DNA of 64,000 nt from the NCBI GenBank assembly GCA_017439665.1, contig JAFSIS010000001.1, forward strand, positions 62,001 to 126,000. The letters run 5' to 3'. The position numbers were made by a program, and so were the translations under genes. The stretch is from Lachnospiraceae bacterium. Lineage in GTDB: Bacteria > Bacillota > Clostridia > Lachnospirales > Lachnospiraceae. This document shows, piece by piece, positions 1 through 64,000 of this stretch; position 1 is the stretch's first letter; each line of letters begins with the position of its first letter. Under the pieces are notes generated by a model, which was not told where the DNA came from, did not search any database, and worked only from the letters and a program-made list of their open reading frames with translations.

Positions 1-19
1 AGTAGTTTTTTTAGAATTT

Positions 20-48
20 AGGGCAGATTTTTTATTTCTGCCCTTTTC
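20..48 (+). terminator. hairpin followed by a short T-run
   Basis: An 8-bp inverted repeat (arms 20-27 and 37-44) is followed by TTTT on the plus strand. It most likely ends a plus-strand gene lying before the window. It could also act weakly on minus-strand transcripts from the aldehyde dehydrogenase gene. Confidence 0.55.
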
Positions 49-97
49 CTTTGATTCCTAACCGTTTAATACCTTCACAGTTACTTAAGATCTTAAT

Positions 98-1465
98 TTA
101 TAATTTTAATAGCTTTCGCAAAGAAGCAAGCTTTTCCTGGGTAAAAGGCGGAAAACGAAAACGATCAGCCAAAAGCTTCCGACTTTCCAGAATTGCCTTT
201 TCATGGGAAAAGGTCTGAAAGCTGTAGTAACCATGATATTTTCCCATTCCGCTGTTACCGACGCCGCCAAAAGGAAGGTTATCACTGGCTACATGCATGA
301 TACAGTCATTGATACAGCCTCCTCCATAGGAAAACTCAGTCACTATTTTTTCTGCAAAGCCCATATCCTTCGTAAAAATATAACAGGCAAGGGGCTTTGG
401 TCTGCTTTTCAGCTTGTCCAGGGCTACTTCGATCTGACTGTATCCGATTACCGGCAGGATTGGACCGAAAATCTCTTCCTTCATGCTTTCACTTAAAAAA
501 GTTGCCCTGGGTAAAATGGCCGGTGCAATGATTCTCTTTTCTTCATCCATCTGGCCCCCGATTACCTCAGCTTCCTTTTCCATTAGCCGTTTAAGCCGCA
601 TAAAATGATGGAGATTAACGATCTTAGGATAATCCGGATTGGCTGTAGCATTACCGCAAAGCGTGGCAATCTGCTCTTCCATCTCTTCGATCAGATCTTC
701 CTTGATCTCTTCCTCGACAAGAACAAAGTCCGGAGCCACACAGGTCTGTCCCGCATTTACGATCTTTCCCCAGATGATCTTTTTTGCCGCATCCTTCAGA
801 TCGGCAGTTTTTTCCACAATACAGGGACTTTTCCCACCCAGCTCAAGGGTTGCCGGAGTAAGAGTTTCACTGGCCTGACGCATAACGATCCGACCTACTC
901 TGGGACCTCCCGTAAAAAAAATATAGTCGTATTTTTCCTGTAAGATTGCATCATAGGAGGTTCCTTCTTCTACCACATAGAAATAATGTGGCTCAAAATT
1001 TGTACGGATCATTCTGGCGATCACATCACTGGTATGGCTGCTGCTTTTTGATGTTTTCAGCACAATACAGTTGCCTGCTGCCATAGCTCCTACTACCGGT
1101 GCCAGAGCCAGCTGAAAAGGATAATTCCAGGGGGACAGGATCAAAGTCGTCCCATAAGGCTCAAATATGGTGAAGGTTCTGCTTCCCCAAACACTGGTGG
1201 TCGTCTTCTTCTTATTAGGACGTATCCATTTATCCAGATGTTTGACGGCAGTTCGAATCTCATTTATCACCGGACCAAGCTCCATCAGGCAGGTTTCATA
1301 TTCGGATTTATTCAAATCCTCCCTGAGTGCCCGGTATATCTCCGGCTTATACTCTTCTATGGCCTCTGCCAACTTATACAGTTGATTTTTTCGAAATTCT
1401 ATTCTCTTCGTTTCATTGGTCTGAAAAAAATCTTTCTGGGCCTGAATTACTCTATTTAACTGCAT
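98..1465 (-). CDS. NAD(P)-dependent aldehyde dehydrogenase, class 3 type
   Basis: The 455-residue product matches the length of class 3 (AldH/YwdH-like) aldehyde dehydrogenases, which oxidise aldehydes to acids with NAD(P)+. The general-base glutamate is in LELGGKSP (Glu208), and the catalytic cysteine is in NAGQTCVAPD (Cys242). The C-terminal glycine-rich block LPFGGVGNSGMG is typical of the family. There is no signal peptide, so it is cytosolic. An AGGTCC-like ribosome site precedes the ATG. It is divergent from the histidine phosphatase gene and appears monocistronic. The family is clear; the physiological substrate cannot be read from sequence. Confidence 0.93.
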   Translation of the reverse strand: MQLNRVIQAQKDFFQTNETKRIEFRKNQLYKLAEAIEEYKPEIYRALREDLNKSEYETCLMELGPVINEIRTAVKHLDKWIRPNKKKTTTSVWGSRTFTIFEPYGTTLILSPWNYPFQLALAPVVGAMAAGNCIVLKTSKSSSHTSDVIARMIRTNFEPHYFYVVEEGTSYDAILQEKYDYIFFTGGPRVGRIVMRQASETLTPATLELGGKSPCIVEKTADLKDAAKKIIWGKIVNAGQTCVAPDFVLVEEEIKEDLIEEMEEQIATLCGNATANPDYPKIVNLHHFMRLKRLMEKEAEVIGGQMDEEKRIIAPAILPRATFLSESMKEEIFGPILPVIGYSQIEVALDKLKSRPKPLACYIFTKDMGFAEKIVTEFSYGGGCINDCIMHVASDNLPFGGVGNSGMGKYHGYYSFQTFSHEKAILESRKLLADRFRFPPFTQEKLASLRKLLKL

Positions 1466-1574
1466 ATTTTTCGGACCTCCTTTCGCTTTCCATTATAACC
1501 CACTTTTCCTTTTTTTGACAGCAGGAAAAAAAACAGATAAACTAATAGTTAATACAATAATTGGGGAGGAAATT

Positions 1575-2204
1575 ATGGAAATATATATGATTCGTCATGG
1601 GGAAACCCAGTGGAACAAAGAACGAAGGCTTCAGGGAAGGGCAGATATTCCCTTAAATGAATATGGGATCCAGTTAGCTGAAATTACGGCAGATGCTTTG
1701 CAGAGTATTCCTTTTACCAAAATATACTCCAGCCCTTTAAGCCGTGCTTATGAAACTGCACGGATCCTTGTTCATAAACGGCCTGTAGAGATTCTTACTG
1801 ATGACCGCCTGGTGGAAATGGGCTTCGGAGAAGGAGAGGGAGCCGGTATTGAGTCAATCCATACACATCCTGAGCTGGCTGTCTATGACTTTATCCACCA
1901 TCCTGAGAATTATATTCCTCCTGCCGGTGGAGAATCTTTTTCACAACTCTACAGCCGCTGCAAAAACTTTATGGAAGAGGTGGTTATTCCGGCAGAAAAA
2001 TCCTGTGACTACATGATGATCGTAGGCCACGGTGCCCTTATCCGGGGACTGATCCACTGCATTAACCTGCGTCCTACCCGGGATTTCTGGATCAAGACCC
2101 ATAAAAACTGCTGCGTGTCCATCGCATCCTGCATTGATGGAAAGCTTACTTTGAAGGAAGAAGCAAAAATCTATTATACAGAAAAAGTGGAGGCAACATG
2201 GTAG
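1575..2204 (+). CDS. histidine phosphatase superfamily protein (phosphoglycerate mutase-like)
   Basis: The start is set at 1575, where GGGGAGGA sits 4 bases upstream; an in-frame ATG at 1515 lacks a ribosome site. The 209-residue product opens with the signature IRHGETQWN (His8 phospho-acceptor). It has a second catalytic block, VGHGALIR (His152), and an acidic EMGFGEGEG stretch near residue 81. This is the dPGM/cobC/fructose-2,6-bisphosphatase fold. Such Firmicute proteins are usually broad phosphatases rather than glycolytic mutases. No cobalamin gene is nearby, so a specific substrate is not assigned. A terminator overlaps its stop codon. Confidence 0.9.
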   Translation: MEIYMIRHGETQWNKERRLQGRADIPLNEYGIQLAEITADALQSIPFTKIYSSPLSRAYETARILVHKRPVEILTDDRLVEMGFGEGEGAGIESIHTHPELAVYDFIHHPENYIPPAGGESFSQLYSRCKNFMEEVVIPAEKSCDYMMIVGHGALIRGLIHCINLRPTRDFWIKTHKNCCVSIASCIDGKLTLKEEAKIYYTEKVEATW

Positions 2205-2237
2205 CATAAAGCTGCCTTCTAGCCTCCACTTTCTTTT
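2184..2237. terminator. bidirectional Rho-independent terminator shared by convergent genes
   Basis: A perfect 11-bp stem (arms 2184-2194 and 2222-2232) has T-rich DNA on the plus side and a short A-run on the other. The left arm lies inside the last codons of the phosphatase gene. The hairpin ends one base-scale step before the trmB stop, so it serves both convergent genes. Confidence 0.85.
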
Positions 2238-2882
2238 TTATTTTTCCCGATAAATAATATATTTGAAAATAGGGTGTCCCAAAGAGGAAAATTTTTCTTC
2301 GTATTCTGTCATTACATTGCCCTCCCGCATCCTTTCATCCTTATGCAGATCGTAGGTTGCTTCCTGAAGCTTCCAGCCGGCAGGCTCGATCTCTTCCATG
2401 GCAAAATCAAAGAGAGCCCGGTTATCCGTTTTAAATTCCAGTCTCCCATCAGCCTTTAAGATCTGATCAAACAGCTGCAGAAACTGGCGGCTGGGCAGCC
2501 TTCTTTTGGCATGTCTGTCCTTGGGCCAGGGATCAGAAAAATTCAAATATATCCTGTCCACCTCTCCGGGAGCAAAAATCTCTGTAATTTCTTTTGCATC
2601 TATTAATAAAAAACGCAGATTGGGCAGAGGAGTCTGCTCCATTTTCTGAACTGCACGGATCAGGACACTGGAATACTTTTCGATTCCCAGATACTGGATA
2701 TCCGGATGCAGGGCCGCCATATCCATAAGAAATCTTCCCTTTCCCATTCCGATCTCAATATGCAGCTCCTTTTCCTTTGCCAGATACTCCTTCCAGCTTC
2801 CCCTGTGCCCCCGGGGCTCGTTGATCACATATTCACTGTTTGCAATGACTTCTTCCGATCCTGTAATATTTCTTAAACGCAT
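2238..2882 (-). CDS. trmB: tRNA (guanine-N7-)-methyltransferase
   Basis: The 214-residue SAM-dependent methyltransferase makes m7G46 in the variable loop of tRNAs. The SAM-binding loop is IEIGMGKGRFL (about residues 42-52). The family signature NFSDPWPKDRHAKRRL lies near residues 114-129, and the C-terminal TEYEEKF motif is present. Length is typical for Firmicute TrmB. It is convergent with the histidine phosphatase gene and shares its terminator. Confidence 0.97.
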   Translation of the reverse strand: MRLRNITGSEEVIANSEYVINEPRGHRGSWKEYLAKEKELHIEIGMGKGRFLMDMAALHPDIQYLGIEKYSSVLIRAVQKMEQTPLPNLRFLLIDAKEITEIFAPGEVDRIYLNFSDPWPKDRHAKRRLPSRQFLQLFDQILKADGRLEFKTDNRALFDFAMEEIEPAGWKLQEATYDLHKDERMREGNVMTEYEEKFSSLGHPIFKYIIYREK

Positions 2883-2954
2883 GGCTTCTCCTTACTTTTC
2901 TTTCTTTAAGCATTTATTTTACTCCTATTTTCTGATAATGGAAACAGGATTTTT

Positions 2955-3048
2955 GTAATTATACAGGACTGTTTTAATCTATTTCTATTGGATGGATTTC
3001 TAAAGCGAAGAAATCCGCAGGATTTTCGAGCCTGTCCTGAATAATTAC
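2955..3048. repeat. MITE-like interspersed repeat, 94-bp copy
   Basis: The ends are inverted repeats (2955-2970 and 3033-3048, 14 of 16 matching) related to TAACTATTCAGGACA. The interior holds an 8-bp hairpin, GGATTTCT/AGAAATCC, and a stretch shared with the copy at 37726-37866 (TTTCTATTGGATG and AGGATTTTCGAGC). It fills most of the 312-bp gap between trmB and the carboxypeptidase gene. No coding content is evident in the gap. Confidence 0.75.
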
Positions 3049-3194
3049 TCTATTTATCTTTATCCTTGTGGTAATTTTATGAAGAATCAGGAATACCCAT
3101 AGTCGAAAGCCGTTTTTTTGTGTAGAATAGAGATACATTTGACCGTCACCCGGCTTAGCTGCCGGAGCTTTGTTTTTCACAGAAAGGTTTAACT

Positions 3195-4649
3195 ATGCGG
3201 TTTCCTTTTTCTTTCTTTAAAAAAAATAGATGGGCTGCTTTCTTTTCTCTTATTCTCTGCCTCAGTCTTTTCTTTTCTTCTACTGCCCTTGCAGTGGATT
3301 ATGAGGCACTGGCTGAAGAAAGAAAATCCATGCCTGTGGAATCCAATTCCTACAATAACTGGCCTCTGGGTCCTCAGATCGGCGCTCAGTCTGCCCTGCT
3401 GATTGATGCACAGACCGGTACCATCCTCTATGAAAAGAATATCCACGAAAAACTTTATCCGGCCAGTATTACCAAGCTTTTAACCACCTACATTGCCATT
3501 AACCATTGTGAGCCGGATGAGATGATCACTTTTTCCCAGGCAGCCATCGACAGTATCAACTGGTGGGAGGATGCCAACATGGGGGTCAATGCGGGAGCTT
3601 CCCTGCCTCTTACCGATGTCCTTTATGGTATTTTGGTAGGTTCTGCCAACGAGGCAGCCTATGCTCTCGCGGAACATATCAGCGGAAGCATTGAGGATTT
3701 TGCTGTTTTAATGAATGAGACTGCCCGCGAGCTTGGCTGTACCAATTCCAACTTCGTTACCCCTAATGGTATTCATGATGAAAATCACTACACTACAGCC
3801 TACGATATGAGCCTCATCGCCCGGGCCTTTTTTTCCAATGAAACTCTGGCTAAAATAGCAGGAACTACCCGTTTTGAGGTGCCGGTTACAGATACCCAGA
3901 CCAGAGAGGGAATTATCCTGACAGCAAAAAGTCAGCTTCTTCCGGGTAAGCCCTATGCCTACGACTCTCTTATCGGTACAAAAACGGGCTATACAGAAGC
4001 GGCCAGGCAGACTCTGGTCTCCTGTGCTTCCCGGGAAGGAATGAGGCTGATCTGCATAATCCTGAAGGAAGAAGCTCCTGCACAATTTACCGATACTGTT
4101 TCCCTTTTTGACTATGGATTCGATAATTTCGAAGCCCTTCACATCAGTGAAGTGGATAATCAATATACCATTGATAACTCTTTTTTTACTACGGATATTG
4201 ATATTTTCGGCAGCAGTAAGCCTATACTGGAGCTGGATAAAAACGACTATATCATTCTTCCAAATACTCTGGATTTCAGAGACGTCAGATCGGAGATTTC
4301 CTATGATAATATTTCTGGGGATGAAATTGCCTCTGTAAACTATTATTACCGGGATATTTTTTTAGGAGCGATCTCTCTTAAACTTGCAGTAGATGAACCC
4401 TATCGTTTTGACTTCAGCCAGGATATGGATGAATCCTTTATTCAGACTCCCTCAAACGAAGGAAGAGTCATATTCATCAATGTTGTCTACATGGTTTTAC
4501 TCATTCTTCTGATTTTGATAGGTTTAACCTTTCTCTTCTTTCTCATGTCCGGAAAGAAGCGGAAAAGAAGCAGCAGAGGCTCCCTTAAAAAAAATAGTAA
4601 GCGGCGTATTTTCAGCAAAGACCGCCATTGGCATATTGATCGATTTTAA
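3195..4649 (+). CDS. serine-type D-Ala-D-Ala carboxypeptidase (DacF/PBP5 family)
   Basis: This low-molecular-weight penicillin-binding protein trims the terminal D-Ala from peptidoglycan stem peptides outside the membrane. The three active-site motifs are present: SITK (Ser91, Lys94), SAN (Ser150) and KTG (263-265). Residues 1-33 are a signal peptide ending in ALA. The C-terminal PBP5-type domain is followed by a hydrophobic segment (about 440-462) and a very basic tail, so it is anchored by a true membrane helix instead of the usual amphipathic one. Length 484. An AAAGG site precedes the start. It lies alone between a repeat and a terminator. Confidence 0.94.
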   Translation: MRFPFSFFKKNRWAAFFSLILCLSLFFSSTALAVDYEALAEERKSMPVESNSYNNWPLGPQIGAQSALLIDAQTGTILYEKNIHEKLYPASITKLLTTYIAINHCEPDEMITFSQAAIDSINWWEDANMGVNAGASLPLTDVLYGILVGSANEAAYALAEHISGSIEDFAVLMNETARELGCTNSNFVTPNGIHDENHYTTAYDMSLIARAFFSNETLAKIAGTTRFEVPVTDTQTREGIILTAKSQLLPGKPYAYDSLIGTKTGYTEAARQTLVSCASREGMRLICIILKEEAPAQFTDTVSLFDYGFDNFEALHISEVDNQYTIDNSFFTTDIDIFGSSKPILELDKNDYIILPNTLDFRDVRSEISYDNISGDEIASVNYYYRDIFLGAISLKLAVDEPYRFDFSQDMDESFIQTPSNEGRVIFINVVYMVLLILLILIGLTFLFFLMSGKKRKRSSRGSLKKNSKRRIFSKDRHWHIDRF

Positions 4650-4650
4650 A

Positions 4651-4702
4651 AAAAGCTGTCGAATCTTTGGAATCCCTATTCCTCTTTCGACAGCATTTTC
4701 TT
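4651..4702. terminator. bidirectional terminator between convergent genes
   Basis: A 9-bp perfect stem (4655-4663 with 4686-4694) is flanked by a T-rich run on the plus side and by an A-run, read as U on the minus transcript. The right arm lies inside the last codons of the exonuclease gene. Confidence 0.85.
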
Positions 4703-5644
4703 TTTGTTCTTTTTTATTTCTTTATCCCTGGCACGCAGTTCACGGAGCTTTTCTACCTTTTCAATCGTAGTAAATTTGGAAGTTTTAACAGCATAATATT
4801 TTTCTTCTTCGGATTTTTTCACCCTTACCTTATATTTAATATAGCCGTGTTCTTCACAATAAGCCACACTATAATAATTCTTGCCATTAGGCGTATACCA
4901 GCGCATCTTCTTTTTTACATTTTTACGACAGAGATAGCATTTGGTAGAGGCTACTTCCCTATCCTCCATCACTTCTTTTTTTTCTTCAAAGCCTCTGCTG
5001 ATATACTTGGCATAACCGGGAAAGATTACCTTGATCTCTTCCTTTTTATTTCGCGGCAGATGAAAGGTATCATAAGAAACCAGTGCAGATACTCTCTCCC
5101 ATTCCATTTTTTCAAGTACCTTGGCTGTATAATAGGCATCACTGAAGGCACGGTGGAAGGGAACCTTTTTCTCAATCTGGAAATAATCGATGGCAAATTC
5201 CAGAGTTTTTCTGGTCTTATCCTTTATCACTTCCAGGCTGAACAGCTTTTGGACATCATAAAACTTAAGAGGCCCCTTCCCTAAGGATTCCATTCTGTAA
5301 TAGTTCATATTTCGCTGGAGCTCCAGAAGATCCAATGGTCCCCAGGTAGCAAAAACGTAATCTTTTCCACACCACTTAAGAAATTCTTCCATCACTTCAG
5401 GAAAATTCCTTCCGTTTTTCAGCTCATCCATTTCCAGATTGATAATATCTGCTGTGATCCTGTGCATAGTATGGTAGATCTGGGGACAGATAAGCTGGGA
5501 AAAACAATCTGTGATCTCCCTGTTTTCATTCAGCTTTACTGCTCCGATTTCAATAATTTCAAAAATGGGAATCTCAGGATCTCTGTTTTTTTTCTGATCC
5601 CTGTTACTCTGGTTCCATTCCAGATCCAGAACGATAATTTCCAT
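4676..5644 (-). CDS. DEDDh-family 3'-5' exonuclease (KapD/ERI-1-like) with C-terminal zinc-binding extension
   Basis: The start is taken at the ATG at 5644, which has AAGGA 7 bases upstream; a TTG two codons earlier is too close to it. The 322-residue protein has the exonuclease core: VLDLEWNQ (DxE) at the N-terminus, a middle Asp region, and HRAFSDAYYTAKVL (HxAxxD) near residue 180. These residues hold two metal ions in RNase T/ERI-1-type nucleases. After the core come CYLC and a later YCEEH motif, suggesting a bound zinc, then a lysine-rich tail that may contact nucleic acid. The substrate is unknown. The SGNH hydrolase gene lies 44 bases upstream. Confidence 0.85.
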   Translation of the reverse strand: MEIIVLDLEWNQSNRDQKKNRDPEIPIFEIIEIGAVKLNENREITDCFSQLICPQIYHTMHRITADIINLEMDELKNGRNFPEVMEEFLKWCGKDYVFATWGPLDLLELQRNMNYYRMESLGKGPLKFYDVQKLFSLEVIKDKTRKTLEFAIDYFQIEKKVPFHRAFSDAYYTAKVLEKMEWERVSALVSYDTFHLPRNKKEEIKVIFPGYAKYISRGFEEKKEVMEDREVASTKCYLCRKNVKKKMRWYTPNGKNYYSVAYCEEHGYIKYKVRVKKSEEEKYYAVKTSKFTTIEKVEKLRELRARDKEIKKNKKKMLSKEE

Positions 5645-5687
5645 AATCAATTCCTTCTGCTGCCGGGGCAGCCTTCTTACTTCCCGA

Positions 5688-6341
5688 TTAAATAAGACCG
5701 GGAATTATTCTTGCCAGCTCTTTAGCAAAGTTATCATGTGCATCCAGACTTAGGTGCATATAATCATAAGGATACATATCCACACCCGGAATCCGGCCTG
5801 CATCCAGATAATGAATTTCCAGGCGCTTAGCCACGGCTTCATATAAGGGTGCAAGTGCCCTGGATTTTTCTACACAGCTTCGTCCCATCTCTCCATAAAC
5901 CTCCGTTGTTTCATAGCCCGGCTCAATAGGAGGGGGAGTAATAAGCAGAATATTCGGCTTATTTCTAAAGGCTATGGGAGTATCCTTTGCTTTCTGGCAG
6001 AGACGCTCAATTCCCTTTGCTACATTTTCCGGTGTAGAAGAAAAACGTTCCTTAACATCGTTGGTACCTAACATAATGATCAAAAGATCAATTGGTTTAT
6101 GGGTCATTATACAGGGATAGATATAGTTGAATCCACACAATCCTTCAAACAGGGGATCTTCAAAGCAGGCTGTTCTTCCTTCCAGCCCCTCTTCTGCCAC
6201 AATATATTCTTCCCCCAAATATTTATTTAAGAGACAGGTCCATCTCTCTTCCTCTGAAAAGCGTCCCATCGTTTTGGAATTATATCCATGGGTATTGGAA
6301 TCTCCAAAGCATACGATTTTTTTATAGATTTTCTCTGCCAT
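5688..6341 (-). CDS. SGNH/GDSL-type esterase or hydrolase
   Basis: The 217-residue protein has the four SGNH blocks: block I VCFGDSNTHG (catalytic Ser near residue 14), a glycine in block II, block III MLGTNDVK, and block V DYMHLSLDAH with the Asp-His pair. This matches the arylesterase/TesA-like group that deacylates esters or acetylated sugars. There is no signal peptide, so it is probably cytosolic. AGAGGAT precedes the start. The substrate is unknown. Confidence 0.88.
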   Translation of the reverse strand: MAEKIYKKIVCFGDSNTHGYNSKTMGRFSEEERWTCLLNKYLGEEYIVAEEGLEGRTACFEDPLFEGLCGFNYIYPCIMTHKPIDLLIIMLGTNDVKERFSSTPENVAKGIERLCQKAKDTPIAFRNKPNILLITPPPIEPGYETTEVYGEMGRSCVEKSRALAPLYEAVAKRLEIHYLDAGRIPGVDMYPYDYMHLSLDAHDNFAKELARIIPGLI

Positions 6342-6473
6342 ATCCTCTATTCCTTCCTTAAGATAACGCTATATATCTTGAACCAGTATATCATTCCGGA
6401 AAATAGATGTAAACCTTATCTCCTTCCTGACTTTTCCCTAATTTGCACTCATGACTTTTTCTAATACACTGTA

Positions 6474-6507
6474 AAAATGGCTGCCTGTTTAAACAGACAG
6501 CCATTTT
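6474..6507 (-). terminator. terminator downstream of nifJ
   Basis: A near-perfect long inverted repeat with AAAATGG / CCATTTT ends and one internal mismatch lies 42 bases past the nifJ stop. It has T-rich DNA on the minus transcript. Confidence 0.75.
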
Positions 6508-6548
6508 GATTCATTTCTTATTTACTTTCTTACTTAAAAGGATTTTTC

Positions 6549-9500
6549 TTATGCAATTCCGTTATCTCTTAAGTTAAGAAGTCTCTGATAACGATATTCT
6601 GCATCTTTTCTGGTCTTCTCCAGTAACTGCTTAGCAGCTTCTTCTCCCTTGATCTTAGGAAGCTGAGAGAAACGTGTCTCCGTCTCAAGGAATTCTGCAA
6701 ATTTATCGAAGTCAGGCTCCTTAGAATCGATGGTCAGAGGCTGTGCATTTCTGGGATCGAAACGATATAACTGAACGTATCCACATTCCACTGCCTTCTT
6801 CTGGCTGATCTGATGGTTCTGAAGTCCACCCTTGATACCATGCTCGATACAAGGAGAGTATGCCAGAATCAGGGAAGGTCCGTCATAGCTTTCAGCTTCT
6901 TTGATTGCTTTAATCGTCTGTACACGGTTTGCACCCATGGAAACGGATGCTACATATACATGGCCGTAAGCCATAGCGATCATACCCAGATCCTTCTTAG
7001 CCTCATTTTTACCACCAGCAGCAAACTTTGCGATGGAAGCTGCAGGTGAAGCCTTGGAGGACTGTCCACCGGTATTGGAATAAACTTCTGTATCCAGTAC
7101 CAGAATATTCACATTTAAGTTATTTGCCAGTACATGATCCAGACCGCCATATCCGATATCGTATGCCCATCCGTCACCACCGATGATCCATACAGACTTA
7201 CCTACCAGATCACGCTCATGGTCGAGAATTTCTTTTACCTCAGCACAGCTGCTGGCTTTTACACCATCAATGATCGGCTGAACCAGCATACGCTGTTTGT
7301 CTCTGTCATTTCCTGCTGCAATATAGCTTTCAAAAGCAGTCTTTAAGGGTGCTTCCACCTTATCCAGATTGCTTTCCATTAACTCTAAAATACGGGCTTC
7401 TTTTACGTTCTGTGCCAATGCCATACCGTAACCGAACTCTGCATTATCCTCAAAAAGGGAGTTAGCCCAGGCTACACCACAGCCATCCTTGTCGTTTACA
7501 AAAGGTGAAGAAGGTGTACTGGAGGAGTAGATCATGGAACATCCGGTAGCGTTTGCAACCAGCATATCCTTACCAAAGAGCTGGGATACCAGCTTGTAAT
7601 AAGGAGTCTCACCACAACCGGGACAAGCACCGGATACTTCAAAGTAAGGCATAGCAAACTGAGATCCTTTAATGGTATCGGTATTGAAGTACTCTGTCTT
7701 GTAAGGCACCTCTTTGTACAGATAGTCTGCCAGAGGTACTTCTTCCAGCTGAGCCTTAACATCAGTCATTTCCAGAGCCTTGTTTCCAGCCTTACCGGGA
7801 CATTCAACCGCACAGAGGTTACAGCCTACACAGTTATCAGGAGAAACCTGAACACGGTACTGTAATTCTTCTACACCTTTACCCATAGCCTTAATCGTCT
7901 CAAATTCCATGGGTGCATTCTTTACTTCCTCGTCAGTCAACAGGAAGGTACGAACGGTTCCATGAGGACAAACCATGGAACAGATACCACACTGAATACA
8001 GTTTTCAGGAATCCACTTCGGTACCTGGGCAGCAATGGTTCTTCTTTCCATATAGGAAACATTATTTCTGATGGAACCATCCAGCAGATTGTGCTTGGCA
8101 AATGCACTAACCGGTAAGTCATAGCCTCCCAGATGATTGATCTGCGTAACATGCTCATCAAAGTATTCATCCCCGGTTTTTTTAATTTCCAGCTTATCGG
8201 TGAACTTAGCCCATTCGGGATTAACAGTAACCTCTTCCAGTCCTTCCTTACCCAGGTCGATGGCCTTCCAGTTCAGCTGAACGATCTCATCACCCTTCTT
8301 GGAGTAAGACTTCTTGGCTGCTGCCTTCATATAATCTACTGCCTGATCATAGGGCAGAATCTGAGGATTCAGGGCAAAGAACGCAGACTGTAAAATAGTG
8401 TTGGTTCTTCTTCCCATACCGATTCTCTGTGCAATCTCGGTAGCATCGATAATGTAGAACTTAGCTTCCTTCTTTGCCAGGTCAGCCAGCATCTTCTTCG
8501 GCAGCTTTTCTTCCAGCTCATCCTTCTTGAAGGTGGTATTCAACAGGAAGGTTCCGCCTTTTTTCAGGCTGGATACCATATCATATTTATAGACATAGGA
8601 ATCCAGTGAACAGGAAACGAAGTCCGCATTGTTAATATAGTAGGTTGAACGGATAGGTGATTTACCAAAACGCAGATGGGAACGGGTTACACCACCGGCC
8701 TTCTTGGAATCATATGCAAAGTATGCCTGTACATACTGCTCGGTATTGTCACCGATGATCTTAATGGAGTTCTTGTTGGCACTGACGGTACCGTCACTTC
8801 CCAGACCATAGAACAGACAGGAGGTATAGTCACTGTCTACGGTGAAGTCTGCTTCTGTCTCCAGGGAAAGGTATGTTAAGTCATCCTCAATACCGATGGT
8901 AAACTCTTCCTTGGGAGCATCCTTCTTCAGTTCATCATAGACTGCCTTGATCTGAGCAGGAGTAGTATCTTTGGAACCTAAACCATAACGGCCGCTGATA
9001 ATGGTGAGATCTTTCTTATCCTTAAGTGCGTTGAGTACATCCAGATATAAAGGCTCTGCTCCACCAATCTCCTTGGTACGGTTAAGCACAGCGATCTTCT
9101 TTGCGCTTTCCGGTAAAACAGCAGTCAGATATTTTACGGAGAAAGGACGATACAGATGTACCTTGATCAGACCAACCTTCTCTCCTCTTGCATTCAGAGT
9201 ATCAATGGTTTCCTTGATGGTTTCGGTTACGGATGCCATAGCTACGATCACTCTGTCTGCATCGGGTGCTCCATAGTAAGTGAAAGGTGCATAATCACGA
9301 CCGGTAATCTCGGAAATCTTCTTCATATAAGCTGCAACGATATCCGGAACAGCTGCATAGTGCAGGTTCTGTGCTTCTCTTCCCTGGAAGAAAATATCGT
9401 CATTTTCCGCACCACCGCGGGTAACCGGATTGGTATGGGGATTCAGGGCACTTGCCTTAAATTTCTCTAAAGCTTCTCTATTCAACAGTTTGCTGAATAC

Positions 9501-10067
9501 TTCATAGTCCATAACCTCAACCTTCTGGATCTCATGAGAGGTTCTGAAACCATCAAAGAAATGAATAAAGGGTACACTGCCCTCAATCGCTGCCAGATGG
9601 GCAACACCGGCAAGGTCCATTACTTCCTGAACAGAGTGGCTGGCAAGCATGGGAACACCGGTCTGACGGCAGGCAAAAATATCTTCGTGGTCACCAAAAA
9701 TACTTAATGCACGGCTGGCAATAGCACGGGCCGCAACATGAATAACACCGGGAAGACATTCACCCACCATTTTATAAATATTAGGGATCATTAACAACAG
9801 ACCCTGTGATGCGGTGAAGGTTGTGGATAAGGCACCACCCTGAAGGGAACCGTGTACAGCACCTGCCGCACCACCTTCGGACTGCATCTCAACCACTTTT
9901 ACGCTGGACCCGAAGATGTTCTTTCTTCCTCCGGCGCTCCATCCATCTACTACTTCTGCCATAGTAGAAGAGGGGGTGATCGGATAGATACCGGCTACTT
10001 CGGTAAACGCATAGGCGCAATGCGATGCAGCAGTATTACCATCCATTGACATAAATTGCTTGCTCAT
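6549..10067 (-). CDS. nifJ: pyruvate:ferredoxin (flavodoxin) oxidoreductase
   Basis: The 1172-residue homodimeric enzyme converts pyruvate and CoA to acetyl-CoA and CO2, reducing ferredoxin or flavodoxin. It is the central pyruvate enzyme of fermentative anaerobes. The N-terminal pyruvate-binding domain starts AASHCAYAFTEVAGIYPITP. Two 4Fe-4S motifs, CIQCGICSMVCPHG and CVGCNLCAVECPG, lie around residues 690 and 745. The C-terminal TPP domain has CPGCGETPYY and the GGDGWAYDIGYGG block. Full length; AGGAGG before the ATG. It is transcribed alone from an extended -10 promoter, with a Crp-family regulator gene immediately upstream. Confidence 0.98.
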   Translation of the reverse strand: MSKQFMSMDGNTAASHCAYAFTEVAGIYPITPSSTMAEVVDGWSAGGRKNIFGSSVKVVEMQSEGGAAGAVHGSLQGGALSTTFTASQGLLLMIPNIYKMVGECLPGVIHVAARAIASRALSIFGDHEDIFACRQTGVPMLASHSVQEVMDLAGVAHLAAIEGSVPFIHFFDGFRTSHEIQKVEVMDYEVFSKLLNREALEKFKASALNPHTNPVTRGGAENDDIFFQGREAQNLHYAAVPDIVAAYMKKISEITGRDYAPFTYYGAPDADRVIVAMASVTETIKETIDTLNARGEKVGLIKVHLYRPFSVKYLTAVLPESAKKIAVLNRTKEIGGAEPLYLDVLNALKDKKDLTIISGRYGLGSKDTTPAQIKAVYDELKKDAPKEEFTIGIEDDLTYLSLETEADFTVDSDYTSCLFYGLGSDGTVSANKNSIKIIGDNTEQYVQAYFAYDSKKAGGVTRSHLRFGKSPIRSTYYINNADFVSCSLDSYVYKYDMVSSLKKGGTFLLNTTFKKDELEEKLPKKMLADLAKKEAKFYIIDATEIAQRIGMGRRTNTILQSAFFALNPQILPYDQAVDYMKAAAKKSYSKKGDEIVQLNWKAIDLGKEGLEEVTVNPEWAKFTDKLEIKKTGDEYFDEHVTQINHLGGYDLPVSAFAKHNLLDGSIRNNVSYMERRTIAAQVPKWIPENCIQCGICSMVCPHGTVRTFLLTDEEVKNAPMEFETIKAMGKGVEELQYRVQVSPDNCVGCNLCAVECPGKAGNKALEMTDVKAQLEEVPLADYLYKEVPYKTEYFNTDTIKGSQFAMPYFEVSGACPGCGETPYYKLVSQLFGKDMLVANATGCSMIYSSSTPSSPFVNDKDGCGVAWANSLFEDNAEFGYGMALAQNVKEARILELMESNLDKVEAPLKTAFESYIAAGNDRDKQRMLVQPIIDGVKASSCAEVKEILDHERDLVGKSVWIIGGDGWAYDIGYGGLDHVLANNLNVNILVLDTEVYSNTGGQSSKASPAASIAKFAAGGKNEAKKDLGMIAMAYGHVYVASVSMGANRVQTIKAIKEAESYDGPSLILAYSPCIEHGIKGGLQNHQISQKKAVECGYVQLYRFDPRNAQPLTIDSKEPDFDKFAEFLETETRFSQLPKIKGEEAAKQLLEKTRKDAEYRYQRLLNLRDNGIA

Positions 10068-10141
10068 AAGACTTTCCTCCTTATTTTATACATACCTGTA
10101 ATTTATTTCTGTATAAGCAGATAAGACAAACTACTGAAACG

Positions 10142-10150
10142 ATTATAGCA
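10142..10150 (-). promoter_or_regulatory. extended -10 promoter of nifJ
   Basis: On the minus strand TGCTATAAT forms a perfect extended -10 element about 75 bases before the nifJ start. There is no good -35 hexamer at the expected spacing, which suits the TGn-dependent class. Confidence 0.6.
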
Positions 10151-10256
10151 TATGTTAGTTATTTTTCCTATCATCAATGTTCTTTTCTCAATACATTTTT
10201 TAAATTTATACAATTTCTGACAGGAATTTTTTCTATATTAGACAAAATTTATTCAA

Positions 10257-10910
10257 TTAATCCAGCTTTTCCAGTTTTTTCTCATCAATGATCTCCACCG
10301 TACCTCTGGTCAGCCTGATCATTCCTTCACTCTGGAAATACCTCAACATTCGGGTAACAACCTCCCTTGCTGTTCCTAAATGATTGGCAATTTTTTCATG
10401 AGTAATTTTCAATACAGAGCTTTCTTCTACCCTGCATTCCTCCAAAAGAAATCCCGCCAGCCGTTTGTCAAAGCTTTTCCACATGATCTGTTCCATCAGC
10501 CACATCACCTCGGAGAGACGTCCGGCCATGATCTGATTCATAAAATTAGCCATGGGTGCCGATTCCTCCATCAGCTCCTTTAATACATTGGGGGGAATGA
10601 TCCAGACTGCAGAATCCTTTTCTGCTTCTATGGTGATGTCAAACTGGATATTCTGCATAACACAGGAGGCGGAAAACATGCAGATATCCATATCAAATAG
10701 GCGGTATATGGTAACCTCCCGTCCCTCATCTGAATAAATATATGCACGAAACTGACCCGATTCCACCAATAACAATCCCAAACAGGTCATGGATCCGTTA
10801 TGTACAATAGTTCCTTTTTTTACGGTTCTGTAGGTGACCGTCTTTGTCAGCCTCTCCTGCTGCTTCCCCGTAAGCTTATCCCAGATTAAAAAATTATCCT
10901 TAAATTCCAT
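10257..10910 (-). CDS. Crp/Fnr-family transcriptional regulator
   Basis: The ATG at 10910 is preferred. An in-frame ATG at 10922 is part of the sequence ATGAGGTATACT, whose GAGGT is the ribosome site of the later start. The 217-residue protein has an N-terminal cyclic-nucleotide-type beta barrel (about 15-125), a long dimer helix, and a C-terminal winged helix with ITHEKIANHLGTAREVVTR as the DNA-recognition helix pair. No N-terminal cysteine cluster for an Fe-S sensor is seen, so it is Crp-like rather than classical FNR. Its place 190 bases before nifJ suggests, but does not show, control of central fermentation. Confidence 0.9.
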   Translation of the reverse strand: MEFKDNFLIWDKLTGKQQERLTKTVTYRTVKKGTIVHNGSMTCLGLLLVESGQFRAYIYSDEGREVTIYRLFDMDICMFSASCVMQNIQFDITIEAEKDSAVWIIPPNVLKELMEESAPMANFMNQIMAGRLSEVMWLMEQIMWKSFDKRLAGFLLEECRVEESSVLKITHEKIANHLGTAREVVTRMLRYFQSEGMIRLTRGTVEIIDEKKLEKLD

Positions 10911-10946
10911 AGTATACCTCATATATATAGCAAATTTTATTTAAAA

Positions 10947-10985
10947 AATCCACTATACCGATAGTTATTATCAGTATAGTGGATT
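10947..10985 (-). terminator. terminator between the reverse transcriptase and crp-type genes
   Basis: A 12-bp perfect stem (10947-10958 with 10974-10985) is extended by GATA/TATC beyond one mismatch. A T-run follows on the minus transcript. It lies 156 bases past the reverse transcriptase stop; the stretch between shows no gene. Confidence 0.75.
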
Positions 10986-11140
10986 TATTTGCCTAAAGCT
11001 TTTCGCCCCATCTAAATTACGTCACCTCAGTTCTTATATCAGATTCTGTATTCCTATTATCTTATCTATCCTAATATATATCAATTCAAAAATCCAGTTC
11101 TATTTATATTTTTCAACCGAATAATTGAATCTTTATGATG

Positions 11141-12355
11141 TCAGGATTGTTTTGCTTTTGTTCCATCACGATCCTTATAGTAAGCAGTAATCAGGGGGCG
11201 GTATCCGTTTTCTGTCAGCATATTATAAGAAACCTTTCTGTAATTTGCCTTATTATGCTTCCCTGTCACAATATACCTCTGCCAGTCCTGCATATAGCGA
11301 TCGATCACATGCAGGGACTGATCCGTATTGATCATGGGAAAGTACCAGCGGCTCCAGCAAAGCTCATTGTGCATCTCTGTATCATAGAACTTCCGGTTAA
11401 ATCTTCGGTTAAAGGCTTTGAGGGCACGTTCCGGATTCGCTCCCTTTTTCAGCATCCATCTTCTCATAGCTCTGGCTGCCCTCCGTATTTTATCCATAAG
11501 CTTTTTGACCGCAATAGCAGATATATCTATGGTTTTGTTATCGTAATCAAAGCCCAGGAAATTCCATTTTTTCCCCGGTGCGAAATACTGTTCCTTGGAT
11601 GGGTTCGAAGTAAGGCGGTATTTCTGTAAAAATGCCTTGTATGCCGCAATATGCTCTTCCATCTCCTCCGGCCTTCCGAAAATCAGGGTATCATCCGAAT
11701 AGCGCCCATACAGTACATCTTTTTGGGCAAAATATTCATCCATCTCCATTAGATAAAGATTCGCAAAAAATGGTGCTGTAGGTGTCCCTGCCATTACACC
11801 TCTCTGCTCCCGAATTTCTTTTCCCTTCCATATCGCCCGGTCATCCTGTAAAAGGTTTGTAAGCAGCTGCAGCAGTGCCGGATCATCTGTTATCATCTTC
11901 TGAAGTATGGGCAACAGCAAGGACACATCAATACTGTTAAAATAATTGCTGATATCAGATTTAAAACCGGACAGACTGCCAATCTCAGGAGCATTTGCCA
12001 TCTTCCTGAAAGCCTTTCTCGGCCCCATATGCTTACGGAAGGCATAACAGTTGTCAGGAAACATCTTATCATACCGGTAAAGCATCCAGCAGATCATTTT
12101 TAAAAGCATATTTTCCTCCTCAGGAAAACAGTAAACAACACGTTTTTTGGAGGTACCCAGCTTATTCAGTTCCTTTTTTTCAGGTATAGAAAAACAGAAC
12201 TCACCCGATATCACCTTCTGTGCTGCAGGCAGATACTTTTTGTTTTCTATAAAATCTCTCAGAAAAAGTTCTTCCTCTGAGGAAAACAGCCTTTTGGATA
12301 TCTTATAATCCAAGAACTCCAGCCATAATTCGTGGGAAAGAAGATTCTCAAGCAT
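11141..12355 (-). CDS. stand-alone reverse transcriptase (group II-like or unclassified defence type)
   Basis: The start is the ATG at 12355, preceded by AAAGGAG; the frame stays open further upstream but enters a terminator hairpin. The 404-residue protein has fingers/palm motifs in order: a basic substrate block after IPEKKELNKL (about 58), motif A FKSDISNYFNSID (catalytic Asp134), the GTPTAPFFANLYL block (190-202), the catalytic YSDD (219-222, where most relatives have YADD), and NPSKEQYF...WNFLGF (251-269). A helical, basic C-terminal part follows, with no maturase DNA-binding or HNH endonuclease domain. No intron structure surrounds it. A promoter, a short structured RNA and a terminator lie directly upstream, as in retron-like and DRT systems. 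The exact RT class is not decided here. Confidence 0.9.
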   Translation of the reverse strand: MLENLLSHELWLEFLDYKISKRLFSSEEELFLRDFIENKKYLPAAQKVISGEFCFSIPEKKELNKLGTSKKRVVYCFPEEENMLLKMICWMLYRYDKMFPDNCYAFRKHMGPRKAFRKMANAPEIGSLSGFKSDISNYFNSIDVSLLLPILQKMITDDPALLQLLTNLLQDDRAIWKGKEIREQRGVMAGTPTAPFFANLYLMEMDEYFAQKDVLYGRYSDDTLIFGRPEEMEEHIAAYKAFLQKYRLTSNPSKEQYFAPGKKWNFLGFDYDNKTIDISAIAVKKLMDKIRRAARAMRRWMLKKGANPERALKAFNRRFNRKFYDTEMHNELCWSRWYFPMINTDQSLHVIDRYMQDWQRYIVTGKHNKANYRKVSYNMLTENGYRPLITAYYKDRDGTKAKQS

Positions 12356-12372
12356 AGTCAATAAACTCCTTT

Positions 12373-12529
12373 TAAAAAAAATGGCAGCCCTTCGAAAAGG
12401 ACTGCCTGTTGCGGGAAAGGCTTTGAGGCCCTGTAAGGGCCACGAAGTCACACTAATGCACAGCCGTCTGCACAGCCGTCTATATGCATTGCTTCACTCC
12501 GATGCAGACATTTTAAAAAAATATCCCAC
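12373..12529 (-). ncRNA. putative structured RNA upstream of the reverse transcriptase
   Basis: Between a sigma-A-type promoter and a strong terminator lies about 150 bases with no good gene. It contains a 12-base tandem duplication (12457-12480), a GTCTGCA/TGCAGAC pairing and an AATGCA/TGCATT pairing around it, and a TGGCCC/GGGCC hairpin near 12428. The order promoter, RNA, terminator, RT gene resembles the ncRNA-RT loci of retrons and DRT systems. The alternative is an untranslated leader with an attenuator. The boundaries are estimates from promoter and terminator positions. Confidence 0.5.
12374..12406 (-). terminator. strong Rho-independent terminator just before the reverse transcriptase gene
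   Basis: A 10-bp stem (arms 12383-12392 and 12397-12406, one G-T wobble) with a TTCG tetraloop is followed by eight U on the minus transcript. It lies 19 bases before the RT start codon, so RT expression needs read-through or processing. It could instead end the upstream zinc-ribbon operon. Confidence 0.88.
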
Positions 12530-12535
12530 ATTTTG

Positions 12536-12564
12536 ATTTTATATCAGTCCACTACTCTCGTCAA
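12536..12564 (-). promoter_or_regulatory. sigma-A-type promoter for the putative RNA and reverse transcriptase
   Basis: On the minus strand TTGACG (12559-12564) and TAAAAT (12536-12541) are separated by exactly 17 bases. This is a near-consensus promoter starting transcription at about 12529. It lies between the end of the zinc-ribbon operon and the putative RNA. Confidence 0.65.
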
Positions 12565-12582
12565 GAAGATTTGTCGATCTGC

Positions 12583-13017
12583 CTACTTTAAGATTTTTAT
12601 TCCTCCGATCAGCGGCAATGGTTTCATTTCTCCTTTGCAGACATTTACGATACCAAGCACTGCCAGAACAGTGAAAAGAATGCCTACAAGACCAAGGATG
12701 GATATAACAAAGTACAGCCGCCAGGAAATAGCCAGAATAATGGCGCTCAATATGGAATAAGCAACACTATAGGCTATAGCAGCCAAACACAGTACCAATC
12801 CCTGATTTGCATGATATTGGGCAAAAGGAGATTCCTTTGCCGCAAAGATGGGAACCAGCACCAGGGGACCCAGATAAGCGAGGATTCCCATTGCCTTATT
12901 ATCCTGAGCATCCCTGATGTCAGCCTGCTGAGGTGATACAGTTGTATCGGCTCCACAGGAAGGGCAAAATCTTGCTCCGTCTTCATATTTTGTACCACAT
13001 TTTCCACAAAAAGCCAT
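12583..13017 (-). CDS. zinc-ribbon protein with DUF4870-like membrane domain
   Basis: The start is at 13017, with AAGGAGG eight bases upstream. The 144-residue product begins MAFCGKCGTKYEDGARFC, a four-cysteine zinc ribbon (CxxC, spacer, CxxC). It continues into a membrane domain with about three hydrophobic segments and the pattern PFAQYHANQGLVL, typical of DUF4870-like proteins. It should be an integral membrane protein with the ribbon on one face. It is the last gene of the nine-gene operon. Function unknown. Confidence 0.82.
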   Translation of the reverse strand: MAFCGKCGTKYEDGARFCPSCGADTTVSPQQADIRDAQDNKAMGILAYLGPLVLVPIFAAKESPFAQYHANQGLVLCLAAIAYSVAYSILSAIILAISWRLYFVISILGLVGILFTVLAVLGIVNVCKGEMKPLPLIGGIKILK

Positions 13018-13057
13018 AATAAAAACCTCCTTCGTGATTATCATTTATTTTTTCTTT

Positions 13058-13822
13058 TTATACCAGCTTATTTCCGCATCCTCCGCAGAATCTTGTTCCC
13101 GGTGAATTCTGTGTTCCGCACTTTGCACACTTTCCGGCAGGCACTGTGGCCGCTACTGAAAGATTTTCTCCACAATTATTGCAAAAGCGTACATTCCGGG
13201 AATTTTCTGCACCACATTTCGGACATTTTTTCAATTCCATGGAAGCCCCACAGTTATTACAGAATTTTCCGCTGCCCGCAGGCTTTCCACAGGTAGGGCA
13301 AACAGTAGTACGGCTACCGATTTTACCCTGCCATACCGTAGCAGCGGCTCCGGCAGCATCTATATTCCTTTTCATAGCTTCTGCCCTGGCCCTTGCTACA
13401 TAGATTTCCTGACGGGGTGCACATTCAGTACACAGTCCCTCATCTTCATTAAAACAATGGCTACAGACATATTTGTTACAGGAAGGACATCGTTTAAAAT
13501 GGCGCATTGCCTCATTTTTGGCTCTCTCAAAAGCCTGCTCATGTTCCTTCTGCCACTCCGGAGATCTGCCTTCAAATCTTTCACCTAAAATATCGCTGGC
13601 CCGGTCTGCACCATAACCTATTCTGCTGGCTCTTCCCCCAAGCAGACTGCCCAACGCACTGGCACCTCGTCCAATATTGGTGAAAAGCTTTCCTTTTTTG
13701 TAGGTTTCACTTTCAATAAAGCTGCTTCGGAAACCATCGTTGCAGATATCACAGTAAAAAGTGAACTGGAAACCTGCCTCCGTAGAATTATCCTGATAAT
13801 TTCTTGTAAATGATGTCAGCAT
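13058..13822 (-). CDS. multi-zinc-ribbon protein
   Basis: The 254-residue protein carries many cysteine pairs. FYCDICNDGF lies near the N-terminus. The block CPSCNKYVCSHC...CTEC is near residue 110. Three C-terminal zinc ribbons follow (CPTCGKP..CNNCG, CPKCGAEN..CNNCG, CAKCGTQN..CGGCG). Between residues 40 and 80 is a glycine-rich segment; no membrane helix is clear. The start overlaps the stop of the upstream gene by 7 bases, suggesting coupled translation. It is probably cytosolic and binds several zinc ions; whether it contacts nucleic acid or protein is unknown. Confidence 0.8.
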   Translation of the reverse strand: MLTSFTRNYQDNSTEAGFQFTFYCDICNDGFRSSFIESETYKKGKLFTNIGRGASALGSLLGGRASRIGYGADRASDILGERFEGRSPEWQKEHEQAFERAKNEAMRHFKRCPSCNKYVCSHCFNEDEGLCTECAPRQEIYVARARAEAMKRNIDAAGAAATVWQGKIGSRTTVCPTCGKPAGSGKFCNNCGASMELKKCPKCGAENSRNVRFCNNCGENLSVAATVPAGKCAKCGTQNSPGTRFCGGCGNKLV

Positions 13823-14178
13823 TTTGGTATCTCCTTTCTGCCGCCAATGGCTGCCTTTATCTTTTTACCACATGCAGTACATTTGGTATTCTGGAAAAAC
13901 TGCAATGCTCCACAGCGTTTGTTTTCACAATAAACCATCAAACCGGCACCGCAAACCTCGCATCTTTCCTGCACAAAGGTACTTCCCCCACAGGTAGGGC
14001 ATGCCACGTACAAGGCTCTGGCACAGCCGGAGCATATTGCCTGCCCCTTCTGGATTGGCCTTTTGCAGGATGGACACAGATACCCAAAAGGACTCATGCT
14101 TCCACAGCTAATACAAATTCTTGCATCCGCTTCGATAAAAGTACCGCAGTGAACACATGGTTGTTTATAATCTGCCAT
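13816..14178 (-). CDS. small cysteine-rich zinc-ribbon protein
   Basis: The 120-residue protein is almost entirely CxxC motifs: CVHCG, CISCG, CPSCK, CSGCA, CPTCGG, CEVCG and CTACG, giving about four treble-clef or ribbon modules of the double zinc-ribbon type. There is no signal or membrane segment. AAAGGAG precedes the ATG. It overlaps the next gene by 7 bases. It has no enzymatic motif; a structural or scaffold role is likely. Function unknown. Confidence 0.78.
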   Translation of the reverse strand: MADYKQPCVHCGTFIEADARICISCGSMSPFGYLCPSCKRPIQKGQAICSGCARALYVACPTCGGSTFVQERCEVCGAGLMVYCENKRCGALQFFQNTKCTACGKKIKAAIGGRKEIPKC

Positions 14179-14208
14179 AAAATTATGCTCCTTTCATTTC
14201 GAAGAAGA

Positions 14209-14769
14209 TTATCCCTCTAATTTTGTTCCACAGCCTCCGCAAAACCGAATTCCGGGGGAATTCTCCTGTCCACAGGAAGGGCAGATTGCTGCTGTCTCTT
14301 CTGTTTGAAGCTTCGTTCCGCACTCCTGGCAGAATTTCACACCGACTGCATTTACCGCACCGCAGGAGGGACAGAGATTCTGTACTCCCAGCTTGCCTCC
14401 ACACTCCTGGCAGAACTTGGTTCCTTCCGGATTCTCATGGCCGCACTGGGAGCAGGTCCGTTCTGCTTTTGCTGCCTTTGCTGCATTCTCCCTGGCCTTT
14501 GCTTCACCCTTGGCAGCAGACAGCTTCTGTTCTGCAGCCGCAAGATTGGTCTGAATCAGTTTAAGCCGGTCTGCCACTTCACCAAAGCTCTCAAGTCCAT
14601 ATTGCTCCACAGCTTTTTGACCGATTTCAGTGTAAATTTCTGTTTCCTGTTTTTTCAGATCTGAAACTTCAGTCTGCATCTTTAATAGCTGCGCTCCCGG
14701 ATCATCTGCAGGCATTATACTGCTCAGTCCCTTCATCAATCCACCTAATCCACTTAAAATGTCCGCCAT
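14209..14769 (-). CDS. coiled-coil protein with three C-terminal zinc ribbons
   Basis: The 186-residue protein starts with a short glycine-rich segment, then a helical coiled-coil region (about 25-105) rich in Lys, Glu, Gln and Ala. Three zinc ribbons follow in tandem (CSQCG..CQECG, CPSCG..CQECG, CPSCG..CGGCG). The design suggests an oligomer displaying zinc modules. It lies 30 bases from the next gene and has its own GGAGG site. No function can be assigned from sequence. Confidence 0.78.
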   Translation of the reverse strand: MADILSGLGGLMKGLSSIMPADDPGAQLLKMQTEVSDLKKQETEIYTEIGQKAVEQYGLESFGEVADRLKLIQTNLAAAEQKLSAAKGEAKARENAAKAAKAERTCSQCGHENPEGTKFCQECGGKLGVQNLCPSCGAVNAVGVKFCQECGTKLQTEETAAICPSCGQENSPGIRFCGGCGTKLEG

Positions 14770-14817
14770 AAGTATACCTCCGTTGTTTTTATTTTTTATT
14801 GATTCCCTTGAATAATT

Positions 14818-15750
14818 TTATCCACCCATCAGACTGCTTAAATCCGGCAGTTCATACATATGATCAATGGTAACAGTACCTTCATAGTAAGACAGACTCA
14901 CATACACAGTCCCATCCGTACCCCACCATCCATAATCTGCCATATCTTCCTCGGATATGCCCATATCATAAAAATCCTGAAACTCATACCCGTCTGATTT
15001 CAGATCATTAATATACTCCCACATTTCTTCATGAGAAGTACCTGAAATCTCTGTGCGATAGGATGTAACCGCTGTCTGGGTTCCTCCGGGATATGAACGG
15101 AGTTCCCTGGGCCAGCCGGTACCGGCAGCCTCTGCTTCCGTATTGATTTTTGTTACATTATCCACAAGCTCATCCAGACCATTGGTACTTCCTTCACCAC
15201 TGATACCCTCCAGAGTACGAAGAAGATCACTTAACTCTTCCAGCTCCTGAATATTCTGGTTGGTAACATTATTGTTGTTGGAATCGGTTCCTCTATCAAG
15301 CTGGGTTATTGCCGCACCAAACAGGCTTTTGATGAGTAATCCCAAAATCAGACTGATAACAAGTCCAATGGCTGTCATGATGAGGGTAGCTCTCGCCAGA
15401 TTGCGTTTATTGATCTTTTTACATCCTCCAAAAGCCCAAACCAGTGTCAGGATCAATCCCACAACAGGTATGCACATTAACAGCATTATCCCTATGTATC
15501 CTCCTGTTGTGATCGGATCATACCTGCTTCCCTTTGCCGGAGTTACATCTGCACCGTAAACCGGTGGCGGAGTCTGCTGAACCGGTATAACCGGCGGCGC
15601 TGCCTGAACGGTCTTCTGATAGACAGGCTGCACATTCGTTATCTGCTCTGTATCCACCTGTGATTCTGCCTGTATTGGTATACCGCATTCCGTACAAAAT
15701 TTCTTATCATCAGATAGAGTTGCTCCACATTTCGTACAAAATTTTGCCAT
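14818..15750 (-). CDS. zinc-ribbon membrane protein with extracytoplasmic C-terminal domain
   Basis: The 310-residue protein has an N-terminal zinc ribbon (CTKCG..CTECG, residues 5-22) and a Pro/Gln-rich linker to about 70. Two hydrophobic helices follow (about 85-110 and 122-148), in a DUF4190-like arrangement. The C-terminal half of about 160 residues is acidic and aromatic and appears exposed outside the cell if the ribbon is inside. AAGGAG precedes the ATG. It sits mid-operon between the lipoprotein and the coiled-coil zinc-ribbon gene. Function unknown. Confidence 0.78.
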   Translation of the reverse strand: MAKFCTKCGATLSDDKKFCTECGIPIQAESQVDTEQITNVQPVYQKTVQAAPPVIPVQQTPPPVYGADVTPAKGSRYDPITTGGYIGIMLLMCIPVVGLILTLVWAFGGCKKINKRNLARATLIMTAIGLVISLILGLLIKSLFGAAITQLDRGTDSNNNNVTNQNIQELEELSDLLRTLEGISGEGSTNGLDELVDNVTKINTEAEAAGTGWPRELRSYPGGTQTAVTSYRTEISGTSHEEMWEYINDLKSDGYEFQDFYDMGISEEDMADYGWWGTDGTVYVSLSYYEGTVTIDHMYELPDLSSLMGG

Positions 15751-15773
15751 ATAATTACTCCTTTTTAATCTAT

Positions 15774-16187
15774 CTATTTCACACGTGTATAGGTTGCTCC
15801 GTCAAAGATTAAGGTATCTCCATCCAACTGATATTTTACCGTAGCAGATTCCTTTGCCAGCCCCAAAAGTGCCTTCATGGTAATTTCCATCTCTGTATCA
15901 CTCTTAATCTTATATTCCATACTCATAAGCATATCCAGACCTTCCAGTGCCTCTTCTACATCCTCTCCATCCGCATCTGATAATCCGGTAAGCAGTTCCT
16001 CCGTCAAACCATAACGAAGGGTACCATCCTTTTCAAATTCAATTCCCAGACCGTATTCAGTTGCCGTTTCTTCATCCACAATATGCCAGGTGCCAACGAT
16101 ATTTTTCTTATTTTCTCCTCCACAGGCTGTCAGGGATATTGCAAATAACAGCGTCAATAATGCCAAATAAATTCGTTTGTTTTTCAT
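15774..16187 (-). CDS. small lipoprotein
   Basis: The 137-residue product has a lipoprotein signal, with lipobox SLTAC and lipidated Cys22. The mature part begins IVGTWHIVDEETATEYG and resembles the small beta-rich domains (lipocalin/DUF4923-like) that start with a GTW motif. It should sit on the outer face of the membrane. It is the only operon member without a zinc ribbon. An AAGGAGG site is present. Function unknown. Confidence 0.78.
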   Translation of the reverse strand: MKNKRIYLALLTLLFAISLTACGGENKKNIVGTWHIVDEETATEYGLGIEFEKDGTLRYGLTEELLTGLSDADGEDVEEALEGLDMLMSMEYKIKSDTEMEITMKALLGLAKESATVKYQLDGDTLIFDGATYTRVK

Positions 16188-16224
16188 GATTTCAATCCTC
16201 CTTAGTAGTGTTTTGTGTCAGCTT

Positions 16225-17307
16225 TTATAAACGGGTACCACAGGTGCCGCAGAATTTGGTTCCTGCTGTATTTTTCGTACCGCACTGGCCACAGAATACC
16301 GGCCTGGCTTCCTTCGCTACTGCCTGCTGTGGCTGATGGTTTCCGGTTGGAGCCGTTTCCTGTGCTATATAACCGGCTCCCGCCGTACCTGACGCGTAGC
16401 CCGGCTGTGGACTTTCTTCCTGTCCCCTGGTAAAAAGCTCCTTGAATTTTTTAGACAGGCTGCACAGCTTGCTATATAAATCAAAAGTAATTGTAGTTGT
16501 AGGTGCAACACCCATGTAGGATGCCATCATCTGAATCATAATGTAGCTGTCCATTACTGCAAACTTCACGACCCATGCTACCAGACATGCCAGAAGAAAA
16601 GCTAACAGTCCCGGCCAGTTTAAAAGCTTAAACAAAAGTCCGATAGGGATAAAAATAATAAGTGCTACTACGATAGTCAGAAGAACTACCTTCAGCATGG
16701 TTTTTGCTGCATCTTTTAAAAGAACCTTCCAGTTCTGTGCGTAAATTACCACACCATCCGCAGCACTCTTAAATGCTCCCTGTTCCTTATTATAAAAGGT
16801 CCATCCCAGGCAGCACTCATCCACATACCCAAGGGCAATACTTACAAAGAACTGTGCTGCACTGGCAGCGGCCTCCATACCGGGGATAAAGTCCAGGGCA
16901 TTTCCCACCTTTCCAATTCCCTTCTGGATTTCACGCACTGCCGCAGTAACCAGCTTGTCTACTGCAAGATAAACGTTGGCTGTGGCAAAACGCTTAATTA
17001 CCATATCTTTGCCATAAGCGACCTGATTATCAGGTACCGTGCCGGTAAAACAGGCTTCGGCAATTACGGCTATGTGGCCGGCTTTGATCAGATACCCAAC
17101 ATACTGCATCAGGAAAAAGTGAATACCCTTCACTGCTGTCACCCAGATAATTGCCATAATAACCAGGATCAGTGCACTCTCAAACAGCCATCCTATGAGC
17201 ATCAAAATCACAAGAAGAATACTTGAGATCAGCACCAGTGCTCCGCCAAGTAAAAGCTTTGCCCATATGAACGGTGTAGTTTTGGAAAAAAGTTGCTTTG
17301 CTGTCAT
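16225..17307 (-). CDS. polytopic membrane protein with C-terminal zinc ribbon
   Basis: The start is at 17307: an ATG six codons earlier overlaps the AGGAGG that serves this one. The 360-residue protein has about five or six hydrophobic helices (two near 15-65, one near 140-165, two near 205-250). A hydrophilic linker precedes the C-terminal zinc ribbon CGQCGTKN..CGTCGTRL. The central region resembles CTL-like/choline-transporter-like permeases in the TFYNKEQGAFKSA context, but that match is loose and I do not assign transport. It is the largest membrane component of the operon. Confidence 0.75.
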   Translation of the reverse strand: MTAKQLFSKTTPFIWAKLLLGGALVLISSILLVILMLIGWLFESALILVIMAIIWVTAVKGIHFFLMQYVGYLIKAGHIAVIAEACFTGTVPDNQVAYGKDMVIKRFATANVYLAVDKLVTAAVREIQKGIGKVGNALDFIPGMEAAASAAQFFVSIALGYVDECCLGWTFYNKEQGAFKSAADGVVIYAQNWKVLLKDAAKTMLKVVLLTIVVALIIFIPIGLLFKLLNWPGLLAFLLACLVAWVVKFAVMDSYIMIQMMASYMGVAPTTTITFDLYSKLCSLSKKFKELFTRGQEESPQPGYASGTAGAGYIAQETAPTGNHQPQQAVAKEARPVFCGQCGTKNTAGTKFCGTCGTRL

Positions 17308-17340
17308 TGATTTATCCTCCTGCATTTTTTCTTATTTAAC

Positions 17341-17649
17341 TTAGTTTGTGATCTGTTTTTCTTTTACGGGTTTTACCTGTGTACTGCACTTAGGGCAGAA
17401 TAACATGTTTTTTGATAAAACAGTATCACAGTGGGGACAGACCGTATGCATATGCCTGTATATCTGAAACAGAGTATACCGAGGCAGACGATGCCCGCAT
17501 TCTTCACAAAATTGCCGGTCTGCATGGGACAGGTTTCCACAGTTCTTACATACTTTCTGTTTTTTCATGGAAATTGGCCCAAAACCAAAGTGTTCCATAT
17601 TTTCTTCCCATATTTGTTCAATTCTTTTTATTTCCTCCGGGGTCATCAT
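17341..17649 (-). CDS. small zinc-ribbon protein
   Basis: The start is at 17649, an ATG that overlaps the TGA of the upstream gene (ATGA) and uses the GGAGGTGA inside that gene's end. The 102-residue protein has a charged N-terminus and two zinc ribbons: CKNCGNLS..CEECG and CPHCDTV..CPKCS. It lacks a signal or membrane segment. Translational coupling with the first gene implies linked amounts of the two proteins. Function unknown. Confidence 0.76.
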   Translation of the reverse strand: MMTPEEIKRIEQIWEENMEHFGFGPISMKKQKVCKNCGNLSHADRQFCEECGHRLPRYTLFQIYRHMHTVCPHCDTVLSKNMLFCPKCSTQVKPVKEKQITN

Positions 17650-18011
17650 ATTGTCACCTCCATATAGCGGAGACGCGATCCACATTCCTTGCAGAAGGTA
17701 TCACCTGGAGATATTTTTGTTCCGCACTGAGAGCAAAACTCCGGTCTTGCTTCCCATGGAGCACAAGCTACACACTGAAATACGTCTGCGTTGTACATTG
17801 CATCACCAACCCAATTTCCACATTTGTGACAATGATTAAAGTACTGTTTCCCCTCTTCCCAGGCAATTTTTAATTCTTCTTCCTGCGTATCACCGCACAC
17901 AGGCTTTGTTGTACATATTGCCGCACCGCTTAATGCACAAAAAAAACGATATTTATTACCTCCTGTATCTGTTATAATTCTGTACCGGGCTGTGTTGCTT
18001 TTTCCCTCCAT
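17646..18011 (-). CDS. zinc-ribbon protein, first gene of the operon
   Basis: The start is at 18011, preceded by AAAGGAGG; an upstream in-frame ATG at 18077 lacks such a site. The 121-residue protein has an N-terminal domain with scattered cysteines (CALSGAAIC, HCHKCGNW, CVAC) and a C-terminal zinc ribbon CSQCGTKI..CKECG. It ends in an ATGA overlap with the next gene. The promoter should lie in the 280-bp gap shared with the divergent solute-binding protein gene. Function unknown. Confidence 0.77.
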   Translation of the reverse strand: MEGKSNTARYRIITDTGGNKYRFFCALSGAAICTTKPVCGDTQEEELKIAWEEGKQYFNHCHKCGNWVGDAMYNADVFQCVACAPWEARPEFCSQCGTKISPGDTFCKECGSRLRYMEVTI

Positions 18012-18081
18012 CTGCACCCTCCTTTCGTTTTTCACAATACACCTTATTTTTTGTATATATTTTCTGTTTTTTTGCATTTCG

Positions 18082-18110
18082 TTGACTTTTTTAGCAAATT
18101 TTATTATAGT
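18082..18110 (+). promoter_or_regulatory. near-consensus promoter of the solute-binding protein gene
   Basis: TTGACT (18082-18087) and TATAGT (18105-18110) are spaced by 17 bases. Transcription would start near 18117, leaving a leader of about 175 bases. The leader contains a 7-bp hairpin CCCCTAC/GTAGGGG around 18186-18212 and then the AGGAGGT site of the gene. Confidence 0.65.
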
Positions 18111-18291
18111 ATAAATTCAATAAAATATAGAAACAGCTCCGGTCAATCATTATAGTTTTACTATACAGATTCTCCTTATTTTGTCCCCCTACTAAATTGC
18201 AAAAAGTAGGGGAAAAGATGAAAAAAATCTAAAAATTTATAATAATTTATGGGAATTACTGTAGTTTTCCCATCCAGGAGGTACCAATACG

Positions 18292-19620
18292 ATGAAAAAA
18301 TATCTGCTAACATCTATGCTGCTGTTTATACTGTCTGTATTTCTGACAGGCTGTACAGAATACACAGAACTTAGTTCCAGGGATCCCGTTACTCTTATCA
18401 TGTGGCACAATTATGGCGGTGAGATGCAAAAAACCATGGATTTACTCATTGATGAGTTTAATGCCACCGTAGGAAAAGAAAAAGGAATCCTCGTTACAGT
18501 ATCTGCGATTTCCTCCAGCTCTGACCTGAACAATGCTCTTGATATGATCGCAAATGAAATACCCGGAGCCCCACAGATACCCGATATCTCTACCGGGTAT
18601 CCAAAAACAGCGATCCAATTACAACAAAAGGATATGTTGGCGGATCTGGATCAGTATTTTACAGATGAGGAATTATCAGAGTATGTAGATGCGTTCATTG
18701 AAGAGGGCAGGCTGCCTGATGGCGGGCTGTATGTATTTCCCCTGGCTAAGTCTACAGAAGTACTCTATATAAACCAGACCCTGTTTGATGAATTTGCTGA
18801 ACAAACCGGTGCCAGTGCTGATTTGCTTTCCACCTTTGAAGGAATTGCCGAGCTGTCCCGGATGTATTATGAATGGTCCGGGGGAAAACAATTCTTTACT
18901 TCAGACTCCTGGTTTAATTTGGCTGAGGTTGGAATGAAACAGCTGGGAACCAGCCTTTTTGATGAAGAAAACAATCTTTCCCTGGAAAATGACTCATATA
19001 TGCGTATTTTAGAGACCCTCTATACTCCTGCCACAGAGGGTGGTTTTGCTATCTATGACGGATATTCCTCTGACTTAAGCAAAACAGGAGATATTATCTG
19101 CTCCACGGGTTCTTCTGCAGGTATTCTGTTCTATGGTGATACCATAACTTTCCCGGATTCTTCCACCAGGGAAGTAGAATACAACATTCTCCCCTATCCT
19201 GTTTTTGAGAATGCCCAAAAATGGGCATTACAAAGAGGCGGTGGTCTGATTGTATTTAAATCGGAAGATCGGCGGGAATTAGCGGCGGCAGAATTCCTGA
19301 AATGGCTCACTGCACCTGAACAGAACATGAGCTTTATCTCCCAGACAGGATATCTGCCGGTTACTAAACAGGCATTTGAATCCGACCTGTTGACACATTT
19401 GGAGAATATGGAAGATGGGCAGATTAAAAAAATGTTGACTTCTGTATTATCCATGTATGAGGAATACCGGTTTTTTGCCGCACCAAACTTTATGGAATTT
19501 GATGAAATCAGTGAAGGCTATGAGACAAATTTTAAAAATCAGATGACAGAAGGACAAAAGGCATATCAGGAAAACTCTCCTGTCTCTGTCTTGGATGTTC
19601 AGAGGGAGCTTATGAAATAG
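18292..19620 (+). CDS. extracellular solute-binding lipoprotein, ABC-sugar type
   Basis: The 442-residue protein has a lipoprotein signal with lipobox LTGC (Cys21). It has the fold signature of family 1 solute-binding proteins: TLIMWHNYGG near the start, an SWFN region, and GGGLIVFKSEDRRELAAAEFLKWLT near the C-terminal third. Such proteins normally deliver sugars to an ABC permease. No permease or ATPase gene is nearby. Instead a membrane-bound LuxR-type regulator follows 25 bases downstream, so a sensing role is likely. Start confirmed by AGGAGGT. Confidence 0.88.
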   Translation: MKKYLLTSMLLFILSVFLTGCTEYTELSSRDPVTLIMWHNYGGEMQKTMDLLIDEFNATVGKEKGILVTVSAISSSSDLNNALDMIANEIPGAPQIPDISTGYPKTAIQLQQKDMLADLDQYFTDEELSEYVDAFIEEGRLPDGGLYVFPLAKSTEVLYINQTLFDEFAEQTGASADLLSTFEGIAELSRMYYEWSGGKQFFTSDSWFNLAEVGMKQLGTSLFDEENNLSLENDSYMRILETLYTPATEGGFAIYDGYSSDLSKTGDIICSTGSSAGILFYGDTITFPDSSTREVEYNILPYPVFENAQKWALQRGGGLIVFKSEDRRELAAAEFLKWLTAPEQNMSFISQTGYLPVTKQAFESDLLTHLENMEDGQIKKMLTSVLSMYEEYRFFAAPNFMEFDEISEGYETNFKNQMTEGQKAYQENSPVSVLDVQRELMK

Positions 19621-19645
19621 ATAATCTGAAAAAGGAGGAAACGTA

Positions 19646-21400
19646 TTGTTTCTGCTAAAGCAAGTAAAATCCTTGTGTAAAAAAAATACAACCATGCATC
19701 GTAGACTCATTCTGTTTTTTTCTCTCCTTGTGATTGGTATTATACTTTCATTTTCCCTGCTTTTAATCATATTTGGTATTACCGGCAGCGGTCATCAGGC
19801 TATACAACATTATCTGGAAAGTGAGCTTACACATATATCTCAGGAAATAAACAGTGATTTTGGAAATCTGTCGGTAACAGGGCTCTCCCTGGCCAGGACA
19901 TTAGCCGAGGATGCGGACAGCTTTTTTATGCAGAACAATCTTGAAGCTGATCAGCTGTCAAACCATCCTGAATATATTGAACAGCTTCTTTCCATACAAA
20001 TGTCCACTCTGATTTCTGTCGCAGAAAATAATTCCTGTGGCGGTGTATTTGTAATACTGGATGCTACTGTCAGCCCAAAGGCTGAGCATACAGAAACAAA
20101 AAAAGCCGGTATTTTTTTAAAAAAAACCCAGCCTGTAACCTCATCTGCCCTCGGTGCAAAGGAATACTGGCTAAGGGGTCCTGCATCCATAGCAAGAGAA
20201 CATGGAATTGAACTGATGGGACAGTGGATTATGGAATATGACATTTCTGAAATCCCTTTTTTTCATACGGTGCTCGAAACTACAAAAAAATATCCGGATG
20301 TATCTTTGTCACGATTGTATTATTGGTCAGACAGTCTGCGTCTGATCGGCAACAGCGAAGATGGAATCCTGCTTTGTGTACCTCTCCGAAGTCAGAACGG
20401 CGTAGTTTATGGGGTATGTGGAATTGAAGTAAGTGAACAAATGTTTAAGCTGCTTTACAGTCCCAGTGACGGAGCTTATTTCAATATCTTTACTCTTCTT
20501 TCACCATGCGGGGAATCCATCCTCTATGCAGGGAGAGGTCTGTATGCCGGAAATACATATCTGACAAAGAACCAGTTAAAAGAAAACCTTATTTTTGCCA
20601 GGAAGGAACAGGCTTTTTCTATTTATGCGGGGGAACAGAATTCCTATGGAGGTTCTGTGACCTCTTTAAGTCTATATCCTGCAGAATCTCCTTACAAAGG
20701 TGATTCCTGGTGTATTGCCGTTCTTTTATCTGAAAATTCTCTGGTAAATGCCATAAAAGGCAATTCAATCTACTTTTATTTGATTATTGCAGGGCTGATT
20801 TTCATCAGTCTGATAGGAAGCTTTTTCATTAGTAAAAAATACCTTCAGCCGATCAAAAAAGGTCTTGCCTCTATTCAGGAAAAGGCCTATGAAAAAAATG
20901 TTCCTGAAATTGGCCTTATGGAAATAGATAATTTATTTGAATCCCTTGCCAGAGATATGAGAGAACACCGAGAGGAAATGGAGCACCTTACCAATGACGT
21001 CAAAGTACATCAGGCAGAGATGGAACGTCTTACCAATGATGCAAGAGATCATCAGGAAGAAATGGAGCGTCTTATCAGTGAAAAGCAGTGTGTACAGAAT
21101 AAATATGAAAAGGCACAGCGTAAAATCGAACGCCTCTCCTTCTCCCTTAAAGAGGATATAGATCCGGAGGATTACCAGCATGTTGCAGACAGTCTTCATA
21201 CCCTGACCCAGACAGAGAGGAAGATATTTGAATACTATTTTGCCGGTAAAACCACTAAAGAAATTATCTTACTCATGGAAATTAAAGAGTCAACTTTAAA
21301 ATTTCATAACACAAATATCTATGAAAAGCTTGGTGTAAAAAATCGAAAGGAGCTTCTGCAGTATGCTACACTGATTCAACATGAAAAAGAGAAAAAATGA
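19646..21400 (+). CDS. membrane-anchored sensor with LuxR-type HTH domain
   Basis: Translation starts at TTG, with AAAGGAGG eight bases upstream; no ATG fits. Residues 20-45 and 375-395 are membrane helices enclosing a sensor domain of about 330 residues outside the cell, probably Cache-like. A short HAMP-like linker and a coiled coil of three 14-residue repeats (441-482) lead to a C-terminal LuxR/GerE helix-turn-helix (about 525-580; LTQTERKIFEYYFAGKTTKE and LKFHNTNIYEKLG). It lacks kinase and receiver domains, so it would be a one-component regulator bound to the membrane. It is coupled to the solute-binding protein gene, a plausible ligand co-receptor. Confidence 0.85.
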   Translation: MFLLKQVKSLCKKNTTMHRRLILFFSLLVIGIILSFSLLLIIFGITGSGHQAIQHYLESELTHISQEINSDFGNLSVTGLSLARTLAEDADSFFMQNNLEADQLSNHPEYIEQLLSIQMSTLISVAENNSCGGVFVILDATVSPKAEHTETKKAGIFLKKTQPVTSSALGAKEYWLRGPASIAREHGIELMGQWIMEYDISEIPFFHTVLETTKKYPDVSLSRLYYWSDSLRLIGNSEDGILLCVPLRSQNGVVYGVCGIEVSEQMFKLLYSPSDGAYFNIFTLLSPCGESILYAGRGLYAGNTYLTKNQLKENLIFARKEQAFSIYAGEQNSYGGSVTSLSLYPAESPYKGDSWCIAVLLSENSLVNAIKGNSIYFYLIIAGLIFISLIGSFFISKKYLQPIKKGLASIQEKAYEKNVPEIGLMEIDNLFESLARDMREHREEMEHLTNDVKVHQAEMERLTNDARDHQEEMERLISEKQCVQNKYEKAQRKIERLSFSLKEDIDPEDYQHVADSLHTLTQTERKIFEYYFAGKTTKEIILLMEIKESTLKFHNTNIYEKLGVKNRKELLQYATLIQHEKEKK

Positions 21401-21437
21401 TTTTTTAAAGTACATTTGAAAATATGATATAAAAAAT

Positions 21438-21471
21438 ATAATGCCGAAAATCTTTAAATTTTCGGCATTAT
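21438..21471 (-). terminator. terminator of the disrupted tRNA-Arg gene
   Basis: A 13-14-bp perfect stem (about 21438-21451 with 21458-21471) is followed by ATATTTTTTATA on the minus transcript. It lies 3 bases past the 3' end of the tRNA remnant. On the plus strand no T-run follows, so it is only a weak end for the regulator gene. Confidence 0.75.
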
Positions 21472-21473
21472 AA

Positions 21474-21515
21474 TGTTCCTGGCGGGATTCGAACCCACGG
21501 CCTTCCACTTAGAAG
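21474..21515 (-). pseudogene. 3' half of a tRNA-Arg gene (probable attachment-site remnant)
   Basis: Read on the minus strand this gives the anticodon-loop end (CTTCTAA), the anticodon 3' stem, variable loop, T arm (GTGGG/CCCGC around TTCGAAT) and the 3' acceptor strand CAGGAAC plus discriminator A. There is no matching 5' half on the upstream side. It matches the tRNA-Arg(CCT) at 30847-30920 at 37 of 42 positions. Half-tRNAs that stop at the anticodon loop are the usual footprint of tyrosine-recombinase integration. Confidence 0.8.
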
Positions 21516-21658
21516 CAAGCGATATTTAGATACCTGCGAAGCCCTTACACCGCAAGCTGTGTCGTTTCTTATTAAATATGTCTCTGTAGTATTCAGATGG
21601 GACTGCACATTTTTGTGCATTTCATACAACTTCATACCCTCTCGTTGCGTTTGGTTCC

Positions 21659-21715
21659 ATTAGCAAAAAATTAGCAACAGCCATTTTTGCAGGCACAAAT
21701 TAGCAAAAATTAGCA
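21659..21715. repeat. four phased ATTAGCA repeats, possible integrase arm-type sites
   Basis: ATTAGCA occurs at 21659, 21670, 21699 and 21709, that is in two pairs each spaced 10-11 bases (one helical turn), about 145 bases inside the tRNA remnant. This resembles arm-type binding sites of tyrosine recombinases. No integrase gene remains. The rest of the 21516-21837 gap holds a TGCACA/TGTGCA hairpin at 21604-21619 and no clear gene. Confidence 0.4.
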
Positions 21716-21837
21716 GAATAACTGTGCCTTTTCAAGTGAAACCTGTTTATAATTTTAAATCAAAGCAGCACATCATTGTCAATCAGTCCGAGCATTTTGT
21801 TTGGGCTGATTTTTGCTGCACTTTTATGGAGGATACT

Positions 21838-22647
21838 ATGTCTGAATACACTTTACAAATCAAGCAAATCGTGGATTATCCACGCTGCCGGATCTACCGG
21901 CAATTCATTCAATCCCTGATAAACGACCAGAGCATTCGCGCAAGCGGTGGCACTGGCCTTTTTCATTATACGGTGCTTTGCAGCTATGCCAACTTCCGTA
22001 CCTCCTACCGGTGTATTGACGGTATCAGCTATACTGTCTATCCCGGAGAATGGATCTGTACTGCAAAAGAATTGGCCTCATGGTTTCGTACCCGTTTCCA
22101 GTGCCAGTCCCTTGATATTTTAAGGAAGCTTCAAAACCGTCACCTGATCTCCTTCCTCCTGCTTGACCGCGGGAAAGTCATCAAATATAAGATACGGGAC
22201 TGGAGTAAGCACAATACTGTCCTTGATTACAACTGTCCCTGTCAGAAGGATACGGGGTTTTTCTTCCTGCCTGTTACTGTCGCAACCGAGTTGATCAGCG
22301 TGGGACGCTGTTCGGAAATGGATATTGTACTGGATTTGTGGCTCTCCACCATCTACAACGATGAACAGATCCAGGGTTCGGAGATTGGGCCGGTAGTCTA
22401 TCTGCGCAACGGCACCGGCATCCCCCTGGTGAGCTACAGTGAATTATCCGCCCGCTGGGGTATATCCAAAGCTTCTGTTGGCAGGATTCTGAAAAAGCTC
22501 GTCGGTAGTGAGTACATTTCACTTATGTCTTTTCCCGGGCGGGTGGGAAGTGTGATCTATCTTCAAAACTACTTATCCACCATACAAAGGCGTGGTCTAT
22601 ATCCGCCTCTCCAACGGCATGAATGCGGTGGCACACTCCTGCTTTGA
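21838..22647 (+). CDS. conjugative-element-type DNA-binding protein, C-terminus altered
   Basis: The start is the ATG at 21838, preceded by TGGAGGA. The first 245 or so residues look like an intact mobile-element protein. It has a cysteine- and aromatic-rich N-terminal half containing YPGEWICTAKELASWF, and a helix-turn-helix-like segment YSELSARWGISKASVGRILKKL around residue 205. After IYLQNYLST, near position 22574, the reading frame runs into unrelated DNA that belongs in another frame to a second gene's tail. The natural C-terminus is therefore lost. I recognise the type from integrative elements of gut Firmicutes but cannot name a function. Confidence 0.6.
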   Translation: MSEYTLQIKQIVDYPRCRIYRQFIQSLINDQSIRASGGTGLFHYTVLCSYANFRTSYRCIDGISYTVYPGEWICTAKELASWFRTRFQCQSLDILRKLQNRHLISFLLLDRGKVIKYKIRDWSKHNTVLDYNCPCQKDTGFFFLPVTVATELISVGRCSEMDIVLDLWLSTIYNDEQIQGSEIGPVVYLRNGTGIPLVSYSELSARWGISKASVGRILKKLVGSEYISLMSFPGRVGSVIYLQNYLSTIQRRGLYPPLQRHECGGTLLL

Positions 22648-22759
22648 TTACCGTACTCCCGGCAAGAAGGATGACGTCAGTTTTGCCGTTACTAAGCTGG
22701 ACGAGGAGCGCGGCGTGGCGGTGGGGATCATTACGCGGATTATTCGGCAGAATTTGTAA
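22574..22759 (+). pseudogene. 3' end fragment of a second mobile-element gene
   Basis: In the frame offset from the preceding gene the DNA encodes a coherent tail, VVYIRLSNGMNAVAHSCFDY ... GVAVGIITRIIRQNL, ending in TAA at 22759. It has no start of its own. It is joined to the preceding gene by a deletion near 22574. Parent gene not recognised. Confidence 0.55.
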
Positions 22760-22774
22760 AACCTCAAATATCAA

Positions 22775-22810
22775 AGCTCCGCATGGCATTCTATTTTGTC
22801 ATGCGGAGCT
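22775..22810. terminator. strong hairpin after the mobile-element fragment
   Basis: A perfect 11-bp stem, AGCTCCGCATG / CATGCGGAGCT, without a strong T-run on either side. It probably ended the original mobile-element operon. Confidence 0.5.
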
Positions 22811-22859
22811 CCTATAGCGGATATTCAAATATATTGTATTATACAACCTCTAATGATAC

Positions 22860-23111
22860 TTATACTGGAACAAGACCAAGCCATCCCTCGACATCTTCCA
22901 CAGAAGCATCTAAAAATTCAGCTATTTCATTTATAGAATCGCCTCTCTTATACATTTTTTCGGCAAGATTTTTAGATTTTTCATTGACACTGGCTTCAGC
23001 CGCTTCCTTTTCCTTACTCTTAACATAAGTTTTCAAGATATACTTATCATCAAATAAAGTCATCATAATGTTCACAACCTCCTGTTCCCTGTTTTCCAGA
23101 TATTCTTTCAA
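22860..23111 (-). pseudogene. C-terminal fragment of an Rpn-family (PD-(D/E)XK) recombination-promoting nuclease
   Basis: The 83-residue frame starts MKEYLENREQEVVNIMMTLF and continues with the lysine/glutamate-rich tail and NEIAEFLDASVEDVEGWL. These are typical of the C-terminal part of Rpn/YhgA-like proteins (usually about 300 residues). The nuclease core is missing, and only 54 bases separate it from the AbiEii stop. I read it as a truncated gene. Confidence 0.6.
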
Positions 23112-23165
23112 TAAAATGCAAAAGACAAGTATATAGACGAAAAATGGCCTTATCTTTCTAAAATT

Positions 23166-24116
23166 TCATTGATCATTCTGCATCTTCCACAATACCATGG
23201 GATGCTTCTGCAAGCACTCCAGTTTCTCCGGGTCACTAAAGAGATATTCAGGGTGATATTGCTTATTTCGAAATGCCTCCCAGAAACCCCTTTCTGATTC
23301 TGTCAGACACATTGTTTCTTTCAGAAAATCTTTCACACGCTGCTTTGTTTCATCCAAATCAAATTTTTCCTTCCGGCGTTTTACGGGAATTAGGTCTGTC
23401 TTTATCCGGTACCATGTAATCTCATCAATTACATTGAAATCAATTTCTCTCGGAACTTCTTTATTTCCCACAGCCATGTAGAATACGGCACATTTGCGCA
23501 ACTGTTCTCTTTCTTCATCTCCATAAAACAGCCCTGCCTTTATCATATTATCCACATCATACAGATCTCGTGGCGCTGCACGGTCCAATAATGCTTTTAT
23601 TTTACTTCCAAAAATCTCTACACCATAAACCGAAAGAACCTCAAATTCATCAAATAAATTTCCGGTCTGAATTTGCCTATGTACCAATGGATAAATATGA
23701 GTACGCATGGAATAATTGATTTCTATTTTTATATTATCATTTATCCCGGCTGTGTTCTGATAGGAAAACAGCATACTGTCCAGTGTATAGCTCGCCTTGG
23801 ATTTTGGAGATAGCTGATAGCCCTCTGCAAGCATATATTTTTTGATATCTTCGGCAATCTCTACGCGGTCTTTTAGCATTTCGTTCTTTTCTACTTCTCG
23901 ACTGTAATCCAGATCTATATCCACCGATAACCTCGGCAAATTAAAAACGGTAAGGTTGATAGCGGTCCCACCTTTTAACGCAAGGCAATCCTTCATAAGC
24001 GGGTGATTGTTTATAAAGTGCAGAATCTTAGTCAATCTATATACTTTCTCCAGTGTATCCCGCACGAACCCTTCTTCCGCTGCTGTTTTGCTCAGCCATT
24101 TTTTATCAATCCACAT
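23166..24116 (-). CDS. abiEii: AbiEii-type nucleotidyltransferase toxin (type IV toxin-antitoxin)
   Basis: The 316-residue protein has the DUF1814/AbiEii nucleotidyltransferase core: LKGGTAINLTVFNLPRLSVD followed by IDLDY (motif I, about 45-70), a central charged helix, and GSKIKALLDRAAPRDLYDVDNM (about 165-190). AbiEii toxins add nucleotides to RNA, and AbiE loci block phage growth. The antitoxin gene abiEi is 14 bases upstream on the same strand, the standard arrangement. All visible core motifs are intact, so it may be functional despite lying in a decayed island. Confidence 0.88.
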   Translation of the reverse strand: MWIDKKWLSKTAAEEGFVRDTLEKVYRLTKILHFINNHPLMKDCLALKGGTAINLTVFNLPRLSVDIDLDYSREVEKNEMLKDRVEIAEDIKKYMLAEGYQLSPKSKASYTLDSMLFSYQNTAGINDNIKIEINYSMRTHIYPLVHRQIQTGNLFDEFEVLSVYGVEIFGSKIKALLDRAAPRDLYDVDNMIKAGLFYGDEEREQLRKCAVFYMAVGNKEVPREIDFNVIDEITWYRIKTDLIPVKRRKEKFDLDETKQRVKDFLKETMCLTESERGFWEAFRNKQYHPEYLFSDPEKLECLQKHPMVLWKMQNDQ

Positions 24117-24130
24117 AGTACATTACCATC

Positions 24131-24874
24131 CTATTCACTGATATAGAGTAAATCTCTGGGAACCATGAGACTCCATTTCCCATTGTAGACCATGTTATTT
24201 TTAGCCATGGATGATGAAAAGTAGCGTTTACTCTTCCCTTTTCTCTGACTGCATACTTTAAAAAAAGTATCACTTAATTTAAGGCTCTCTTGGAAATGTT
24301 CCAACACATACCCTGCTTTTTGGTATAAAATTGCTTTGTCATATAGCTGCAGATAGTGTAACAATTTATCCTCTGACAGATATGGCATCATCTCCAAGCC
24401 CTTCAGTAACTCCTCCAAACCACCAATATGGTCAAAATCATCTATAAAATCAAGCGTTGTCCGTTCCTTATCTGTGACTCGGATCATTCCATCTTTTTCT
24501 ACTCCGGCAGATATCCGAGAAGAAATATAGCGATAGGTGGTTCCATCAAACTCAAATTTTCTAAAAGGGGTGTCACTGGATACGGTCATTTCATAAGATA
24601 CCTGATTTGTGTAACCGTAGTAGGCAAATGCACTGCGGTGCGACACATAAGAGGTAGGGGTAATACAACTGGCAATCAGGTATGGTATGGCTACCGGCAT
24701 ACCGGTTTCCAGACTGACAGCCGCATAAAGATTTCTTTTTACAGATTGGATGTACCCCTTTTGCATATATTGACGTAGCAATGATTTGGCTGTATTTTGA
24801 TTTCCACCCACAAGGGAGATAACATCCTGTAAGGTAAAACATTTTAGATCCAATATTTTTTCATAATATTTCAT
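24131..24874 (-). CDS. abiEi: AbiEi-type antitoxin and autoregulator
   Basis: The 247-residue protein starts with a winged helix-turn-helix (about 8-55; LKCFTLQDVISLVGGNQNTA then a YIQSVKRNLYAAV wing). It continues with the AbiEi C-terminal domain (SCITPTSYVSHRSAFAYYG and the DRTTLDFIDDFDHIGG-like region). AbiEi proteins repress their own promoter and counter AbiEii without direct binding (type IV). GGAGGG lies upstream of the ATG. The 240-bp gap before it (24875-25115) should hold the promoter; I see no other gene there. Confidence 0.85.
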   Translation of the reverse strand: MKYYEKILDLKCFTLQDVISLVGGNQNTAKSLLRQYMQKGYIQSVKRNLYAAVSLETGMPVAIPYLIASCITPTSYVSHRSAFAYYGYTNQVSYEMTVSSDTPFRKFEFDGTTYRYISSRISAGVEKDGMIRVTDKERTTLDFIDDFDHIGGLEELLKGLEMMPYLSEDKLLHYLQLYDKAILYQKAGYVLEHFQESLKLSDTFFKVCSQRKGKSKRYFSSSMAKNNMVYNGKWSLMVPRDLLYISE

Positions 24875-25115
24875 AGTGACCCTCCAGTTTAATTATATAA
24901 CGAAAAGATGTGTTTTTCAATTCTTTTGTTGATATTTTAAAAATTATTTGCAGGGATTTCTTTATATATCTTTTGGAAGTAAATTTAAACCAAGTGATTT
25001 TTGTTTTTGTGTTTTTCAGTTTTGCTATTTGACAGATAGATTACCATCGGATTTTGTGATAAACTTAATATAGTTAATATCATACGAAAGATTGCATACA
25101 CCGGAGGAATTATAG

Positions 25116-25544
25116 ATGGACACACATGATAATGAATTTATTACATCAATTCAACTGTCGCATTTACTTGCTATGGAAATAGGTGTAATGGGCGACGAAG
25201 CAACCATAATTGATACGATTGAGAATACCGAGGAGTTTCTTACTTTAGAAACCCTTCCAAAAGCAATCTCTGCTTTGTTCCATATAAATATGCCTAATGA
25301 AAAAATCGAATCTGCAGTCAATTCTTTATTGACACAACAGAAATTATTTAAAGACGGGCAAACATTACTTATATCCCCTCAGACACTGGAGGATATTAAA
25401 AAAATAGCGTTGGAGAATGAACGCATTGAAAACGCTGCATGGAGATCATCAAGTGCGTGGAGAAGGATATTAAATACCTGCCAAGTGAAGACAGCATCAT
25501 GGACCATCTCTATGATGACTGGGAGACCACCAGTGACAACATAG
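25116..25544 (+). pseudogene. chimeric frame: unknown N-terminal domain fused out of frame to a mobile-element remnant
   Basis: A good GGAGGA site precedes ATG 25116. The first 105-110 residues (MDTHDNEFITSIQLSHLLAM..., ending near NERIENAA) read as one acidic helical domain that I do not recognise. After about 25436 the frame gives low-quality sequence, while the next frame encodes the sensible tail at 25439-25639. A deletion has therefore joined two genes here. Confidence 0.5.
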
Positions 25545-25639
25545 GGTTCCTGGTAAAGTCCGCACCCAGCAGCAAGGCGGTTACCCTGGCGGTAGCCAAC
25601 CTGTACCTGCGCCAGCAGATTATTTTTGAAAGGATGTGA
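25439..25639 (+). pseudogene. C-terminal fragment of a conjugative-element gene
   Basis: The frame encodes MEIIKCVEKDIKYLPSEDS ... NLYLRQQIIFERM and a stop. It lacks an own ribosome site and begins at the deletion junction. A short membrane-protein frame follows 5 bases later, as in an operon. Parent gene unknown. Confidence 0.45.
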
Positions 25640-25644
25640 GTATT

Positions 25645-25857
25645 ATGCTGCAATGGATTCGGTGCCCGCCCCTCTTAAAGTGGAAGCTGGCTGGTACCCT
25701 GCTTGTGGAGATTGGAAGTATCTGTATCGCCCTGGTAATGTTTTTTCTCTTCCAAGACCGTATGTTACTGGTACTAAGCGGCCTGATTTTTCTTGGCTGC
25801 CTGTGCCAGTGCGAGAGCCTTTGGTGTACCATTATCAAAGCTATTCCGATATCGTGA
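25645..25857 (+). pseudogene. truncated small membrane protein of a mobile element
   Basis: The frame MLQWIRCPPLLKWKLAGTLL has two hydrophobic segments (about 15-30 and 36-55). It runs into transposase DNA near 25838, so its C-terminus is lost. AAAGGA lies upstream, near the end of the preceding fragment. Confidence 0.45.
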
Positions 25858-26431
25858 TAGTCTGGACAACGGCAAGTCCTACCGCAATAAACAGATGGAG
25901 CTTTTGGCGGCAGGAATCGGCTCCGTACTGCATTTTGACCAGCCTTACACCCCGACACAGAAGGCGAAAATCCAGCGGTGGTTTCGTACCATGAAAGACC
26001 AGTGGATGGCTTCCCTTGATATCCGGGATTTCCATTCTTTGGATGAGCTGCGTGGAAATCTGCTTGCTTATGTGAATACCTACAATAATTCCCCACATTC
26101 CTCGCTGAAAGGAAAATCTCCACAGGAACGTTTCTTCTCGGAACCGGAATGCTTTCACCGGCTCCCGGAGGATGCGCTTGATAAGGATTTCCTTCTGGAA
26201 ATCGAACGCCGGGTTTCTGCTGACAGTGTTATCGTGATCGATCAGGTAGAGTATGAAGTAGACTGCCACTTTGCAAAGCAGCGTATCAAGCTTCGATATT
26301 CCCCTGATTTAAGAGATATCTTCATCGTAGAAGCCGACAGGACACTCACACCCATCCGTCTATTAAATAAAACGGAAAACGCATTTGTCAAACGCCAAAA
26401 AATTCATTTATGCAGAGGAGACGAATCATGA
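25838..26431 (+). pseudogene. C-terminal half of a DDE (rve-type) transposase
   Basis: The frame begins abruptly at about 25838 and contains the end of an integrase core: LDNGKSYRNKQMELLAAGIG (second Asp), then QPYTPTQKAKIQRWFRTMKD, then the Mu/IS481-like C-terminal domain to GDES. The third catalytic acid, normally Glu in AKIERWFRTMK, is Gln (codon CAG at about 25972). The N-terminal third with the first Asp is missing. It is therefore inactive twice over. The stop overlaps the start of the ATPase frame (ATGA), as in transposase plus ATPase elements. Confidence 0.75.
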
Positions 26432-27214
26432 TGGAATACTTCACAAGGTACGGTCTGGAATTCAATCCGTTTTTAAAGAATTCCAGGGAAATCTTAGTCC
26501 ATACCAATGAACGCAGGGAGACTCTCTTCCGGCTGGATTATCTGGCGAAAACAAAGGGCTTCGGGCTTCTGACCGGTGGTGCCGGACGCGGCAAGACAAC
26601 CGTCATCCGTACATGGGCTGCCGGACTGAACCCTTCCCTTTACAAGGTAATCTATACCAGCCTTTCCACGCTGACGGCCAATGATTTTTACCGCAATCTT
26701 GCGCAGGAGCTGGGGGCACAGCCTTCCTTTCGAAAGCCCGATAACTTCAGAACGATTCAGGAGGAGATCACACGTCTCTGCCTGGAAAAGAGAAAGACAC
26801 CCGTCATCATCATTGATGAAGCCAACTATATCAACAATGCCATCTTAAATGACCTGAAAATCCTGTTTAACTTTGAAATGGATTCCAGGGACAGGGCTGC
26901 CAAAACTGAATTTCACCCTGCGGCTGGCAATTCATGAACCACTTTATCAGAGATTGGTCATGAATTATAACCTGGAAGGGCTCTCCAAGGAGGAAGGCCG
27001 CTCCTACATCCACGAAAAGCTGAAAGGCGCCGGCTGTAACCAGACCGTCTTCCATGAAGCTGCCGTGGAAGCCATCTTAAACGCTGCTGACGGAACCCCG
27101 CGTATCATCAACAAGCTGTGTAGTGCCAGCCTGCTCATCGGTGACAGCAGCAAATCTGAAATCATTACCGCCGACATCGCCATGCAGGCAATCAACGACT
27201 GCGAACTTGGGTGA
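26428..27214 (+). pseudogene. frameshifted ExeA/TnsC-like transposition ATPase
   Basis: AGAGGAG precedes ATG 26428. The N-terminal part has a Walker A GGAGRGKTT and a Walker B VIIIDEAN. Near 26894 the frame is lost: after MDSRDRA it reads to a stop at 26937, while the other frame continues TGLPKLNFTLRLAIHEPLY to ADIAMQAINDCELG (stop 27214). A small out-of-frame deletion explains this. Such ATPases pair with the DDE transposase upstream. Confidence 0.75.
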
Positions 27215-27230
27215 CTCAAAATCCTTCACG

Positions 27231-27366
27231 CATTTAATGTGCGTGGGGGATTTTGAACTTTTAAATAAAGTGCTGATTTGGCTTTATATAATCTGCCAGA
27301 TACTTCTCTTTTCAAACAGAAACGGCTTCATTTAATGTGACGTTGACAGTATCATTTAATTTGCGG
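27231..27366. repeat. three imperfect CATTTAATKTG repeats, probable transposon end
   Basis: Related 13-14-base units occur at 27231, 27329 and 27353. The last two are 24 bases apart and directly follow the dead ATPase gene. This resembles the multiple transposase-binding sites at the end of elements of this class. A hairpin with CAAAATCC/GGATTTTG arms lies at 27218-27256. Confidence 0.4.
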
Positions 27367-27409
27367 AACAACAGCATGGCATATTTTCTTGAAAATGAAG
27401 ACATAACAA

Positions 27410-27447
27410 AGTGCTAAGCCACGGATTTTAAACTACGGCTTAGCACT
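27410..27447 (+). terminator. terminator, best on the plus strand
   Basis: A perfect 11-bp stem, AGTGCTAAGCC / GGCTTAGCACT, is followed by ACTTTTTTAA on the plus strand. It lies 32 bases past the anti-sigma stop on the other side and may also end that minus-strand operon. Confidence 0.7.
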
Positions 27448-27478
27448 ACTTTTTTAATTCTGTAAATTTAAAATTATT

Positions 27479-28564
27479 CTATTTTAATGTCATATTTACC
27501 GTTTCATACGTCTCATTTGTATGATAATCATATATCTCTATAATAAAACCATCTTTAAAATCAATTTTATTCATAATGTATCTTTCACTACAGCTTCCGT
27601 CTTCGTTATAGATTATTCCGGAGCCTCCAATGGTTTCTATAGCCCTGCCATCTTTACTTTTAAATTTAAATGACATACCTTCTGTTCTGCTGTTTTCACA
27701 GACAAAATGGACATCTACATAGGTTCCCAACTCTGTCTGGATAATCTTTGCATCAATGATTTCATATCCAGGATTATCAGCACCTTCTACTTTAGAAATG
27801 TAGGTACTGGTCACTGCCTGGGATATATCTTCCAGAGTAAACTGCATTTCTTTTCTTAATACATCATTTACACTGGCGGCTTCTAAAGCTCTTACTGTAG
27901 CTACACACTCTACATTCAGGCTCTTTGCATTACTTTCTTTTCCACACCGTACATAAACACTCATTACATCATCCGTCACACTTTTAAAATTCATAGTGCT
28001 CTCTATAATTCCCAGTTCATCCCTATTGGTAATTCCACCACCAATATTCATAATGGATAATCCTTTCTGTTTGGCATATTCACCGGCAGTAATACCACTG
28101 ATATTACTCCACTGGGACATATCGGAATCAGCTGAAGCGTCTTCAGGAATAAATAAATATTTTCCCTGTTCCTTTGCAGATACCTCATATACGATCATGA
28201 TCATCTCCCTGTCACATAAAGCTTCTCTTACACTGCAGTTAATTATTGTGTTCTCACTGTTCTCTTCTATAACCTGATCAATATCTTTCTCTATGAGTGT
28301 CTCTGCTTCTTCCGGAATCATTACTCTTGTATCACTGCTAAAATCCAGTAACCCAAAGTATTCACGTGCAGCATATACGCTTCCTCCTCCTATAAGTAAT
28401 ACTGCTAATATTATAGCCGCCGCTGTCGGAAAACTTCTATATGTATTTTTCTTTTCTTTTTTCATCTTTTTTCTCCTGACTTTCCTATCAATTTTAATTT
28501 CTGAATCATCGATTTTAGGAGCAAGGGCCTGCCTTAAGATTTGTTCAAGTTTTTCATCCGTCAT
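27479..28564 (-). CDS. membrane-anchored anti-sigma factor (DUF4179-like)
   Basis: The 361-residue protein has an N-terminal cytosolic segment (1-45), which would bind the sigma factor. A single membrane helix follows (about 47-67, AAAIILAVLLIGGGSVYAA), then an extracytoplasmic domain of about 290 residues in the style of DUF4179. The start overlaps the sigma gene stop by 11 bases, so the two are translated together. The signal sensed is unknown. Confidence 0.8.
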   Translation of the reverse strand: MTDEKLEQILRQALAPKIDDSEIKIDRKVRRKKMKKEKKNTYRSFPTAAAIILAVLLIGGGSVYAAREYFGLLDFSSDTRVMIPEEAETLIEKDIDQVIEENSENTIINCSVREALCDREMIMIVYEVSAKEQGKYLFIPEDASADSDMSQWSNISGITAGEYAKQKGLSIMNIGGGITNRDELGIIESTMNFKSVTDDVMSVYVRCGKESNAKSLNVECVATVRALEAASVNDVLRKEMQFTLEDISQAVTSTYISKVEGADNPGYEIIDAKIIQTELGTYVDVHFVCENSRTEGMSFKFKSKDGRAIETIGGSGIIYNEDGSCSERYIMNKIDFKDGFIIEIYDYHTNETYETVNMTLK

Positions 28565-29093
28565 ATCCTAATGCCTCCAATTTTTCTTTTAACAGTTTCT
28601 TTGCTTTTCTCATCCTGGACTTAACTGTCCCCTCCGGAAGATGAAGTATATCTGCTATCTCACGAATTTGCATATCAGCAGAATAAAACAGATATATAGG
28701 AAGTTTGTATTTCTGGGGAAGTGATATAACTACCTTCTGTATTTCATTGATTTCATCCTTATGCAGGATTATTTGTTCCGGTGAAGTCTGTTGTATCTCA
28801 TCCGAAAATTCCTTTCCTTCATCAGACAACTCTTCTATACTGTCCATCCAAAGAAGTCTTTTCCTGTTTGCGTATTTTCTGCTTTTATTTTTCCAAAGAT
28901 AAATGGATATAGATAATGCATAGCTCTTCACGTTTTGACCAAAGTCCAGGCTGCTTCTTTTTTCTGTCAGTTTGAGCATCGTATCCTGATACAGTTCATC
29001 CCCAGCTTCACTATTTCCCGTTGTCATTCTGCAAAAGCGGAGAATATCCTTCCCGTATTTCAGGACAAACAGCTCAAATTCATTAATATTCAT
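28554..29093 (-). CDS. ECF-type RNA polymerase sigma factor
   Basis: The 179-residue sigma-70 family protein has region 2 (FELFVLKYGKDILRFCRMTT and the DELYQDTMLKL block) and region 4 (VISLPQKYKLPIYLFYSADM then EIADILHLPEGTVKSRMRKA). There is no region 3, as in ECF factors. It is the first gene of a two-gene operon with its anti-sigma factor. AAGGGATAA-type spacing upstream of the ATG is weak. Such factors usually activate their own promoter. Confidence 0.9.
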   Translation of the reverse strand: MNINEFELFVLKYGKDILRFCRMTTGNSEAGDELYQDTMLKLTEKRSSLDFGQNVKSYALSISIYLWKNKSRKYANRKRLLWMDSIEELSDEGKEFSDEIQQTSPEQIILHKDEINEIQKVVISLPQKYKLPIYLFYSADMQIREIADILHLPEGTVKSRMRKAKKLLKEKLEALGYDG

Positions 29094-29225
29094 AGCTAAT
29101 TATCCCTTTCTTTTTTCCTTCAAGTCGACCTGTAAGGAATTGCCCTTACATCTATATATTGTCCTGGCTTCTTTAAAAGGTTTTACTTTTTTAAAAAAGA
29201 CTTTTAAAAGTTAAATTATTCTTGA

Positions 29226-29253
29226 AATTATTATACTTTAAAGTATAATAATT
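29226..29253. promoter_or_regulatory. 28-bp perfect palindrome in front of the AAA ATPase gene
   Basis: AATTATTATACTTT and its exact complement meet at the centre, ending 18 bases before the ATG. It overlaps TATACT/TATAAT-like -10 boxes on both strands. It could be an operator or a symmetric promoter; no regulator is identified. Confidence 0.5.
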
Positions 29254-29271
29254 GAAAAGGAGAAGTATTTT

Positions 29272-30669
29272 ATGAATAAATTTATTGACCGTGAAGCAGA
29301 AATAACAACCTTGCAGACTGAATACGAACGCAGTGGAAGCTCTCTTGTTATCCTCTATGGACGTCGCAGAGTTGGAAAAACTACACTTATTACTGAGTTC
29401 ATTAAAGATAAGACAGCTCTGTTTTTTCTTGCCAGTGAAGAATCTGAAGTACAAAACCGTAATTTATTTAAGGAAAAAGCTGCTGAATTTACTAACAATG
29501 AGTTGTTAAAAAATGTAGATATCAGGAGCTGGGATACTATTTTTAAAGTAATTACGAATACACCTTTTGCTTTGAAGCCTGTAATCGTTATCGATGAGTT
29601 CCAGTATATTGGAAAGTCAAACCCCGCTTTTCCTTCTATCTTTCAACGGATTTGGGAAGAACAATTAAAAAATAGTTCTATTATGGTTATTCTTTGTGGT
29701 TCTTTAATTTCCATGATGGAATCACAGACACTATCCTATCACAGCCCATTATATGGAAGACGGACTGCCCAGATTCGTTTAAAGCAGATCCCTTTTCGAT
29801 ATTACCAACATTTTTTTTCAAATAAAACACGAAAAGAACTGATTGAAATGTATGCAATAACCGGTGGTGTTCCCAAGTATATTGAATCGTTTTCTGAGAG
29901 CAGAGATATTTTTCAATCCATTCAGACTTCTATCCTTAATCCTTCAGGGTATTTATACAATGAACCTTACTTCCTTTTACAGCAGGAAGTTACCGAGATC
30001 GGAAGCTATTTTTCTATTATCAGGGCAATCGCTGCCGGCAACAGTAGACTTTCTACCATTTCTAAGGTATTAGAAATAAAAACTACCAGTCTGACCAAAT
30101 ATTTAAAAGTATTGATCGATCTGGATATTCTTAAACGGGAAGTGCCGATAACGGAGGAAAATCCTGAAAAAAGTAAACGCGGACTTTATAAGATCACAGA
30201 TAACTATATCCGGTTTTGGTTTGCCTTTGTTTACCCAAATATGAGTTTTCTTGAAAGCGGTAACAGCGGTATAGTGATGGATAAAATCCATAAAGGACTT
30301 GTCAAAAATCATATCTCTTTTGTATATGAAGATGTCTGCATAGAACGAATGTGGGAATTAAATGCTGATGGATGCTGGCCCTTTTATTTTACCAAAATCG
30401 GCCGGTGGTGGGATAAAGAGAATGAAATTGATATTGTAGCACTTGACCCTGATGGAAATAATCTTATTCTTGGAGAATGTAAATACTGGAAAGAGCCTGT
30501 TGGAATCACTATTTTTCAAGAATTAGAGAAAAAAGCTGAAAACGTAAATTGGCAGAAAAATAATCGTCAGGTCTGGTATGTTATTTTTAGTGCCAGTGGT
30601 TTTACCGATACATTAAAACAACTGGCTTCCGGCAGAAGTGATCTTCTGCTTTTTGATGAAAAAGATTAA
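29272..30669 (+). CDS. AAA ATPase with C-terminal DUF234 nuclease-like domain
   Basis: The 465-residue protein belongs to the archaeal-type ATPase family (ATPase_2 plus DUF234). Walker A is YGRRRVGKTTLI (about 28-39), with Walker B VIVIDEFQY near residue 105 and a sensor-like CGSLISMMES. A winged-helix part follows. The C-terminal domain has the PD-(D/E)XK-like pattern EIDIVALDP...ILGECKYW (about 385-408). The role is unknown; members often occur in variable regions next to toxin-antitoxin or defence loci. GAAAAGGAGAAG precedes the ATG. Confidence 0.85.
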   Translation: MNKFIDREAEITTLQTEYERSGSSLVILYGRRRVGKTTLITEFIKDKTALFFLASEESEVQNRNLFKEKAAEFTNNELLKNVDIRSWDTIFKVITNTPFALKPVIVIDEFQYIGKSNPAFPSIFQRIWEEQLKNSSIMVILCGSLISMMESQTLSYHSPLYGRRTAQIRLKQIPFRYYQHFFSNKTRKELIEMYAITGGVPKYIESFSESRDIFQSIQTSILNPSGYLYNEPYFLLQQEVTEIGSYFSIIRAIAAGNSRLSTISKVLEIKTTSLTKYLKVLIDLDILKREVPITEENPEKSKRGLYKITDNYIRFWFAFVYPNMSFLESGNSGIVMDKIHKGLVKNHISFVYEDVCIERMWELNADGCWPFYFTKIGRWWDKENEIDIVALDPDGNNLILGECKYWKEPVGITIFQELEKKAENVNWQKNNRQVWYVIFSASGFTDTLKQLASGRSDLLLFDEKD

Positions 30670-30677
30670 ATTTCAAA

Positions 30678-30709
30678 AAAGGCAGTGTCTCTACAGAGGA
30701 ACTGCCTTT
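30678..30709 (+). terminator. hairpin after the AAA ATPase gene
   Basis: A 9-bp perfect stem, AAAGGCAGT / ACTGCCTTT, nine bases past the stop, with a short T-run. The remaining gap to 30792 has no visible gene. Confidence 0.65.
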
Positions 30710-30792
30710 CACCCGTTGCACGGCCTTTTAAATCTGGGCAGCATTTAAACGAAACCTAATTCCTGTGCATAGTCTTGGAAAGAAAAAAACAA

Positions 30793-30844
30793 AAACAGCG
30801 TGCTTCATGAGTTAACACTTTCCACTCATTTCCACACGCTGTTT
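30793..30844 (-). terminator. terminator of tRNA-Arg
   Basis: A 10-bp perfect stem, AAACAGCGTG / CACGCTGTTT, is followed on the minus transcript by TTTTTGTTTTTTTCT, three bases downstream of the tRNA. Confidence 0.88.
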
Positions 30845-30846
30845 GC

Positions 30847-30920
30847 TGTTCCCGACGGGATTCGAACCCATGGCCTTCCGCTTAGGAGGCGGACGCTCTA
30901 TCCTGCTGAGCTACGGAAAC
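30847..30920 (-). tRNA. tRNA-Arg (anticodon CCT)
   Basis: The 74-base cloverleaf is complete on the minus strand: acceptor GTTTCCG with CGGGAAC (one G-T pair), D arm with TAGCTCAGC, anticodon loop CTCCTAA on a CCGC/GCGG stem, T arm ATGGG-TTCGAAT-CCCGT, discriminator A. CCA is not encoded. The 3' half matches the remnant at 21474-21515, so this is probably the integration target rebuilt at the far end of the island. Confidence 0.95.
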
Positions 30921-30957
30921 CTAACCTATATAACTATAGGTTCTAAACTAAAATTTG

Positions 30958-31848
30958 TCAATACGGAAAATTAATATAACCCTGAAGCCAAATTACTCCC
31001 TTGAATCTTCTTCCCACCCGGGGTTCACCAAAAACATCTTCTTTATTAATACACACATTAAAGATGAGCTCATTGCAATCAATGGTTAATTTATACAGCT
31101 TCTCGTGGGTCATTGAATTTTCAATCAGGCTGCATTCCTGAATCTCACCCAGAACTGAATATTGGTCACATTCCACACCATAGGGCATAAAGTAAGTGTC
31201 CACAATACTGAAAACATCCTCATAATGGATTTTCTTTGAAATGGAACTGTAGGTATCCATATCATCCAGAGTCAGACTTTCAATAGCCTCTTCATCTCCC
31301 TTTCTTGCTGCCTGTAAGAGACGATTTCTGCTGATCGATTTCTTTCGGATTTTCTCTCTTTGATACTCATTTTTATTAATGGGCATCATTATAGTTCCTT
31401 CTGTGGAAAGTGCCGAAAGACAAAGGGACGTTCCCTTTATCGGAAGCTTATCACTGTTTTTAATTCTGACATAGTCGATCATATTTTGTAAATAAAAAAT
31501 CAAAGAAACTCCCACCCGCAGATCATCACAGACTCCTGCATAGGACTCCTTGGCGGCATGCCGTTCAATGGTAATATCTTCGGTGGAACTTACCACATCC
31601 GATTTTAGATAGGGAAAATAATAATCGTAGGTAAAACTATTATTTTCATCCAGCTCCCCACATATGGCAAGACCCAGACCATCGGCAAAATCCTTGCTGT
31701 AAACTGCCAGCATAGTGTCCTCTCCATTGGTGGTCAGACTGCCACAGCTGGAGTCCAGTACACACGCTCTGATCAAAGCCTGGATTTTTTTTCGATTATC
31801 AAATTGACTTAAACCTATTGCTCTCAGGTATTTATGCAAGGATTTCAC
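30958..31848 (-). CDS. DUF3881 family protein
   Basis: The 296-residue protein begins MKSLHKYLRAIGLSQFDNRK and lacks a signal peptide or membrane helices. I recognise it as the DUF3881 family, found in Lachnospiraceae next to serS, as here. It contains a short helical insert near residues 170-200 (SRNRLLQAARKGDEEAIESL) reminiscent of an ankyrin/Sel1-like turn. No function is known. It probably starts a new unit 68 bases after serS. Confidence 0.8.
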   Translation of the reverse strand: MKSLHKYLRAIGLSQFDNRKKIQALIRACVLDSSCGSLTTNGEDTMLAVYSKDFADGLGLAICGELDENNSFTYDYYFPYLKSDVVSSTEDITIERHAAKESYAGVCDDLRVGVSLIFYLQNMIDYVRIKNSDKLPIKGTSLCLSALSTEGTIMMPINKNEYQREKIRKKSISRNRLLQAARKGDEEAIESLTLDDMDTYSSISKKIHYEDVFSIVDTYFMPYGVECDQYSVLGEIQECSLIENSMTHEKLYKLTIDCNELIFNVCINKEDVFGEPRVGRRFKGVIWLQGYINFPY

Positions 31849-31916
31849 CTCTCTTTCTTTTCTATCTTTTTAATTTTTTCTATTATGATGACGGCAGACA
31901 TCTTTTCTATTTTACT

Positions 31917-33194
31917 CTATCTCAATTCAGTCTGTCCACCCATATATGGACGTAATTTTTCAGGAATTCGGACAGAGCCATCTGCCTGAAGATTGTTTTC
32001 CAAAAATGCGATCAGCATTCTGGGAGGTGCAACTACCGTATTATTTAAGGTATGAGCAAAATATTTTCCCTTTTCTCCATTTACACGAATTTTCAATCTT
32101 CGTGCCTGAGCATCTCCCAGATTAGAGCAGCTGCCTACTTCAAAGTATTTTTTCTGTCTGGGAGACCAGGCTTCCACGTCAAAAGATTTTACCTTAAGAT
32201 CTGCGAGATCACCGGAGCAGCATTCCAGAGTTCTTACAGGAATATCAAGGGAACGGAAAAGATCCACCGTATTCTGCCATAATTTGTCGAACCACATAGG
32301 TGAATCTTCCGGCTTACATACCACGATCATTTCCTGTTTTTCAAACTGATGAATTCGATAGACTCCTCTTTCCTCCAGACCGTGGGCACCTTTTTCTTTA
32401 CGGAAGCAGGGAGAATAGCTGGTCAGAGTATGAGGAAGCTGGTCTTCCGGAATAATGGTATCAATAAACTTACCGATCATGGAATGCTCACTGGTTCCGA
32501 TAAGATACAGATCTTCACCTTCAATCTTATACATCATGGCATCCATTTCAGCAAAGCTCATTACACCGGTTACCACATTACTTCTGATCATAAAAGGTGG
32601 TACACAATAGGTAAAGCCTCTTTCGATCATAAAGTCTCTGGCATAAGAAATAACAGCAGAGTGAAGTCTGGCAATATCTCCCATCAGATAATAGAAACCA
32701 TTTCCTGCTACCTTTCTGGCTGCATCCAGATCGATTCCGGAAAATTTCTCCATAATCTCAGTATGATAAGGTATCTCAAAATCCGGCACTACCGGTTCAC
32801 CATATTTTGTTACCTCTACATTTTCAGAATCATCCTTACCAATGGGTACACTGGGATCAATGATATTGGGAATGGTCATCATGATCTTTGTGATCTTTTC
32901 TTCCAATTCACTTTCTTTTTCTTCCAGTTCGGCAAGACGCTTTGCACCGGCAGCAACCTCTGCTTTTTTTGCCTCAGCTTCTTCCTTCTTACCCTGAGCC
33001 ATAAGTGCGCCGATTTCTTTGGAAATCTTATTCTTGTTTGCTCTTAAAGCATCAGCCTCACCCTGGGCATCCCTTGCTTCCTTATCCAAAATAATTACTT
33101 CATCTACAAGAGAAAGTTTACTGTCCTGAAATTTTTTTCGAATATTTTCTTTTACTATTTCAGGATTCTCCCTTAAAAATTTGATGTCAATCAT
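31917..33194 (-). CDS. serS: seryl-tRNA synthetase
   Basis: The 425-residue class II synthetase charges tRNA-Ser. The N-terminal long coiled coil (about 30-105) that grips the tRNA long arm is present. Catalytic motifs follow: motif 2 with FRKEKGAHGLEERGVYRIHQ around residue 265, and motif 3 NTVVAPPRMLIAFLENN near residue 385. Length is standard. No T-box leader is seen in the 75-bp gap before it. Confidence 0.97.
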   Translation of the reverse strand: MIDIKFLRENPEIVKENIRKKFQDSKLSLVDEVIILDKEARDAQGEADALRANKNKISKEIGALMAQGKKEEAEAKKAEVAAGAKRLAELEEKESELEEKITKIMMTIPNIIDPSVPIGKDDSENVEVTKYGEPVVPDFEIPYHTEIMEKFSGIDLDAARKVAGNGFYYLMGDIARLHSAVISYARDFMIERGFTYCVPPFMIRSNVVTGVMSFAEMDAMMYKIEGEDLYLIGTSEHSMIGKFIDTIIPEDQLPHTLTSYSPCFRKEKGAHGLEERGVYRIHQFEKQEMIVVCKPEDSPMWFDKLWQNTVDLFRSLDIPVRTLECCSGDLADLKVKSFDVEAWSPRQKKYFEVGSCSNLGDAQARRLKIRVNGEKGKYFAHTLNNTVVAPPRMLIAFLENNLQADGSVRIPEKLRPYMGGQTELR

Positions 33195-33269
33195 TTACCT
33201 TTTCCTCTCATTCTGCTGCTTTCTCACAGCTTCATTTATTGCAGTTCAATGACTGCTTTTCTATATTAT

Positions 33270-34319
33270 TTACTCTAGAACAGAATCAATAAATACACTC
33301 TTTACTTCAACCAGATCAATAATCTTTTCTTCTTCCATGGGGTTACCGTCTTTATCTCTGCTAATCTGCAGTACCGGCCGTTCAGGAAAATGTTTATTCT
33401 GTTTGATTACCACTGCAATTTCTTTTTCATTGGTTACAACGATACTTCCTGTAGGATAAACAGCAGTAAACTCCAAAAGTGCATTTACTACAGAGCCATC
33501 AAAGAGAAGATTCTTACAACTCTTTAAATATTCCACTGCTTCATATATTTTTCTTCTTCTGCATCCGATTCCACAGATCATTTCGTCAAAAACGTCACAT
33601 ACACTTACAATTCTTGTTTCTATGGAAATTTCTGTTGCATGTAGAGGATAACCGGAACCGTTTAATCGTTCATGATGGCAGAGAATGATTTCCTTACTTT
33701 TTTTAGACAGCCAGTTTTCATTCTTCAATGCACTGTAAGCATATATGGGATGTTTCTTATATTCTACCAGCTGTTTGGGAGAAAGTGTCTCTACATCTTC
33801 ATCCTGGTATTCAATCATCAGATAACGCAGACCAAAATCGTGAAGGAGGCAGCCTACACCAATATCATGTACACTCTCCTTATCCAATCCCAGCTTTAAG
33901 GCTACCAGAGTAGACAATACACAGATACTGATGGAATGGGAATAGATATCTGTACTTCTTTCACGGATATCATGGATATTTTCAATTACCTCATCCACTT
34001 CAAGAATATTGCTGATAATATTATCAGCTGTATTACTGATATCCTGTAATGCAGCACTGTTGTTATATGTATGACGCTGGATGACCTCTTTCATCTTCGT
34101 CTTACTTGTTTCTTCAATATCCTTTTTTAATATGGCAACCTGTTCTTCTGATATTTCATCTTTAATGTACACAAAGGGAATATTTAGCTTTCTTAGCTTT
34201 TCAATATATTTCTTACTTAAGATAGTATTCTTATAAAGAAATACATTATAGTCATCAGCCATTACATCTCTTGCAAGAACATCATTTTCCTGAATTTCAT
34301 TAATGGAACATAACCTCAT
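33270..34319 (-). CDS. HD-GYP domain phosphodiesterase
   Basis: The 349-residue protein has an N-terminal domain of about 120 residues and a C-terminal HD-GYP domain. The metal-binding HD is in GCLLHDFGLRYLM (about residue 167), and the second block is CHHERLNGSGYP (about residue 215), followed by RIVSVCDVFDEM. HD-GYP enzymes hydrolyse cyclic di-GMP or related dinucleotides. There is no receiver or membrane part. It lies between DUF4446 and serS on the same strand. Confidence 0.88.
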   Translation of the reverse strand: MRLCSINEIQENDVLARDVMADDYNVFLYKNTILSKKYIEKLRKLNIPFVYIKDEISEEQVAILKKDIEETSKTKMKEVIQRHTYNNSAALQDISNTADNIISNILEVDEVIENIHDIRERSTDIYSHSISICVLSTLVALKLGLDKESVHDIGVGCLLHDFGLRYLMIEYQDEDVETLSPKQLVEYKKHPIYAYSALKNENWLSKKSKEIILCHHERLNGSGYPLHATEISIETRIVSVCDVFDEMICGIGCRRRKIYEAVEYLKSCKNLLFDGSVVNALLEFTAVYPTGSIVVTNEKEIAVVIKQNKHFPERPVLQISRDKDGNPMEEEKIIDLVEVKSVFIDSVLE

Positions 34320-34354
34320 GTTTTAACCTCCCCTTTTATCTAAAGTATTTTAAT

Positions 34355-34867
34355 CTATTCTTCTTTCATTGCTTTTAAAAGTGCATCCTTCTCTTCATTA
34401 CTCAGATCGGTTTCACACATACCATTTTTTACTTCTTTGATATAGCTGTAACATCCTTCCGTACTATGTACAGAATTTAAAATAAATCCATTGTTTCTGT
34501 CATTTAATAATGCAATACTAAAGCTGAGCATTCCTCCCATCTGCTGAAAAGCATCATATCTTACTATACCCACTTTATTGAAACAATATTCCATATCTTT
34601 ATTTATTTTTCGAATGCTCTTTTTATTTTCTTCAGATAAATCTCTGATATATTTATTGTCTTCAAAAAGTTTTTGGATGGATCCCTCCAGAGTTTTGGCA
34701 TCTTTTCCTGTCATAAATTTTCTGTATTTTTTCTTCAGCTTACTAAACTGTGCCATCTGGATGATTACCAGGATCAAAAAAAGAATACTTATTCCTGCAA
34801 GTGCCAGAAATACATAACTATAATCAAAGCCTGTAAGTCCCCATTGATTGAATAAATCTAATGTCAT
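34355..34867 (-). CDS. DUF4446 family membrane protein
   Basis: The 170-residue protein has one N-terminal membrane helix (about 18-40), a coiled-coil segment (45-105), and a conserved C-terminal domain with KVGIVRYDAFQQMGGMLSFS and ALLNDRNNGFILNSVHST. The family usually follows parB near the origin in Clostridia, as here (54 bases after parB). Function unknown; a link to chromosome segregation is only positional. Confidence 0.85.
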   Translation of the reverse strand: MTLDLFNQWGLTGFDYSYVFLALAGISILFLILVIIQMAQFSKLKKKYRKFMTGKDAKTLEGSIQKLFEDNKYIRDLSEENKKSIRKINKDMEYCFNKVGIVRYDAFQQMGGMLSFSIALLNDRNNGFILNSVHSTEGCYSYIKEVKNGMCETDLSNEEKDALLKAMKEE

Positions 34868-34920
34868 TCGTAGCCACCTTTGTCTTTAATTTATATAACT
34901 GTTTATCATCTTCACAGTTA

Positions 34921-35805
34921 CTAATTTACTTTTGTTAAAATCTCCATCAGTCTGTCAAAGTCATCATGTGAAAAAAATTCGATTTCAATCTTACCGGAAC
35001 CATTTCCTTTTCCTACTACAGATACCTTCGTAGAGAGAGACTGCTTCAGAATTTCTTCTTTTTCCTGATAGATAATTTCCAGAGATTTATTTTCTTTCTT
35101 TTTTACTTTTTCTGGTTTATTCATGTTCTTGATATATTTTTCTACATCTCGAACACTCATCTTTTCATCGAAAATCTTTTGAGCCAGCTCATACTGTTCT
35201 TCCGGATCCTCAATAGATATAATTGCTCTGGCATGTCCTGCAGAAATCATATCATCAATGATCATCTTCTGAACTTTATCGCAGAGTTTAAGAAGTCTCA
35301 TAGAGTTGGTTACTGCCGTACGGCTCTTGGAAACTCTTTCAGCGATTTCATCCTGCTTTAAATTGAATTCAGTCATAAGCCTCTTATACGCTTTTGCTTC
35401 TTCAATTTCATTTAAATCTTCACGCTGAATATTTTCAATCAGAGAAATTTCTACAATTTCCTGTTCAGAATATTTACGGATAATTACCGGAACTTCTTTT
35501 AATCCGGCCAGCTTTGCAGCTCTCCATCTTCTTTCTCCGGCAATTATTTCATAATAATTGTCTCTATCCTGAACGAGAATTGGCTGTAATAAACCGAACT
35601 GTTTAATAGACTCAGATAACTCCAGAAGAGCATCCTCATCAAAATATTTTCTTGGCTGTTCTCTGTTAGGTTCAACCTTATTGATATCCACAAAACTATC
35701 CGGCTGTTCTACAGACTGTTCCTTCTGCTTACTTTTTCCTTTTGGTTCTGATAGCGCACTAGGAATTAATGCATCCAGACCTTTTCCTAATCCTCTTGCT
35801 GCCAT
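34921..35805 (-). CDS. parB: chromosome partitioning protein ParB (Spo0J)
   Basis: The 294-residue CTP-dependent clamp loads at parS and spreads on DNA near the origin. The N-terminal CTP-binding region has GERRWRAAKLAGLKEVPVI (about 90-108) and ENIQREDLNEIEEAKAY (about 122). The central helix-turn-helix is at KQDEIAERVSKSRTAVTNSM, and the C-terminal dimer domain follows a lysine-rich linker. The parA gene ends 5 bases upstream. Two parS sites lie before parA. Confidence 0.96.
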   Translation of the reverse strand: MAARGLGKGLDALIPSALSEPKGKSKQKEQSVEQPDSFVDINKVEPNREQPRKYFDEDALLELSESIKQFGLLQPILVQDRDNYYEIIAGERRWRAAKLAGLKEVPVIIRKYSEQEIVEISLIENIQREDLNEIEEAKAYKRLMTEFNLKQDEIAERVSKSRTAVTNSMRLLKLCDKVQKMIIDDMISAGHARAIISIEDPEEQYELAQKIFDEKMSVRDVEKYIKNMNKPEKVKKKENKSLEIIYQEKEEILKQSLSTKVSVVGKGNGSGKIEIEFFSHDDFDRLMEILTKVN

Positions 35806-35810
35806 GGTTA

Positions 35811-36578
35811 TTATTCTCCTTTATTTTTAATAACTTCATCTGCAAGTTGTCTATATGCTTCTGCCCCGGCTGACTTTGGATCATATTTTGTAATCGGCAT
35901 ACCATAACTTGGTGCTTCTGCTAAACGAATATTCCTTGGTATCAAAGTATTATAAATATTTTGTTCTAAGTGTCCTTTTACATTTTCTACTACCTGCATA
36001 GAAAGATTTGTTCGGGCATCATACATGGTAAAGACTACTCCCTCCATCTCCAATTCAGGATTCAATCTTTCTTTTACCAGGTTAACTGTATGAATTAACT
36101 GACTTAATCCTTCCAAAGCATAGTATTCACATTGAATCGGCACCAGTACACTTCCCGCTGTAGTCATAGCATTTACTGTTAACATACTTAATGAAGGAGG
36201 ACAATCAATAAGAATATAGTCGTATTGATCCTTTATCCAGTCTACCTCATTCTTCAATATGTACTCTTTCTTTTCTACACCAATTAATTCAATTTCTGCT
36301 GCCGCAAGATTAACATTGGAAGGAAGAACAGATATATTTGGCATCACATCTTTAATAATGCAATCATTAATGGAACATTCTCCAAGAATGAGTTCATAAA
36401 TTGTATTATCTAAATCATTCTTATCGATTCCAAAACCACTGGTCGTATTTCCCTGTGGATCAATATCGATTACAAGAACCTTTTTATTTTTCTCAGCTAA
36501 TGCCGCTGTAAGATTGATGGATGTTGTAGTTTTTCCTACTCCTCCCTTTTGATTTGCTATTGCAATTACTCTACCCAT
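35811..36578 (-). CDS. parA: chromosome partitioning ATPase ParA (Soj)
   Basis: The 255-residue ATPase has the deviant Walker A KGGVGKTTTSINL at residues 11-23 and Walker B region YDYILIDCPPSL near residue 118. It works with ParB in origin segregation and, in Bacillus, in control of DnaA. It is co-transcribed with parB. The parS-bearing gap upstream (36579-36808) probably also carries its promoter. Confidence 0.97.
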   Translation of the reverse strand: MGRVIAIANQKGGVGKTTTSINLTAALAEKNKKVLVIDIDPQGNTTSGFGIDKNDLDNTIYELILGECSINDCIIKDVMPNISVLPSNVNLAAAEIELIGVEKKEYILKNEVDWIKDQYDYILIDCPPSLSMLTVNAMTTAGSVLVPIQCEYYALEGLSQLIHTVNLVKERLNPELEMEGVVFTMYDARTNLSMQVVENVKGHLEQNIYNTLIPRNIRLAEAPSYGMPITKYDPKSAGAEAYRQLADEVIKNKGE

Positions 36579-36730
36579 AATTTTATTCTACTTCTGTATA
36601 ATGTTCCTTTCTGAAAAGATAATATCAGTATACCACTCTTTTCTTTTTTATTCTATAAATAATTATAAATGTTTCACACTAACCTTTTTTATGTGTTTCA
36701 CAACATTATTTACAAGATATTGGGTTCTGT

Positions 36731-36746
36731 TGTTTCACGTGAAACA
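36731..36746. promoter_or_regulatory. parS site 1
   Basis: A perfect 16-bp match to the bacterial parS palindrome TGTTTCACGTGAAACA, the ParB-binding site, lying between rsmG and parA. Confidence 0.97.
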
Positions 36747-36780
36747 TTATCTTGTGTAGATATCTTATGATATCAATTTA

Positions 36781-36796
36781 TGTTTCACGTGAAACA
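36781..36796. promoter_or_regulatory. parS site 2
   Basis: A second perfect TGTTTCACGTGAAACA, exactly 50 bp from the first. Half-site-like GTTTCACA sequences occur at about 36670 and 36695. Confidence 0.97.
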
Positions 36797-36808
36797 TAGA
36801 AATTTAAA

Positions 36809-37528
36809 CTAACAAATAGGCTTTTTACTTGCAATTCCGGATTTTCTCGGATATTGCTTAGGAGTATCAGCAATTTTTTTAATCAAAACCAGATTACGAT
36901 ACATATTATCATTTCCTATTGTAAAATCTATCTGTTTTTCAAAACAGCCACCTAAAACAGTGATTGCTTTATCAGCAGCTTTTAGTTCTTCAGATAACTT
37001 TTCAGATTTATAAGAAATAAAATAACCATTTTCTTTTACAAAGGGTAAACAGTATTCGGATAAAACAGATAAATTTGCGACTGCTCTGGATACACATAAA
37101 TCATATTTTTCTCGTAGCTTATCCGGTTTAGCAAAATCCTCTGCTCGTCCATGAACTGTATCTATCCCATTTAAATCTAATCTATAAATCACTTCATCCA
37201 GAAAATGAATACGTTTCTGTAAGGAATCTAAAAGTGTAACCTTTAAATTTGGAAAAGCAATCTTTAATGGCAATCCGGGAAATCCGGCACCCGTTCCTAC
37301 ATCAATAAGACTTAATTCCTCATTAAGATCAATAGACTTAACCAAGGAAAGACTATCTATGAAATGCTTGATCACAACGTCCTCAAACTCAGTTATTCCC
37401 GTAAGATTCATAAAGGAATTCCATTCCACCAGCAACTCATAATAAGTAAGAAACTGTTCGATCTGCTTGTCGGATAGTTCGATACCTATTCTACTTATTT
37501 CAGTTTTTAAAAAATCTATTTTATCCAT
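36809..37528 (-). CDS. rsmG: 16S rRNA (guanine527-N7)-methyltransferase
   Basis: The 239-residue SAM-dependent methyltransferase modifies G527 in the 530 loop of 16S rRNA. It has the SAM-binding block LIDVGTGAGFPGLPLKIAFP (about 71-90), VTLLDSLQKRIHFL, and the RAVANLSVLSEYCLP region near 139. It usually follows mnmG, but here 391 bases with a repeat separate the two, so it may have its own promoter. Confidence 0.96.
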   Translation of the reverse strand: MDKIDFLKTEISRIGIELSDKQIEQFLTYYELLVEWNSFMNLTGITEFEDVVIKHFIDSLSLVKSIDLNEELSLIDVGTGAGFPGLPLKIAFPNLKVTLLDSLQKRIHFLDEVIYRLDLNGIDTVHGRAEDFAKPDKLREKYDLCVSRAVANLSVLSEYCLPFVKENGYFISYKSEKLSEELKAADKAITVLGGCFEKQIDFTIGNDNMYRNLVLIKKIADTPKQYPRKSGIASKKPIC

Positions 37529-37725
37529 ATTAAATTTACCTACTCTTTATCATAAATTATGCTGCCTACAAAAAAGATTATTTATTTTTAAGATAAATGA
37601 ATATAAATATATTTCATAAACAGGTCTTTGAACACGTCAGTACTTAGTTTCTGTTTTTTAGGAACTTAGTACTGCTACGTGTGAAAGAAAGTGAGAACGT
37701 CCTGTGTTGAAATATATTTATATTT

Positions 37726-37866
37726 GTAACTATTCAGGGCAGCAGAAATATTTATAAAATAGGTCGTAAAAGTTTACTTTCTAAGGACTATTTTAAATAT
37801 TTCTATTGGATGAATCTCCAAAGCAAGGAAATATGTAGGATTTTCGAGCTTGTCCTGAATAGTTAT
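37726..37866. repeat. MITE-like interspersed repeat, 141-bp copy
   Basis: The inverted ends (37726-37741 and 37851-37866, 14 of 16 matching) carry TAACTATTCAGG. The right two-thirds match the copy at 2955-3048. It occupies the rsmG-mnmG gap. The left part of the gap (37560-37720) holds a further inverted repeat around TCAGTACTTAGTTTC / GGAACTTAGTACTG and no gene. Confidence 0.78.
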
Positions 37867-37919
37867 ATATATTTATATAATAAAACTAAAATCTTTTTTG
37901 TAGGCATATATAAACCAGA

Positions 37920-39863
37920 CTATTTCCTGTTTCTGTAATTTTCAAGATAGACAAGAAGGACAGAAATATCTGCCGGAGATACTCCTGAAATTCTCGATGC
38001 CTGTCCTACATTAACCGGCCGATACTGGATTAGCTTCTGTCTTGCTTCAATTCGGAGACTGGGAACATCATCATAGTTCAACTTATCAGGAATCTTTTTC
38101 TTTTCCATCTTTTTAAACTGTTCTACCTGGCGAAGCTGTCTTGCCATATATCCTTCATACTTAATTTCAATATCAACCTGTTCAATAACATCTTCAGGTA
38201 AAGGTTTTCTTTCCGGATCAATCTCTCCGAGAATTTCATAAGTTAATTCGGGACGGCATAATAATTCAGCAAGATTAGAACCGGATTTTAAAGTAGAACT
38301 GTTATGCCGGATTAAGAATTCCTGATTCTCCTTTGCTGCTCCTACAGAAACTTTTTTCAACCGTTCAATCTCATTTTGAATAGCTTCTTTTTTATAAAGA
38401 ATATATTCGTACTGTTCACGTGAAACCAGTCCTACCCGATATCCTTTTTCTCTTAAGCGAAGATCCGCATTATCCTGGCGAAGAAGAAGACGATATTCAG
38501 CACGAGAGGTCATCATACGGTAAGGCTCAAGATTTTCTTTAATAACAAGATCATCGATCAGAACACCGATATAACTTTCAGACCGATCCAAAATAAGAGG
38601 CTCTTCACCCTTTATGAAAAGAGCAGCATTAATACCAGCAATCAATCCCTGAGCTGCTGCTTCTTCATATCCACTACTTCCGTTAAACTGACCTCCACTA
38701 AAAAGTCCTTTCACTGATTTAAATTCCAAAGTGGGATAAAGCTGCATAGCATTAATACAGTCATATTCAATGGCATAGGCATTACGAACAATCTTACAAT
38801 TTTCCAAACCGGGAACAGTCCGATACATAGCAAGTTGAACATCTTCCGGTAAAGAAGAAGACATACCTCCAACATACATCTCATTAGTATGTATTCCTTC
38901 CGGTTCAATAAATACCTGATGCCTTGGCTTATCCGAAAACTTCACTACTTTATCTTCAATGGAAGGACAGTACCTCGGACCGGTACCTTCTATAATTCCT
39001 GCATAGATTGGTGAACGATGAAGATTCTGATTAATGATCTCATGAGTCTTTTCATTTGTATAAGTAAGCCAACAGGAAATCTGATCTTTCTGAATAGAAT
39101 CAGGATCCGTACTAAAGCTAAAGGGAACTATCCTTTCATCTCCAAACTGCTCTTCCATTTTAGAAAAGTCAATACTGCGTTTATCCATTCTGGCAGGAGT
39201 ACCGGTTTTAAACCTTCTCATCTGAATACCCAGGTTTTTTAAAGAATCAGTAAGATGAGTAGCAGCCTGAAGGCCATTGGGTCCGGTATAGGTAATTGCT
39301 TCTCCGCATAAACATCTGGCATTCAGATAAGTACCTGTACAAAGAACAACAGCCTTACATTCATAAATTGCACCGGTATAAATTCTAACACCGGCAATAG
39401 TAGGAACTTCTTCTTTTTTTTCATAAGGCAGAATATTATTCTCATCATCCAGATGCTCTATATCTTCTAAGGTAAGAATATCAGTTACCTCGGCTTGCTT
39501 AATCGTAAGATTATCCTGATTCTCTAAAACCTTTCTCATCTCTCTGGTATAATCAGCTTTATCTGCCTGAGCTCTCAAGGACTGAACAGCAGGTCCTTTG
39601 GAGATATTTAACATCTTCGATTGAATAAAAGTCTTATCAATATTTTTACCCATCTCACCGCCAAGAGCATCTACTTCACGTACCAGATGTCCCTTAGAGC
39701 TTCCCCCAATATTTGGATTGCAGGGCATCAAAGCAATACTGTCTACACTGACAGTAAAAATAACTGTATTTAATCCCATTCTTGCACAGGCAAGAGCTGC
39801 CTCACATCCGGCATGTCCTGCACCAACAATACATACATCAACTTTTTCTCTTATTCGACTCAT
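37920..39863 (-). CDS. mnmG: tRNA uridine 5-carboxymethylaminomethyl modification enzyme, FAD subunit
   Basis: The 647-residue FAD protein works with MnmE to modify U34 of tRNAs reading NNA/NNG codons. The FAD-binding [17 protein letters not shown] is at residues 14-30. Family signatures [20 protein letters not shown] and [20 protein letters not shown] are present, as is the C-terminal [13 protein letters not shown]. Length is standard. It lies 111 bases after mnmE on the same strand. Confidence 0.98.
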
Positions 39864-39895
39864 TTTACATTTTTCCTTATCCTATTCAATTTAAT

Positions 39896-39928
39896 TGTAG
39901 CTATTCAGGACAAGCCGCCTTGGAAATC
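39896..39928. repeat. partial copy of the MITE-like repeat (one end)
   Basis: Contains TAGCTATTCAGGACA plus flanking GCC..TTGGAAATC, matching in inverse sense the right end of the other copies. The opposite end is missing. It sits in the mnmE-mnmG gap. Confidence 0.55.
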
Positions 39929-39974
39929 TATATAATAAGAATATTAAATCTTAATATAATTTATAAATATTCTA

Positions 39975-41402
39975 TTACTTACCCATACAAAACTTGGAAA
40001 AGATTTCATTCACAACATCTTCTCCAACTTCTTCTCCTATTACAAATCCCAGAGAAGAATATGCTCCCATTAGATCAATAGAAAGAAAATCCTCCGGCAT
40101 TTCATCTTCCAGGCTTTGTCTTACCATCAACAAACTGTCCAAAGCTTCCTTAACTGCATCCTTCTGCCGGAGGTTGGTCAGCATAACCTCATCATTCATT
40201 TGAAGCTCACCCTTAAAAAACATTTCCTTAATGGTTTCTTCTAAAATATCAAGACCTATTCCTTCCTTAGCTGAAACTTTTATGATCCGTATTTCCCTAT
40301 CAGAAGGATCAGATTCATCAGAAAAATCATTTAACACATTTATTAAATTATATTTTAATTTTTTTTCAGTTACTACAGGAGTAAGATCTGATTTATTTAA
40401 AAGAACAATGACCTTTTTATTCCTGATTAAATTGAGAATGTCCTGATCACTTTCATCCAACTCTACGGAAGAGTCAACTACATAAATAATTAAATCAGCA
40501 TCCATAGCAAAATTTTTTGCTCTCTCTACACCAATTTTTTCTACTATATCCTCGGTAGCTCTGATCCCGGCCGTATCTACAATATTGAGTCCGATCCCTG
40601 AAAGATTAATCTGTTCTTCTATCACATCTCTGGTAGTTCCGGCAATATTGGTAACGATTGCTTTTTCCTCACCTACCAGAAGGTTTAATAAAGAAGATTT
40701 TCCTGCATTGGGCTTTCCAATAATAACAGTAGTTATTCCTTCCTTCAGCATTTTTCCATTATCCGCAGATAAATATAAACGATTTACTTTTTCAATTAAA
40801 GCATCATTTTTTTCCATCAAAGATTCATTATATCCGTCCAGACTGATATGTTCAGGATCATCTAAAGCAGATTCGATGAAAGCTATTTCATAAAGAATTT
40901 CTTTTCTTAAATCAAGAATTAACTGATAAAGGCTTCCCTTAATCTGCTTAACAGAAGATTTTAAGGCAAAATCATTTTTTGCATGGATCATATCCATTAC
41001 AGCCTCTGCCCTGGAAAGATCAATCCTTCCATTTAAAAAAGCTCTTTTGGTAAATTCTCCCGGTTCAGCAATTCTTGCTCCTGCCTGTACAACAAGATCA
41101 AGTATCTTCCTGATCACCAAAACACCACCATGACAATTTATCTCAACCGTATCTTCTGTGGTATAACTTCTGGGTGCCTTAAAAATTGATACCATTACTT
41201 CATCAATCAATTCATCTCCATGATAAATAAACCCATAGTGAATTGTATGAGTTTCATAATCTGATAATTTACTTTTCCCCTTACTTCTGTAAAACTTATC
41301 TACAATGGAAATCGCATCATCACCACTTACTCTTATAATCCCAATTCCGGAATCATTAAGTGCAGTAGCTACTGCAGCAATCGTATCACTTTTTAAAGCC
41401 AT
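39975..41402 (-). CDS. mnmE: tRNA modification GTPase MnmE
   Basis: The 475-residue protein binds formyl-tetrahydrofolate through its N-terminal domain and GTP through a G domain inserted in a helical domain. It forms the MnmEG complex with the neighbouring mnmG product. G motifs: GKPNAGKSSLLNLL (G1), DTAGIR (G3), LNKSDL (G4). The C-terminal catalytic CMGK (CxGK motif) is intact. Length is somewhat above the 450-460 norm because of a loop in the G domain. Confidence 0.98.
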   Translation of the reverse strand: MALKSDTIAAVATALNDSGIGIIRVSGDDAISIVDKFYRSKGKSKLSDYETHTIHYGFIYHGDELIDEVMVSIFKAPRSYTTEDTVEINCHGGVLVIRKILDLVVQAGARIAEPGEFTKRAFLNGRIDLSRAEAVMDMIHAKNDFALKSSVKQIKGSLYQLILDLRKEILYEIAFIESALDDPEHISLDGYNESLMEKNDALIEKVNRLYLSADNGKMLKEGITTVIIGKPNAGKSSLLNLLVGEEKAIVTNIAGTTRDVIEEQINLSGIGLNIVDTAGIRATEDIVEKIGVERAKNFAMDADLIIYVVDSSVELDESDQDILNLIRNKKVIVLLNKSDLTPVVTEKKLKYNLINVLNDFSDESDPSDREIRIIKVSAKEGIGLDILEETIKEMFFKGELQMNDEVMLTNLRQKDAVKEALDSLLMVRQSLEDEMPEDFLSIDLMGAYSSLGFVIGEEVGEDVVNEIFSKFCMGK

Positions 41403-41439
41403 TTTATTTTCCTTTCAAAAGAAAGATAAAAGCCATAAA

Positions 41440-41461
41440 AGCCCCTGATCAAACAGGGGCT
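41440..41461 (-). terminator. hairpin between jag and mnmE
   Basis: An 8-bp stem, AGCCCCTG / CAGGGGCT, lies just after the jag stop, with TTTTATGGCTTTT on the minus transcript. It separates the rpmH-to-jag unit from mnmE, at least partly. Confidence 0.7.
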
Positions 41462-41468
41462 CTTAACT

Positions 41469-42092
41469 TTATTTTTTTAATGTAACAACTACTCGTCTGA
41501 AGGGTTCTTCTCCTTCACTATGTGTGGTAACGAATTTATCCTGCTGCAGTGCACTATGGATAATTCTTCTTTCATAAGGATTCATGGGTTCAAGAGAAAC
41601 ACTTCTCTTCGTTCTTTTTACCTTAAAGGAAATATTCTTTGCCAGGTTTTCAAGAGTCTCTTTTCTTCTCTGACGATAATTCTCTGTATCCACCTTAACA
41701 CGGATATAATTTTCTGTTTCCTTATTCACTACAAGGGAAACAAGATACTGCAAGGAATCCAGGGTCTGTCCTCTCTTACCGATAAGTACACCCATTTCAT
41801 CTCCACTCAGGTCGATATCCATGGTTCTTTCTTGTTCATCATATTTAACCGTAATTACAACGGTTAAATTCATGGCAGCAAAAACATCTTTTAAAAATTC
41901 CTTAGCAACATCTTCAATAGAAGATTTAACTCTTGCTTTAATAACAGCAGGTTTTGTATTAAAACCTAAAAAACCTGCAGAACCTTCATTAACAACTTCA
42001 TATTCCAATTTATCACTGGTTACAGATAATTCCTGACAGGCAACTGTAATACATTCACTTACCGTCTTTGCACTGAATTCTACAAATTCCAT
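41469..42092 (-). CDS. jag: RNA-binding protein Jag/KhpB
   Basis: The 207-residue protein has an N-terminal Jag domain (1-50; GSAGFLGFNTKPA), a KH domain (about 75-150; DMGVLIGKRGQTLDSLQYLV-type GxxG loop) and a C-terminal R3H domain (NPYERRIIHSALQ...EPFRRVVV). KhpB with KhpA forms an RNA chaperone tied to cell-wall growth. It follows yidC by 14 bases, the usual order. Confidence 0.95.
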   Translation of the reverse strand: MEFVEFSAKTVSECITVACQELSVTSDKLEYEVVNEGSAGFLGFNTKPAVIKARVKSSIEDVAKEFLKDVFAAMNLTVVITVKYDEQERTMDIDLSGDEMGVLIGKRGQTLDSLQYLVSLVVNKETENYIRVKVDTENYRQRRKETLENLAKNISFKVKRTKRSVSLEPMNPYERRIIHSALQQDKFVTTHSEGEEPFRRVVVTLKK

Positions 42093-42106
42093 GATCTTTC
42101 CCCCTG

Positions 42107-43384
42107 CTACTTATTATTTTTTTCATTGTACTGCTTAACCATATTGGCTTTAGCCGCAATACTTCCGGGTTTTGCATTATTGTTTAATTCCTGAGCTTTC
42201 TTAAGAAGTTCATCTTTCTCAGACTGACTTCTGACTTTTTCTACATTTTTTGTGTTCATGGAAGCATATTCATTCAATCTGGCAATCTTCTCTTTGTTCT
42301 TTTCCAGCTTATGCTTATTTTTTTCCATGTTCTTTTCAATCATGGAATCAATATCCATTTTATCAATATGCTTATTGATCACCACCTGCTGGATCGTTCT
42401 TACTACAGCACTGGCAATCCAGTAGATACCCATACCTGCAGGAAGTGTAAAACAGAAAACAGCAGACATAATAGGCATCATCATATTCATGGTTTTCATG
42501 GACTGCATGGCAGCATTTGTAGAATCATCACCGGAGGCACTGGATGCCTGAGGCATAAGCTTCACGCTCACCCACTGAGTAAGAGCAGAAAGAAGAGGAA
42601 CCAGTAAAGCTCCTGCAACCAGAAGAAAAGATCCTGTTTTCATTGCATCCCCAATAATATAAGAAGGAGAGTTTGCAATATTTAATCCCAGGAAGGAATT
42701 ATATACATCCAGGCTTTCCAAAGTAGTGGTTACATCCTCTGCCAAAGAAGGAAACTTTTCAGAAATACTTAACCACTCACTGGTAGATGCCTTATTTAAA
42801 ACATCAATATAGGTATTCTGGATATATTCCGTATTACCACTGACAAAGAGATCATTAGCAAACTGTTTAGAGTACATTCCTGCATTTTTGAATCCCTGGA
42901 TAAATTCCGCACTTCCGGGCTGGGCAATAAGTTCATCCACCAGAGGGAAAAATGCATCTTTAATCTTACTTACATAAGCCGGCATCGCATAGATTACACG
43001 ATACAAAGCAAAAAGAATAGGCATCTGCACTAATAGCTGCACACAGCTTCCTGTAGGAGACACACCATATTTTGCATAAACCTCCTGAGTTTCCTGCTGC
43101 ATGGCTGTCATAGAAGCATTATCTTTTCGATCCTTATACTTCTTCTGAATAGCCTGTAATTCAGGACTCATTTTTGCATTCAGCTTGGAAAATTTCTGCT
43201 GCTTAATGGTAAGAGGCAGCATCAAAACATTAATAATTATAGTAAATAAGATAATGGCAAGACCAATATTAGGAATTCCAATAGAATCGATCACACTGAA
43301 GATTCCTTCCATCAAATAACCTAAAAGATTGGAAATAGGCCCGATGATCATACCATCATCCTTCGTTAATAAAACAGGTAACAA
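42107..43384 (-). CDS. yidC: membrane protein insertase YidC/OxaA
   Basis: Translation starts at TTG 43384, with AAGGAGG seven bases upstream; the first ATG is 11 codons inside. The 425-residue Oxa1-type insertase has the first helix near 30-60 (GLAIILFTIIINVLMLPLT), and the conserved Arg in PLTIKQQKFSKL and the cytoplasmic loop follow. An extracytoplasmic insertion of about 75 residues lies between helices. The C-terminal helices include AVFCFTLPAGMGIYWI, and the tail is basic. The basic tail suits ribosome contact. No lipobox is seen. Confidence 0.95.
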   Translation of the reverse strand: MLPVLLTKDDGMIIGPISNLLGYLMEGIFSVIDSIGIPNIGLAIILFTIIINVLMLPLTIKQQKFSKLNAKMSPELQAIQKKYKDRKDNASMTAMQQETQEVYAKYGVSPTGSCVQLLVQMPILFALYRVIYAMPAYVSKIKDAFFPLVDELIAQPGSAEFIQGFKNAGMYSKQFANDLFVSGNTEYIQNTYIDVLNKASTSEWLSISEKFPSLAEDVTTTLESLDVYNSFLGLNIANSPSYIIGDAMKTGSFLLVAGALLVPLLSALTQWVSVKLMPQASSASGDDSTNAAMQSMKTMNMMMPIMSAVFCFTLPAGMGIYWIASAVVRTIQQVVINKHIDKMDIDSMIEKNMEKNKHKLEKNKEKIARLNEYASMNTKNVEKVRSQSEKDELLKKAQELNNNAKPGSIAAKANMVKQYNEKNNK

Positions 43385-43409
43385 ATTATTTCCTCCTTAA
43401 CTTCCTACA

Positions 43410-43622
43410 TCAGGGAACAGGATCATATCCACCTTTTGAAAAAGGATTACATCTGATTATTCTCCATGCTGCCAATAATGATCCCTTAAAAGCACCATAT
43501 TTTTCAACAGCCTCAAGTCCATATTCAGAACAGCTTGGAAAATAAGGACATTTTGTTCCTTTCATAGGAGAAACATATTTTTTATAAACTTTTATTAACC
43601 AAATACAAATTTTCTTCATCAT
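43410..43622 (-). CDS. yidD: membrane protein insertion efficiency factor YidD
   Basis: The 70-residue protein carries the family hallmark KCPYFPSCSEYGLEAVEKYG and RIIRCNPFSKGGYDPVP. It has an N-terminal amphipathic helix. It sits between rnpA and yidC, the standard position. Two adjacent ATGs are possible starts; the ribosome site is weak. Confidence 0.95.
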   Translation of the reverse strand: MMKKICIWLIKVYKKYVSPMKGTKCPYFPSCSEYGLEAVEKYGAFKGSLLAAWRIIRCNPFSKGGYDPVP

Positions 43623-43671
43623 AAAAACTGACCTGCTTCAAAAAATTTCTGTTTCTTCCTATTATAATAGA

Positions 43672-44025
43672 TCAATCAAAATAAAAAAACAGCTTAATAA
43701 TCTTATGAAGCTTTCCAAGATGCAGCAGTGCACTTTCAATTTCCAAAAAACCGACTTCGGCAGCACTACTTCTTACTACGACTACTATATCTAAACCACT
43801 ATTAAATATATTTTCATGCAGTCGATAACTTTCCCGCAATAATCTGGTAATATGATGCCTTACCACACTATTGCCTACCTTCTTACTTACAGAGAATCCA
43901 ATCCTGTTTCTATCGCTGTTATTTTCCAACACATACATTACCAGATACTTATTTGCATAAGACTTTCCTTTGCGATAGACATTCCTGAAATCACTGTTCT
44001 TTTTTAACGATTCCGAAAAATTCAC
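43672..44025 (-). CDS. rnpA: ribonuclease P protein component
   Basis: Translation probably starts at GTG 44025, with GAGGTGA at the right distance; an in-frame GTG at 44034 lies inside that ribosome site. The 117-residue protein assists the RNase P RNA in 5' processing of tRNAs. It has SDFRNVYRKGKSY near the start and the RNR-type motif VVRHHITRLLRESYR (here RLLRES) near residue 55. rpmH is just upstream behind a terminator. Confidence 0.95.
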   Translation of the reverse strand: MNFSESLKKNSDFRNVYRKGKSYANKYLVMYVLENNSDRNRIGFSVSKKVGNSVVRHHITRLLRESYRLHENIFNSGLDIVVVVRSSAAEVGFLEIESALLHLGKLHKIIKLFFYFD

Positions 44026-44062
44026 GAGAATCACCTCATTTCTCTTTTATACAGAGAAAAAA

Positions 44063-44082
44063 AGGCCACATAAATGCGGCCT
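44063..44082 (-). terminator. terminator overlapping the rpmH stop codon
   Basis: The stem AGGCCGCA / TGTGGCCT (one G-T pair) with loop TTTA is followed by seven U on the minus transcript. Its 5' arm begins in the rpmH stop codon. It should make rpmH mRNA more abundant than the rnpA read-through. Confidence 0.85.
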
Positions 44083-44215
44083 AAGCTGATAATACTTTTC
44101 TTCCTTTAGCACGTCTTGCAGCTAAAACTTTTCTTCCTCCCGGAGTACTCATTCTTGCTCTGAAGCCGTGAACCTTAGATCTCTGTCTTTTCTTAGGCTG
44201 AAATGTCATTTTCAT
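44081..44215 (-). CDS. rpmH: 50S ribosomal protein L34
   Basis: The 44-residue, very basic protein reads [20 protein letters not shown], then [20 protein letters not shown] to the end. It is the standard L34, with the usual length and the RxHGFRxRM block. A GAGGTGTTT site precedes the ATG. It is the first gene of the leftward unit. Confidence 0.97.
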
Positions 44216-44295
44216 GTGTGAAACACCTCCTCTACATAAACTAAACTTTACCTTCAAGCATAAAAGTATGCTCTGTGTCGGAAAATATCGTTACA

Positions 44296-44324
44296 ATTAT
44301 ATAAGAAGAAACTGTACAAGTCAA
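44296..44324 (-). promoter_or_regulatory. promoter of rpmH
   Basis: On the minus strand TTGACT (44319-44324) and TATAAT (44296-44301) are spaced by 17 bases, a near-perfect sigma-A promoter about 80 bases before rpmH. Confidence 0.8.
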
Positions 44325-44400
44325 GCAAATTAATTGAAAAATCAAGGATTAAACTATCCCCAAAAACTTTTTCTTACATAATACATTTACATAATATAAT

Positions 44401-44640
44401 CCACAATATGGTTATAAATTGTGGATAACTTCTTAATATGAAGTGTAAAAATTAAAAATATTAATTTAAATCCTTTATTTTCACTGTTGATTTTGTTCAT
44501 AAAAGTTTTCCACTTTATCCACATAGATATTCACATATTCACATAATATCAACTTCATTTACTATATAAGTTAACATAACATATTAAATATCTATTTGAT
44601 ATTTTAAATTAGATAGAGTATTATTAAATAATATAACTAT
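44401..44640. other. oriC: chromosomal origin region (oriC), upstream part
   Basis: The rpmH-dnaA gap holds exact DnaA boxes TTATCCACA at 44420-44428 (inverted) and 44515-44523. Degenerate ones (CACATATTCACATA around 44530) follow, and then more than 100 bases of almost pure A+T (44525-44640), suited to be the unwinding element. Genes diverge on both sides. Confidence 0.85.
44596..44624 (+). promoter_or_regulatory. promoter of dnaA
   Basis: TTGATA (44596-44601) and TATTAT (44619-44624) are spaced by 17 bases, about 70 bases before the dnaA start. It sits inside the AT-rich origin DNA, so DnaA binding could feed back on it. Confidence 0.6.
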
Positions 44641-44696
44641 CGCTTATAAAGGGAAAAGATTGAGAAGCTGCCAAAGCAGCAGAATAAGAGGAAATG

Positions 44697-46082
44697 ATGG
44701 AATTTATCAAGGAAAACTGGGAATTAATCAAAGATACATTAAAAAAGGAATATGCTCTTTCAGAAATATCCTATAATACCTGGGTAGCCCCATTAAAATG
44801 CCATGAAGTAAAAGATGACATTGTTGTCATTTTAATTCCGTCAGATCAGGCACATGCTTTAAACTATATTAGTAATAAGTACAAAAGCTATTTTCAGGTA
44901 ACCATTTCCGAAATGATGGACCACACCTACGATATTTCCTTTATTTTAGAAAAGGATGCTGTAGGAGAAAAAGGAAATCAGACGAAAACTGCTCTTTCTT
45001 CCAATCCTGTTTACAATATCAATTATGAAAATGCCAACCTGAATCCAAAATATAAATTTGATACTTTTGTAGTAGGAAGCAACAATAAGTTTGCCCATTC
45101 CGCATCTCTGGCCGTAGCTGAATCTCCGGGTGAAGCATACAATCCTCTTTATATCTATGGAGGAGCCGGTCTGGGAAAAACCCATCTTATGCATTCCATC
45201 GGCCATTTTATTTTAGAGGAAAATCCTGATACAAAAGTACTTTATGTTACTTCTGAAGCCTTTACCAATGAAGTAATTGAATCCATCCGAAGCGGTAATT
45301 CTGCTGCCATGACGAAACTGAGAGAAAAATACCGTACCGTAGATGTACTTATGGTCGATGATGTTCAGTTTATTATTGGTAAAGAAAGTACACAGGAAGA
45401 ATTTTTCCACACCTTTAATGTTCTTCATTCTGCCGGAAAGCAGATCATTTTATCCTCGGACAAGCCCCCAAAGGAGATGGAAACTTTAGAAGAACGTTTC
45501 CGTTCCCGTTTTGAATGGGGATTAACTGCAGATATTCAGCCTCCGGATTATGAAACCAGAATGGCAATTCTTCGTAAAAATGCAGAAAATTGTGAAAAAC
45601 AGATAGATGATCAGATCTTTCAGTATATTGCAGAAAATATTAAATCCAATATTCGTGAGCTGGAAGGTGCCTTCAATCGGGTGATCGCCAAATCCAAAAT
45701 AAGAAATACTTCTGACATCACCATTGAATTGGCTGAAGATGCTCTTAAGGATATGATCCATCCGGAAAAACGAAGAGAAGTTACCCCTGCTCTCATCATT
45801 GATATTGTATCCGAACATTTTGGAGTATCTCCGGAAGATATTACTTCCAAAAAAAGAAATTCCGAATTTGTTCTTCCCCGTCAGGTAGTAATGTATATCT
45901 GTAGAAACACCCTGGATATTTCCTACAGCAATATAGGAAAGATACTTGGAAAAAAGGATCATACGACAATTATCCACGGAATCAAGAAAATTGAAGAGGA
46001 TATCCTCACTAATGAAGAGCTGAAAAACAAAATTGAGATTATCCGCAAAAAGATCACTCCCTCTAAAGATGTGAATAAGTAA
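44697..46082 (+). CDS. dnaA: chromosomal replication initiator protein DnaA
   Basis: The second of two adjacent ATGs (44697) fits the GAGG site better than 44694. The 461-residue initiator has domain I with YNTWVAPLKC and AAA+ domain III with Walker A GGAGLGKTHL (about 158) and Walker B VLMVDDVQF (about 220). The domain IV DnaA-box-binding helix-turn-helix has the signature GKKDHTTIIHGIKKIEED near the end. It opens oriC and regulates its own gene. Confidence 0.98.
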   Translation: MEFIKENWELIKDTLKKEYALSEISYNTWVAPLKCHEVKDDIVVILIPSDQAHALNYISNKYKSYFQVTISEMMDHTYDISFILEKDAVGEKGNQTKTALSSNPVYNINYENANLNPKYKFDTFVVGSNNKFAHSASLAVAESPGEAYNPLYIYGGAGLGKTHLMHSIGHFILEENPDTKVLYVTSEAFTNEVIESIRSGNSAAMTKLREKYRTVDVLMVDDVQFIIGKESTQEEFFHTFNVLHSAGKQIILSSDKPPKEMETLEERFRSRFEWGLTADIQPPDYETRMAILRKNAENCEKQIDDQIFQYIAENIKSNIRELEGAFNRVIAKSKIRNTSDITIELAEDALKDMIHPEKRREVTPALIIDIVSEHFGVSPEDITSKKRNSEFVLPRQVVMYICRNTLDISYSNIGKILGKKDHTTIIHGIKKIEEDILTNEELKNKIEIIRKKITPSKDVNK

Positions 46083-46254
46083 GGACTTATCCTGATTTAT
46101 CCACTTATAAATTGACGAGTTTTCCATTTTCATTTTTCTTGAAAAATAGTATAATAGATAGGGTTATCCACATATCAACACCTATTAAGAATAAGAATAC
46201 TGAATATATTTATTTATTGATAGATCGCTGTGCACAGGAAGGAGTTATACACCA
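46083..46254. other. dnaA-dnaN gap with DnaA boxes (second part of a bipartite origin)
   Basis: An exact TTATCCACA lies at 46164-46172 and a one-mismatch box TTATCCACT at 46097-46105. Further A+T-rich DNA and the dnaN ribosome site GGAAGGAG follow. DnaA boxes on both sides of dnaA are the layout of bipartite Firmicute origins. Confidence 0.7.
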
Positions 46255-47364
46255 ATGAAATTAATCTGTTCAAAATCTGCTCTGTTAACAGGAGTACAGA
46301 CGGTTTCAAAAGCAGTCCCCAGTAAAACAACCATGTCCATACTTGAATGTATTTTAATCAATGCCAATAACGGAACGATTACTCTTACAGCTAATGATAT
46401 GGAACTGGGAATAGAGACGATTATTGAAGGGGAAATTCTGGAAAAAGGAATCATTGCTCTGGATGCCAAGATCTTTTTGGAAATCGTACGAAAGCTTCCT
46501 GACAATGATATCAAAATTGAAGCTGATGGAAATTATAAAACGCTGATTACCTGTGAAAAAGCGAAATTTACGATTATCGGAAAATCAGGAGAAGATTTTT
46601 CGGGACTTCCTTTAATTGATAAAGAGGAACCTGTGATCATCAGCCAGTATACCTTGAAAGAAGCCATCCGTCAGACCATTTTTTCTATTTCTGACAGTGA
46701 CAATAATAAGCTGATGACAGGAGAACTTTTTGAAATCGATCAGGATGAGTTAAAGGTTGTTTCTTTGGATGGACATCGTATTTCCATTCGTAAGATTAAT
46801 CTGAAAAATTCCTATCCTTTCATTAAGGCTGTAGTTCCCGGAAAAACTCTGAATGAGATCAGTAAGATTTTATCCGGTGATATGGAAAAGGATGTTCAGA
46901 TTTATTTCAGTGATAAACATATTATATTTGAATTTGATCAAACTACCGTAGTTTCCCGTCTGATTGAGGGAGAATATTTTAAGATTGATCAAATGCTTTC
47001 CAACGATTATGAAACCAAAGTAAAAATTAATAAAAAAGAGCTCTTAAGCTGTATTGACAGAGCTACCCTTCTGGTAAAAGAAGGAGATAAAAAGCCTATA
47101 ATCATCAATATCACCGATGGTAATATGGAGCTTAAAATGAATTCTACTGTGGGAAGTATGAATGAAGAGATCGATATTGAAAAAAGCGGTAAGGATCTGA
47201 TGATCGGTTTTAATCCGAAATTTCTTATTGATGCATTAAGGGTTATCGAAGATGAAGAAATTGATATGTATCTGGTGAATCCCAAAGCTCCCTGCTTTAT
47301 CCGGGATGATCAGGGAAGATATATTTATCTGATTCTTCCTGTTAACTTTACAACAGTATCTTAG
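46255..47364 (+). CDS. dnaN: DNA polymerase III beta subunit (sliding clamp)
   Basis: The 369-residue protein forms the ring-shaped dimer that tethers polymerase to DNA. It has three similar domains; it starts MKLICSKSALLTGVQTVSKA and ends in YLILPVNF near the C-terminus, as is typical. GGAAGGAG precedes the ATG. Confidence 0.98.
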   Translation: MKLICSKSALLTGVQTVSKAVPSKTTMSILECILINANNGTITLTANDMELGIETIIEGEILEKGIIALDAKIFLEIVRKLPDNDIKIEADGNYKTLITCEKAKFTIIGKSGEDFSGLPLIDKEEPVIISQYTLKEAIRQTIFSISDSDNNKLMTGELFEIDQDELKVVSLDGHRISIRKINLKNSYPFIKAVVPGKTLNEISKILSGDMEKDVQIYFSDKHIIFEFDQTTVVSRLIEGEYFKIDQMLSNDYETKVKINKKELLSCIDRATLLVKEGDKKPIIINITDGNMELKMNSTVGSMNEEIDIEKSGKDLMIGFNPKFLIDALRVIEDEEIDMYLVNPKAPCFIRDDQGRYIYLILPVNFTTVS

Positions 47365-47380
47365 AATAAAGTGGTAAAAA

Positions 47381-47590
47381 ATGGAAATTATAAAATTAAG
47401 GGAAGATTATATTAAACTTGGCCAGGCTTTGAAGGCTGCAAATCTGGTTGAAAATGGTGTTGAAGCTAAATTTGTTATTCAGGATGGCCTGGTTTATGTT
47501 AATGGTAAGCAGGAATTACAACGGGGAAAGAAGCTGGTAGCAGGAGATCTGGTGGAATTTCAGGGAAATACCATTAAAATTGAAAAGTAA
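47381..47590 (+). CDS. S4-domain RNA-binding protein (RlbA/YaaA)
   Basis: The 69-residue S4-domain protein has ITL-type QALKAANLVENGVEAKFVIQ and VNGKQELQRGKKL. In Firmicutes this gene sits between dnaN and recF, as here (16 bases after dnaN, 11 before recF). It is thought to bind RNA or ribosomes; its precise role is not settled. Confidence 0.93.
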   Translation: MEIIKLREDYIKLGQALKAANLVENGVEAKFVIQDGLVYVNGKQELQRGKKLVAGDLVEFQGNTIKIEK

Positions 47591-47601
47591 AAAGGTAATT
47601 T

Positions 47602-48729
47602 ATGATTATACAATCATTAGAGCTTTCAAATTTTCGTAATTATTCTGCTCTGACTATGGAATTTGATAAGGGAACCAATATCCTTTATGGGGATAATGCC
47701 CAGGGAAAAACCAATATCCTTGAAGCAATTTATGTTTCTGCTACCACGAAGTCCCATAAAAGCAGTAAGGATAAGGACATTGTCAATTTCAAAGAAGAAG
47801 AAGCACATATCCGTACCTGGCTGGAAAAAGAAGGTATTCAGACCAGAATAGATATGCATTTACGGAAAAATAAATCCAAAGGTATTGCTATCGATGGAAT
47901 AAAAATAAAAAAAGCTGCAGAGCTTCTGGGTATTTTAAATATCATTTTCTTCTCTCCCGAGGATCTGAGTATCATTAAAAATGGCCCCAGCGAAAGAAGA
48001 AGATTTGTGGATATGGAGTTATGTCAACTAGATAACTTTTATCTGTATAATCTTAATCATTATAATAAGATCGTAAACCAGAGAAATAAGCTTTTAAAGG
48101 ATCTTTATTTGAATCCTTCTTTAAAAGAAACCCTGAATATATGGGATATGCAGCTGGTTTCTTTCGGAAGTAAGATTATGGAAAGAAGGCAGACCTTTGT
48201 CAGCCAGTTAAATGAGATCATTGAGGATATACATAAAAATCTTTCCGGAGGGAAGGAAAGGCTTCAAATCAAATATGAGCCGGATGTGACTATGGAATCT
48301 TATGAAGAAAATCTTTTGGCCGCGCAGGATAAAGATATTAAATTGAAGATGACTACGGTAGGTCCTCACAGGGATGATTTTTCATTTCTGGTAACCAAAC
48401 TCAATGAAAATGGAGAGATAACGGATGAGGCTGTGGATATCAGAAAGTTTGGTTCACAGGGTCAGCAGAGAACAGCTGCTCTTTCTTTAAAGTTATCTGA
48501 AATTGAACTGGTAAAGAAGGTAGCCAAAGATACCCCTGTTTTGCTTTTGGATGATGTATTATCCGAGCTTGACAGCAACAGACAGAATTTTTTGTTAAAC
48601 AGCATCGGAGAGATTCAAACGATTATTACCTGTACCGGTCTGGATGAGTTTATTAATAATCGTTTTAAGATCAATCGTATTTATAAAGTAACCAACGGCA
48701 GTGTAAAATTAATGTCCGTACCTGAGTAG
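47602..48729 (+). CDS. recF: DNA replication and repair protein RecF
   Basis: The 375-residue SMC-like ATPase helps load RecA at gaps. It has Walker A GDNAQGKTNILEA (about 30-42), the signature region KFGSQGQQRTAALSLKLSE near 285, and Walker B VLLLDDVLSELD near 315. Length and position before gyrB are standard. Confidence 0.97.
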   Translation: MIIQSLELSNFRNYSALTMEFDKGTNILYGDNAQGKTNILEAIYVSATTKSHKSSKDKDIVNFKEEEAHIRTWLEKEGIQTRIDMHLRKNKSKGIAIDGIKIKKAAELLGILNIIFFSPEDLSIIKNGPSERRRFVDMELCQLDNFYLYNLNHYNKIVNQRNKLLKDLYLNPSLKETLNIWDMQLVSFGSKIMERRQTFVSQLNEIIEDIHKNLSGGKERLQIKYEPDVTMESYEENLLAAQDKDIKLKMTTVGPHRDDFSFLVTKLNENGEITDEAVDIRKFGSQGQQRTAALSLKLSEIELVKKVAKDTPVLLLDDVLSELDSNRQNFLLNSIGEIQTIITCTGLDEFINNRFKINRIYKVTNGSVKLMSVPE

Positions 48730-50685
<1,956 letters not shown>

Positions 50686-50706
50686 CCAATTTATCGGAGA
50701 TAAAAA

Positions 50707-53238
50707 ATGGATGATAAAATTTTTGACAGCATAAAACATGTGGACCTAAAGGAAACGATGGAAAATTCCTATATCGATTATGCCATGAGTGTAATCGCTT
50801 CCCGTGCTTTGCCTGATGTAAGAGATGGTTTAAAGCCGGTTCAGAGAAGAGTCCTTTATTCCATGATTGAGTTGAATAATGGTCCCGATAAGCCACATCG
50901 TAAATGTGCCCGTATCGTTGGTGATACCATGGGTAAATATCATCCTCATGGTGACAGTTCTATTTATGGTGCCTTGGTAAATATGGCTCAGGAATGGTCT
51001 ACCAGATATCCTCTGGTAGATGGTCATGGAAATTTTGGTTCCGTAGACGGTGACGGAGCTGCTGCCATGCGTTATACAGAGGCCAGATTATCCAAAATTT
51101 CCATGGAAATGCTATCCGATATTAATAAGGATACGGTTGATTTTACCCCTAACTTTGATGAAACTGAAAAAGAGCCGGTTGTTTTACCCAGCCGCTATCC
51201 TAACCTTCTGGTAAATGGTACTACCGGTATTGCCGTAGGTATGGCTACCAATATTCCTCCTCATAATTTGAAAGAGGTTGTGGCAGCAGTAGCCAAGATC
51301 ATCAATAATCGTATTGAAGAAGACAGGGAAACGGATATTGAAGAAATTCTTCCGTTGGTAAAAGCTCCCGATTTTCCTACCGGTGGTCTGATCCTGGGTA
51401 CTCATGGAAGTGAAGAAGCATACAGAACCGGTCGTGGAAAAGTAAAGATCAGGGCCGTAACGGATATAGAGACTCTGGCTAACGGTAAATCACAGATTAT
51501 CGTGACTGAGCTTCCCTATATGGTGAATAAAGCGAAGCTGATCGAAAAGATCGCAGAACTGCACCGGGATAAAAAAATAGATGGTATCACGGCTCTTCGT
51601 GATGAATCCAGCCGTGAAGGAATGCGTATCGTTATCGAACTTCGCCGTGATGTCAATGCCAACGTACTGTTAAATCAGCTTTTTAAACATACTCAGCTTC
51701 AGGATACCTTCGGTATCATCATGCTGGCATTGGTAAATAATGAACCCAAGGTATTAAACCTTCTGGATATGTTAACCCACTATATCCGCCATCAGGAGGA
51801 TGTAGTTACCAGAAGGACAAAATACGATCTGAATAAAGCCGAAGAGCGTGATCATATTTTGCAGGGATTACTGATCGCTTTAGATAATATTGATGAAGTG
51901 ATCCAGATTATCCGAAGCAGCAAAACTACTCAGATTGCCAAAGAAAGGCTGATGGAACGCTTTGGTCTTACGGATGTACAGGCTCAGGCAATCTGTGATA
52001 TGCGTCTTCGTGCTCTTACCGGACTGGAAAGAGAGAAGTTGGAGAATGAACATAAGGAATTGCAGATAAAAATTGCTGAATTAAAGGCAATCCTTGCAGA
52101 TAAAAAACTGCTTCTCGGTGTAATCCGGGATGAAATTACCATAATTTCCGAAAAATTTAGTGATGAGAGAAGAAGTAAGATTGGTTATGATGAATTTGAT
52201 ATCACCATGGAAGATCTTATTCCCAAAGGAAATACGGTTATTGCCATGACCAGCCTGGGATATATCAAGCGGATGACTGTGGATAATTTTAAATCCCAGA
52301 ACAGAGGTGGTAAAGGAATCAAAGGAATGCAGACCATTGAGGATGATTATCTGGAAGATCTTTTGATGACCAGTAATCATGACTATCTCCTCTTTTTCAC
52401 TAATTTCGGAAGAGTATACCGGATGAAGGCCTATGAAATTCCGGAAGCGGGAAGAACGGCAAGAGGAACGGCTATTATCAATCTTCTGCAGCTGAATCCG
52501 GGAGAAAAAATTTCTGCCATCATTCCTTTTAAGGATTATGATGATAAAAAGAACCTTTTCATGGTAACCAAAAAGGGTATTGTTAAAAAAACATCCGTTA
52601 TGGAATATAATAATATCCGTAAGAATGGTATTATTACCATCAATCTTAAGGATGACGATGAGCTGATCGAAGTTAAGATTACGGATAAGGATTCTCATAT
52701 TTTCCTGGTTACCAGAAATGGTATGTGTATCCGGTTTAAGGAAACGGACGTAAGAGTCACCGGAAGAATGTCCATGGGTGTTATCGGTATGAGCTTAAAT
52801 GATACCGATGAAATCGTAGGAATGCAGCTGGAAAGCCAGGGAGATTCCCTTCTCATCGTATCTGAGCATGGTCTTGGAAAACGGACCTATGTGGATGAAT
52901 TTACGGTTCAGCACCGTGGCGGTAAAGGAGTTAAATGTTATAAGATCACGGATAAAACAGGATATGTTATCGGAGTAAAGGCAGTAAATGATGATCATGA
53001 GATCATGATGATTACTACCGAAGGAATTATTATTCAGTTGAGGATGGATGATATTTCTACCCTGGGAAGAATTACTTCCGGTGTGAAGATGATCAATCTT
53101 GATAAGGGAGTTAAGGTAGCAAAAATTGCCAAGGTAAGAGAAAAAATCTCTGATGGCACCGTAGAATATCAGGATATTGATGAGGCCGTAGAAAATATCG
53201 GGGAAGCCGAAGATATGAAGGAAGATAATCAGGAGTAA
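50707..53238 (+). CDS. gyrA: DNA gyrase subunit A
   Basis: The 843-residue subunit cuts and rejoins DNA. The N-terminal breakage-reunion domain has the quinolone-region sequence [17 protein letters not shown] and the catalytic tyrosine in [10 protein letters not shown] (about residue 122). The C-terminal beta-pinwheel contains the GyrA-box NRGGKGIKG, which distinguishes it from ParC, plus repeated blade motifs. It lies 21 bases after gyrB. Confidence 0.98.
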
Positions 53239-53253
53239 ATTAAAGGTATAGAA

Positions 53254-53316
53254 AGAGGGTGTCTCAAAAGTATTTTTAAGGCTTAAGCAAAAAGAAATAC
53301 TTTTGGGGCACCCTCT
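53254..53316 (+). terminator. long hairpin terminator after gyrA
   Basis: Arms of about 22 bases (53254-53275 with 53295-53316, few mismatches) form a long stem 15 bases past the gyrA stop, followed by TATACAATTAT. It ends the dnaA-gyrA run of genes. Confidence 0.8.
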
Positions 53317-53342
53317 TATACAATTATAGTATGGGAGGACTA

Positions 53343-54803
53343 ATGAACTGGAATCAATTATTATGTAAGGACAGGATCAGAAGCTACCAAAAAAGTACAA
53401 CTTCACGGGATTTGAGAACAGAATTTGAAAAGGATTACCATCGTATCATCGGAAGTGCATCTTTCAGAAGGCTTCAGGATAAGACGCAGGTTTTTCCTCT
53501 GGACAAAAGTGATTATATCAGAACCAGATTGACCCATTCTCTGGAGGTTTCTTCCTTTGCCAAGTCTCTGGCACAGAATGTGGGAGAAAAACTGATCCAG
53601 GAAAAAAAAGCAGAAGATTTCGGACAGAAAGAAAAAGAGGATATTTCCAATATCCTGCAGTGTGCAGGCCTTCTTCATGATATTGGAAATCCTCCTTTTG
53701 GGCATTTTGGAGAGACTACAATCCAGGAATGGTTTAAGAAAAATCTTCCCCTGCTTACTTATAAAGGAGAGAAGCTGTCTGACTATCTGGATCCTCAGAT
53801 GATCCAGGATTTTTATCATTTTGAAGGAAATGCACAGGCCTTAAGAGTGGTAACCAGACTCCATTTTCTGGTAGATGAAAATGGAATGAATCTGACTAAG
53901 GCTCTTTTGGGGACTATAATTAAATATCCTGTGTCTTCTCTGGAGATCAGTAAAAAGAGTGGAAATATCAAAACGAAAAAGATGGGCTATTTTAAGGCTG
54001 ATAAGAAAAATTTTGATCAGATTCAGGAGGCCACCGGAACCCTGGGTAACCGCCATCCTCTTACTTATCTTCTGGAGGCAGCCGATGATATTGCCTATAA
54101 AACCGCGGATATAGAAGATTCTGTGGAAAAAGGAAACATCTCTTATGATCAGCTGTTAAAAGAGCTGGAAGAACGATGTGCAAAAGCTCTGTTGATAAAA
54201 CATCCCTGTATGGGAGAAGAAGAGCTGATCGAAAAAGCCTTTGAATCACAATATGGAAAGCTGATCTATATTTTGAGGCACAAATATGAAAAGGCCATCA
54301 AAAAGGGGTATCAGAAGCCGGAGAGCTATGCAGTACAAAACTGGGTGGTAAGTATTCAGGGAAGTCTGATCTTTGCAGCAAGTGACAGCTTTATCCGCCA
54401 TTATGATGAAATCATGGAAGGAATCTATCCTCATGATCTGTTTTATGGTACGGATGTGGAACAGCTTATGGAGGATCTGGGAAAAATTGCCTATAAATAT
54501 TCCTTTACCAGTAAACCAATCTATAAACTGGAAATTGCAGCGGAAACTATATTTACTTTTTTGCTGGATAAATTTGTGGATGCCGCTATTTATTATGATA
54601 CGGATATTCCGTTAACGGCAGTTCAGGAAAAATTGATCGCATTAATTTCAAAGGATTACCGACGGATTTATGAACTGGAAGCAGTAAACAAATCGGAAAA
54701 AGAAAAACTCTATCTTCGGCTTTTACTGGTAACAGATTTTATCTGTAGTATGACTGACAGCTTTGCCAAAGATTTATATCAGGAGCTGAATGGAATTAGC
54801 TGA
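53343..54803 (+). CDS. dgt: deoxyguanosinetriphosphate triphosphohydrolase-like HD protein
   Basis: The start is at 53343, with GGGAGG four bases upstream; an earlier in-frame ATG at 53331 overlaps that site. The 486-residue dNTP triphosphohydrolase has the N-terminal signature FRRLQDKTQVFPLD and the HD metal site in CAGLLHDIGNPPFGHFGE (about 116). The FEGNAQALRVVTRL motif and a helical C-terminal region follow. It releases triphosphate from dNTPs. Confidence 0.95.
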   Translation: MNWNQLLCKDRIRSYQKSTTSRDLRTEFEKDYHRIIGSASFRRLQDKTQVFPLDKSDYIRTRLTHSLEVSSFAKSLAQNVGEKLIQEKKAEDFGQKEKEDISNILQCAGLLHDIGNPPFGHFGETTIQEWFKKNLPLLTYKGEKLSDYLDPQMIQDFYHFEGNAQALRVVTRLHFLVDENGMNLTKALLGTIIKYPVSSLEISKKSGNIKTKKMGYFKADKKNFDQIQEATGTLGNRHPLTYLLEAADDIAYKTADIEDSVEKGNISYDQLLKELEERCAKALLIKHPCMGEEELIEKAFESQYGKLIYILRHKYEKAIKKGYQKPESYAVQNWVVSIQGSLIFAASDSFIRHYDEIMEGIYPHDLFYGTDVEQLMEDLGKIAYKYSFTSKPIYKLEIAAETIFTFLLDKFVDAAIYYDTDIPLTAVQEKLIALISKDYRRIYELEAVNKSEKEKLYLRLLLVTDFICSMTDSFAKDLYQELNGIS

Positions 54804-54841
54804 ATGTTGTTGATTTTTTCCTTTAATGTGCTAAAATTCTT

Positions 54842-54880
54842 GTAACTATTTAGGGCAGAAGAAACATTTACAAACTATTA
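54842..54880. repeat. partial copy of the MITE-like repeat (left end)
   Basis: GTAACTATTTAGGGCAG-AGAAA-ATTTA matches the left end of the 37726 copy. The right end is absent. It lies in the 107-bp dgt-MBOAT gap. Confidence 0.55.
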
Positions 54881-54910
54881 TTTCTATAACAGAGAGAAGA
54901 AGACGAATAG

Positions 54911-56365
54911 ATGCTGTTTAATTCTTATTTATTTATTTTTATTTTTCTTCCCATTTCTTTATTGGTATGGTTTTTCTTAAATAATATGGGAAAAAATAAG
55001 GCTGCACAGGTTTTTCTGGTGGCCATGTCTATATGGTTTTATGCCTATTTTAATTATTCTTATATCTGGATCATTCTGGGTAGCTGCATCTTTAATTTCG
55101 GATGCAGCCTGGGGCTGGAAAAATTTCCCCGAGCAAGAAAACCCATCGGTATTTTTGGTATAGCGGGTAATCTGGCAATTCTTTTCTATTATAAATATTT
55201 TGATTTCTTTTTGGAAAATATCAATTTTCTTTTTAAAAAAGATTTCCCTTTGTTTCATATACTCCTCCCTTTGGGAATCAGTTTTTTTACCTTTCAACAG
55301 CTGTCTTATGTAGTGGACAGGATGAAGGGGGAGGCACCCCATTATGGATTGGTCGACTATTTATCCTTTGTTACTTTTTTTCCACAGCTGATAGCAGGTC
55401 CCATTGTTTTGCATACGGAGCTTATTCCTCAGTTTCAGGATAAGGAAAAACGAAAATTTAATCTGGACAATTTTACGGATGGCTGTGTGCAGTCTATATT
55501 AGGTCTGGGAAAAAAGATATTGATTGCAGATACCTTGGGATTAGTGGTAAATCAGACCTATTTTAATCGTTATTATCTCACTACCTGGTCGACCATTATC
55601 TTTATTCTGGCCTATGCTTTTGAGCTGTATTTTGATTTCAGCGGCTATTGTGATATAGCCATGGGTGTGGGAAAAATGTTTAATTTTACCATACCGGCAA
55701 ACTTTGATTCTCCCTACCGCTCCCGTTCTATGAAAGAATTCTGGAACCGGTGGCATATAACTTTATCCCGTTTTTTTATTACCTATGTCTATATTCCTCT
55801 TGGAGGAAGTAAAAAAGGGGAAAAAAGAAAGCTGATCAATACCATGATCGTCTTTCTTTTGAGCGGACTTTGGCATGGTGCCAGCTGGAACTATGTGGCC
55901 TGGGGATTTTTAAATGGTCTCGGTGTAATCTTCAGCAGCAGGAAAAAGGAAGCCTCAGGGCATAAGTTTTTAAGCTGGCTGGGTTGTTTTTCTTATTTTT
56001 TATTTACTTTGATCTTCTTTAGAAGTGAAAGTATGCAGGATGTAGGAATTATTCTTAAAGGCCTGTTTAATCCTGTGGGTATAAAATTTATTTACGATAT
56101 GGCACAGTATATGGATATTCCGGAGCTCTACGTGTTCCGTCAGGCTTTCCAACTATTCCTACCGGAATACCAGGGAATGGTTTATCTGGTTGCCTTTTTA
56201 CTATTAATGCTCCTTTGTATCATCCTTCTTCGGGGAAAAAATCCGGAGCAGTTTGTGAAAGAAGGAAAATATACAAAAAAAACGGTGGTTGCTCTTTCCG
56301 TTATTTTTATCTGGTCGGTAATTTCTCTGTCCGGAGTCAGCACCTTTTTATACTTTAATTTCTAA
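54911..56365 (+). CDS. MBOAT-family membrane O-acyltransferase (AlgI/DltB/PatA type)
   Basis: The 484-residue polytopic membrane protein has about 11 helices. The MBOAT catalytic His is in SGLWHGASWNYVAWG (His322), with the conserved region FWNRWHITLSRFF around 277-289. Such proteins move acyl groups, mostly acetyl, across the membrane onto cell-surface polymers. The downstream gene encodes an SGNH-type partner, the usual arrangement. The polymer modified cannot be read from sequence; no alginate or dlt genes are present. Confidence 0.9.
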   Translation: MLFNSYLFIFIFLPISLLVWFFLNNMGKNKAAQVFLVAMSIWFYAYFNYSYIWIILGSCIFNFGCSLGLEKFPRARKPIGIFGIAGNLAILFYYKYFDFFLENINFLFKKDFPLFHILLPLGISFFTFQQLSYVVDRMKGEAPHYGLVDYLSFVTFFPQLIAGPIVLHTELIPQFQDKEKRKFNLDNFTDGCVQSILGLGKKILIADTLGLVVNQTYFNRYYLTTWSTIIFILAYAFELYFDFSGYCDIAMGVGKMFNFTIPANFDSPYRSRSMKEFWNRWHITLSRFFITYVYIPLGGSKKGEKRKLINTMIVFLLSGLWHGASWNYVAWGFLNGLGVIFSSRKKEASGHKFLSWLGCFSYFLFTLIFFRSESMQDVGIILKGLFNPVGIKFIYDMAQYMDIPELYVFRQAFQLFLPEYQGMVYLVAFLLLMLLCIILLRGKNPEQFVKEGKYTKKTVVALSVIFIWSVISLSGVSTFLYFNF

Positions 56366-56395
56366 AGAGTTATCATTTTCAATAAAGGAAAAACC

Positions 56396-57448
56396 ATGAA
56401 AAAAGCTTTTTTAAAAAAGTTGACAGGAGGAATTCTTATCCTGGCTCTTCTGGTAGCAGGAACGGTAATCCTCTTCGATCCTTTTTTTCATTATCATAAA
56501 CCCATAGGGCCCTTAAAGGCTGTGCTTACCCAGGCAGAATATCAGGTGATCGGAACCCTTCGTACCTTCAATTACGATTCTCTTATCGCAGGCTCTTCTA
56601 TGGCAGAAAACTATTATAATTATGATTTTGATGAAGCCTTCGGCTGTACTACGATTAAGGCGGTGAAGCCGGCAGCAGATACGGCAGATCTGATCTATCT
56701 TCTGGAAATAGCCTGCAAGGAACAGGAGATCAAAAAAATCTTTTATACCCTGGATATATCTGCCCTTACATCACCTAGGCAGAAAAGTACCTTTACAGAT
56801 GAAGGAATGCCCATTTATCTGTATAATAAAAATCCTCTGGATGATATTAAATATCTTTTTAATAAGGATATTCTTTTTAAAGAAATTCCCTATATGGTTG
56901 CCACATCTTTCCTTACTGATTATGATGAGGGTAATTCTTATAACTGGGCGCAGTACAAAGATTTTTCTATTATGCACTATGAACCTACTGAAGAAAAGCT
57001 CCCAATGAAGGATATAGCAGAATATAAGGATGATGTGGACCGGAATGTGGATAAGCTGATAAGCTTTATTAGAGAGCATCCGGAAACAGAGTTTATTTTT
57101 ATTGTACCGCCCTATGCCAGCCTCTGGTGGTATGAGGCAGAAATGAATGGAGAAACAGAAGCGAATTTTTATGCTTTACGAGAGGCATGTGATGAGCTTG
57201 TTTTGTTGGATAATGCAGAAGTCCACTATTTTCAGCATATAGAAGAAATTGTATCTAACCTGGATCTCTATATGGATGTCCTGCATTTTCATCCGGATGT
57301 AAATACCTTTATTCTGGAAGCTTTACAGACAGGGAAATACAGGATGACAACAGAAAATAAAGAGAAACTATTGGAAGAGATGGAAATACTCTCAGAAAAA
57401 TGTATTTCTGTTTATGCAAAAGAGTATTTGGATAAGCAGGAAAAATAA
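56396..57448 (+). CDS. membrane-anchored SGNH-type partner of the MBOAT acyltransferase
   Basis: The 350-residue protein has one N-terminal membrane helix (about 12-30) and an extracytoplasmic domain. This domain has a serine block IAGSSMAENY (about 62-71) and a late Asp-His block YMDVLHFHPDVN (about 297-308), resembling the AlgX/DltD/PatB group that completes acyl transfer or removal on the outside. It is 30 bases after the MBOAT gene. AAAGGAAAAACC precedes the ATG. Annotation is by motif and context. Confidence 0.75.
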   Translation: MKKAFLKKLTGGILILALLVAGTVILFDPFFHYHKPIGPLKAVLTQAEYQVIGTLRTFNYDSLIAGSSMAENYYNYDFDEAFGCTTIKAVKPAADTADLIYLLEIACKEQEIKKIFYTLDISALTSPRQKSTFTDEGMPIYLYNKNPLDDIKYLFNKDILFKEIPYMVATSFLTDYDEGNSYNWAQYKDFSIMHYEPTEEKLPMKDIAEYKDDVDRNVDKLISFIREHPETEFIFIVPPYASLWWYEAEMNGETEANFYALREACDELVLLDNAEVHYFQHIEEIVSNLDLYMDVLHFHPDVNTFILEALQTGKYRMTTENKEKLLEEMEILSEKCISVYAKEYLDKQEK

Positions 57449-57492
57449 AAAAGTTGTAAGAAACCAAAACACAAAAGGAATAGAAGAAAAAA

Positions 57493-58641
57493 ATGGATTT
57501 TAATATTAATCAGGACAAAAAAAGAAGAAAAAAGAGACAGAACAGTTTTCTGGTGTATGCGATTCTATTGTTGATTACAATTATATCAATAGGAAGCTCT
57601 GTTTTTTTTCTGTTTTCCTATTACCAGGAAAAGGAAAGAGCAGTGGTTGCTTTGCAGCAGCTGGAAGAGTTGGAGAATCTTGAAAAAACAGAAACGGAAA
57701 AAGAAAATAAAGAGGAAGAAGTTATCGAAAGCGGTCCCCGGATGTATACCGAAGATGAGGTAAAGGCAGAGGTGGAAGTAAAGGTAAATGCCAAAAAGCA
57801 GGAGATGCTGGATACTATGCAGGCCATGATGGAAAATGGAGATGGTCCCCTTTCTTTACTGCAGTATTTTTATCCTGACCACGTAATTACTTCCTCTGAT
57901 GGAAGATATTATTTTTTCCCTATTCTGGATTCTTTGAAGAAAAATAATTTTATTCTGGAAAATTTCTCTTATCCGGTAGAAAATGAAGAAACCGGCAGCT
58001 ATGAAGGTGTTGCTTCTTATCAAAAGGAAGACGGTACATATGCCAGAAAAGGAATCGATGTATCCACCTTCCAGGGAGAAATAGACTGGGAAAAGGTGAA
58101 AAATGATGGAATCGAATATGCCATTATCCGTCTGGGCTTCCGTGGTTATGAAAGCGGAAAAATTGTTTTAGACAGCCGATACGAGGAAAATATAGAAGGC
58201 TCTCTGGCAGCAGGTCTGGATACAGGGGTTTATTTCTTCACAGAAAGTCTGACTGAGATGGAGGCCATTGAGGAAGCGGATTTTGTGATTGAAAATCTGG
58301 AGGGAAGAAAGATTACCATGCCTGTGGTAATTGATGTGGAAGAATCGGCCAATACGGCAAAGTCCAGAACAAAGGATCTGACACAGGAGCAGAGAACCAA
58401 AAATGTCATTGCCTTCTGTAACCGGATCAAGGATGCCGGCTATGATGTAATGATCTATGGTAATCTGAAGAGCTTTATGCTGATGATGGACATTGAACAG
58501 CTGGAGGCCTATGATAAATGGTTTGCTTATTACCGCTATCCCTTCCATTTTCCCTATCAGATCAAAATGTGGCAGTATGCCTCCTGGGAAAAGGTGGACG
58601 GAATTCAGGGTGGATGTGATGTCAATCTGATGTTTTACTAG
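57493..58641 (+). CDS. membrane-anchored GH25 lysozyme (N-acetylmuramidase)
   Basis: The 382-residue protein has a basic N-terminus, one membrane helix (about 18-40), a charged coiled-coil linker (45-115), and a C-terminal glycoside hydrolase family 25 domain (about 175-382). This domain has GIDVSTFQGEIDWEKVKNDG and the active-site region MPVVIDVEES; YFFTES and KMWQYAS motifs also fit. It would cut the glycan strands of peptidoglycan outside the cell. It follows the O-acylation pair by 45 bases, a sensible partner set for wall modification. Confidence 0.9.
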   Translation: MDFNINQDKKRRKKRQNSFLVYAILLLITIISIGSSVFFLFSYYQEKERAVVALQQLEELENLEKTETEKENKEEEVIESGPRMYTEDEVKAEVEVKVNAKKQEMLDTMQAMMENGDGPLSLLQYFYPDHVITSSDGRYYFFPILDSLKKNNFILENFSYPVENEETGSYEGVASYQKEDGTYARKGIDVSTFQGEIDWEKVKNDGIEYAIIRLGFRGYESGKIVLDSRYEENIEGSLAAGLDTGVYFFTESLTEMEAIEEADFVIENLEGRKITMPVVIDVEESANTAKSRTKDLTQEQRTKNVIAFCNRIKDAGYDVMIYGNLKSFMLMMDIEQLEAYDKWFAYYRYPFHFPYQIKMWQYASWEKVDGIQGGCDVNLMFY

Positions 58642-58655
58642 AGGGGAATAAGAGA

Positions 58656-59498
58656 ATGAGAACGATTGAAGTAAGTAAGGTTACTGAAGCCTTAAAAGAG
58701 ATGTGCTTTGAAGCTAACCATTATCTTTCCGGGGATATGAAAAAAGCACTGGAAACTGCCTGTGACAGAGAGGCTTCTCCTATTGGAAAGCAGGTACTGG
58801 ATCAGCTTAAGGAAAATCTTGTCATTGCCGGCAAAGACAGGATACCCATCTGTCAGGATACCGGAATGGCAGTAGTATTCATCAAGATCGGGCAGCAGGT
58901 ACAGTTTATCGGCGGTGACCTGGAGGAAGCTATTCACGAAGGAATCAGGCAGGGATATGTAGATGGTTTTTTAAGAAAATCGGTAGTAGGAGATCCTTTG
59001 ATCCGGGAAAATACGAAGGATAATACTCCTGCGGTTATTCATTACTCTATTGTACCGGGAGACCAGGTTAGCCTTACTCTGGCACCCAAGGGCTTTGGAA
59101 GTGAAAATATGAGCAGAATCTTTATGTTAAAGCCGGCTGAGGGTATCGAAGGAGTAAAGGAGGCCGTTTTAACTGCAGTTAAGGATGCGGGCCCCAATGC
59201 CTGTCCGCCCATGGTAGTTGGTGTGGGAATCGGAGGAACCTTTGAAAAATGTGCTCTGATGGCAAAGGAAGCACTTACCCGTCCGGTAGATGAACGTTCA
59301 TCTATTCCCTATATCCGGGAAATGGAAGAGGAGCTTCTGGAAAAAATCAACAGAAGTGGTATCGGACCGGGAGGTCTGGGAGGAACCACTACTGCTCTGG
59401 CAGTAAATATCAATACCTATGCCACCCATATTGCAGGCCTTCCCGTAGCCATCAATATCTGTTGCCATGTAAACCGCCATGCCCTGCGTGTATTGTAA
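58656..59498 (+). CDS. class I fumarate hydratase, alpha subunit
   Basis: The 280-residue protein is the N-terminal-type subunit of Fe-S class I fumarase (or the related L(+)-tartrate dehydratase). It has CQDTGMAVVFIKIG (first cluster Cys near 62), PNACPPMVVGVGIGGTFEKC (two more Cys) and GPGGLGGTTTALAV. These three cysteines hold a 4Fe-4S cluster that activates water. The beta subunit gene follows after 46 bases. Fumarase is favoured over tartrate dehydratase because no tartrate genes are near. Confidence 0.93.
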   Translation: MRTIEVSKVTEALKEMCFEANHYLSGDMKKALETACDREASPIGKQVLDQLKENLVIAGKDRIPICQDTGMAVVFIKIGQQVQFIGGDLEEAIHEGIRQGYVDGFLRKSVVGDPLIRENTKDNTPAVIHYSIVPGDQVSLTLAPKGFGSENMSRIFMLKPAEGIEGVKEAVLTAVKDAGPNACPPMVVGVGIGGTFEKCALMAKEALTRPVDERSSIPYIREMEEELLEKINRSGIGPGGLGGTTTALAVNINTYATHIAGLPVAINICCHVNRHALRVL

Positions 59499-59544
59499 GA
59501 TTTTGCGAATGGGCTCTGAAAAGTTATGATTTTGGAGGTAAATA

Positions 59545-60102
59545 ATGACTAAGCATATACAACTGCCCATCAGTGATCAGGATGCTGCCGGTTTAAGGGC
59601 CGGTGACTATGTTTATCTTAGCGGGATTCTTTTTACGGCCAGGGATGCTGCCCATAAACGAATGCAGGAGACTCTGGAGAGAGGAGAAGATCTCCCTATA
59701 AAGCTGGAGCATAATCTGTTATATTATATGGGTCCTTCTCCGGCCAGAGAAGGACGGCCCATCGGTTCGGCAGGTCCAACCACTTCCAGCCGAATGGACA
59801 AATATACGCCTGATTTAATGGATCTGGGATTAAAGGGAATGATAGGTAAGGGAAAACGGTCTCCTGCAGTAAAGGAAGCCCTGATCCGAAACAAAGGAGT
59901 TTATTTTGCTGCAGTAGGCGGTGCAGGAGCTCTGTTATCCAAAGCCATCCTTTCTTCCGAAGTCATTGCCTATGAAGATCTGGGAACAGAAGCCATCCGT
60001 AAACTGGAAGTAAAGGAGTTCCCGGTGATCGTGGTAATGGATAGCGAGGGAAATGATTTATATGAAACAGCAGTAAAAGAATATTCCTGTGATGAAAAAT
60101 AA
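59545..60102 (+). CDS. class I fumarate hydratase, beta subunit
   Basis: The 185-residue C-terminal-type subunit has LEHNLLYYMGPSPAREGRPI, GSAGPTTSSRMDKYTPDLM and the KGKRSPAVKEAL region, all conserved in the family. It completes the fumarase active site with the alpha subunit. TTGGAGGT precedes the ATG. Confidence 0.93.
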   Translation: MTKHIQLPISDQDAAGLRAGDYVYLSGILFTARDAAHKRMQETLERGEDLPIKLEHNLLYYMGPSPAREGRPIGSAGPTTSSRMDKYTPDLMDLGLKGMIGKGKRSPAVKEALIRNKGVYFAAVGGAGALLSKAILSSEVIAYEDLGTEAIRKLEVKEFPVIVVMDSEGNDLYETAVKEYSCDEK

Positions 60103-60122
60103 GAAGAATCAGAAAGGCAAAG

Positions 60123-60245
60123 GGTTGAATAAACTGCTTGATAGCAATTTATTCAACCAGGAATTTGTGCCGAAGCGTCACAAATTCTCTGATCACAGAG
60201 CAAAAGTTGAGATTTTGCTCGTGTTTGCTCAGCGTAAAACGCTTC
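60123..60245. repeat. array of four hairpins between the fumarase and plsC genes
   Basis: Four inverted repeats follow one another: 60123-60133 with 60148-60158 (11 bp), 60161-60169 with 60179-60187 (9 bp), 60198-60205 with 60213-60220 (8 bp), 60231-60235 with 60239-60243 (5 bp). GAAGCGT at 60172 can also pair with ACGCTTC at 60239. There is no long T-run after any of them. It may be a structured RNA, an mRNA-stability element or a clustered repeat. Confidence 0.55.
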
Positions 60246-60261
60246 AGAATGGAGGAAAAAA

Positions 60262-60969
60262 ATGAAAAGAATTGCTATGATGGTAGGAAGGCTCGGATTA
60301 AAGGCCATCTACCTTTTCGTCGTCCTCTGGTATTACAGTATTCAAAAGATAAAGGATTATGAGAGAAATTATGCCTGGGCAAAAAAAATTACGGTTGCTG
60401 CCAATCGGGCCGGTAAGGTAACTATAGAGGCTCATGGGATCGAAAATATACCCAAGGAAAACGGATTCATCTTTTTTCCCAATCATCAGGGTCTCTATGA
60501 TGTATTGGCTTTTCTGGAGTCCTGTCCGGTTCCCTTTGCCTTTGTAATCAAAAAAGAAGCAAGCAATATTATTTTATTGAAGCAGGTAATGAATGCATTA
60601 GGCAGCCTGTCCATTGACAGAGAGGATGTCCGTCAGTCCATGGGAGTGATCAATACCATGGCAGAGGAAGTGAAAAAAGGAAGAAATTTTCTTATCTTTG
60701 CAGAAGGAACCAGAAGTAAAATGGGAAATCAGCCGGGAGAATTCAAAGGGGGAAGCTTTAAAAGTGCCCAGAAGGCCAAATGTCCCATCGTTCCCTGTGC
60801 TATTATCGATGCCTTCGTTCCTTTTGATGAAAAGCATGCCAAGCCTGTAACAGTAAAGCTTTTTTATCTTAAGCCCATTTCTTATGAAGAATATAAGGGG
60901 ATGAAAACGGTAGAAATTGCTGCAGAAGTAAAACGGCGGATTGAAGAAACTATTGCAGCAAATACCTGA
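60262..60969 (+). CDS. plsC: 1-acyl-sn-glycerol-3-phosphate acyltransferase
   Basis: The 235-residue membrane-associated acyltransferase makes phosphatidic acid. It has the catalytic HX4D in PNHQGLYDVLAF (about 73-84) and the substrate motif FAEGTRSK (about 148-155). Residues 5-25 form a membrane segment. TGGAGG precedes the ATG. It stands alone after the hairpin array; a weak hairpin follows at 60980-61000. Confidence 0.93.
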   Translation: MKRIAMMVGRLGLKAIYLFVVLWYYSIQKIKDYERNYAWAKKITVAANRAGKVTIEAHGIENIPKENGFIFFPNHQGLYDVLAFLESCPVPFAFVIKKEASNIILLKQVMNALGSLSIDREDVRQSMGVINTMAEEVKKGRNFLIFAEGTRSKMGNQPGEFKGGSFKSAQKAKCPIVPCAIIDAFVPFDEKHAKPVTVKLFYLKPISYEEYKGMKTVEIAAEVKRRIEETIAANT

Positions 60970-61020
60970 TCTTTCTTTATCTGTCAGAAAAAATGACAGA
61001 AAATACATAGAAAAACAGAG

Positions 61021-61049
61021 TTGACAAACAAAGTACCTTTAGGTATAAT
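61021..61049 (+). promoter_or_regulatory. consensus promoter before tRNA-Ser
   Basis: TTGACA (61021-61026) and TATAAT (61044-61049) with 17-base spacing, a perfect consensus sigma-A promoter. Transcription would begin near 61056. Confidence 0.92.
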
Positions 61050-61108
61050 AACATTTGCGTCAGATAAGTACGCATAATTTTATATTGGTAGAGGTTATTT
61101 TTAGGCAT

Positions 61109-61196
61109 GGAGAAATACTCAAGTGGCTGAAGAGGCGCCCCTGCTAAGGGTGTAGGTCGTTCACGCGGCGCGAGGGTTCAAATCCCTCTTTCTCCG
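61109..61196 (+). tRNA. tRNA-Ser (anticodon GCT)
   Basis: The 88-base class II tRNA has acceptor GGAGAAA with TTTCTCC, anticodon loop CTGCTAA on a CGCCC/GGGTG stem, a long variable arm (GTAGGTCGTTCACGCGGC region), T arm GAGGG-TTCAAAT-CCCTC, and discriminator G. CCA is not encoded. Confidence 0.95.
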
Positions 61197-61231
61197 TTTT
61201 CTACCAGTTTTTAATTTCATACGGTGATACT

Positions 61232-61308
61232 GGTATGTTACTTGAGATGATCGAGGCATTAACTGGACATAAATATTTTGGATGTTTATGTGTGTTAATG
61301 TCTTTTTT
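61232..61308 (+). promoter_or_regulatory. RAT-like antiterminator site overlapping a terminator
   Basis: The segment 61232-61264 resembles the RNA antiterminator bound by LicT/BglG proteins (GG-ATGTTACT ... AGGCA-AA-CT). Its 3' end overlaps the left arm of a terminator: 61255-61263 with 61294-61302 plus an inner ACATAAA/TTTATGT stem, then six T. This is the classical mutually exclusive arrangement controlling the PTS gene 112 bases downstream. A LicT-type gene follows the PTS gene. Confidence 0.78.
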
Positions 61309-61419
61309 GTCGTCTTTAGGATAAGTCATATATTACCTGCAAAAATTGTGAATCCTGAATGAAGAAGAAGGAAACTGCACAAAGTATAAGCATCCGTAGA
61401 AAAAAGGAGAAATTGTATC

Positions 61420-63558
61420 ATGAAAGACAAAGTTTTTGGTGTTTTGCAGCGAGTAGGAAGATCCTTCATGCTTCCCATCGCTATCTTACCGGTTGCCGGT
61501 CTCTTGTTAGGTGTGGGTGGTTCTTTTACCAATGAAACCATGTTGAAAACCTATGGACTATGGAACTTAATGGGACCCGGGAGTATTTTTTATGCCATAT
61601 TTGAAGTAATGAAGGAAGCCGGAGATATTGTATTTGCCAATCTTCCTATTCTTTTTGCCATGGGTGTAGCCATCGGTATGGCAAAAAGGGAGAAAGAGGT
61701 TGCAGCTCTGGCAGCAGCGATCGCTTTTTTTATCATGCATGCATCTATTTCAGCCATGATTACGATCAATGGCGGAACAGAAAGTCTTTTGGAGGGTGCG
61801 ACTGCATCTGTAGTGGGAATAACCTCTCTGCAGATGGGAGTATTCGGCGGTATTTTAGTAGGCTTAGGTGTGGCTGCCCTGCATAACCGGTTCTATAAGA
61901 TTCAGCTACCGCAGGTACTTTCTTTCTTTGGCGGGACCAGATTCGTCCCTATTATCAGTGCACTGGTTTATACGGCTGTAGGTATTCTGATGTTCTATCT
62001 CTGGCCTCCGGTACAGAGCGGTATTTATGCCGTAGGTGAAGTAGTACTAAATTCCGGATATGCAGGTACCTGGGTATACGGTCTTATGGAGAGACTTCTG
62101 ATTCCTTTTGGCTTACATCATGTATTTTATCTGCCTTTCTGGCAGACGGCCGTTGGCGGAACTCTGGAAGTGGGGGGAGTTTTAGTAGAAGGTGCACAGA
62201 ATATTTTCTTTGCTCAGCTGGCTGATCCTACAGTAGAAAAGTTTGCTGTATCTGCAACCCGTTTTATGTCCGGAAAATTCCCTTTGATGATCTTCGGTCT
62301 TCCTGGAGCAGCCCTGGCTATGTATAAAACGGCTAAACCGGAAAAGAAAAAAGTGGTAGGCGGACTTCTTCTTTCTGCAGCACTTACCTCCATGCTGACA
62401 GGTATTACGGAGCCTATTGAATTTACCTTCCTGTTCGTAGCACCAATCCTTTATGTGATCCACTGTGTATTCGCAGGACTTGCTTATATGCTGATGCATG
62501 TCTTTGAGGTAGGTGTAGGAATGACCTTCTCAGGCGGGCTCATCGACATGTTTCTCTTCGGTGTATTGCAGGGAAATGCGAAGACAAACTGGATCTGGAT
62601 CGTTGTTGTAGGTGTCGGTTACTTCCTCGTTTATTATTTCCTGTTCAGCTTTTTAATCAGGAAAATGGATCTAAAAACTCCCGGTCGTGACGATAATGAA
62701 GAAGTAAAGCTCTATACCAGAAGCGATGTAAATGAGAGGGATGCCAGGGGAAAAGCTTCTGATGGAGACGGAGTATCCCGCAGTATCTGTGAAGGTCTTG
62801 GAGGAAAGAAGAATATTTCCGATGTAGACTGCTGTGCAACCAGACTCCGTTGTACGGTACTGGACGCAAGCCTTGTAGATGATAAAAAATTGAAAGCAAC
62901 GGGTGCATCAGGAGTGGTGCATAAGGGTAATGGTGTACAGATTATTTATGGACCCAGGGTAACAGTAATTAAATCTAATCTGGAAGATTATCTGGAAACC
63001 GCACCCAATGAACTGTATAATAAGGAAAAAAATAGAAATTCTGTTGAAGAAAACACTTCTGCAGAAACAGAAAAAAGTCCTTCCGGCAAAGTGGTTAAAA
63101 CGGTAATCATTTCCAGTCCGATCACCGGTCATGCCGGCAGTATTGAAACTGCACCCGATGATGCTTTTGCAGGAAAGCTTTTGGGTGACGGTGCAGCAGT
63201 AGAACCCTCTGCCAGAGAAATTCTGGCTCCCGAGGATGGAGAAATTGGTTTTATTTTCGATACAAAGCATGCTGTTGGCTTTCTTTCCGATTCCGGCATC
63301 AGCCTTCTGATCCATGTAGGTATTGATACGGTAAAATTAAATGGAGAAGGATTTGAGGTTCTGGTAGAAAATGGTCAGAAGGTAAAAAAGGGAACACCTC
63401 TTTTACGCCTGAATCTGGAATATCTGAAGAAAAATGCCCCTTCTTTGGTTTCTCCGGTAGTCTGTACAGAGCTGGAAGAAAACCAGAAGATCCGTCTGTT
63501 AAAAGAGGGAGAGATAAAGGCAGGGGAGCCGCTGTTTGCTGTTGATTTTTATGAGTAA
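61420..63558 (+). CDS. ptsG: glucose-type PTS transporter, fused EIICBA
   Basis: The 712-residue fusion imports and phosphorylates a hexose, most likely glucose or N-acetylglucosamine/glucosamine. The EIIC membrane domain (1 to about 420) has GRSFMLPIAILPVAGLLLG and GITEPIEFTFLFVAPILY. EIIB (about 445-525) has the phosphorylated Cys in DVDCCATRLRC, and EIIA (about 565-705) has the His in SLLIHVGIDTVKLNG. AAGGAG precedes the ATG. Expression should depend on the RAT/terminator switch upstream. Confidence 0.95.
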   Translation: MKDKVFGVLQRVGRSFMLPIAILPVAGLLLGVGGSFTNETMLKTYGLWNLMGPGSIFYAIFEVMKEAGDIVFANLPILFAMGVAIGMAKREKEVAALAAAIAFFIMHASISAMITINGGTESLLEGATASVVGITSLQMGVFGGILVGLGVAALHNRFYKIQLPQVLSFFGGTRFVPIISALVYTAVGILMFYLWPPVQSGIYAVGEVVLNSGYAGTWVYGLMERLLIPFGLHHVFYLPFWQTAVGGTLEVGGVLVEGAQNIFFAQLADPTVEKFAVSATRFMSGKFPLMIFGLPGAALAMYKTAKPEKKKVVGGLLLSAALTSMLTGITEPIEFTFLFVAPILYVIHCVFAGLAYMLMHVFEVGVGMTFSGGLIDMFLFGVLQGNAKTNWIWIVVVGVGYFLVYYFLFSFLIRKMDLKTPGRDDNEEVKLYTRSDVNERDARGKASDGDGVSRSICEGLGGKKNISDVDCCATRLRCTVLDASLVDDKKLKATGASGVVHKGNGVQIIYGPRVTVIKSNLEDYLETAPNELYNKEKNRNSVEENTSAETEKSPSGKVVKTVIISSPITGHAGSIETAPDDAFAGKLLGDGAAVEPSAREILAPEDGEIGFIFDTKHAVGFLSDSGISLLIHVGIDTVKLNGEGFEVLVENGQKVKKGTPLLRLNLEYLKKNAPSLVSPVVCTELEENQKIRLLKEGEIKAGEPLFAVDFYE

Positions 63559-63577
63559 CTAAAAACCAGAGGGGATT

Positions 63578-64000
63578 ATGTACAGAATCGGTAAGGTATT
63601 AAATCATAATACAGTTATAGCTATTAATAGTAAAAATAATGAAGAATATCTGATTATGGCGAAGGGAATAGGCTTCGGTAAAAAAGTAGCAGAACGATTT
63701 GAGCTGCCGGCTGATGCCTCGGTTTATTCTCTTCAGGAAACAAAAAAAGGACAGAACATGAGGGAGATGGCTAAATCCATCTCCCCTCTGTTCATGGAAA
63801 TTGCTTCTACATTATTAAGGGAAGCTGAAGAAACCTTTGGGCGGGTAGATAAGGGTATACTTTTTCCCATGGCAGAGCATATTGAATTTGCTGTAAAAAG
63901 AATATCTGCAGGAGAGCAGATCAGCAATCCCCTTACCGATGATATCCGTGTACTCTTTCACCCGGAATATAAAATTGCCGAAAAAACACGACCTATCATT
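63578..64000 (+). CDS. LicT/BglG-family transcription antiterminator, 5' part
   Basis: The gene starts at ATG 63578, with AGAGGGG upstream, and is cut by the window end after 141 codons. The N-terminal RNA-binding CAT domain is complete (YRIGKVLNHNTVIAI, then MAKGIGFGKKVAERF), and the first PTS regulation domain begins with ISPLFMEIASTLLREAEETF. The phospho-histidine region starts to appear (MAEHIEFAVKRI). It most likely binds the RAT at 61232-61264 when its sugar is present. Confidence 0.92.
   Translation, partial: MYRIGKVLNHNTVIAINSKNNEEYLIMAKGIGFGKKVAERFELPADASVYSLQETKKGQNMREMAKSISPLFMEIASTLLREAEETFGRVDKGILFPMAEHIEFAVKRISAGEQISNPLTDDIRVLFHPEYKIAEKTRPII

What the first reader, a model, noticed from the sequence alone, without database searches (positions are those of the whole stretch)
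11141..12564. Lone reverse transcriptase with its own promoter, structured RNA and terminator: possible new retron- or DRT-like defence unit
Seen: a 404-residue RT with all core motifs but YSDD rather than YADD at the active site and no maturase or endonuclease domain; upstream a TTGACG-17-TAAAAT promoter, about 150 bases of structured DNA, and a TTCG-loop terminator with eight U only 19 bases before the RT start. Known: retrons and several DRT systems have an ncRNA gene directly before the RT. Inferred: the small RNA is the RT template or cofactor, and RT is made by read-through. No intron ribozyme core is apparent. The group cannot be decided by eye.
Basis: partly seen in the sequence, partly recalled or inferred. 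Interest (0 to 1): 0.8.

Follow-up and report, generated by a model that had tools for sequence, protein, structure and literature searches.

The report
Defence-type reverse transcriptase with pseudoknotted RNA
This is a bacterial reverse transcriptase of UG26, a group catalogued among phage-defence enzymes but unstudied in the papers I could search, sitting behind its own small folded RNA that is conserved together with the enzyme and probably serves as its template; it matters because it turns an unexplored branch of RNA-guided DNA-making immune enzymes into something directly testable.

Summary
The RT (11141-12355, minus, 404 aa, YSDD) matches PADLOC's RT_UG26 profile along its whole length (E 8e-149), far above every other RT group, so it is a UG/DRT-type RT, not a retron or an intron maturase. 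YSDD is the normal UG26 motif (41 of 43). The upstream segment is a real noncoding RNA, found beside UG26 RTs in about 35 genomes. Its core is a pseudoknot with strong covariation (98% of cells paired, 15 of 17 pairs with double changes), enclosed by a covarying stem, with a hairpin just 5' of a conserved single-stranded YUYAA loop. That layout resembles the published template position in DRT10. A model built without the window still finds the RNA there (28.6 bits). About 25 UG26 loci also carry an upstream COG2852-like gene, already known to PADLOC. The window and at least ten others lack it, and 8 of 11 such loci instead have a promoter directly before the ncRNA. I found no published study of UG26 in the searchable papers. 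Templating, priming and phage defence are inferred; the DRT10 repeat pattern (A-B-A') was not above chance here.

The parts
11141..12355 (-). UG26 reverse transcriptase, 404 aa, active site YSDD (residues 219-222)
   Evidence: PADLOC RT_UG26 E 8e-149 over profile 4-396/398; AF2 model pLDDT 92.7; placed among UG26 homologues in the tree
12536..12564 (-). sigma-70 type promoter TTGACG-17-TAAAAT of the ncRNA
   Evidence: promoter of 9/12 or better at the same place in 8 of 11 UG26 loci lacking the partner gene, 1 of 22 with it
12408..12546 (-). UG26-associated noncoding RNA (covariance-model match)
   Evidence: R2, built without the window: 28.6 bits, E 0.021 in 201 kb, in the expected position; R1 43.2 bits; single copy in own genome
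12524..12530 (-). P1 closing stem, 5' strand (TGTGGGA)
   Evidence: pairs with 12410-12416; P1 is specific to each sequence across the family (-12.8 kcal own against -7.2 swapped, 0/5000)
12510..12522 (-). P2 hairpin (ATTTT-TTT-AAAAT)
   Evidence: read from sequence; the homologous hairpin position is visible in relatives
12504..12509 (-). P3 5' strand GTCTGC (pseudoknot helix)
   Evidence: pairs with 12466-12471; helix 100% paired in 32 sequences, all 6 pairs with double changes
12496..12501 (-). P5 5' strand CGGAGT
   Evidence: pairs with 12443-12448
12483..12490 (-). P4 5' strand AATGCATA
   Evidence: pairs with 12455-12462; P4 covaries in 6 of 7 pairs across the family; the window register is shifted relative to relatives
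12466..12471 (-). P3 3' strand GCAGAC
12455..12462 (-). P4 3' strand TGTGCATT
12443..12448 (-). P5 3' strand ACTTCG
12427..12441 (-). P6 hairpin GGCCC..GGGCC directly 5' of the candidate template; same position as SL5/template boundary in DRT10
   Evidence: hairpin more stable than shuffles in 32 of 32 sequences
12417..12426 (-). candidate template loop UCAAAGCCUU (family consensus YUYAA...)
   Evidence: conserved single-stranded position between P6 and P1'; one A of it is invariant in A1; template role inferred
12410..12416 (-). P1 closing stem, 3' strand TCCCGCA
12374..12406 (-). intrinsic terminator, TTCG loop and eight U
12366..12373 (-). ribosome-binding site AAAAGGAG of the RT
   Evidence: sequence

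Best explanation
A UG26 defence-associated RT unit in its partner-less form. A short promoter-terminator gene makes a ncRNA of about 120-150 nt. It folds into an enclosing stem (P1), a small hairpin (P2), a P5-P4 hairpin whose apical loop pairs back upstream (P3 pseudoknot), and a hairpin (P6) immediately 5' of a conserved single-stranded loop. The RT, translated from read-through or minor transcripts, binds this RNA. P6 positions the loop (UCAAAGCCUU here) in the active site as a short template, as in DRT3a, DRT9 and DRT10, and a short, probably repetitive cDNA is made, possibly primed from a C-terminal tyrosine (Y392/Y393). The DNA or the activated complex then blocks phage growth or kills the infected cell. 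SHOWN here: RT group, the RNA, its covarying pseudoknot, its linkage to the RT, and the two operon layouts. INFERRED: binding, templating by this loop, priming, cDNA product, defence. My estimates: RT-ncRNA functional pair 0.92; ncRNA is the template 0.65; the P6-P1' loop is the template site 0.55; phage defence 0.75.
For: UG26 profile match over full length. Homologues in 23/200 genomes of the family and 27/392 of the order, but only the own genome among 7 of the genus, i.e. patchy as defence genes are. ncRNA conserved upstream of the RT in about 35 loci. Covariation: 98% of cells paired, 15/17 pairs with double changes, score 0.735 against 0.313 shuffled and at most 0.21 when slid. P1 0/5000 and P6 32/32. 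Promoter rule. Next-best groups include UG27 and UG17 = DRT10; DRT9 and DRT2 are the closest UG folds in the PDB. [quoted passage not shown]). UG26 ends in a conserved (E)YY (Y392 in 88%).
Against: No RNA, cDNA or phage data. The DRT10-type A-B-A' repeat around the loop is no more frequent than after swapping or shuffling. The loop is partly fixed (YUYAA), which could equally mean RT recognition. The usual UG26 partner gene is missing here, so this copy may be degenerate or work differently. The window RNA scores lowest of the ncRNA-bearing loci searched with R2 (28.6 bits).
Confidence: 0.6

Rival explanations
1. The ncRNA is only a scaffold or activator: the RT makes DNA without this template (as Class 1 UG/Abi RTs do) and the RNA controls assembly or activation.
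For: A-B-A' not detected; the loop conservation could be protein recognition; a structural scaffold role of the ncRNA is established for DRT9.
Against: Group-level relatives with in-cis ncRNAs (DRT2, DRT3a, DRT9, DRT10) use them as templates; the conserved unpaired loop lies next to a boundary-like hairpin.
Confidence: 0.17
2. The structured segment is a cis leader (attenuator or riboregulator) of the RT mRNA and not a partner RNA.
For: It ends in a terminator 18 bases before the RT start; the same order holds in relatives.
Against: The pseudoknot, YUYAA loop and P1 are conserved even where no separate terminator follows P1; its own promoter is present in partner-less loci; Rfam has no match; related UG groups have RT-bound RNAs at this place.
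Confidence: 0.1
3. DRT2-like mechanism: a longer stretch of the RNA is copied round and round to build a repetitive open reading frame.
For: Also a UG RT with a pseudoknotted ncRNA just upstream; the DRT2 fold is close (Z 21.7).
Against: No clear frame-open signal: mean longest open run 39.6 codons against 35.7 shuffled, window 31 codons of 136 nt; Drt2 model 56.7 bits against a cut-off of 390.
Confidence: 0.07
4. Retron: the upstream RNA is msr-msd and the product is branched msDNA.
For: Upstream ncRNA; weak retron-model similarity (42.8 bits).
Against: Far below the cut-off of 235; UG26 profile 493.7 bits; I saw no msr/msd-like inverted-repeat layout.
Confidence: 0.02
5. Decayed group II intron with its maturase.
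For: Best overall fold match is GsI-IIC RT (Z 30.6).
Against: No Rfam intron match; maturase model 91.1 against 300; the RT is intact and its family has its own ncRNA.
Confidence: 0.01

Closest known systems
UG26 group of UG/Abi (DRT) reverse transcriptases, PADLOC RT_UG26 (PDLC03764)
   Same: Full-length profile match (E 8e-149), same YSDD motif, same upstream ncRNA in about 35 relatives
   Different: Most relatives carry the COG2852-like gene (PADLOC RTasCOG2852) upstream; this copy does not and has a promoter before the ncRNA instead. No characterisation of UG26 was found in the searchable papers
DRT10 (UG17), telomerase-like
   Same: Compact RT, in-cis ncRNA of similar size, enclosing stem with inner hairpins, candidate template just 3' of a stable hairpin
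   Different: Lower profile score (103 against 494 bits); no SLATT gene; ncRNA model gives no hit in two UG17 loci; A-B-A' pattern not detected; loop partly fixed rather than variable; the pseudoknot found here is not in the text description of the DRT10 RNA
DRT9 (UG28)
   Same: RT plus in-cis ncRNA; closest UG structure in the PDB (Z 23.9 over 371 residues); conserved tyrosines near the C-terminus
   Different: No poly-U template; RT about 95 residues shorter; Drt9 profile only 55.7 bits
DRT2 (UG2)
   Same: Pseudoknotted neighbouring ncRNA with a lone RT
   Different: Drt2 model far below cut-off; no sign of an endless reading frame in the RNA
Retrons and group II intron RTs
   Same: RT core and fold; upstream structured RNA (retrons)
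   Different: Family models far below cut-off; no intron RNA found, no msr-msd layout seen

Membership tests
UG26 RT group | full-length match to the RT_UG26 profile, clearly above other RT groups | tested here: met
   493.7 bits against 120.7 for the next group
UG26 RT group | falls among other UG26 RTs in a tree | tested here: met
   within the UG26 set, sister of L002 (SH-aLRT 95), in a 17-row set (97); no non-UG26 RT groups were included as outgroup
UG26 defence locus with partner (PADLOC RTasCOG2852) | COG2852-like gene next to the RT | tested here: not met
   partner profile finds it in 25 of the long loci but nowhere in the 64-kb window at E <= 10; identity of the partner
UG26-associated ncRNA (defined here) | structured RNA directly upstream with P3/P4/P5 pseudoknot, P1 and P6 | tested here: met
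DRT10 (UG17) | UG17-type RT | tested here: not met
   RT_UG17 103 bits against RT_UG26 493.7
DRT10 (UG17) | SLATT membrane protein encoded alongside | tested here: not met
   no SLATT hit among the neighbours; the gene upstream is zinc-ribbon plus membrane helices
DRT10 (UG17) | A-B-A' repeat in the template loop | tested here: inconclusive
   2.67 observed, 2.67 swapped, 2.62 shuffled; T-rich loops give little power
DRT10 / DRT9 | protein-primed DNA synthesis from a C-terminal residue | not testable with these tools
   only conservation seen: Y392 88%, with F in some members
DRT2 | Drt2-type RT above curated cut-off | tested here: not met
   56.7 bits against 390
Retron | retron-type RT above curated cut-off | tested here: not met
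   only the St85 model listed, 42.8 against 235
Group II intron | intron RNA around a maturase-type RT | tested here: not met
   no Rfam match at gathering score; maturase model 91.1 against 300
DRT defence systems | RT-dependent protection from phage | not testable with these tools
   needs phage assays

The most novel reading that the evidence does not exclude
UG26 is a distinct ncRNA-templated defence RT with its own RNA architecture (a hairpin whose loop pairs back to the 5' side, feeding a fixed YUYAA template) and a new kind of short DNA product. It exists in two forms: with a COG2852-like nuclease-fold effector in one operon, or, as here, as a self-contained RT-ncRNA unit that repeatedly lost the effector and gained an independent ncRNA promoter.
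Probability: 0.35. Interest if true: 0.82.

Novelty: new variant of a known kind. Interest (0 to 1): 0.6.

Why it matters
The UG RTs with ncRNAs studied so far have each turned out to make a different, surprising DNA product (a gene, poly-dA, tandem repeats, TG repeats), and this group has been linked to the origin of telomerase. UG26 has, as far as I could search, no published RNA or product. A covariation-backed RNA model, a candidate template loop and two natural layouts (with and without the effector-like gene) make its product and its need for the effector directly testable.

Tried and rejected
A-B-A' template-resetting pattern: not above chance. DRT2-like endless reading frame in the RNA: no clear signal. 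A 13-nt exact copy of the loop sequence inside the RT gene (11411-11423): looked like a template-target relation but is not a family property (own 7.03 against swapped 6.87, 363/2000) and sits on Lys-Ala-Phe codons; antisense 63/2000, uncorrected. Empty-site comparison in six genomes of the genus: no shared neighbourhood, so no boundaries of insertion. Phage and plasmid records: no relative at E 1e-20; viral contigs give only three 31-34% relatives, without the ncRNA. Partner fold: modest model (pLDDT 81), best PDB match a restriction enzyme at E 0.019, so inconclusive. UG27 search found none in 200 genomes, with a silent control, so uninformative. Phylogenetic control of the promoter/partner link is underpowered: 3.0 pairs for against 0.3.

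Full report
OBSERVATION. On the minus strand, a promoter (12564-12536), a structured segment, a TTCG terminator with eight U (12406-12374), a ribosome-binding site and a 404-aa RT (ATG at 12355, stop at 11141) are present as described. The longer GTG-initiated frame from 12451 is just open sequence through the RNA. Promoter- and terminator-like sites alone are no commoner than in shuffled sequence, but the segment folds better than all 200 shuffles (z -4.2).

WHAT THE RT IS. Its best profile is PADLOC RT_UG26, 493.7 bits over nearly the whole profile; the next are UG27 (120.7), a general RT model (104.7) and UG17/DRT10 (103). Retron, Drt2 and group II models are far below their cut-offs. An AlphaFold2 model from 39 homologues is confident (pLDDT 92.7). 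Its nearest solved folds are a full-length group II RT (Z 30.6), then DGR, DRT9 (23.9) and DRT2 (21.7) RTs, i.e. fingers-palm-thumb without added domains.

DISTRIBUTION. UG26 RTs occur in 23 of 200 genomes of the same family and 27 of 392 of the order, rarely phylum-wide (2 of 398, both in the same family), and in the genus only in the own genome (1 of 7). None was found in phage or plasmid records, and only three distant relatives in viral contigs. The window RT pairs with L002 from a Bacilli MAG (SH-aLRT 95). This patchiness suits a horizontally moving defence gene but does not prove it.

THE RNA. Upstream regions of the homologues share a conserved block absent from Rfam. In an alignment of 32 (A1) I wrote down a pseudoknotted core: a hairpin P5-P4 whose apical region pairs, as P3, with the bases 5' of P5. 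The count gives 98.0% of cells paired, 15 of 17 pairs with changes on both sides and a covariation score of 0.735, against 0.313 for shuffles and at most 0.206 for slid versions. The closing stem P1 is sequence-specific: own 5' and 3' strands pair at -12.8 kcal/mol on average, swapped ones at -7.2, 0 of 5000 permutations as good. The hairpin P6 beats shuffles in 32 of 32. In the window the helices are P1 TGTGGGA/TCCCGCA, P3 GTCTGC/GCAGAC, P5 CGGAGT/ACTTCG, P4 AATGCATA/TGTGCATT and P6 GGCCC/GGGCC. The minimum-energy fold is a different, nested structure, which shows why folding one sequence was not enough.

HELD-OUT TESTS. Model R2 was built from 27 sequences without the window and with only P4 and P5 in its structure. 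It recovers five other loci whose RNA was not used in it (L018, L034, L045, L019, L002, all at E <= 8e-7; L181 is the same place as L045) and the window at the right place and strand, 12408-12546, 28.6 bits, E 0.021 in 201 kb. R1, trained with the window, finds only this copy in the own genome. The deep relatives L087, L100 and L103, three viral loci and two UG17 loci give nothing significant.

NEIGHBOURS. Twenty-five loci carry a gene just upstream of the ncRNA that PADLOC lists as RTasCOG2852 (12 of 17 aligned members). Its predicted fold is weakly restriction-enzyme-like. The window has none within 64 kb; its upstream gene (12583-13044) is a zinc-ribbon membrane protein in a run of zinc-ribbon genes without defence-profile matches. 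Presence and absence of the partner need at least 7 changes on the RT tree. Loci without the partner usually have a good promoter directly before the ncRNA (8 of 11 with 9/12 or better; shuffled 8.7%), loci with it do not (1 of 22; shuffled 4.9%) (Fisher p 1e-4). Shared ancestry inflates that p-value: independent pairs go the expected way 3.0 to 0.3, too few to test. The simplest reading is one operon transcript with the partner, and a stand-alone ncRNA gene without it.

HOW IT LIKELY WORKS. Class 2 UG systems studied so far use in-cis ncRNAs that template tandem-repeat cDNA (PMC13174585). [quoted passage not shown] In UG26 the unpaired stretch between P6 and P1' holds the same position and has a conserved YUYAA (UCAAAGCCUU here). 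I infer that this is the template and that P6 sets its 5' boundary. The DRT10 resetting repeat was not detected above chance, so the product may be short, fixed, or repeated by another rule. DRT9 and DRT10 prime from C-terminal residues. UG26 has a conserved C-terminal (E)YY (Y392 in 88%), but F occurs there in some members, so priming is open. UG26 being Class 2 is my inference from profile and fold neighbours; I could not read the original classification.

NOVELTY. UG26 and its COG2852-like partner are catalogued. In the searchable papers UG26 appears only as an annotation; the DRT papers and the 2026 overview that I read do not treat it. The ncRNA with its pseudoknot, the candidate template and the partner-less layout with its own promoter were not found described. 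A UG26 ncRNA prediction may exist in the 2022 UG/Abi survey, which is not held. I therefore call it a new variant of a known kind.

Noticed in passing
window 12457-12480: Perfect 12-nt tandem duplication (GACGGCTGTGCA twice on the minus strand) inside the ncRNA, spanning the P3' and P4' strands; the alternative copies could pair in two registers, perhaps a recent duplication or a switch.
   Followed up: partly
window 11411-11423 and 12416-12428: Exact 13-nt repeat CCTCAAAGCCTTT (minus strand) shared by the candidate template loop and the RT coding sequence; a 17-nt near-complement lies at 12005-12021. Not a family property.
   Followed up: yes
window 10946-10986: 41-bp near-perfect palindrome (AAATCCACTATACCGATAGTTATTATCAGTATAGTGGATTT) between the RT and the Crp/Fnr-like gene; about 45 bp of it recur on two other contigs of the same genome, so a mobile or repeated element or a shared terminator.
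   Followed up: partly
window 12583-17685: Run of zinc-ribbon proteins, several with membrane helices, co-directional with the RT; some UG26 loci elsewhere (L065, L096) have zinc ribbons fused to or next to the partner gene. Link not tested statistically.
   Followed up: partly
L065, L066, L085, L096: The COG2852-like partner has long N-terminal extensions (zinc-ribbon-like in L065 and L096, others in L066 and L085), suggesting exchangeable sensor or adaptor parts.
   Followed up: no
L087, L100, L101, L103: More distant relatives (25-36% identity) found with the UG26 profile or the window RT lack the ncRNA and the partner; they may be a separate RT group.
   Followed up: partly
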